IMG/VR virus record: IMGVR_UViG_3300037504_000783
Span: 1 to 27,289 of that record
DNA length: 27,289 nucleotides
DNA from: a virus
Direction: 5' to 3' (one strand)
The notes beneath the pieces were generated by a model that saw only the letters and a list, made by a program, of their open reading frames with translations, was not told where the DNA came from and ran no database searches. Shown piece after piece: positions 1 through 27,289 of the stretch. The first letter of the stretch is position 1, and every line of letters begins with the position of its first letter. The position numbers were made by a program, and so were the translations under genes.

Positions 1-2
1 AG

Positions 3-116
3 GATGAACTTGAATCACCTGATTTCGGAAGGTGCGGAAACGATGCAAATGCAGACAAAGATGAATGCTTTGGTGATGGCTTAACTTGTGATTTATTTGA
101 GCGGGCAGGCAAATGA
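3..116 (+). CDS. C-terminal fragment of an unrecognised acidic Cys-containing protein
   Basis: The reading frame is open from the window edge and ends in TGA two bases before an attC-like element. Only 37 residues are visible. They are rich in Asp/Glu and carry three cysteines in a C-x10-C-x6-C spacing. I do not recognise the family and the start lies outside the window. Support for real coding: the frame is open from the edge, and its stop abuts the inverted repeat just as the next gene's stop falls inside the second repeat. That is the usual arrangement of a cassette gene followed by its attC site. Another frame (from 4, ATG) is also open for a short way but gives a less protein-like sequence. 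Confidence 0.45.
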   Translation, partial: DELESPDFGRCGNDANADKDECFGDGLTCDLFERAGK

Positions 117-117
117 A

Positions 118-248
118 GCCTAACGTTGCTGCAATATAATGGCGTAGCGATTAAATGCAATACGCTTAAATAACAGACTAAGTAAAATAAAATAGATAGA
201 TTAAATATTAACCACAACACCGCTATGCATTATGATTGCTTGTTAGGC
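118..248 (+). repeat. attC-like inverted repeat 1 (integron cassette recombination site candidate)
   Basis: The element is 131 bp long and bounded by GCCTAAC (118-124) and its exact complement GTTAGGC (242-248), which fit the attC core boxes RYYYAAC and GTTRRRY. Inside, the 5' arm (to about 149) and the 3' arm (221-248) can pair imperfectly: TTGC..AATATAATG..GCGTAGCG against CGCTATGCATTATGATTGCTT, with bulged bases. Between them lies an unpaired stretch of about 70 bp. Imperfect arms with extrahelical bases and a long variable loop are hallmarks of long attC sites such as the Vibrio VCR type. It follows directly after the stop of the preceding gene. A 20-bp stretch covering the 5' box (107-126) recurs exactly at 672-691. 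Confidence 0.6.
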
Positions 249-283
249 TTTCGTTTTGTGCGGTGGGATTTAAAAGCAAAATT

Positions 284-688
284 ATGGAACAGTACTTAAA
301 TGAATGTGGATATACAATAAGACAAAGTATGTATAATGATTGGAACGGTAAACCAGTTGAAAGAACACCTGATAAATACAGATACAGTTATGATGCCTAC
401 GTAGTGAGTAAAAAAGCGGATGAATACCAGCATGCAGTTTATTCAGATAGATTACTGCAATGGGATTACGACAAACACAACAAACTTTGCAAAAAGCACT
501 TTGGTAATGAGGGGCAATATTGGGATAACAGGAGTGAAGAAAAGATAGAAGCTTTTTTACGGGATTACTATGATAAACCCGAACTTCAACTGGTTGGTAT
601 TATGACTGGATGCAATGTTAGTAACGGATACCCTTACTGGATATTTATGTTTGACTGTGACTTTGGCGGGGAGGCAAATGAAGCCTAA
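284..688 (+). CDS. Hypothetical cassette-borne protein, 134 aa
   Basis: I do not recognise this protein. It is 134 residues, soluble, rich in Tyr, Asp and Lys, with four cysteines (two of them in the C-terminal 30 residues) and a hydrophobic aromatic stretch YPYWIFMF near the C-terminus. I chose the ATG at 284, preceded by an A-rich leader. An upstream TTG at 236 is in frame but falls inside the attC-like repeat. The TAA stop is formed by the GCCTAAC box of the second attC-like element. The gene plus that element therefore makes a unit of about 566 bp between the two predicted G|TT recombination points (243 to 808), the size of an ordinary integron cassette. Confidence 0.65.
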   Translation: MEQYLNECGYTIRQSMYNDWNGKPVERTPDKYRYSYDAYVVSKKADEYQHAVYSDRLLQWDYDKHNKLCKKHFGNEGQYWDNRSEEKIEAFLRDYYDKPELQLVGIMTGCNVSNGYPYWIFMFDCDFGGEANEA

Positions 689-814
689 CGTAGAGCGTAT
701 GCGGTCGTTGCCGTCTTAATTAGAGTTACGAACTTTCAAAATATTACTAATATGAAAAAAGATACTAAACAACCAACTGACTACACGGCAATGCCGTATG
801 ACGCATTGTTAGGC
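683..814 (+). repeat. attC-like inverted repeat 2
   Basis: The element is 132 bp long and bounded by GCCTAAC (683-689) and GTTAGGC (808-814), so almost exactly the length of the first element. The arms pair well: GCGTATGCGGTCGTTGCCGT at 694-713 faces ACGGCAATGCCGTATGACGC at 785-804, with a few mismatches and bulges. The loop of about 70 bp is A/T-rich and contains the ATG (752) of the next gene. The 5' box supplies the stop codon of the preceding gene. The arms differ in sequence from element 1 while box, size and geometry are kept, which is typical of attC sites and untypical of a duplicated insertion sequence. Confidence 0.62.
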
Positions 815-1114
815 GTAGTTATTTCTGGATGTAAGTTTAAATATGCTTCTTACGATTTTAAAGCAGCATACAAGGAACTCCAAAATACAAAACCTGAAAT
901 GTTTATTGACCTTGAAGGAATCGAACATCGGCGTATGGCAGAACTTTACATGCCTGAAGAATTGAAAGAAAAACACAGGGTTTGGAGAATAGGGAAACTA
1001 AGAAGATTACACTTTAATCCAAGCGGTAGGGCATGGAAATTTGAGATAGGGGCAAAACGAGCAAAGACATTTTATGCAAGTGATTTTGGAGTGAATGTTA
1101 TACCACTGACCTAA
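752..1114 (+). CDS. Hypothetical cassette-borne protein, 120 aa
   Basis: An unrecognised basic protein of 120 residues without membrane segments or clear motifs. The central part, around RRMAELYMPEELKEKH, looks helical, and the C-terminus is Lys/Arg-rich. The start is unusual. The best-placed ATG (752) lies in the loop of attC-like element 2, so the 3' arm of that element encodes residues around YTAMPYDALLG. An alternative ATG at 791 also lies inside the element. The first in-frame ATG after the element would remove about 50 residues. If 752 is correct, inserting a cassette here would fuse new coding sequence to a leader supplied by the preceding attC. No function can be assigned. Confidence 0.6.
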   Translation: MKKDTKQPTDYTAMPYDALLGVVISGCKFKYASYDFKAAYKELQNTKPEMFIDLEGIEHRRMAELYMPEELKEKHRVWRIGKLRRLHFNPSGRAWKFEIGAKRAKTFYASDFGVNVIPLT

Positions 1115-1241
1115 TTACGCCTAATGAAAATTTATGGCGCGTTTCAATGCGCTTATAACGGTTAGTAATATGAATAGTTGCGAAAATAAGCACTACAGTA
1201 AATTAAAAGTACAGACGTTCACATTTTAAAAATTTTTAGGG
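1115..1241 (+). other. Spacer with degenerate attC-like motifs and a 19-codon ORF
   Basis: After the stop at 1114 the spacer contains GCCTAAT (1127-1133), a short GCGC..GCGC inverted repeat around 1138-1152, and TATAACGGTTAG (1154-1165). The last resembles TATAACGGCTGG at 2012-2023 downstream of the Mom-like gene. No full partner arm was found, so this is at best a decayed or atypical attC site. An ATG at 1170 opens a 19-residue frame ending at 1229; its leader (taatATG) resembles that of the gene at 752. I see no evidence that it is expressed. Near 1228-1241 the sequence is A/T-rich, leading into the next start. Confidence 0.35.
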
Positions 1242-1922
1242 ATGGGAATTAAAGAAATATACAAAGTACAAAGCATTAAAAAAGAAGAAACAAAACAATG
1301 GTTGCTTTACAAGCACTATGCAAAACGTGTTCCTCCTATCGAATTGGCTTTTGGTTTGTACAAAGATAAAGTTTTGCAAGGTGTTTGTACGTTTGGAATG
1401 CCTGCAAGGATGCTAAATAATGGTTATGGTTGTTTTGGTGATGAAATAGAAGTGAAAACATACGAATTAAATAGACTTGTAATAAACGAAGGGCTTAAAA
1501 AAAATGCACTTTCATATTTTGTTGCAGAATGTTTGAATTTAATTCCTAAACCTTGTTGCATTGTTTCGTATGCCGATGGAAATAACGGACATCACGGCTA
1601 TATTTACCAAGCAACAAACTGGATTTATACAGGTATAACAGCAAGTGAAAAGATGTACATAGATAAACGTAAAAATAAAATTGTACATCCAAGAACAATA
1701 GTGGAAATGTTTGGAAGCCGTGAATTGTCTGTTTTGCCTGATTGGATTGAAGTAAGTAAAGAAGAAAGCGGAAAGTACAGATACTTCCAATTTTTAGGCA
1801 ATAAAACAGACCGAAAAAGAATGAAGAAACATTTAAAATATGATGTATTGCCATACCCAAAAGGAAATAATAACCGATATGATGCAAGCTTTAAACCACA
1901 AACACAAGGTTTACTATTCTAA
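1242..1922 (+). CDS. mom: Mom-family adenine modification protein (copy 1)
   Basis: This 226-residue protein resembles the phage Mu Mom family. Members are GNAT-fold, acetyl-CoA-dependent enzymes that convert adenine in phage DNA to N6-(carbamoylmethyl)adenine and so block many restriction enzymes. Family-like features seen: an N-terminal KHYAKRVPP (about 23-31), FGLYKDKVLQGVCTFG (about 37-52), ELNRLVI, and the strongest block SYADGNNGHHGYIYQATNWI (about 108-127), with the Asp and His/Tyr residues expected near the active site. The C-terminus ends QTQGLLF. The length is close to the 231 residues known for Mu Mom. It shares these blocks with the partial gene at the right edge of the window. 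No SD box; A/T-rich leader with ATG at 1242. It sits alone between two spacers with attC-like remnants, so it may have arrived as a cassette. The family call is confident; activity and target motif are unknown. Confidence 0.8.
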   Translation: MGIKEIYKVQSIKKEETKQWLLYKHYAKRVPPIELAFGLYKDKVLQGVCTFGMPARMLNNGYGCFGDEIEVKTYELNRLVINEGLKKNALSYFVAECLNLIPKPCCIVSYADGNNGHHGYIYQATNWIYTGITASEKMYIDKRKNKIVHPRTIVEMFGSRELSVLPDWIEVSKEESGKYRYFQFLGNKTDRKRMKKHLKYDVLPYPKGNNNRYDASFKPQTQGLLF

Positions 1923-2075
1923 TTGCTTTGAAAAAGTTGAAGCGGGCGGGCTTTTTTCTTTTACGAATGAACCCGATAAAGCTGATTAAGTGAACGAATG
2001 TAGCACTTGCCTATAACGGCTGGCGGTATGCAATCGTTATTTTTTACGGAATTGAAACACAAAAAATAAAATACA
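1923..2075 (+). other. Spacer with an attC-like remnant (ATAACG/CGTTAT)
   Basis: This 153-bp non-coding stretch holds a GC-rich patch AAGCGGGCGGGCTTTTTT (1950-1967), which could form only a 4-bp stem before a T run, so it is a weak terminator candidate for the Mom-like gene. Further on is TATAACGGCTGGCGGTATGC (2012-2031). ATAACG at 2013-2018 pairs with CGTTAT at 2035-2040. The motif resembles 1154-1165 and the VCR-type attC start TATAAC, but no long partner arm was found. I read it as a possible relic of a cassette boundary. Confidence 0.3.
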
Positions 2076-2267
2076 ATGAAACAAGGAGCAATAGAAATAT
2101 TAAGAAAGCACGGATGCTTATACATGAAGGATGATTACAAAGATTTATTTGAAGAACTGGAAGCTTATTATAAACCAAAACCTTGCGATTATTGCGAAGA
2201 AGCTAAACCGCTTAAATATTGTCAAGAATGTTGGGATAAGCTCGAACAGTTCAAACAATGCTATTAG
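2076..2267 (+). CDS. Small Cys4 (zinc-binding candidate) protein, 63 aa
   Basis: The protein has 63 residues: a helical N-terminal half rich in Lys/Glu, then CDYCEEAKPLKYCQECW. This gives two C-x2-C pairs separated by nine residues, a typical zinc-knuckle or treble-clef spacing. The ATG has an A-rich leader (aaataaaatacaATG) as expected in Bacteroidota. The gene stands free between two spacers. Small Cys4 proteins like this are common in phage accessory regions and usually unassigned. Zinc binding is inferred from cysteine spacing alone; no function is proposed. Confidence 0.6.
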   Translation: MKQGAIEILRKHGCLYMKDDYKDLFEELEAYYKPKPCDYCEEAKPLKYCQECWDKLEQFKQCY

Positions 2268-2275
2268 CAAGGTAA

Positions 2276-2380
2276 TTGAAACAAGTATTACAAGTAACTG
2301 GCAAAAGAGAAGAAACTAAATATAAAACAGAATGTTTAACTTGGAACTATAATAATGAACCGACTTTATTTGACATCTAA
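2276..2380 (+). CDS. Possible tiny ORF or gene remnant, 34 codons, TTG start
   Basis: A frame bounded upstream by TAA at 2273-2275 reads from TTG at 2276 to TAA at 2380. Its product begins LKQVLQVTGKREE and ends WNYNNEPTLFDI. The C-terminal residues NEPTLFDI look like a genuine protein end, and the amino-acid mix is protein-like. It fills what would otherwise be a 150-bp gap. There is no ATG, so it could be a real TTG-started peptide or the 3' end of a gene lost by rearrangement. Low confidence. Confidence 0.3.
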   Translation: MKQVLQVTGKREETKYKTECLTWNYNNEPTLFDI

Positions 2381-2417
2381 TACGAAGCAATACAGTAATA
2401 ATTAAATTTTTCGAGCG

Positions 2418-2660
2418 ATGACATTAGAGCAATTAGACGAAAAAGGATTTGTATTCATTGACGAGAATAATAGACCATTCTGGTGCAGGATGTACGGTGG
2501 ACGACCTTGGTTTATGCGGTGGCATGAAGGGCAAAAGTCATGGGTAACACTAAAACCTGTAAATCAAATGGATGTGTGGATGGCACACGAAAAAAAGATA
2601 AGCGATGAACAAGCAGAATTATATCACAAGAAACATGAGGAATTTATTGGCATGGGTTAG
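2418..2660 (+). CDS. Hypothetical protein, 80 aa, Trp-rich
   Basis: An unrecognised protein of 80 residues with many aromatics, including five Trp, and patches FVFIDENNRPFWCRMYGGRP and WVTLKPVNQMDVWM. The C-terminal third is charged and probably helical. The pattern suggests a small beta-rich fold. It overlaps the next gene by 26 bp, implying co-transcription. The ATG at 2418 is the only good start in frame. No function assigned. Confidence 0.55.
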   Translation: MTLEQLDEKGFVFIDENNRPFWCRMYGGRPWFMRWHEGQKSWVTLKPVNQMDVWMAHEKKISDEQAELYHKKHEEFIGMG

Positions 2661-2808
2661 AATTTGGGTGTGGGGGTTTTGCCCTAATTGCAATAGCGAT
2701 GCACCTAAACTATATGACTGCCCTGTATGTGAATGGGACAGAAAAAGTCCATTCAGTAAGGGAAAACGGGCAAAGTATTGGCAAAGGTTTAAAGAGATGC
2801 GTGCGTAA
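2635..2808 (+). CDS. Small zinc-ribbon phage protein, 57 aa
   Basis: The diagnostic part is GFCPNCNSDAPKLYDCPVCEW: two C-x2-C knuckles separated by 11 residues, a zinc ribbon of a type I know from many phage early/accessory regions. After it comes a basic tail with SKGKRAKYWQRF. The ATG at 2635 gives an N-terminus of MRNLLAWVRIWVW, strongly hydrophobic before the first Cys pair. An upstream ATG at 2605 would add ten residues and lengthen the overlap with the preceding gene to 56 bp. Zinc binding is inferred; the role is unknown. It ends just before the promoter region of the late operon. Confidence 0.6.
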   Translation: MRNLLAWVRIWVWGFCPNCNSDAPKLYDCPVCEWDRKSPFSKGKRAKYWQRFKEMRA

Positions 2809-2825
2809 GCTGATGGCGCGTAGTA

Positions 2826-2857
2826 TTTGCATATAATTGACAAATGTGGTATATTTG
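2826..2857 (+). promoter_or_regulatory. Bacteroidota-type promoter before the small terminase gene
   Basis: TTTG at 2826-2829 is followed 20 bp later by TATATTTG (2850-2857), matching the -33 TTG / -7 TAnnTTTG consensus of Bacteroidota primary sigma factors. The ATG of the small terminase is 20 bp further on. A near-identical box occurs before the portal gene. Probably starts the packaging/structural transcript. Confidence 0.65.
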
Positions 2858-2877
2858 AAACTCATTATTGATAACAT

Positions 2878-3303
2878 ATGGCCGGAGCACCAACGAAATA
2901 CAATCCAGATTATCATAACGAAACAGCGTATAAGCTTGCACTGTTGGGGTTAACAGACAAGGAGATAGCTGGCATATTCGATGTTGAAGAAAAAACATTA
3001 AATAACTGGAAGAAAAGTCACGAAGAATTTTTACAGTCCCTAAAAAAGGGGAAACAAATAGCGGACGCGAACGTTGCAAGCAGGCTATATCAAAGGGCGT
3101 GCGGTTATGAACATGAAGAGGAGAAGGTATTTGTCCACGATGGGCAACCGGTACGGGTACAGACAATAAAACATTACCCTCCTGACACGGCAGCTTGTTT
3201 TATCTGGTTGAAAAACAGGAAGGCACGTCTCTGGAAGGACAAACAAGAGGTAGACAATAAGCACAGCGGAAAACTTGATATTGTTAGAAAAGTCATCAAA
3301 TAA
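2878..3303 (+). CDS. terS: Terminase small subunit
   Basis: The small terminase binds phage DNA at the packaging site and hands it to the large subunit. This 141-residue protein opens with APTKYNPDYHNETAYKLALL and has a helix-turn-helix at about 18-46 (LALLGLTDKEIAGIFDVEEK, then LNNWKK). Next comes the segment SLKKGKQIADANVASRLYQRA and the family-typical KHYPPDTAACFIWLKNRKA. This is a well-known small terminase pattern in phages of Gram-negative hosts. The ATG at 2878 follows the promoter by 20 bp. The stop overlaps the ATG of the large subunit by one base, so the two are probably translationally coupled. Confidence 0.85.
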   Translation: MAGAPTKYNPDYHNETAYKLALLGLTDKEIAGIFDVEEKTLNNWKKSHEEFLQSLKKGKQIADANVASRLYQRACGYEHEEEKVFVHDGQPVRVQTIKHYPPDTAACFIWLKNRKARLWKDKQEVDNKHSGKLDIVRKVIK

Positions 3304-4535
3304 TGACATTAGAACTATCCTATACTGATCCGCAGTTAGAGATAATTGACGCGATAGAATCCGGTAAACATAAGTTTGTAATTATAACAAAAGGACGGCG
3401 ATTTGGACTAACAAAAGGCATGGCCAACGCGATAATTGAATGGGCAATACAAGGTGAGCCGGTACTTTGGGGAGATACAATAAGCAGTAACATAGACAGA
3501 TATTTCGAAAGATACATACTACCAGAATTAAAATCTAACAAAATAGGTCACAAATACTCTCTCCAGCAAAAAAAGCTCACGTTCGACGACAGTAATGGCT
3601 TTGTTGATTTCAGAAGCGCGGACAGGCCCGAGAACTGGGAAGGATTTGGCTACAAAAAAATTTTCTTGAATGAAGCTGGAATAATCTTGAAAAATGATTA
3701 TCTGTACACTAATGCCGTGTTGCCAATGCTTATTGACTACTCTGAAAGCGTGCTTATAGCCGGAGGCGTACCAAAAGGCAAGAAAAAGAAAAATGGCACC
3801 GAACACCAATTTTACACCCTATACAAAGCAGCAACAAACAACCAAGAAGGGTTCTGCCATTTTTCATACACGAGCTACGACAACCCAAAGCTGAAAGGTA
3901 ACGACATTAATATCCTTAGAAACGAGATTGCAAGGATGTCAAAGCAAATGGAGCTACAAGAAATATATGGTGAATTTGTGGAAGGCGTTGAAGGCACATT
4001 ATGGGAGCCAGGCCTCATCAGGTATGCAGATATACTACCGGCGATGAAAAGAATCGTTGTACCTGTAGATCCGGCAATAACAGCAAAAAATACATCCGAT
4101 GAAACCGGTATTGTACTATGCGGGCTTGGTGTTGATGATAACATATACGTACTCGATGATCTGTCTGGCAAATACAGCCCAAACAAATGGGCAAACATAG
4201 CCGTGAGGGCATACAATCAAAGAGGAGCGGATACTATCGTTGCAGAGGTCAACCAAGGCGGGGACATGGTTGAATCGGTCATCAAAAATGTATCTGATTT
4301 TACGCGCGTGAAAAAAATACATGCTTACAAGAGCAAATATTTAAGGGCCGAGCCAGTTCTCGGTCTATACGAGCAGGCAAGGGTGTATCACGTGAAAGGC
4401 CTTAATAAACTCGAAAACGAGATGCTAACCTGGATACCAGGGCAAGGCAAATCACCAAATCGTATTGATAGTGTAGTTTACGGTATCACGGAACTAATGG
4501 GGCATGATAATTTCGATGAAGCGGTGCAGTTTTGA
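3303..4535 (+). CDS. terL: Terminase large subunit (ATPase/nuclease)
   Basis: This is the packaging motor: an N-terminal ATPase pumps DNA and a C-terminal RNase H-like nuclease cuts the concatemer. At 410 residues it is on the short side but complete. Residues 30-39 (KGRRFGLTKG) occupy the Walker A position but lack the classical GKS/T. IFLNEAG (120-126) sits at Walker B with Asn where Asp is usual. The nuclease triad is clear: D256 in VPVDPA, E315 in VAEVNQGGDMV, and D389 in NRIDSVVYGITEL. These follow the usual order and spacing. It starts at the ATG overlapping the small subunit stop. Between its stop and the portal start there are 59 bp holding a promoter. Confidence 0.9.
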   Translation: MTLELSYTDPQLEIIDAIESGKHKFVIITKGRRFGLTKGMANAIIEWAIQGEPVLWGDTISSNIDRYFERYILPELKSNKIGHKYSLQQKKLTFDDSNGFVDFRSADRPENWEGFGYKKIFLNEAGIILKNDYLYTNAVLPMLIDYSESVLIAGGVPKGKKKKNGTEHQFYTLYKAATNNQEGFCHFSYTSYDNPKLKGNDINILRNEIARMSKQMELQEIYGEFVEGVEGTLWEPGLIRYADILPAMKRIVVPVDPAITAKNTSDETGIVLCGLGVDDNIYVLDDLSGKYSPNKWANIAVRAYNQRGADTIVAEVNQGGDMVESVIKNVSDFTRVKKIHAYKSKYLRAEPVLGLYEQARVYHVKGLNKLENEMLTWIPGQGKSPNRIDSVVYGITELMGHDNFDEAVQF

Positions 4536-4549
4536 AAAAAACCCCTTTT

Positions 4550-4579
4550 TTTGCTTTAATTAAAAAAATATTATATTTG
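4550..4579 (+). promoter_or_regulatory. Bacteroidota-type promoter before the portal gene
   Basis: TTTG at 4550-4553 is followed 18 bp later by TATATTTG (4572-4579), the same -7 box as upstream of the small terminase. It lies in the terL-portal gap, 15 bp before the ATG at 4595. Its position argues against the longer in-frame portal start at 4532, which would bury the promoter in coding sequence. It may give capsid genes extra transcription over the terminase. Confidence 0.65.
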
Positions 4580-4594
4580 TATAATTTTGTTGTT

Positions 4595-6292
4595 ATGAGC
4601 TCAGACAAAAATATACAAGATGCAGCTAAAATACAGTCAGAGGTAGCATTCTACACTGATTACCTACCCGACACCCCTTATAGCGATGTTTTCTACAGGC
4701 GTGTCAAAAAAATATACAACAACGATACATACAAAACAAACAGATTCCGCGAAGCGTTCGCGGGGGACATTATGCCTTCATGCTCGCTCATTAACAGCTT
4801 GTGGGATCAACTGTACAAGGTTTTCAACGGCCAGGACGCGGTCAAAAGGTTTGATTTTACGTCAGATAATTACAAGGCAGACGCGATTGATTACCTTGCA
4901 AGGTTCAAAGAATTTTGGAAAGTTGATCTTTGGCAGATGTACAAAACAGGTTACAACAACATACTTATTGTTGACCTACCAGATACACAAGAAACAACGT
5001 ATCCTGAGCCATACATGTATTTTGTTGATATATCCGCGGTTGAATCAATAACCTGGGACGGCAACGACATAAGGTCTATACAATTTGTTGATTATATAGA
5101 TGGTGAAAAAGTAACGAGGGCATACGACAACACGTCCTACAAAATCATCAATGAATCTGATGAAATCATATACGAATCCGATCATGATCTTGATTATTGC
5201 CCTGCATTTTTCATCAGTGACCAGTTTTTGAACAGCAAAACTAAAGTACAGCGAAAGAATAACGTTGTTGAAGCGCTCGAAAAGATATTTCAGTACAATT
5301 TCAAATCAGTCGAGGCCTTCAAGGCGGATTTGTTGTACCTTAACCCGGACAAGCAAGCACCAAGATCATCATGCGGTTACGAAACAGCAAACCAAAAATG
5401 TTTTGGCGGCAAGCTCGTGAATCAAAATAAGGAGCCTATTATTGATAACAACATCCAAAAACTTTGCCCAAATTGTGGCCCCAATCAGCATCTATCAGGC
5501 GGGGCGGGAAACCTCATCACAATCGACATGAACAATCAGGCCGTTAGGGATGGGAAGATTAACCCGTCAACTGATTTGTTCAGGTACATTATGCCAGAAA
5601 TCAAAGGCGTGCAAGAACAATACAAAAGGATACTACAGTTAGAAGAATCAATATCGAAATCAATAGCCGGTGAGGACACGATAATTACCAGGGAGGCAAT
5701 CAACGAATTGCAGCAGGAAAGTAAATATCAGGAAAAAGAAACCGTGTTAAAAAACCTTTCTAACACGCTGTCAAACATAATAACGAAAGCAACCACGGCA
5801 ATTTTAGATTTACGGTATGGCGATAGGTTCAAGGGGTGCAACATATTCCTTGGATCAAAATTTTATCTCAGGACTGTTGACGAACTGCAAGCAATGTACA
5901 ACGCTTCGACAAATCAATTACAGCGTAACGACATAATGATGCAGATCATCGAGCTTAAATACGACAATGATCCTCTACGAAAGAAGCGGGAAATATTGCT
6001 GTACAACCTGCTGCCATATTCCGGTCTTGATGATGACAAGTTTATCGAGTACGCGAAAATGAATATTATCGAGAGGCGCGATATTATATTCAGGACAAAT
6101 TTTAACTCGATCGTGAATGAATTTGAGTTGAAATACGGGAACATAATAGTTGTGATGGAAGTTATGCTCAAAGAAAAAGGGGCATATGAAAAAATAGAAA
6201 AAATCAAAGAATTAATTAACGATATTATTAACGAAAATTATATGAAAAATGAGTTATCAAATTCAATTCCTGGAAGCAGTAACGGTGAATGA
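4595..6292 (+). CDS. Portal protein
   Basis: The portal forms the dodecameric ring at the capsid vertex through which DNA passes. Position (directly after terL), length (565 residues) and composition fit: an early segment FREAFAGDIMPSCSLINSLW, a mixed alpha/beta core, and long C-terminal helices (about 330-400 and 430-550). I chose the ATG at 4595 because the promoter lies just upstream; a start at 4532 would add 21 hydrophobic residues encoded by the promoter DNA. Unusual: an insert at about 255-302 carries four cysteines (C260, C269, C291, C294; the last two in LCPNCGPNQHL), resembling a zinc ribbon. The 3' end overlaps the next gene by 44 bp. The family call rests on gene order and overall character more than on a single motif. 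Confidence 0.75.
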   Translation: MSSDKNIQDAAKIQSEVAFYTDYLPDTPYSDVFYRRVKKIYNNDTYKTNRFREAFAGDIMPSCSLINSLWDQLYKVFNGQDAVKRFDFTSDNYKADAIDYLARFKEFWKVDLWQMYKTGYNNILIVDLPDTQETTYPEPYMYFVDISAVESITWDGNDIRSIQFVDYIDGEKVTRAYDNTSYKIINESDEIIYESDHDLDYCPAFFISDQFLNSKTKVQRKNNVVEALEKIFQYNFKSVEAFKADLLYLNPDKQAPRSSCGYETANQKCFGGKLVNQNKEPIIDNNIQKLCPNCGPNQHLSGGAGNLITIDMNNQAVRDGKINPSTDLFRYIMPEIKGVQEQYKRILQLEESISKSIAGEDTIITREAINELQQESKYQEKETVLKNLSNTLSNIITKATTAILDLRYGDRFKGCNIFLGSKFYLRTVDELQAMYNASTNQLQRNDIMMQIIELKYDNDPLRKKREILLYNLLPYSGLDDDKFIEYAKMNIIERRDIIFRTNFNSIVNEFELKYGNIIVVMEVMLKEKGAYEKIEKIKELINDIINENYMKNELSNSIPGSSNGE

Positions 6293-6701
6293 AAGCACCG
6301 GTGAAGCAACAAAACATATCGTTAGCCCGAAGTATGACGATAACGGCATAGTAGGCATAGCACAAAATTGGCGGTCAATTGGCCTGAAAAGGATAATGGA
6401 CGTCAAGATCCTGGGCAAAAAAAACAAGTATACACGGGAGGAAATTATAGAGATGATGTACCCATCCGACAATTTATCGGATGATGAAAAAACAATTAAA
6501 TCTGATCTGCTATCAAAAGGCAACGAGACAAAAAATGAAGATGCGGGGAATGACAAGGAAGGCGAGGAGAATGACAAGGACGAAAGGGAACTGTTGTTTG
6601 AAATTGCCGAAGAAATGCACGAGAAGGGCGAAATAGACAAGATGCCATCCAAAAAAATATCAACCAAAAACTTGAAAAATTTAGTCGATGGTAAAAAGTA
6701 A
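6249..6701 (+). CDS. Hypothetical acidic head-region protein, 150 aa
   Basis: Not recognised. The N-terminal half (to about residue 75) looks folded, with IVSPKYDDNGIVGIAQNWRS followed by DVKILGKKNKYTREEIIEMM. The middle (about 80-115) is highly charged and low-complexity, with Lys/Glu/Asp/Asn runs, probably disordered. The C-terminus KKISTKNLKNLV is basic. It starts inside the portal gene (44-bp overlap) and precedes the scaffold gene by 28 bp, so it is almost certainly co-expressed with procapsid genes. A role in head assembly is inferred from position only. Confidence 0.6.
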   Translation: MSYQIQFLEAVTVNESTGEATKHIVSPKYDDNGIVGIAQNWRSIGLKRIMDVKILGKKNKYTREEIIEMMYPSDNLSDDEKTIKSDLLSKGNETKNEDAGNDKEGEENDKDERELLFEIAEEMHEKGEIDKMPSKKISTKNLKNLVDGKK

Positions 6702-6729
6702 ATATTAACCTTAAAAAACATTAGTGACG

Positions 6730-7641
6730 ATGTTAACAAAAGAAACATTAATTGATCAAGGTATCGATGAAAATGTAGCCTCTGAAATTATTGAAAAAAT
6801 TGGCGACAAGGCAGAATCATTTGTGCCAAAGAAAGCAGCAAACGATTTGGTCAACAGGGCTTACAGCAATGTAGATCGTGCGATACTCACGCGGACTAAG
6901 ATACCGAAGGAGAGCAATGAAATGACCTCCGATTACGCGCTCAGGGCCTTGTCAGAAATGACAGATGCGACAAAAACAGAGTACGAGCAGAAAATCAACG
7001 AGATGACAACGAACATTGAGAATCTCAAATCAAAGATCAAGGACGGGCATACAGACGAGGAGGTAAAAAGCATGCTTGAATCCGCGCAAAGGGAACGCGA
7101 CGAGTACAGGCAGAAGTATGAAAAGTTTGATAAAATACTTGCCGAAAAAGAAAATGAATGGAGCGAGAAATACAAGCAAAAGGAAGGAGAGTACGAGACA
7201 TTCAAGAAAAAATCCGCGATAAAAGCATCTATTCCTACAAATTTCAGAGAGGATTTGTCTGCAAAGTATAGGGCCTGGCTTGTGGATAACGCGATTGACG
7301 AAGTACTCGAGAACTTTGATAAAATAGAGCAGGATGAAAACGGAAAACTCGTGCTGAAAAACACCGAAAAATTTACATCTGTCAATGCATCGGAATATTT
7401 TGCCGACAAGTTCAAGGACGATCTTGACACTAGACAAGCAACGGGTGGCGGTGGCAAAGGCAGTGAAACGCAAATTCCGCCATCTCTCAACCTTCCTGCC
7501 GATATGCCAAAGGGCGAAAAATATCAGAAAATCAAGGAACATGTTATTGGCATGAACATACCTGTTACAAGCCAAGAATTTTCTGAAAAGATAAAGGAGC
7601 TATCTATACAAAACGGTCTCATTGAGACAAAGAAAAAGTAA
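6730..7641 (+). CDS. Capsid scaffolding-like protein
   Basis: Scaffolding proteins guide capsid protein assembly and leave before DNA fills the head. This 303-residue protein lies directly upstream of the major capsid gene. It has a long Lys/Glu-rich heptad-like region at about 75-165, predicted coiled coil, as in gp20-like scaffolds of other phages. A Gly-rich hinge GGGGKG (about 238) is followed by a short C-terminal helical domain with EKIKELSIQNGL. The C-terminus of scaffolds usually contacts the capsid protein. I chose the ATG at 6730; an in-frame GTG two codons upstream (6724) is less likely. It could alternatively be a structural coiled-coil protein. Confidence 0.7.
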   Translation: MLTKETLIDQGIDENVASEIIEKIGDKAESFVPKKAANDLVNRAYSNVDRAILTRTKIPKESNEMTSDYALRALSEMTDATKTEYEQKINEMTTNIENLKSKIKDGHTDEEVKSMLESAQRERDEYRQKYEKFDKILAEKENEWSEKYKQKEGEYETFKKKSAIKASIPTNFREDLSAKYRAWLVDNAIDEVLENFDKIEQDENGKLVLKNTEKFTSVNASEYFADKFKDDLDTRQATGGGGKGSETQIPPSLNLPADMPKGEKYQKIKEHVIGMNIPVTSQEFSEKIKELSIQNGLIETKKK

Positions 7642-7693
7642 ACAACTAGGTGTTAGTGACGGCACTGATTATTAATAATTAACAATTAAAAAA

Positions 7694-8743
7694 ATGAGTT
7701 ACATTGATCAAACACTAATTAATGATTATCAACACAAGGTTGTTGAGAATGAGTTACGGGTTCCAAGGTACGGACTAATTGATCTTATTAAGGCTCAGAC
7801 ACCGTTAGTGCCGTTCAATAACCCAGAATTACAGGCAGCCGTTTTGAACTACGCCAGCGGCAATAGCCTAAAGGTACCGGCCATGGAGGAGGATACGATA
7901 GTGACCTCCACGTCAGAAAGTTTTGTTATACCTGCAAATTTATCTGAATCAGCAATGACATCGCTCTCATTGACGACTATTTTTGCCGGCTTTGCAACTT
8001 ATCCGGAAACTTTCGCTAACAACGTAATTTCTGAGGAGGCCTACGTTTTGAACAAAATCAACGAGGTTGACAAGGCGATGGCAAAAAAACTTGAAGAGTA
8101 CATTGCAACACATCTAAACACGTACAAAACAGCAGTATGGACAGGTGATGATGCAATTACAGGGCACACGTTTCAAGAAGCTACGGACGCGTTGGAAATT
8201 ACGCTTGCAGCTCAAAGCGATGTCATGTTTGCCGATATTGTCGCGCAGGCTGCCAGGAACGATTGGTCGGAAGATCAATTGATGATGGCAATGAATCCAT
8301 CAGGGCAACATGTTTTGAACCAGTACATGAAGTATGGTTCAACAAATGAAAAGAACCTGCAATGGCAAGGTATGCCTGACATCTACAAATCAAACAGGGT
8401 AACCGTTGATGCTGGTAAGCGTTGGACTGGTTATTTGTTAGAACCTGGGGCAATAGGCCTACTGGTTAATCTAAAACCTGCATTTAGGCAGAGAGTAACA
8501 GTTGGCGAGGCAAAATGGGATGTTTCCGATAGTGCATTGCCACAGCTTGGCCATCAAGTTATGTTGTACGAGAACAAGGAAAAAGTTAACGCGACAGGAG
8601 TAGGATCCTACGCGGATCACGCGATCATGTCTTGGAAAAAAGAGTATGGTTTTATTTTCCGCTTTGCCCTTTTGAAAAGGTACAATAGTGACACGGACAG
8701 CAGAGCTGGCTATATCTTGAAAATTAATGGTGAAACCGCTTAA
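7694..8743 (+). CDS. Major capsid protein (HK97-like fold expected)
   Basis: Position after the scaffold and length (349 residues) fit a major capsid protein. The first 40 residues (INDYQHKVVENELRVPRYGL) look like an extended N-arm. The middle has the alternating strand and helix character of HK97-fold proteins, including a long amphipathic helix NDWSEDQLMMAMN and the loop RVTVDAGKRWTGYLLEPGAI. Late strands GQ/KPAFRQRVTVGEAKWDVS and YGFIFRFALLKRY would form the A and P domains. The 52-bp leader ends in an A-rich tract (aattaaaaaaATG) typical of strongly translated Bacteroidota genes. No delta domain is obvious, consistent with a separate scaffold gene. The fold is inferred. Confidence 0.78.
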   Translation: MSYIDQTLINDYQHKVVENELRVPRYGLIDLIKAQTPLVPFNNPELQAAVLNYASGNSLKVPAMEEDTIVTSTSESFVIPANLSESAMTSLSLTTIFAGFATYPETFANNVISEEAYVLNKINEVDKAMAKKLEEYIATHLNTYKTAVWTGDDAITGHTFQEATDALEITLAAQSDVMFADIVAQAARNDWSEDQLMMAMNPSGQHVLNQYMKYGSTNEKNLQWQGMPDIYKSNRVTVDAGKRWTGYLLEPGAIGLLVNLKPAFRQRVTVGEAKWDVSDSALPQLGHQVMLYENKEKVNATGVGSYADHAIMSWKKEYGFIFRFALLKRYNSDTDSRAGYILKINGETA

Positions 8744-8754
8744 AAATTAAAATT

Positions 8755-9102
8755 ATGGCTGAAGAAAAAATTTATTTAGGAGGAAAAATACACGTTGAGA
8801 ATTATCTGGACGGCGTGTCATTGACCGATGATGCAGTTAAGGCGCTTGATGTTGATGGATTCAATAGCGGTTTGTTTGCTGTTAAGTACAAGACCGCGGC
8901 CGGAGCCATTTACACGGCAAATTTTCGGTTCTACACGACTGACGACACTGTAACGTTAGAGAATCCGGACAATACCACGGATTTTGACAACGCGGATACG
9001 GACGCTAAATTTGATTTATATGTCAATTCTGGTGCCATCACATTGAAAAATAGGACAGGTGCGGCCGTTACGGCATATGTAAAAGCGATACTGTTCGAGT
9101 AA
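8755..9102 (+). CDS. Small beta-rich protein after the capsid gene (decoration candidate), 115 aa
   Basis: Not recognised by sequence. The 115 residues read as alternating beta strands (IYTANFRFYTTDDTVTLE, AKFDLYVNSGAITLKN, AAVTAYVKAILFE) with few helices and no cysteines. It follows the capsid gene by 11 bp with an A-rich leader, and the next gene starts one base after its stop. A capsid decoration or head-completion role is inferred from position and fold character. There is no signal peptide, unlike the beta-rich protein at 10296. Confidence 0.55.
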   Translation: MAEEKIYLGGKIHVENYLDGVSLTDDAVKALDVDGFNSGLFAVKYKTAAGAIYTANFRFYTTDDTVTLENPDNTTDFDNADTDAKFDLYVNSGAITLKNRTGAAVTAYVKAILFE

Positions 9103-9103
9103 G

Positions 9104-10294
9104 ATGAACTACAACATTGACACGATATTGACTTCATTGTCCGGCCTGGTAAAATTCAGGCCGGACTTTGATACCGATAATCTTGATGATGATCTTATTG
9201 GCACGTCTGACAGTGGTTTGTACTTTAACTCAGGTGTTAACGGGCTTATAACGCTGAAGAACATATTCGCTTTGTCACAAAACACGTCAAAATGGAATAT
9301 CAGCGCCTGGGCAGATTCAGTAACTTACCAAAAGAACCAGGTGGTATCTGTAAGCGGGGATTATTATTATTCGTTATCAAATGATAACCTGACCAATAAC
9401 CCGGCGAGCGATACAAAAAACTGGCAAAAAAGTACGTTGCAAAGCATATGGATAAGGCGCGAAATATGGTCAACCATTGAACAGGTGATGGCGGATGTTG
9501 TTAAGGCCAGCCCGTTAATCGATCACGAGCTGCTATATAGAGTTTGCGATACTACAAATAGATTGACAAATGATTCAAAATTCGTTGGTTTTGAAATAAG
9601 GCCAAGGAACAGCGAACATTTGAAGGTCATATTGAACCGTGTGAGCGCGCAGTTTTCAGGGGCAAACACTGATCTAACATTGTACTTGTACAATCAAAAC
9701 ACGAAAGTAGCTGAGTTTTTGATAAGTAACGGGGCAAACGAGCTCACGTGGACAAGTTTGTCAAGTGAAAACGAGTTAAGCGGCCATGGAAAAAGATGGT
9801 TTTTGTTTTATGATCAAGATGATATTACCGGGCATGCTATAACACATGAATTTGTACTGCATAATAAGGTAAGCGCGTTTGTTGATTTATTGCCATTTGA
9901 GGTACCAAACACTACAACAAATTTTTTGAAGGACGTTGATGGTTACACTGGCGAATCATATGGCCTTGGCCTTGACTTGACAATATCTTGCGATCTGACG
10001 CAATTTATCATCACGAATAAAATGTCATTTGCAAAGTTATTGCAGTATCAATTTGCATACAGGATGTTGGATCTATTTGTTTTCAACCCGGAGGCAAGGG
10101 AAAATCTAGAACGGTTCAACATATCTGTTAATCGAGAAATAATTATGGCAGAGTTGAGATCGGAAAACAAAAACAGTATCGTGTCTATTTTGAACAATGA
10201 AAAAACAAGGGTAAGGAACGCGTTGAAATTTGGTGACGTGTGCCTTCCCTGCGATAATGAAAATACTATTTATAACATTTCAAATTTTGGATAA
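9104..10294 (+). CDS. Connector-region structural protein with a CBM5/12-like module
   Basis: This 396-residue protein is of unknown family. Residues about 64-110 contain WADSVTYQKNQVVSVSGDYY, later NNPASDTKNW, matching the W..Y..G..V...G.YY......NP....W layout of chitin-type carbohydrate-binding modules (CBM5/12) that decorate many phage structural proteins. The rest mixes strands with a C-terminal helical part (about 310-370) rich in Arg/Glu. Position between capsid and tail tube genes suggests a head-tail connector or head-fibre protein. It starts one base after the previous stop and ends one base before the next ATG. Carbohydrate binding is inferred from spacing only. Confidence 0.5.
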   Translation: MNYNIDTILTSLSGLVKFRPDFDTDNLDDDLIGTSDSGLYFNSGVNGLITLKNIFALSQNTSKWNISAWADSVTYQKNQVVSVSGDYYYSLSNDNLTNNPASDTKNWQKSTLQSIWIRREIWSTIEQVMADVVKASPLIDHELLYRVCDTTNRLTNDSKFVGFEIRPRNSEHLKVILNRVSAQFSGANTDLTLYLYNQNTKVAEFLISNGANELTWTSLSSENELSGHGKRWFLFYDQDDITGHAITHEFVLHNKVSAFVDLLPFEVPNTTTNFLKDVDGYTGESYGLGLDLTISCDLTQFIITNKMSFAKLLQYQFAYRMLDLFVFNPEARENLERFNISVNREIIMAELRSENKNSIVSILNNEKTRVRNALKFGDVCLPCDNENTIYNISNFG

Positions 10295-10295
10295 A

Positions 10296-10712
10296 ATGAA
10301 AAAACTATTATTATTAACATCGTTTTTGTTCTTACTATGCGCTGTTAACGCGCAAAACAGAACAATAGAACTGTTTTCAGAGGCACTCGATAGTGCTGAA
10401 ACAGTTACCGGGACTACAGAGGTAGGCGACTACCCGATCTATTATTCAGTGCAGTTATCAGTTGATACCCTCTCGACATACAACGATACAGCAAAAGTAT
10501 CGGTATACGTGTATGAATCATTGGATGATACAGATTATCCTTCAACGGCAAACAATTCAGATACCTTGACGGTGACAGGCGCGACAGGTACTGTCATAAT
10601 TGAAAATCTTTCCGCTACCCTGGTCAAAAAACTTAAAATAAGTATTACCGGGTTACGGGGCAGCTTTTCAAACGCTAAAGGCACGATTGTATGGTCAAGG
10701 GTAAAGGACTAA
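10296..10712 (+). CDS. Secreted-type beta-rich protein with Sec signal peptide, 138 aa
   Basis: The N-terminus MKKLLLLTSFLFLLCAVNAQ is a textbook Sec signal peptide: Lys-Lys, a 14-residue hydrophobic core, and a VNA|Q cleavage site. Gln at +1 is common in Bacteroidota secreted proteins. The Cys in the core lacks a G/A/S at -1, so it is not a lipobox. The mature part, about 119 residues, is beta-strand-like and rich in Thr/Ser (VQLSVDTLSTYNDTAKVSVY, GTIVWSRV). The ATG is at 10296, after the TAA at 10292-10294; the open frame extends upstream only through the preceding gene. A signal peptide in the middle of a head-tail connector block is unexpected. Function unknown. Confidence 0.7.
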   Translation: MKKLLLLTSFLFLLCAVNAQNRTIELFSEALDSAETVTGTTEVGDYPIYYSVQLSVDTLSTYNDTAKVSVYVYESLDDTDYPSTANNSDTLTVTGATGTVIIENLSATLVKKLKISITGLRGSFSNAKGTIVWSRVKD

Positions 10713-10716
10713 TAAC

Positions 10717-11232
10717 ATGAACAGCACGAAAACAAGCCCAACTGGAATTGATGTTGCTATACAGAAAATTCAGCAATATTTGTATAACAACTTGACATGG
10801 TCAGATCTTGATGGTTATGGTCGTTGTTACAAGCAAGCAAGTGGCGAATACCTTGTTCCAATGGTGTATAACGGAGATGGTGATTACAAGATAGCGACAT
10901 ATGACGACAAGAGGAACAAGTATTTCTTTTTGGCAAGTGATAACAGGGTAAACAATAATCAATTTCTAACAGGGATTGGTATTATATTTTTGTTAGATTT
11001 GGACGTATGTTATCCAACAGTCTCGCATAGAGCAGACGAGGAATCACATGACGAGGTTGTTAATTTGTTAGAAAAATATTCAGGATTTCGGAACGGGGGC
11101 GAGTTAATAACAGGCCAGGAAAATGTCTTTGCAGAATTTCAATTGCCAGAAACATCAATTTTTGATGTTCACCCACGGCATTGTTTTCGTATCAATTTTG
11201 AAATACCGTATAACTATAATTTTTGTGACTGA
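10717..11232 (+). CDS. Head-tail joining / tail completion candidate, 171 aa
   Basis: Not recognised by motif. The protein is 171 residues, with an N-terminal helix (GIDVAIQKIQQYLYNNL), a beta region with LVPMVYNGDGDYK, a central DKRNKYFFLASDNR, and a C-terminal NFEIPYNYNFCD. Small proteins of about this size directly before the tail tube gene are usually tail terminator or head-tail joining proteins. It is flanked without gaps, and its stop overlaps the next ATG by one base. The role is inferred from synteny. Confidence 0.45.
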   Translation: MNSTKTSPTGIDVAIQKIQQYLYNNLTWSDLDGYGRCYKQASGEYLVPMVYNGDGDYKIATYDDKRNKYFFLASDNRVNNNQFLTGIGIIFLLDLDVCYPTVSHRADEESHDEVVNLLEKYSGFRNGGELITGQENVFAEFQLPETSIFDVHPRHCFRINFEIPYNYNFCD

Positions 11233-11447
11233 TGAAAAGTATCAAGAACATTGAGTTCAACCCCGAGGCAGTGAAAAAAATGTCTTTTGATAAGTTTGAT
11301 AAAGTAATCAATGGTTACGTTGAGAACAAAAAAATTCAAAAGCCATCTGCTAAGGAGGTTGAGTACATTTACGAGAAAATAACCGGTAATAAGGTCAAAA
11401 AGGCCGAAAAACCCGAAGGTAATAACATTAAAAACAATGAGAAATGA
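11232..11447 (+). CDS. Small basic hypothetical protein, 71 aa
   Basis: Not recognised. The 71 residues are Lys-rich and helical, with FNPEAVKKMSFDKFDKVI in the first half and a disordered Lys/Asn/Glu-rich tail. It is locked between neighbours by a 1-bp overlap upstream and a 4-bp overlap (ATGA) downstream, so it is translated with the tail tube gene. A tail assembly role is possible from location alone. Confidence 0.55.
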   Translation: MKSIKNIEFNPEAVKKMSFDKFDKVINGYVENKKIQKPSAKEVEYIYEKITGNKVKKAEKPEGNNIKNNEK

Positions 11448-12358
11448 GTGTATTTTGTGAAAATTTGACTCTTCCAAACCTGGGCAAACAATGCCCGGTC
11501 GTGATGGGCGAGATAAAAAGGGTGATTTGGACTAGCAGGTACAAGGAGGACGGTACCGCTAATTATATCACCAAATCAAATGCCGCGTTACTATCTAACT
11601 GGCAGACGTTATTTGACAAACAGAACTATGACAGTGATGTGCTGGAGAAAGTAGTCCCATCTGGGATAATTTACGAAAGCGCGTCCGAACAAGGAGATCC
11701 GAACTACTTCGATAATGCCGGGTACCGGAAGAAAACAAGGGACGGGGATTATAACATTAATTTTATGTTTAATGAGGCGACACCATACTACATCAAGCAG
11801 GCAAAGCAACTTGAGGACAACAACCTAGCATTTTACTTGCTTGACAACAACAACAAGGTATGGGGTAAGGAAAGCGGCGATAATCTGTATCCAATCCCTG
11901 TTGTTAGCGTGACTGTTCCAAACTTCAACCTACCATCTTTTGACAGTATATCCCAGGAAATGATCTCTATGAGAGTAGAGGATCCCGAGGACATGAATCA
12001 ATTGTTTGGTGTCACCGTAGCATCATCAAGTTGGCAGAGCCCAGTAGACTGGTATAGCTTGGTTAATATTGATGGGGCAACAACCTCGCCCGCCGTTACC
12101 GGGGCTGCTATTGCTTTCACGTATCAAAGCAATGGTAACGCGATCGCGGCTGAATTATTGACATTTGATGACTTTACACTTGTCGATCAGGCTGATGATT
12201 CTGAAACGACACTGTCCAGCGCGGACAGTATTACAGAATCCCCAAACGGTACCTATACAATTGACGAGGCTGCTCTGTTAACCAGTGGGCACACGTATAC
12301 CGTGAAAGTTTCTTTGAGCGGTTATGATTTCTTCATTGATGATATAGTAGTACCTTAA
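11444..12358 (+). CDS. Major tail tube protein candidate with C-terminal Ig-like domain
   Basis: The protein has 304 residues. The N-terminal about 200 residues are mostly beta (PVVMGEIKRVIWTSRY, YNINFMFNEATPYYIKQAKQ, PIPVVSVTVPNFNL), as in tail tube proteins. From about residue 214 there is a separate Thr/Ser/Ala-rich strand-only module (VTGAAIAFTYQSNG .. TYTVKVSLSGYDFF) typical of Ig-like domains that decorate siphovirus tail tubes. Position upstream of the tape measure, with two small genes between, is where the tube gene sits. The assignment is from order, size and domain character; no residue-level motif is decisive. Confidence 0.6.
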   Translation: MSVFCENLTLPNLGKQCPVVMGEIKRVIWTSRYKEDGTANYITKSNAALLSNWQTLFDKQNYDSDVLEKVVPSGIIYESASEQGDPNYFDNAGYRKKTRDGDYNINFMFNEATPYYIKQAKQLEDNNLAFYLLDNNNKVWGKESGDNLYPIPVVSVTVPNFNLPSFDSISQEMISMRVEDPEDMNQLFGVTVASSSWQSPVDWYSLVNIDGATTSPAVTGAAIAFTYQSNGNAIAAELLTFDDFTLVDQADDSETTLSSADSITESPNGTYTIDEAALLTSGHTYTVKVSLSGYDFFIDDIVVP

Positions 12359-12359
12359 T

Positions 12360-12761
12360 TTGGAAAAGCTTATAGCGCAATACGAAAAAATGGACGTTTT
12401 TTTGCTCCTCCGGGTCATTTTGGAGGAGCATAAAGACGACATTATCAACGCGAATAGGCAGCAATTGTTGAGGGGCGAAAAAGCAGACGGTAAACAATTG
12501 CCTCCTTATACAGACGCATACGCGAAACTGAAAAATAAGCCGAAAAGACCAAAGACGTTGAAGGATACTGGTGATTTTCATGCCGGTTTTGATGCTAATT
12601 TTTTTAAGGATTATTACGAGGCATTTTCAAAAGACTGGAAAGATGACATTATGATACACAACTGGGGCAATGAAATATATGGTCTTAATGAGAATAGCAG
12701 GAAAAAAATAATGCCGAAGATTATTGAAAAATTACAATCATATATAACTCGCAGGACATGA
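12360..12761 (+). CDS. Minor tail/neck candidate, 133 aa
   Basis: The recognisable pattern is RQQLLRGEKADGKQLPPYTD, then AYAKLKN..PKTLKDTGDFHAGF and a late IYGLNENSR. I know this series from small phage morphogenesis proteins near the tail module, which are usually unannotated or loosely compared with gpG/HK97 gp10-type proteins. The frame opens with TTG at 12360, one base after the previous stop; an ATG at 12390 (MDVFLLLRV) is an equally plausible start, giving 123 residues. The stop overlaps the next gene by 4 bp (ATGA). Function is inferred only. Confidence 0.5.
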   Translation: MEKLIAQYEKMDVFLLLRVILEEHKDDIINANRQQLLRGEKADGKQLPPYTDAYAKLKNKPKRPKTLKDTGDFHAGFDANFFKDYYEAFSKDWKDDIMIHNWGNEIYGLNENSRKKIMPKIIEKLQSYITRRT

Positions 12762-13255
12762 GTATATTAGTATATCATAACATATACAACACACCGGCTG
12801 GGAAATATATTGATGCAATTGTGAATGATGACAATTATCATCTTGCAAGAAGTAAAGTCCTGTCAAAGGTTTTTTTTGTCAATGTCAACAGGGCAATGGG
12901 CGAGTTAAATGATCAGATAATTGACAATTTTGGACTTGACAGGCGTGCATCAGACTTGTTTTTCAAAAGGATTAGCTTATTGTTGCTGGTTAGCGAGTAC
13001 CTACTGACAAACGATAGGAAATACAAGGGCAGGATTGACTTATTAAAGTCAGAGATCAGCGATCTTGAAAAAACTATACAGGACAGTTATACAGATATTC
13101 GCAGGTCATTTGCTACAAACAATCGCGTACTCCATAAATGGTCAGGAAGAAACCCACGGGACATAACCGTATATGAGTATTACAATGACCTGAAGGACTT
13201 GTCGAAAGAAGTAGAGGAACAAAAAAAAGAGGCACTAAAGAATAAAAAAACGTAA
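12758..13255 (+). CDS. Tail assembly chaperone-position protein, 165 aa
   Basis: Not recognised. A helical protein of 165 residues with a hydrophobic helix RISLLLLVSEYLL and a coiled-coil-like C-terminal third rich in Lys/Glu. It lies directly before the tape measure, the slot usually held by tail assembly chaperones. However, I see no second frame of useful length that a programmed frameshift could reach. An A-run at the 3' end (AATAAAAAAACG) is not phased as a slippery site. The chaperone role is a positional guess. Confidence 0.45.
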   Translation: MSILVYHNIYNTPAGKYIDAIVNDDNYHLARSKVLSKVFFVNVNRAMGELNDQIIDNFGLDRRASDLFFKRISLLLLVSEYLLTNDRKYKGRIDLLKSEISDLEKTIQDSYTDIRRSFATNNRVLHKWSGRNPRDITVYEYYNDLKDLSKEVEEQKKEALKNKKT

Positions 13256-13258
13256 GTA

Positions 13259-15901
13259 ATGCCAACAAAAATTACATATGATCAATTAGCGGAAGCAAAA
13301 GATTTAAAGCGTCTTAACGATGATCTTATGAGGGTTGGTGAGAATATCAAGAAAATCAAGAGCAATCTAACTAACATCAAAAAAGCCGATTCAGCGGGCA
13401 TAAAGCAGGTAAACAAGAGCACGAAGCAATTATCCGAGGAAGAAAAAAAGCTGATAGAAATACAGAAATCACAAGCCTCCCTAGAAAAGCAAAGGCAACG
13501 AGAGAAGAAAAAATACAACATGCAGCTTGCAAAGCAGGAGGCGAAAGAAAGAGAATTAACAAGAGCGATGAATATGGAAGTCAGGTCACTAAACGACTTG
13601 ATGAAAAAGAACAACGCCCTTGTTGCCGCCCGTAAAAGGGTCAATCTTACGACAGAAGAGGGCCGTAAGAAGTACATGGAACTGACCAGGCAAATCAAAA
13701 CCAACAACGATTCTCTTAAAAAATATGACGCGCAGATTGGCAATCATCAAAGAAATGTAGGAAACTATTCAAGCGCCCTGGAAGGTATACCCGGCCCGAT
13801 GGGCAGGGTTGTCAACAGCGTAAAAATGTTTGGTCAGGCCTTAAAAGCATTAGGCAAAATACCTATACTGCTTTTCATAACTGCACTTGTAGGCGCGTTG
13901 GCCGGTTTGGCAAAGATATTTATATCGACAGATGATGGGGGCACGAAATTAGAGGCCACGATGAATGGACTTAAAGCTGTCTTCGCTATTGTTAAAAGGG
14001 TAATACTTGATTTCGCGAGCAATATAGGCAATGCATTTAAAATTGTTGGGGCCGGGGCTCAAAAATTATGGGCAAAAATAACCGGTAACACCGAAAGGGT
14101 GCAGGAAATGGATCAAAAAATTGCAGAGCTAAAAGGCACCATAGACAAAAACAAGCCATTCGAAAACCTCGGGGAAAAAGCACTAGGAGCGTATGATAGG
14201 GTCCGTCAATTAACGTTTCAAATGGACGAGCTTAATGACCGTATGATTGCAGCGATTTCAGAGCAAAAGGAACTAGAATTTCAGATGGAAAAATACATGA
14301 AACTTGCAAACGATCAGACGTTGACTGATAAGCAAAGATTGAGGTATTACGAGATCGCGCTTGCTAAAACAAAAAAGTTTTATGGGCTACAGAGAGATTT
14401 CGCGGAGGATCAATTTAAGAATGAAATCGAGATGGAGGCGGAACGTAGGGTAATCAGCGCGGAGACTTTAGAAGCCTTCATTAAAATGGGCCACAAGGAG
14501 GCAGAACAAGCAAGGAAAACAAATGCAAAAATAAATGAATTTTGGAATGATGCAGGTGATAAGCGTGTCGAAGAACTTGAAAATTTCTACGTGAAAATGC
14601 TAGAGGCAGACACGAACTATGAGAGAAAGGCAAGAAGGATATTTTCGCAATTGACCGGGTTCAGAAAAAAAATACAGGCGGCGGAACTTAAACAGCAAGA
14701 ACTTACATCAGAGAAAAAACTACAGGAAAATCAGGAATTCATTGAATCTATATATGATCAGTTCGAAGACTTCGCTGAGCAAGTCAATGAGGATATTGAA
14801 AAAATAGAAATGTATGGCGACGATGAGAAGGAGGAGGACTTGCAAAGAATTAAAGAAGCTGGGCAGCAAATACAAGATGCGATAAACGAGCGTTTTCAAA
14901 ATATTAAAGAAGTAAGAAAAAATTACGGGCTGTTTTCAGATGAAGAGTATCTAAGAGAAGAACGAAATGAATTAAGAAGGGCATATGAAGCGGGTGAAAT
15001 AGATTACACTACTTATCAAGATGCATTAACAGCGATACAGGAAAGGGAGCAACAAAAAAGGCTTCAACAAACACGAGAAGAAACTCGTGCGATAGGGCAG
15101 GCATTGACAGAAACAGTCAATCAAATTGGAAATGCGCTGTCACAAGTCAACGCGTTGCAAGCACAAAAAATACAGGATCAAGTTGACGCGAAGGAAAAGG
15201 AAATTGATAGACTAAAAAGCTTGTTGGAGGAGGAAGTAGAAGCACAAGAGAACAAAGACGCCAATTCCGTTGCATCCTTGCAAAGAAGAATAAATCAGGA
15301 GGAGACATTAAGAAATCAATCACTTCAAAAGCTTGAAGAAACAAGAAAAAGGGAAGCACAAATACAGTTATTATCGCAGGCATCGAGCATAACAACAGCA
15401 GTAGCAAAAGCGATAGAAGGGTTTCAGACTATCCCGATCGCTGGTGTCGCGCTTGGTATAGCGGCGGCGGCTTCGATTATTGCGGCATTTGCATCTTACA
15501 AACAACAAGTGCAATCTGAGGTCGATAGTTTCGCGGAAGGAGTTATCGACTATAAAGGCAAAGGAACTGAAAAGTCAGATTCGAACACGGTACGTATTTC
15601 AAACCGTGAATCTGTTATAACCGCGGAGGGGACAAAAAAGGCTCCGAAAACGCTTGACCTGATCAACAAAGGCATGATAAGCGACAAAGATATTATTGAT
15701 TCAAAGTTTTTTACAAACCGTGAAATGTTTAGCTTAAATTTCAGGGGATACAGTGATGGTCTAAGCAGGAAACTTGATGAAAACATCGAAGAAACAAAAA
15801 AATTGAGAAAATTTCTCGAGAATAAACCGGATTATGTTAGTTTTAAGCCAGGAACTATATTCAAAATGAAAGGATATAGCAAGGAAATAATAAGAGAATA
15901 A
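13259..15901 (+). CDS. Tail tape measure protein
   Basis: Tape measure proteins set tail length and are ejected ahead of the DNA. This 880-residue protein, the longest here, is dominated by Lys/Glu/Gln coiled coil (about 1-165 and 300-715). It has two hydrophobic segments, at about 199-222 (IPILLFITALVGALAGLAK) and about 723-748 (IPIAGVALGIAAAASIIAAF), the classic tape measure layout. The C-terminal part has RISNRESVITAEGT and a final Lys-rich stretch. If the usual relation of about 1.5 angstrom per residue holds, the tail would be roughly 130 nm; this is an estimate. The stop overlaps the next ATG by one base. Confidence 0.88.
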   Translation: MPTKITYDQLAEAKDLKRLNDDLMRVGENIKKIKSNLTNIKKADSAGIKQVNKSTKQLSEEEKKLIEIQKSQASLEKQRQREKKKYNMQLAKQEAKERELTRAMNMEVRSLNDLMKKNNALVAARKRVNLTTEEGRKKYMELTRQIKTNNDSLKKYDAQIGNHQRNVGNYSSALEGIPGPMGRVVNSVKMFGQALKALGKIPILLFITALVGALAGLAKIFISTDDGGTKLEATMNGLKAVFAIVKRVILDFASNIGNAFKIVGAGAQKLWAKITGNTERVQEMDQKIAELKGTIDKNKPFENLGEKALGAYDRVRQLTFQMDELNDRMIAAISEQKELEFQMEKYMKLANDQTLTDKQRLRYYEIALAKTKKFYGLQRDFAEDQFKNEIEMEAERRVISAETLEAFIKMGHKEAEQARKTNAKINEFWNDAGDKRVEELENFYVKMLEADTNYERKARRIFSQLTGFRKKIQAAELKQQELTSEKKLQENQEFIESIYDQFEDFAEQVNEDIEKIEMYGDDEKEEDLQRIKEAGQQIQDAINERFQNIKEVRKNYGLFSDEEYLREERNELRRAYEAGEIDYTTYQDALTAIQEREQQKRLQQTREETRAIGQALTETVNQIGNALSQVNALQAQKIQDQVDAKEKEIDRLKSLLEEEVEAQENKDANSVASLQRRINQEETLRNQSLQKLEETRKREAQIQLLSQASSITTAVAKAIEGFQTIPIAGVALGIAAAASIIAAFASYKQQVQSEVDSFAEGVIDYKGKGTEKSDSNTVRISNRESVITAEGTKKAPKTLDLINKGMISDKDIIDSKFFTNREMFSLNFRGYSDGLSRKLDENIEETKKLRKFLENKPDYVSFKPGTIFKMKGYSKEIIRE

Positions 15902-17811
15902 TGGCAACGTACACGCATCACATAGAAGATACACGAGTATACCCGGTTAACCTTGTAGAGAACGGGTTAAAACATGCACGTGAAAATGATATGCACGTAT
16001 ATCGAACAGCATTTGACGGATCATTAGTTTTAATTGATGATGATTATGATCTATTGTATGCCATTGAAAAAGGCATTAGCGAGATAGCAAACAGGAGTGA
16101 TTTTCTAAATTACGTGATAAAAAGGGATAGCGTTGTTTATAAAACATTTCGGTTCAGGGTCACGGATGTAAGCTGGGAACCAAACTTGAAAAGGTGCAGT
16201 GTAACAAATTTAGATCTTATAGACAGTTACACTGACATTTTCGAGAATTGGGACACTGAAGTCAATATAATTAACGCAAATGCAGTAGACTTGTATTTGC
16301 CTGTGCGCAGCGAGTTAATAATACGTTTTTTCGTGTATGATCCGAATGACTTTGATAATTATACATTTGATGATTCAGGCACATGGATTGAAGTAAGTGT
16401 CGAAAACTATGGAACAGTGCGGCTTTGGGTGGTAAACAGATTATCCAGGTCAGTTAGAAACGTTACATTGTATGTAGTCGCAGCTGAGGTTATGAAGTAT
16501 AGGCCTAATTCAGTACCAGCGATAAGCACTGATAATACAGATGGCCAGGGATGGGTAACAACATCATACAATGATGATGGGAGCAAAACAATGTGCCGCA
16601 GTTGGAATTACACGGATCGCGATTTATATTTCGATGATACAAATGAATCGGTTTCACTGGACAATAAATACTACATTTCAGAGACAAGATTGGATTCTGA
16701 CGATCATGTCCTGGTTGGTGAAATAACAAGCTTAGGAGGTACAGATTATTACTGCTATGTGCGCACTGAATTATATCCGGCAGTATACAATAGATTTAGT
16801 TTTCGAAAGACGGCACATCTTGTAACTGATGTGATGAACTATATCTTATCTCAAAGCAACCTAGCGTCCTATAATTTTGAGTTTGATCTTTGGGAAAATG
16901 ATGTTAACAAAATAACCGGCGAATCAGGGGATGATCCAACAAACAAGTTAATTTTCATTGCAGAATCTGACGTGCATAAGCCATTTGCCGATGAGCAGGA
17001 TTCAGAGGTTATAACAACATTGGCTGAGATGCTTGATGACCTTACAAAAACGTACAACGCGTACTGGTTGATTGATGACACAACGATAAAGATTAGGCAT
17101 AAACTAAGACTTGAGGACGTTGACATATACAACTTGACGGTATCACCATATGCAAAATATATCAGGAGGTTAAATAATTACACTTACGAAGACTACGAAC
17201 TCGTGCACGAGGAAATTATCGAAAGTATAAGGAATAGCGCGAACGATGATTTTGCAGCAGTCAAAATAGAATATCAAAATGTGCCGCTTGTCGATAAATC
17301 CGAGAAAAACGTAAAAGAAATCCAGGTAAAATACACGTCAGATATTAATCACATACAAAACCAAGAATATGAATATGATTCTAACGGGCGTGTGTTTTTG
17401 ATGTGTGAGGCTGACGGAGACGATTACGAAATACTCAAAACAACTAATCCCATCAGCGGAAACGTAGAGTATAACGATTTGATGAGTTTGCTAACATTGT
17501 TTTACAATTATCAAAGGGTGAAAAGGCCATACAACGAGGGGACAGTGAAAAGCGTCACGTATAATTTTGATTACGTGCAGCGCGTGAAAAAGCAACAAAC
17601 ACTTACTATATTAGACAGAGATAACGAACTTGATCCAAATAAACTATACCAGTCCTTTGCCGGGATCGGTGAAATTGATAGTATGCTAGAAAAATTTTAT
17701 GGAACCTGGGAAATTGATTTGCTGCTGAACGAGGGATCTGTCTCCGTCTGGGCCGATACCGGGGATACGGCAGTTGTCGATGGCGGTGGATCTTTAATAC
17801 CAACAAAATAA
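15901..17811 (+). CDS. Large tail-tip (distal tail / tail-associated) protein, 636 aa
   Basis: The gene directly after the tape measure usually encodes the distal tail or baseplate hub protein. This 636-residue protein is Asp/Tyr-rich and mostly beta at the N-terminus (VIKRDSVVYKTFRFRVTDVS, ELIIRFFVYDPNDFDNYTF). The central part is longer (NRFSFRKTAHLVTDVMNYIL, with a helix EVITTLAEMLDDLTKTYNAY), as in tail-associated proteins that carry hub-like folds. The C-terminus has a strand-rich region ending DGGGSLIPTK. No lysin or protease motif was seen. The role is inferred from position and size. Confidence 0.6.
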   Translation: MATYTHHIEDTRVYPVNLVENGLKHARENDMHVYRTAFDGSLVLIDDDYDLLYAIEKGISEIANRSDFLNYVIKRDSVVYKTFRFRVTDVSWEPNLKRCSVTNLDLIDSYTDIFENWDTEVNIINANAVDLYLPVRSELIIRFFVYDPNDFDNYTFDDSGTWIEVSVENYGTVRLWVVNRLSRSVRNVTLYVVAAEVMKYRPNSVPAISTDNTDGQGWVTTSYNDDGSKTMCRSWNYTDRDLYFDDTNESVSLDNKYYISETRLDSDDHVLVGEITSLGGTDYYCYVRTELYPAVYNRFSFRKTAHLVTDVMNYILSQSNLASYNFEFDLWENDVNKITGESGDDPTNKLIFIAESDVHKPFADEQDSEVITTLAEMLDDLTKTYNAYWLIDDTTIKIRHKLRLEDVDIYNLTVSPYAKYIRRLNNYTYEDYELVHEEIIESIRNSANDDFAAVKIEYQNVPLVDKSEKNVKEIQVKYTSDINHIQNQEYEYDSNGRVFLMCEADGDDYEILKTTNPISGNVEYNDLMSLLTLFYNYQRVKRPYNEGTVKSVTYNFDYVQRVKKQQTLTILDRDNELDPNKLYQSFAGIGEIDSMLEKFYGTWEIDLLLNEGSVSVWADTGDTAVVDGGGSLIPTK

Positions 17812-17812
17812 T

Positions 17813-19159
17813 ATGAAAACATTAAATCAAGAAATATTCCAACCTTTGCAGGTTTACGATGATGTTAGCGAAATGCCGCACAAATCAACCCGTTACGCCC
17901 GGCAAATATGGAAATCTGGTGTAAATTGTTACGTCAAATACACGGATGATACAGTGCCCAGCAAACGTTTTTTGTTCACCCCATTTACGATAAAAAATGG
18001 ATTTGATTTTACTTTTGCAACTATCACGCTGATAAATATAGCAACGGGGGAAGAAATAGACGTAACAAACGAGATAGCAAGCGATCATGACTATAGCACG
18101 ATAGATGGTAGCTATTATTATAGGATCCTTGGCCAAACACCGGTTGAAAAATCAGGCATCAAATCAGGATATTACTACCTCAAATTCGTTGGTACAAATC
18201 TGACAAAATATTCCGGGGAGTTTTATATTAACGCGTTAAAAGGGGAAAGTTCAGTCGTAGAGGAGTTTGAAGACACGGGACAATTGTTTAATTCACGTGT
18301 CAAACAATTACACTCATCTACAGTTACAGGTTTGTTGCACACTGGTGATCAAACAGGATTATATAGTTATGATGGCACGTCCTGGACGAAGGAGTTGACC
18401 GTTACAGCAAATGTAAAAAATAATGATTCGATTTATTTCGCGGATTATGACGGCACTTTATATGCATCAATAGCGGACAAAATATATAGCAACGATGGCG
18501 CGGGCAATTGGTCAGAAGTGTATCAAAACAGTAATGTTATAATTTTCACACAAGCCGTAACGTGGAACAGTAAAATGTATTTTGCCGGGACAAATGGCAT
18601 TCTGATTGAATATGATGGTTCTACATGGACGGAATTAGATGTACCAGGTGCGACACTCGCTGCTTTCATAATGTTTGATGAAAATCAGGAAACAAATAAT
18701 CTTTTCCTCGTATTTCGGGATACAATATATGAGTATGACGGAACTGATTTTACTGTTGTTACAAATCATCCCGGGTCAGATGAAGAAGGAGAGACATATG
18801 TTGGTCATGGCAATAGGTCTGTATATAATTCAGGATTATCAAGCCCGGGATGGATTATACCTGGGTATCAAATAATATTCACACTACATTTTTTTGAAGC
18901 TCAAAACGATTGGGTCAAGGTAGTTTTGAAAAATTTCTCTAGCGAAAACTACATTGTCAAATCTATGAATAAATTATCAGACAATAGCATATATTTTGGT
19001 ATTCGGGCTACTGGGGGTATTGCAAAGTTTTACAAATTAGTTGGTGATGTAGTGACATATTTGAAGGATTCACCTGGGGTAGTAGAGGATATGGTGCCTC
19101 ACGGTGGTGATGATTATATAGCTATAGGTTACAAAGTTTATAAATGGAATCAGACGTAA
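17813..19159 (+). CDS. Tail protein with propeller-like repeats (receptor-binding candidate), 448 aa
   Basis: The N-terminal about 150 residues form a beta-rich domain (FTPFTIKNGFDFTFATITLI, SGYYYLKFVGTNL) that resembles fibre or baseplate attachment domains. From about 180 onward, a short motif recurs roughly every 40 residues: LYSYDGTSWTKEL (183-195), KIYSNDGAGNWSEVY (223-237), ILIEYDGSTWTEL (263-275), TIYEYDGTDFTVV (304-316), KFYKLVGDVVTYL (405-417) and KVYKW (441-445). Strand-type repeats with YDG-W turns suggest a beta-propeller. Such modules in tail proteins usually bind surface glycans or proteins. The gene starts one base after the previous stop. The fold is inferred; the ligand is unknown. 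Confidence 0.55.
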   Translation: MKTLNQEIFQPLQVYDDVSEMPHKSTRYARQIWKSGVNCYVKYTDDTVPSKRFLFTPFTIKNGFDFTFATITLINIATGEEIDVTNEIASDHDYSTIDGSYYYRILGQTPVEKSGIKSGYYYLKFVGTNLTKYSGEFYINALKGESSVVEEFEDTGQLFNSRVKQLHSSTVTGLLHTGDQTGLYSYDGTSWTKELTVTANVKNNDSIYFADYDGTLYASIADKIYSNDGAGNWSEVYQNSNVIIFTQAVTWNSKMYFAGTNGILIEYDGSTWTELDVPGATLAAFIMFDENQETNNLFLVFRDTIYEYDGTDFTVVTNHPGSDEEGETYVGHGNRSVYNSGLSSPGWIIPGYQIIFTLHFFEAQNDWVKVVLKNFSSENYIVKSMNKLSDNSIYFGIRATGGIAKFYKLVGDVVTYLKDSPGVVEDMVPHGGDDYIAIGYKVYKWNQT

Positions 19160-19160
19160 A

Positions 19161-19553
19161 ATGATAAAATTAGTATATAGTCACGATACAAATATAGGCG
19201 GGATAGCTTATGATGATGATTTTGAAAACATCATGACAATTGATACTGTCATCGAAGAGACGGGGGAGGTAGAGGAAATAAGAGACACGGTGATAAATGG
19301 CAATAGGGTTGAAATTGTCGCTTACAAGAAGTTGTCAGAAATACTTGGATTTTCATTTGTCGGGTACTCATACTATGCAACAGTACTGAATTTTGCAAAA
19401 GATCATGACACGTTAGTACTTGTAGATCAAGAGGACAACGTCCGAAACATCAAGATATTAGATATAACCGTAGAAAAAATAACAAATACAGATTTACAAC
19501 AAATAGAAGTAAAATTTAAAGTTACGGATAATGAAAAGTATTATCAAGATTAG
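19161..19553 (+). CDS. Small tail-module protein, 130 aa
   Basis: Not recognised. The 130 residues are strongly acidic and beta-rich, with YSHDTNIGGIAYDDDFENIM, NGNRVEIVAYKKLSEILGF and a C-terminal IEVKFKVTDNEKYYQD. There are no cysteines, signal peptide or membrane segments. It begins one base after the previous stop and overlaps the next gene by 23 bp, so it is probably an accessory of the fibre complex. No function is assigned. Confidence 0.5.
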   Translation: MIKLVYSHDTNIGGIAYDDDFENIMTIDTVIEETGEVEEIRDTVINGNRVEIVAYKKLSEILGFSFVGYSYYATVLNFAKDHDTLVLVDQEDNVRNIKILDITVEKITNTDLQQIEVKFKVTDNEKYYQD

Positions 19554-21642
19554 TATCGTATTACTATTGTTTGCAAACGGCAACATGATGGCGCAAAACT
19601 ACACGTTATCATATCCTTACAACTGGGACAAAATAACTACAATAAACGACAATGATTTGTTTACAGTTTGGAATACTAGCGGTTTAAAGATGAAAACAGT
19701 ACGGTGGGACACTATTGTTAGCGCGCTCAACCTCGAGGCAGCAACCAATTATTTTGAAACATCAAGTACTAATTTATACCCAAATTTGTCAACTTATAAT
19801 CTGATTTTAGGTGGCACAACGGCACCGGCATCGACAAAATTATACGTTGTTGGGAATAGCAATCTAACTGGCAACATGACCCTTGGTGGAAACCTGACAT
19901 TATCTCCGACAAATGAAATATTTTTTGGAGGCGGCGCGAAGATAAGAAGCGATGGCACGGGCGATCTACAGTTTGGTGATGCATCAAACAGCTATACGTC
20001 ACTTAGCGATTTACTTGGTTCATCATCATTGTTTTCAAAATCTGGGAGCAACATATACCCTGGCACATCAGATAATTTGCTTCTTGGGACAACGGCGAAC
20101 AGCAGTAACTATAGACTGAGGGTTTCAGGTGCTGTAAATGTGACCGGGATAATGAAACTTGGAGGCAGCCTTAAACTAGACGGTGAGGTAGCATATGGTT
20201 CTGTCAATGGCGATACAGTGTTTTGGGATAATAATCTATTTGATGACGCTGGTATATTCATTGGTTATTCGGCAGGGGACATGACATTTTTTGACGCGAA
20301 TAATGCAAACACGACATTAAGCGATCTGGCAAGTGTAACATATAGCGAGCTGACGGGCACACCCGCGGACGTCAATTCAGTAGGGCTAGATTCAGCAACA
20401 GTTTGGGGGACACGAAAAACAACAGGCGATACACTTTCTACAACAGTTTTTGAGATTGGCGATAGCACATTTGTTGCTAGCGATTTTTATTTTTCGGGGG
20501 AGGTATCAGAAGCTCAACTTAGTGACAGTACCCGGGCAGCGGTGACGGAGAGCAATACCTACACGGACAACCAAATCACTAATTTTTCCGATACGCTTAC
20601 CCGGGGGGAGGTAACAGAAACCCAATTAAGCGATAGTACACGGGCGGCAGTGACCGAAAGCAATACCTACACGGATACTGAAATACAAAGCTTTTCAGAT
20701 ACACTCACAAGGGGCGATGTAACCGAGAGCCAGCTTAGCGATAGTACCCGGGCGGCAGTCACGGAAAGTAATGCGTATACAGACGCGTCAATAACGGATT
20801 ACTCGAGCATACCGGATGGCCGGGTATTATTTGTTGACGAAGACACTCTATCACACGATGACGGGTTCCGGTACAGCAATGATTCAACGATACTGAAAAA
20901 TTATCAAGGGCTGTTATTTCAAAAACCAGGTCGGACAGAATTTTCTAGAATTTACCCAAACAACTCTGGGCTTTGGATAGATGGCTTGCAAACTACGTAC
21001 GGTGGCGGCGATTTATATTTCGCTCTAACAGATGGATTAACATTAGTTCGGGAAGCAGCAACATACACTAACCCTGTTTTCACGTTACAACAAAAATCAT
21101 CAGGGCTTGGGGGGAGTGATTATAACATATCTTTGATCGCGAATTCAACCGAAATTGTAAGAATCACTGATTCGGCTGCTGTATTCAAGCAATGCATGTA
21201 TTCCGATTCGCTAGCGCATTCAGAAACAAACGATCAGGCCGTGGCCGTTGAGCAGTCTGGAAAGATAGTGAAAAGGGGTACCAAGGACGTGTCGGAGATC
21301 ACGGTTAGTTCCTGGGATGTTACAAACCTTACGTCAACCAAAAACGAGTACCAGTACAGTTTTGGAGCCAGGGATACGGTAGCGAGCAGTACAACAATCA
21401 GTTTAGGATTGTACAATAGTTTTACGATCACGGGAACGAGCAATATAGAAACTATAAGTAGCAGTTTGCCGGACAACATCGAAATAACCTTGCATTTCAC
21501 TGGCACGGCAAGTGCAACAGGACTTGTAGATGATACAGGAAATTTGAAGTTGAGCGGTAACTTTGCATATACCCCGGACGACATTGTCAAACTAAAAAAA
21601 ATAGGGAGCAATTGGCATGAGATTTCTACTAGTAGTAATTAG
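19531..21642 (+). CDS. Tail fibre-like protein with signal peptide and 36-residue repeats, 703 aa
   Basis: The N-terminus MKSIIKISIVLLLFANGNMMAQ has Lys residues, a hydrophobic core and an A|Q end, resembling a Sec signal peptide. Next come Thr/Asn/Gly-rich segments (about 80-230) of tail-fibre type: KLYVVGNSNLTGNMTLGGN, later YRLRVSGAVNVTGIMKLGGS. At about 324-430 there are three tandem 36-residue repeats (core LSDSTRAAVTESNTYTD) of the kind that makes trimeric shafts. The last about 270 residues look like a distal beta-rich tip (SYSFGARDTV-like strands, GNLKLSGNFAY). No peptidase S74 chaperone was seen. The 3' end overlaps the adhesin gene by 26 bp. Probable receptor-binding or adhesion role. 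Confidence 0.6.
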   Translation: MKSIIKISIVLLLFANGNMMAQNYTLSYPYNWDKITTINDNDLFTVWNTSGLKMKTVRWDTIVSALNLEAATNYFETSSTNLYPNLSTYNLILGGTTAPASTKLYVVGNSNLTGNMTLGGNLTLSPTNEIFFGGGAKIRSDGTGDLQFGDASNSYTSLSDLLGSSSLFSKSGSNIYPGTSDNLLLGTTANSSNYRLRVSGAVNVTGIMKLGGSLKLDGEVAYGSVNGDTVFWDNNLFDDAGIFIGYSAGDMTFFDANNANTTLSDLASVTYSELTGTPADVNSVGLDSATVWGTRKTTGDTLSTTVFEIGDSTFVASDFYFSGEVSEAQLSDSTRAAVTESNTYTDNQITNFSDTLTRGEVTETQLSDSTRAAVTESNTYTDTEIQSFSDTLTRGDVTESQLSDSTRAAVTESNAYTDASITDYSSIPDGRVLFVDEDTLSHDDGFRYSNDSTILKNYQGLLFQKPGRTEFSRIYPNNSGLWIDGLQTTYGGGDLYFALTDGLTLVREAATYTNPVFTLQQKSSGLGGSDYNISLIANSTEIVRITDSAAVFKQCMYSDSLAHSETNDQAVAVEQSGKIVKRGTKDVSEITVSSWDVTNLTSTKNEYQYSFGARDTVASSTTISLGLYNSFTITGTSNIETISSSLPDNIEITLHFTGTASATGLVDDTGNLKLSGNFAYTPDDIVKLKKIGSNWHEISTSSN
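20500..20814 (+). repeat. Three tandem 108-bp coding repeats in the fibre gene
   Basis: The units start at 20500, 20608 and 20716, exactly 108 bp (36 codons) apart; the third is slightly shorter or diverged at its end. Each encodes a GEV/DVxExQLSDSTRAAVTESN core, then YTD and an SDTLTR-like link. DNA identity is high but codons differ at many third positions, so the duplications are not very recent. In-frame repeats allow length change of the fibre shaft by recombination. Confidence 0.8.
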
Positions 21643-23248
21643 CATATTAATAAGTATCCCAGCATATAACCAAGATGAAACAAATTTTCTCCTTGATGGG
21701 GAGTTTCAACTTGTTGATGCTGATGGTGACTTCATTACTTTCGTCCCGCAACGGATGTTCTCACTAAATATCACGGGATCAACCGGTAGTTTTTACTTGC
21801 GAGCGTCAGAAACCGCGGACGTGCAGATTTACTGGGGTGATGGGACATACACGGAAGAAACTGTCACGACATCAAGATCGCCGTACTCGCATACATATGA
21901 TGGCATAGGTTTCTATGACATCTACATGACCGGGGAGCTGTCAAAAATTGTCGAGTTTGACGACATCACGAAATTTAGCGGGAGTGTTTCTGATAATTTT
22001 TTAAAGCTCACGAACCTGGAAGAACTCAAAATTTACAACCCGACATCAGAAAAAGAGGGTTTTTTCCCAGTTGATTTTGACAGTATACAATACTTGTATA
22101 TAAATAATCTTTTTAATTCAGGGAAATCATACCTGGTAGATTTTGATGATCTAGTAGGCAAAGAGAATTTGTATCATTTATTTATAAATGGTGATTATTT
22201 TTCAACATCATCATTTCAAAATTACGGCGATGCAACGTCCGCTCTTGATAATCAAAGCCTGTCTTACGTACAATTATCTAACATGCCAGGTTTGGAGGTT
22301 AGTATTGATTCTCTCTATAAAAACGATTCGATACATACGTTAAACATGCGGTACGCTAATGAAGCAACGGGTACTATTGACAGTAGGTTTAACGATGTTA
22401 TGTCAAAAATAACGTATGTTGATTTCGCACGATCTGAGATAACTGGAGGAATATATACTTATTGCGAAAATTTAACAAGATTTTATGCTCCAAATTCAAA
22501 TTCTTTTAATATCGATTATGATAGCTTGGCAAACGGGGTGATAACAATCTTACTTCCGCATCCTTTAAATACCGGTGAGGGATCAATTAAATCGTTTGTT
22601 GGTGATAAATCATTTAGTGGTAATTATTTTTACATGTACGAATGTGACCCAGGTACTATTGACAGTGTATATGACTGGAATGTATCAAATAGAATAGTTA
22701 TAGATACTGACTCTGTAACTGGGGATTTATCTGTATTTTCAAATACAGGGTTACAAAGTATATCTCAATATATACACCTTCTTTGCCCAGTTAAAGGAAA
22801 TGTCAATGTTTTCAGGGGCGTACCAACATTTGACATAAGGATAACCTCAGATAGCATAACAAACGGGCTGTCAGAACTCGGGTACAACTCATCGCTAACA
22901 CGTTTTGAAATGCAATGCGATTTTTCTACAAGCGAACTTGACGGGTACCTGGATTCACTTATGCATTATCGTAATGATTATAATCTACTTGTTAACAAAA
23001 CAATTGATATATCAAACAATGGCGGGACGCCAAGCGGAACATATCAGGAGGGTGATCTCGGTACATACGCCGGGAGCGTGCATGATTTGACGGAAACTCA
23101 GATTGATAATTTGGTTGCCGGGGATGATTATGATGGAGGGGGGACAAACACGGCCTGGACACCGCTTGAAATTGCATGGGCCCTGGTCAACATAAAGGAA
23201 AACAGCGGCAGTACTACATCACGATATAAATTCACTATAACGTATTAA
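21617..23248 (+). CDS. Secreted-type PKD/leucine-rich-repeat adhesin, 543 aa
   Basis: The N-terminus MRFLLVVISILISIPAYNQDE is a likely signal peptide, weaker than its neighbours because the cleavage context is less canonical. Residues about 48-108 match a PKD-like Ig fold (QIYWGDGTYTEETV .. YSHTYDGIGFYDIYM). From about 125 to 430 there are leucine-rich-repeat-like units (LTNLEELKIYN, IQYLYINNLF, LYHLFINGDYF, LSYVQLSNMPGLEV, ITYVDFARSEITGGI), similar to the LRR proteins of Bacteroidota surfaces. The C-terminus has KTIDISNNGGTPSGTYQ. It overlaps the fibre gene by 26 bp and precedes another signal-peptide gene by 2 bp. A host-surface binding role is likely; export is an open question. Confidence 0.65.
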   Translation: MRFLLVVISILISIPAYNQDETNFLLDGEFQLVDADGDFITFVPQRMFSLNITGSTGSFYLRASETADVQIYWGDGTYTEETVTTSRSPYSHTYDGIGFYDIYMTGELSKIVEFDDITKFSGSVSDNFLKLTNLEELKIYNPTSEKEGFFPVDFDSIQYLYINNLFNSGKSYLVDFDDLVGKENLYHLFINGDYFSTSSFQNYGDATSALDNQSLSYVQLSNMPGLEVSIDSLYKNDSIHTLNMRYANEATGTIDSRFNDVMSKITYVDFARSEITGGIYTYCENLTRFYAPNSNSFNIDYDSLANGVITILLPHPLNTGEGSIKSFVGDKSFSGNYFYMYECDPGTIDSVYDWNVSNRIVIDTDSVTGDLSVFSNTGLQSISQYIHLLCPVKGNVNVFRGVPTFDIRITSDSITNGLSELGYNSSLTRFEMQCDFSTSELDGYLDSLMHYRNDYNLLVNKTIDISNNGGTPSGTYQEGDLGTYAGSVHDLTETQIDNLVAGDDYDGGGTNTAWTPLEIAWALVNIKENSGSTTSRYKFTITY

Positions 23249-23250
23249 AT

Positions 23251-23721
23251 ATGAAGAAATTAGCGATATTATTATTATTGATAACCCCGGTAGCAATGCA
23301 GGCGCAAAAATACCGGGTGATATACAATGCAGACAGCATAATCAGTGTTACAGAGGACGATGACAACTCAACAACAGTGACATTCACGGGTAACTCGGTG
23401 ATAGTCTCGGAGCTTGAAAACGCGAAGTCCGCGCTTCAGGGAATGGGCTATAACACGAGGATGCTTGATAGCTTAATACAGACACAACCGGTTGCTTGGC
23501 ATTACCACGAACGGCCGATAAGGATGAAAATATCGGCCAAGGACGTGGCAAAACTTGTCAGCGAATCACCGGAGTTGTATTTTAGATTCCTTGAGCTAGA
23601 TATACCTTTCGTGCGAAACGATACAACAGGCGTATCTCACGTGTATTTCTACAAGCTGACGCCGGAAGAAAAACAGATTCTCAGGTATTTTGGTGGGGAA
23701 TTGGAGTATAATAATCGCTAA
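23251..23721 (+). CDS. Small secreted-type protein with signal peptide, 156 aa
   Basis: The N-terminus MKKLAILLLLITPVAMQAQ is a clear Sec signal peptide with MQA|Q cleavage. The mature 137 residues are mixed alpha/beta: IYNADSIISVTEDDDNSTTV, SELENAKSALQGMGYNTRML, RPIRMKISAKDVAKLVSESP and a C-terminal EEKQILRYFGGEL. It has no known domain that I recognise. It is the last gene of the rightward tail operon and its stop converges on a minus-strand gene with a 4-bp overlap. It could be a periplasmic effector acting on the host instead of a virion part. Confidence 0.6.
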   Translation: MKKLAILLLLITPVAMQAQKYRVIYNADSIISVTEDDDNSTTVTFTGNSVIVSELENAKSALQGMGYNTRMLDSLIQTQPVAWHYHERPIRMKISAKDVAKLVSESPELYFRFLELDIPFVRNDTTGVSHVYFYKLTPEEKQILRYFGGELEYNNR

Positions 23722-23978
23722 TTATATACAAAATCAACTTTCGGCTCTTTATCCTCCCAATGTCTGCCTAAATTAAATTTAAGCTTACCTCCTGGGGTTT
23801 CAAAAAACATGAGGTCGTAACGTCTTTTCCCTTTTTTTACTTTTACAATCTCGGTTTTAATGCTTAAATTTTCCTGAAGCATCCTCCTGTAAAGTTCTTT
23901 GATGCATGGTTCAAGTTGCTTTCTGTTTTTACCGTTAAACGCTTTGTTTAACATCCAAATTAAAATTTTAATAAACAT
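23718..23978 (-). CDS. Hypothetical basic protein, 86 aa, antisense to the operon end
   Basis: Not recognised. The 86 residues are strongly basic (KNRKQLEPC, KVKKGKRRYD), with a helical first half and strands in the second half (YDLMFFETPGGKLKFNLGRH). The start is either the ATG at 23978 or the one eight codons later (MLNKAFNG). No canonical -7 box was found just upstream. It converges on the tail operon (stop overlap 4 bp) and is visibly AT-richer. Basic charge could suit nucleic acid binding, but this is speculative. Confidence 0.5.
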   Translation of the reverse strand: MFIKILIWMLNKAFNGKNRKQLEPCIKELYRRMLQENLSIKTEIVKVKKGKRRYDLMFFETPGGKLKFNLGRHWEDKEPKVDFVYN

Positions 23979-24097
23979 ATTTGTATAAATTTAATTTCGG
24001 GTACTCTATAATAAGTTTTCCCCATCCCTTCGTTTTTATTTTTCTTTTCAATCTTTAGGTTGCTGGCTACAAAACACTTCGTGAAATAAAAGTTTAT

Positions 24098-24403
24098 CTA
24101 AAATCTAGTTGCATCCCATCCTGAAAAGTCGGTGCATTCAATTACAAATGGCCATTTTAAATTAAACCAACAATTTACACCTTCTTCTCTTAATTTATAC
24201 AACATTTTTTGAGCTTGTGATTTATTAGCATAAGCTTTCACTACAAGTTCTTTAGGGTTGTGTTTATTTCTTTCACCATATCTATAAAGCGTTCCAGCTT
24301 CTATTTTACCAACCTTAACCCACCCCCTTTTTGGAGCTTTTAAAGATTCATTAATTTTGTTCATTTCTCTTTTTCCGTTATTATATGCCCAAGATGATTT
24401 CAT
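24098..24403 (-). CDS. Hypothetical protein, 101 aa, with its own promoter
   Basis: Not recognised. The start at 24403 (MKSSWAYNNGKREMN) is chosen because a good promoter ends 28 bp upstream; the frame also opens at 24454, beyond the promoter. The product is basic, with KVGKIEAGTLYRYGERNKHN, then a helix-strand unit VVKAYANKSQAQKMLYKLRE which loosely resembles SPOR-like or RNA-binding small folds, and a C-terminal FVIECTDFSGWDATRF. It lies between tail and lysis modules on the opposite strand, where phage morons often sit. AT-rich. No function assigned. Confidence 0.55.
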   Translation of the reverse strand: MKSSWAYNNGKREMNKINESLKAPKRGWVKVGKIEAGTLYRYGERNKHNPKELVVKAYANKSQAQKMLYKLREEGVNCWFNLKWPFVIECTDFSGWDATRF

Positions 24404-24520
24404 AATTATAAAATTAAACGCCCTATTTACGCAAATGTATGAAAAATTATTCATACGTGCAAGTTATTTTTTAGCCTATTTTTCAAAATAAAAAAAAATT
24501 GTTAATTTTGAATAAAAACT
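24404..24520. promoter_or_regulatory. Divergent intergenic region before the amidase
   Basis: This 117-bp A/T-rich gap separates divergent genes. On the + strand TAATTTTG (24503-24510) matches the -7 box and stands 10 bp before the amidase ATG, but no TTG is found at the -33 position, so a rightward lysis promoter is only possible. The leftward promoter at 24432-24462 is much better supported. Confidence 0.35.
24432..24462 (-). promoter_or_regulatory. Bacteroidota-type promoter for the minus-strand gene
   Basis: Read on the minus strand, TTG (24462-24460) is followed by exactly 20 bases and then TACATTTG (24439-24432), matching TTG-N20-TAnnTTTG. The ATG lies 28 bp further. This gives the minus-strand gene a transcription signal independent of the rightward late operon. 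Confidence 0.6.
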
Positions 24521-25183
24521 ATGTATCCACATCCAACGATAAAAAAAATAGGGATATGTTTTGACCCGGCTCACGGAAAAGACGTCCCCGGCAAGCGTAG
24601 CCCAGACAGTCGGCTAATCGAATGGAAATGGAGCCGCGAAAAAATAAAACAATGCCTGAACTTTTTCGCTAATTTCAGGTACCCCGGCGTAGATATATTT
24701 TCACACTTCTTATCTTTTGATAACGAACCAGGCATAAAGGTTAGATTCGATATGTACAACCGGATCAGCCATGAATACGATGAACTCATAGTTATTCCGC
24801 TTCATAATGATGCAATGACCATGGGCGGGAAATGGCAGGACAAGGCGGATCATTTTAAAGTTTTCACCTCCCCGGGTCAGGATAAAAGCGATCTATATGC
24901 CAACATTTTCATCAACACGATAGAAAAAATACTGCCCGGTGAACGAATAAGCAAACAGGACTGGGATGATAAGGACGGCGACTGGGAGGCACGTTTAACC
25001 TTGCTTGTTGGTTATGACAATGTTAAACCAAATTACAATTGCGTGTACATCGAAAATCTATTCATGGACAACAAAAAATCCGTTGAAAAATTGTTGGATG
25101 AAAAGTGGGACAAAAAACACACTGATGCAATCTGTTTATCGGTGATGTCTATCATCAAAAAATCATACACGGACTGGTACTGA
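24521..25183 (+). CDS. N-acetylmuramoyl-L-alanine amidase (amidase_3 type endolysin)
   Basis: The enzyme cleaves the amide bond between muramic acid and the stem peptide, degrading peptidoglycan for lysis. The 220 residues fit a single amidase_3 catalytic domain: FDPAHGKDVPG with zinc ligand H18, E34 in LIEWKW as second ligand, H95 in VIPLHNDA as third, and E179 in VYIENLFM as the catalytic Glu. Motif order and spacing are canonical. No signal peptide or separate wall-binding domain was seen, so it probably relies on the holin for access. It opens the lysis module and its stop overlaps the next ATG by one base. Confidence 0.85.
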   Translation: MYPHPTIKKIGICFDPAHGKDVPGKRSPDSRLIEWKWSREKIKQCLNFFANFRYPGVDIFSHFLSFDNEPGIKVRFDMYNRISHEYDELIVIPLHNDAMTMGGKWQDKADHFKVFTSPGQDKSDLYANIFINTIEKILPGERISKQDWDDKDGDWEARLTLLVGYDNVKPNYNCVYIENLFMDNKKSVEKLLDEKWDKKHTDAICLSVMSIIKKSYTDWY

Positions 25184-25674
25184 TGGCTATATTTCACAAC
25201 ATAAAACTAGAGGTGCAAGCTTTAAAATCGGCGTGGAAATATATAGTTTCACTTGGGTCGAAAATGGTACCATTTTTTGCAGCATCAACAATTATAATGA
25301 TCGTTGGATTTGTCTTGTACGTGAAAAATCAAGATAAAATCGAGCAGCTTAACAACCGGCTGAACGGCAAGGAGATTGAAAGCGTCAATAATAACATAAA
25401 TACATTACGGTGTGAGTTCATTGACTTCTCCGACAGCGTGTTTCATAAGCTCGACAAACAGCAAGAGCAATTACAACTCTTGAAAATAGAAAACCTGTCA
25501 AACAAAAGACAGTTAAAGTATTACATACGAAACGATAACGAAAAAACGAAACAGGAGATTATAAAGGAAATGGAGACAAGGGAGAGGGAATTTTGGGAGC
25601 TGATCGATATATCAAAACAGGAACCAATTACAGACTACAAAATAGGAATTGAAAAATGGGGAAAAAACAAGTAA
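25183..25674 (+). CDS. Membrane-anchored coiled-coil protein (inner-membrane spanin-like)
   Basis: The protein has 163 residues: a cytoplasmic N-terminus, one transmembrane helix at about 29-47 (VPFFAASTIIMIVGFVLYV), then a long Gln/Glu/Lys-rich region (about 48-140) likely to form coiled coil in the periplasm. That architecture, directly after an endolysin, is that of an i-spanin (Rz-like), which joins the inner and outer membranes at the last step of lysis. No lipoprotein partner (o-spanin with lipobox) was identified, so the call stays tentative. It overlaps the next gene by 19 bp. Confidence 0.5.
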   Translation: MAIFHNIKLEVQALKSAWKYIVSLGSKMVPFFAASTIIMIVGFVLYVKNQDKIEQLNNRLNGKEIESVNNNINTLRCEFIDFSDSVFHKLDKQQEQLQLLKIENLSNKRQLKYYIRNDNEKTKQEIIKEMETREREFWELIDISKQEPITDYKIGIEKWGKNK

Positions 25675-25949
25675 TAGAGCATAGCCCATCGGACAGAGAA
25701 CGCGAACTCACGGCCTTGGAAGTATCGCTCAACAAACTAGTCGTGGATATACGGGAACAATATGATCGGCTTGACTGCATTATCGAAAAATCAGCAAGGC
25801 AAGCTGTTGACATAAACGATTTAAAGGATGTTATAATTTTGAAAAGGATAAAAGTACCATGGAAAGACAGTTTCGTTTTTTTCAAGGTTTCAATATCCAA
25901 TATGATAACCTGGGCATTAATAGTAATATCAATGTTTTTAAAAATATAG
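25656..25949 (+). CDS. Tail-anchored small membrane protein, 97 aa
   Basis: The protein has 97 residues: a charged, helical cytoplasmic N-terminus (RERELTALEVSLNKLVVDIR) and one C-terminal transmembrane helix at about 76-95 (FKVSISNMITWALIVISMFL), ending KI. It starts inside the spanin-like gene and the next small gene begins 2 bp after its stop. Tail-anchored proteins in this position may regulate holin or lysis timing; the role is inferred from context. Confidence 0.5.
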   Translation: MGKKQVIEHSPSDRERELTALEVSLNKLVVDIREQYDRLDCIIEKSARQAVDINDLKDVIILKRIKVPWKDSFVFFKVSISNMITWALIVISMFLKI

Positions 25950-25951
25950 AA

Positions 25952-26059
25952 ATGTATTATTTGATGGAAGTTAGCTGGATAGGTGTTTTTTTTGTCATAG
26001 TATTATCCTTGCTGCTTTTTATATTACCAAATAAAAATAATGACAATGAAAAAAAGTGA
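25952..26059 (+). CDS. Very small transmembrane protein, 35 aa
   Basis: ATG at 25952 to TGA at 26059 encodes 35 residues: MYYLMEVSW, one hydrophobic helix IGVFFVIVLSLLLFILP, then a charged tail NKNNDNEKK. The frame stays open upstream into the preceding gene, but this ATG, 2 bp after the previous stop, is the natural start; a second ATG lies at 25964. It overlaps the holin candidate by 14 bp. Single-helix micro-proteins beside holins can act as antiholins or pinholins; this is a suggestion only. Confidence 0.5.
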   Translation: MYYLMEVSWIGVFFVIVLSLLLFILPNKNNDNEKK

Positions 26060-26321
26060 ATTATCAAGAAGACTGGCGTCAAAAACGCCAAAATTTTGGC
26101 GCAAGGTACAGCTTGTTGGTCTCTTAATAACAACAGCTGGCCTGGCGGTAACATCACTCCCGGTGTCGGTACCTGCTACCGTGGCGGCATGGGCCACGTA
26201 CGCTACAGTTGTCGGTGGATCGATAACGGCCGTGAGCCAGTTGGCGGAAAGTAACGATAAAAACGATAAAGTAAGTATTATTAACGACTTAAAAGATTTA
26301 TTATGGAACAAGAAAAATTAG
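26046..26321 (+). CDS. Holin candidate with two transmembrane helices, 91 aa
   Basis: From the ATG at 26046 the product has a basic N-terminus (MKKSELSRRLASKTPKFWRK), helix 1 at about 21-38 (VQLVGLLITTAGLAVTSL), a short turn VSVP, helix 2 at about 43-65 (PATVAAWATYATVVGGSITA), then a charged tail. Two-helix topology, size and position in the lysis cluster fit a class II holin, which opens the inner membrane to the endolysin. An upstream in-frame ATG (26040) adds two residues. It overlaps both neighbours, so the cluster is translated as one unit. Confidence 0.65.
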   Translation: MKKSELSRRLASKTPKFWRKVQLVGLLITTAGLAVTSLPVSVPATVAAWATYATVVGGSITAVSQLAESNDKNDKVSIINDLKDLLWNKKN

Positions 26322-26644
26322 GTATCGTGAACATTACAAAGGCAGTTGTAGCTGCTATTAACCTGGCTGAAAAAATCGATTCTAAGCTTGATGATGGTAG
26401 GTTAACACTCATGGAGGCATTAGGGGTCGGAATTTCATCATTTGCCGACATTGTCAAGGTAATAAGGTCAGGAGCTCAACTTAAAGCAGAGTACAATGAT
26501 TTGGATGCAGAAGAAAGGGAAACACTTGTTAAAATTGTTAAAAATGAATTTGACATTAAAAATGACAGGGTTGAAGATGTCATTGAAAAAGCCTTTGAAT
26601 TTTTGGTCAACCTTGACTATTTGATTGCAAGCTTGAATCGCTAA
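26303..26644 (+). CDS. Hypothetical helical protein at the end of the lysis operon, 113 aa
   Basis: Not recognised. The 113 residues are helical and acidic with regular hydrophobic spacing (NITKAVVAAINLAEKIDSKL, LMEALGVGISSFADIVKVIR, VEDVIEKAFEFLVNLDYLIA). There is no signal peptide and no convincing membrane helix. Similar helical proteins occur next to holins in phages of this host group, but I cannot name a role. It overlaps the holin candidate by 19 bp and ends 20 bp before the terminator hairpin. Confidence 0.5.
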   Translation: MEQEKLGIVNITKAVVAAINLAEKIDSKLDDGRLTLMEALGVGISSFADIVKVIRSGAQLKAEYNDLDAEERETLVKIVKNEFDIKNDRVEDVIEKAFEFLVNLDYLIASLNR

Positions 26645-26663
26645 GACGCTTTATTTTTGTATA

Positions 26664-26690
26664 GCCGGCCTCGTTTGGGGCCGGTTTTTT
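26664..26690 (+). terminator. Rho-independent terminator of the lysis/late operon
   Basis: CCGGCC (26665-26670) and GGCCGG (26679-26684) form a GC-only six-pair stem with an 8-nt loop, followed by TTTTTT (26685-26690). It lies 20 bp after the last rightward gene and just before the stop of a convergent gene. No T run follows on the minus strand, so it should act mainly rightward. Confidence 0.85.
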
Positions 26691-26693
26691 CGT

Positions 26694-27289
26694 TTAAAAT
26701 AACAATCCTTGATTTGTAGTATTATAACTAGAATCATACCGTATATTATCGCCTTTTGGATAATCACAAATTTTATATTTTTCTAACAATTGTCGTTTCC
26801 ATTTGTTTTTATCTCTTTTGCTTCCTAAAAAATACAAATATCTATGTTTTTTACCACTTTTAACAGGGGTCCAATTATATAGTTTAGCAATTTCGTGTCT
26901 TGTTAATTCTGTATGTTTTTTACGATACAAACTCATTGTTCTGCCGTGTATTTCGTTATTATTTTCATCAATAAAAAACTCATCACCCCCACCTAATCCT
27001 GTGTAAATCCAGTTAGTAGCTTGATAAATATATCCGTGATGATTATGTCCTGAGTCAGCATAACTTATTAAACTTAAAGGTGTAGGCAACTTTTTGAATG
27101 TTTTTGACACAAACCAGCTAAGGGTATTTTTTTCTAAATTATCATTTACAACTAATCTAACTAATTCAATTTGTTTAAAATCTCCAAGTTCATTATTGTG
27201 ATTATTTGCAGGAGGCCCATAACAACAAATACCGATCAGAGTTAAACTATTATCGTACAATCCGAATGAATATATAACAGATGGCATCG
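26694..27289 (-). CDS. mom: Mom-family adenine modification protein (copy 2), 5' end outside window
   Basis: The visible 198 residues align along their whole length with the Mom-like protein at 1242-1922: FGLYDNSLTLIGICCYGPPA, VRLVVND, LSWFVSK, SYADSGHNHHGYIYQATNWI, YLYFLGSKRDKNKWKR, CDYPKGDNIRYDSSY, and an end TNQGLLF. Residues are clearly diverged outside these blocks. Alignment puts the first in-window Met (27287) inside the fold, about 31 residues from the true N-terminus, so the start and the expected HYAKR-like motif lie beyond the edge. It is antisense to the late operon and convergent with its terminator. Same predicted chemistry: N6-carbamoylmethylation of adenine. Copy 1 is 226 residues. 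The family call is strong; activity untested. Confidence 0.78.
   Translation of the reverse strand, partial: MPSVIYSFGLYDNSLTLIGICCYGPPANNHNNELGDFKQIELVRLVVNDNLEKNTLSWFVSKTFKKLPTPLSLISYADSGHNHHGYIYQATNWIYTGLGGGDEFFIDENNNEIHGRTMSLYRKKHTELTRHEIAKLYNWTPVKSGKKHRYLYFLGSKRDKNKWKRQLLEKYKICDYPKGDNIRYDSSYNTTNQGLLF

Follow-up and report, generated by a model that had tools for sequence, protein, structure and literature searches.

Two folded DNA elements at the front of a tailed-phage fragment are best explained as attC-like recombination sites belonging to an integron-like cassette system found in phages of Bacteroidota, a reading that is given here a probability of roughly 85%. The fragment is a 27,289-bp IMG/VR record, analysed over its full length and referred to below as the window. 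In it, small genes make up a 2.8-kb accessory region ahead of the packaging genes (TerS at 2878, TerL at 3303), and the phage would carry a short array, with two cassettes or more, in front of the terminase genes (Table 1). An earlier note on this DNA had taken the elements for integron attC sites. They do have the character of attC-like folded sites accompanied by single-gene cassettes, but they do not belong to the canonical IntI/attC type and their cassettes are inverted.

Table 1. Features of the cassette region of the window (CM R1, covariance model R1)
Feature	Position	Strand	Evidence and remarks
Cassette-end motif, copy 1	101..126	+	Direct repeat, 26 bp
Hairpin 1 (attC-like)	118..248	+	CM R1 57.9 bits, E=5.6e-10; arm alignment; fold. 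Boxes GCCTAAC 118-124 and GTTAGGC 242-248; inner stem ~131-149 / 221-238; one bulge per side; one G.T pair
Cassette 1 (putative unit)	125..689	+	Hairpin 1 + gene, TAAC cut on both sides; rule from relatives
Cassette-start leader GTTAGGCTTTCGTTTTGTGCGGTGGGATT	242..270	+	Present in other phages ahead of different genes
Cassette 1 ORF	284..688	+	134 aa, no known family
Cassette-end motif, copy 2	666..691	+	Direct repeat, 26 bp
Hairpin 2 (attC-like)	683..814	+	CM R1 66.2 bits, E=1.1e-11; arm alignment; fold. Boxes GCCTAAC 683-689 and GTTAGGC 808-814; inner stem ~695-714 / 786-803; two G.T pairs and one bulged base per side
Cassette 2 (putative unit)	690..1125	+	Hairpin 2 + ORF
Cassette 2 ORF	752..1114	+	Up to 120 aa, no family
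Possible decayed third hairpin	1119..1241	+	CM 10.9 bits, E=2.9, not significant alone
Mom-like DNA modification gene adjoining array	1242..1922	+	PF25680 E=2.9e-35, phrog_1384

The boxes of both sites are exact, as the earlier note had read them, and the imperfect, bulged pairing that it described appears in the arm alignment as 1-nt bulges. At site 1 the left arm GCAAT-ATAATGGCGTAGCG stands opposite GCAATCATAAT-GCATAGCG, the complement of the right arm, and at site 2 GCGT-ATGCGGTCGTTGCCGT stands opposite GCGTCATACGG-CATTGCCGT, the R and L arms being separated by an unpaired spacer of about 5 nt on the left and 3 nt on the right. Folding energies are lower for the plus strand at both hairpins (-11.9 versus -10.0 kcal/mol at hairpin 1, -18.1 versus -14.7 kcal/mol at hairpin 2), and by these energies alone the strand expected to recombine would be the slightly more stable one. 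The folding energy of the whole sites (131-132 nt) is unimpressive (z = 0.15 to -2.6), because the long AT-rich loop dominates. The 20-mer that the note found to recur exactly lies within the 26-bp direct repeat, whose copies are 96% identical (cassette-end motif GGCAAATGAAGCCTAACGT) and are indeed translated in different frames (at the stop, AAATGA in one and GAAGCCTAA in the other). The third feature in Table 1 scored by the model, at 1119-1241, is probably a decayed hairpin copy, situated where the next hairpin is expected. A further stretch at 2008-2060, CCTATAACGGCTGGCGGTATGCAATCGTTATTTTTT, resembles a left hairpin half without a right arm, and has no covariance-model score.

Similar elements recur in other phages. 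Motif GGCAAATGAAGCCTAACGT is found in three more IMG/VR contigs, each time behind a different gene and ahead of a similar hairpin, and the leader GTTAGGCTTTCGTT..GTG recurs in other phages, including GenBank phage OP947161. The latter is named 'Rhodobacteraceae phage LS06-2018-MD05'; the host in this name may be wrong, because the cassettes of the phage belong to the Bacteroidota-type family. A one-sided search with the left-arm pattern TAACGNNNNGTATAWGNNNCGTTG matched 66 viral stretches in IMG/VR (67 matches), and a partner arm followed by GTT was present in 59 of the 67 matches, with A opposite the left-arm G at positions 7 and 12 in 59 of 59. These G/A positions are two G.T pairs if the shown strand folds, and A.C mismatches if the other strand does. 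In a fixed-spacing search, the G/A combination was recovered 130 times versus four times for perfectly paired G/G. In a set of 47 diverse elements, 95% of cells retain the structure and double changes number 178; covariation is 0.518 versus 0.127 after shuffling (0/500) and at most 0.11 in slid versions; both G.T positions were required by the detector that assembled this set, and their unbiased support is the 59/59, for which the left arm alone was fixed. When all loci were randomized by a first-order (Markov) scheme, the strict detector found 0 elements.

Covariance model R1 was built from these 47 elements, which come from other phages and Bacteroidota genomes and none from the window. Run over the whole window, it returned the two sites, the next best hit having 12.4 bits (E=1.4). 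The key searches were run with filters off, because the default filters missed AT-rich true sites. Nearly constant in the family is the pair TAAC and GTTA alone, not the full boxes, and hairpin plus leader are 72-88% conserved among unrelated phages beside different genes. Most members have no extrahelical bases and two G.T pairs instead, whereas the window sites have one bulge per side; under the strict G/A rule, window site 1 agrees at one of two positions, with one bulge. Blastn of single sites against named phages yielded mostly AT-rich noise, and the cassette-end 17-mer gave four matches in 257 Gb of cellular genomes, none with a hairpin and all taken as chance.

The family extends to chromosomes. 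The strict phage hairpin pattern matched one of 395 Bacteroidota genomes (G111), and the phage-only family that this single match suggested was overturned by model R1, which found sites in 82 of 198 Bacteroidota genomes, locally more than a dozen in 20 kb. Integron-like arrays may thus be common in Bacteroidota, and searches for IntI or canonical attC would probably miss them. The hairpins co-occur with a clade of tyrosine recombinases (47/35/17/99, odds ratio 7.8, p=3e-10).

Recombinases of this kind are also encoded by phages, beside the array. In G427 (47.9 kb), a 270-aa Xer/IntI-like protein lies directly behind the last cassette, with TAAC/TATTATATATCAAC between the two (a slash after TAAC, or within G/TT, marks the cut), and the attI-like sequence TAAC/TATTATATAT is found beside the recombinase in phage G427, prophage G111 and phage L178. 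The G111 enzyme is the closest relative of G427's in chromosomal records (55% versus 46% for the next); it lies 3 kb from a strict-pattern hairpin in a prophage-like block, where TAACTATTATATATCAAC precedes the recombinase gene as in G427 and a C5 methyltransferase forms one of the cassettes. A viral scan added the recombinases of L176 (59%) and L178 (64%), with hairpins before the recombinase in both; L178 has the attI core of G427, whereas the attI and boxes of L176 are divergent. The L178 gene (2232-3044) has an in-frame stop after about 98 residues, which may reflect decay of this copy or a fault of assembly. Related recombinases (35% identity) are encoded by Polaribacter phages Freya_1-10 and Cellulophaga phage Ingeline; the Freya enzyme is 35% identical to that of L104, phage recombinases being diverse and attI differing between lineages. 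Two model-supported hairpins lie beside the recombinase of Freya_10, and in Ingeline leader and cassette-end sequences were recognised by eye, with no covariance-model match. A 45.7% identical recombinase is widespread on Acinetobacter plasmids (H67-H76, annotated TnpF in one record), and a mobilizable Flagellimonas plasmid (NZ_CP092416) carries a chromosomal-type recombinase (xerA) beside erm(F), with family hairpins at 7904-8034 and 8612-8745.

No tyrosine recombinase was found in the window or in eight more array-bearing records, two of them complete genomes, and a PF00589 gene was present in one of 39 further array-bearing phage records (1/48 overall among those first checked). The earlier note had described a cluster of attC sites without an integrase (CALIN). 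That description fits the 27-kb fragment, in which the model places two sites and neither a PF00589 gene nor an attI-like site was found, but as a local state alone, relatives having both recombinase and attI beside the array.

The window elements could be ordinary attC sites (a CALIN) captured from the chromosomal IntI integrons of a host, and of the alternatives this one fares best, although it is improbable. Phage CALINs have been published, and among the attC sites predicted in Polaribacter phage P12002L one recombined with IntI1 (PMC9892861); P12002L carries nine or more sites of the family described here. Of six phage sites tested in that study, five were recombined by IntI1, and P12002L was the source of one or more of these, although the tested P12002L site may not be of the present family (PMC9892861). 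In addition, of 395 Bacteroidota genomes sampled, 105 have a true IntI above the NCBI cut-off, with canonical attC sites, more than expected from the literature on Bacteroidetes. IntegronFinder 2 reported only few integrons in Bacteroidetes (PMC9024848). However, the canonical attC sites beside these IntI genes, with which the note had proposed a comparison, fail to match the family model (E=0.62 at best); in place of G.T pairs they have two extrahelical bases, spaced 7 nt from each other. The presence of family sites shows no association with IntI (odds ratio of 0.66). A 44-protein tree places the Bacteroidota IntI in a clade of their own (100/100), and the phage recombinases, which fall outside it, form a clade too. 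Between the box I Arg and HxxR, IntI has 134 residues, whereas the chromosomal relatives have 92-93 and the phage proteins 87, and the IntI insertion is therefore missing from both phage and chromosomal recombinases, whose TIGR02249 scores are below cut-off. Site type, co-occurrence and tree are the grounds on which IntI is rejected as the recombinase.

An integron cassette travels as a circle, and the box of its attC site is for that reason complementary to that cassette's own start. In the present family, across 137 pairs of adjacent elements, the start of a unit matches its own end at 4.63 of 7 positions, as opposed to 2.69 of 7 for the opposite box of its own hairpin and 2.47 for random units, and a third G.T pair recurs at position 11, where the unit start has G and the complement of the unit's end has A. 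In L073, for instance, five successive cassettes each have their own pair of ends. The limits of the units are also visible as breaks in homology: a 352-bp unit common to L051 and L067 is 100% identical between different flanks, with the identity ending exactly at TAAC; a 277-bp unit is present twice within one phage (99.3%), cut at TAA(C); and where high-identity matches near hairpins lose homology on their left side, they do so no more than 4 nt from the TAAC box. Since the breakpoints lie at TAAC, the moving unit is a hairpin plus the gene after it, and the canonical integron phase, a gene plus the hairpin after it, is ruled out by the breakpoints in L051/L067 and the Freya phages. The swapping of units in related phages that the note had looked for thus takes place, but at TAAC and not in its phase of 243/808. 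Read on the other strand, the phage unit is G/TTA...gene (antisense)...hairpin/G, a canonical cassette with its gene reversed.

The Freya phages are relatives of the window phage, and single-cassette differences between them are direct evidence of cassette movement. These Polaribacter phages were isolated on one host in one study, with genome lengths of 44.0-48.9 kb (PMC8776804), in the text of which no mention of integrons or cassettes was found. Freya_9 and Freya_10 are identical upstream through ...TTTTTACCAAC, which in Freya_9 is followed directly by ACCCCTATAACAAC (attI-like, recombinase), whereas Freya_10 has one additional 307-bp unit (hairpin plus gene), ending in TTGTTGCTAAC, and then Freya_9's attI. 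The difference between Freya_5 and Freya_6 is one 472-bp unit, absent from Freya_10. In both pairs, co-isolated genomes that are otherwise near-identical, the unit is inserted between AAC and attI. Between Freya_5 and Freya_10, the shared prefix (45,676) and suffix (49) overlap by exactly 3 nt, AAC; these comparisons show, therefore, several different boxes joined to one attI at AAC. The junction is internal to the record in Freya_5, 6, 9 and 10, unlike in Freya_1 and Freya_2, for which an assembly effect is possible and the evidence weaker because the junction coincides with the record ends. A crossover at G/TT and insertion beside attI are thus seen in relatives of the window phage, namely Freya_5/6/9/10 and L051/L067.

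Exchange of this kind could be ascribed to generic homologous recombination between conserved intergenic sequences serving as passive linkers, with no dedicated enzyme, as might be imagined from the conservation of hairpin and leader (72-88%) among unrelated phages and from the lack of a recombinase in most array phages. This is distinctly less probable than capture from IntI integrons: the breakpoints lie 0-4 nt from one short TAAC rather than being spread over the conserved 150 bp, the joined sites have AAC alone in common with attI, and both the compensatory changes and the cassette-specific pairing of ends require selection on pairing.

Under the boundary rule taken from L051/L067, L075/L095 and the Freya phages, the single-gene unit of the note keeps its length (565 bp), but its phase would be about 125-689, with the cut at TAAC, and not 243-808. 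The start of cassette 1, GTTAGGCTTTCGTTT, partly pairs with its end, AAATGAAGCCTAAC, the two having GTTAGGCTT in common and diverging beyond; a search for relatives of the 134-aa protein found none. The start of cassette 2, GTTAGGCGTAGTTA (808-821), pairs with its end, TAATTACGCCTAAT (1112-1125), as a 92% complementary inverted repeat with G.T at position 11, and its right-hand box has decayed (AAC to AAT). The ATG of the cassette 2 ORF is situated inside the hairpin loop, and the real start may lie further downstream. As in the relatives from which their positions and mobility are extrapolated, the window genes are inverted relative to canonical integron cassettes; variants of the two window cassettes were sought and none found. 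The host is likely to belong to the Bacteroidota, judging from relatives of the sites and not from the phage's own genes, as TerL has no close relative and did not place it. A second Mom-like gene (PF25680, phrog_1384) lies at 26694-27287 on the minus strand, so that Mom genes are found at both ends of the fragment.

The cassette ends of chromosomal arrays pair as in phages (positions 4-9 match at 80-91% versus about 30-50% at random), and in 22 of 22 loci paired by coordinates the G.T strand points toward the recombinase. The genes, however, run opposite to the G.T strand, in the canonical direction, in 30 of 35 chromosomal units, whereas in phages the G.T strand is the coding strand, the reverse of the canonical sense, in 51 of 61. 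Since the G.T strand is coding in phages and template in chromosomes, site polarity follows the recombinase, not transcription. It is for this flip in polarity relative to the genes that an RNA-level role of the hairpins in the phage operon, as terminators, processing sites or 5' leader regulators, is rejected as the least probable reading, for although RNA tolerates G.U pairs, the hairpins are intergenic and the leader is conserved up to the start codon, such a role leaves unexplained the pairing of unit ends over hundreds of bases and the exact indels at AAC, and an Rfam scan gave no match.

With attC-like sites as the preferred reading, a mechanism can be proposed in which both window elements would be folded, single-strand-type recombination sites, the folding chemistry and strand choice being presumed. 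The mobile unit, one hairpin plus the gene after it, would be bounded by TAAC, and a phage-lineage tyrosine recombinase, some 270 aa long and related to Xer and IntI although it falls outside the IntI clade, would exchange units between a hairpin and the attI-like site beside the recombinase gene, at the AAC of each (G/TT on the opposite strand). Such exchange would enlarge, reduce and reshuffle the array. For the window cassettes, a recombinase supplied in trans is proposed because the sequenced part of the phage has none.

The cargo suggests what such exchange may serve. Among 128 ORFs behind phage hairpins there are seven N6/N4 and three C5 DNA methylases, one D12 methylase, two Mom proteins and one Tad6 (a Thoeris inhibitor), most of the 128 being small and of no known function. 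DNA-modification and anti-defence cargo ties the shuffling of cassettes to the arms race between phage and host. How small phage accessory genes are exchanged so rapidly is an open question that is usually answered with 'mosaicism', and the present system offers an answer that is site-specific and testable, in named isolates with recombinase, attI-like site and array (Freya_1-10 and Ingeline) in which single-cassette differences are already present. It seems somewhat likely that Bacteroidota and their phages possess an integron-like lineage separate from IntI, in which a phage-encoded, inverted-cassette machine swaps anti-defence genes (DNA methyltransferases, Mom, Tad6) between phage generations. 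In the open literature, subscription papers and preprints lying outside the search, no description was found of the recombinase/site family, its inversion in phages or its phage-encoded use, and an integron-like system with its own recombinase in some Bacteroidota phages is apparently undescribed.

Phage-borne attC clusters are themselves already known, including one in a Polaribacter phage (PMC9892861), and this part of the note is therefore not new. The published phage CALINs (Qi et al. 2023, PMC9892861) resemble the present arrays in that tailed phages carry gene cassettes together with attC-like sites, mostly without an integrase and often with DNA methyltransferases as cargo. They differ in that the sites were treated as integron attC recognised by IntI; a dedicated recombinase of this kind, inverted cassettes and a G.T-paired site family were not found in that paper. 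The closest chromosomal relatives of the phage recombinases (up to 46%) are Bacteroidota proteins annotated 'Site-specific tyrosine recombinase/integron integrase' (NCBIfam NF040815-like, 266-375 aa). These too are flanked by arrays of present-family hairpins, but many have a longer N-terminus and their cassette genes run in the canonical direction; no paper describing their arrays was found.

The hairpins are also used by a second, independent type of element, the group II intron. Prophage G111 (L159, 9181-14928) has three identical introns, each inserted where a hairpin meets a cassette, and identical 426-aa group II intron reverse transcriptases are encoded at such hairpin/cassette junctions in L159, L177 and L214 (16534-17850). 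The G111 introns are comparable in position to group IIC-attC introns (PMC7923331), although their class may differ. With class 1 and sedentary chromosomal integrons, finally, the present system shares a recombinase gene at the attI end, hairpin sites, pairing of cassette ends, the G/TT (AAC) crossover with insertion beside attI, and boxes of the form RYYYAAC...GTTRRRY, which both window sites have. It differs in a recombinase that lies outside the IntI clade and has no IntI insertion, in sites most of which have conserved G.T pairs in place of two extrahelical bases, and in the orientation of its phage units, which run opposite to the integron arrangement of a gene 5' of its own attC and in the same direction.
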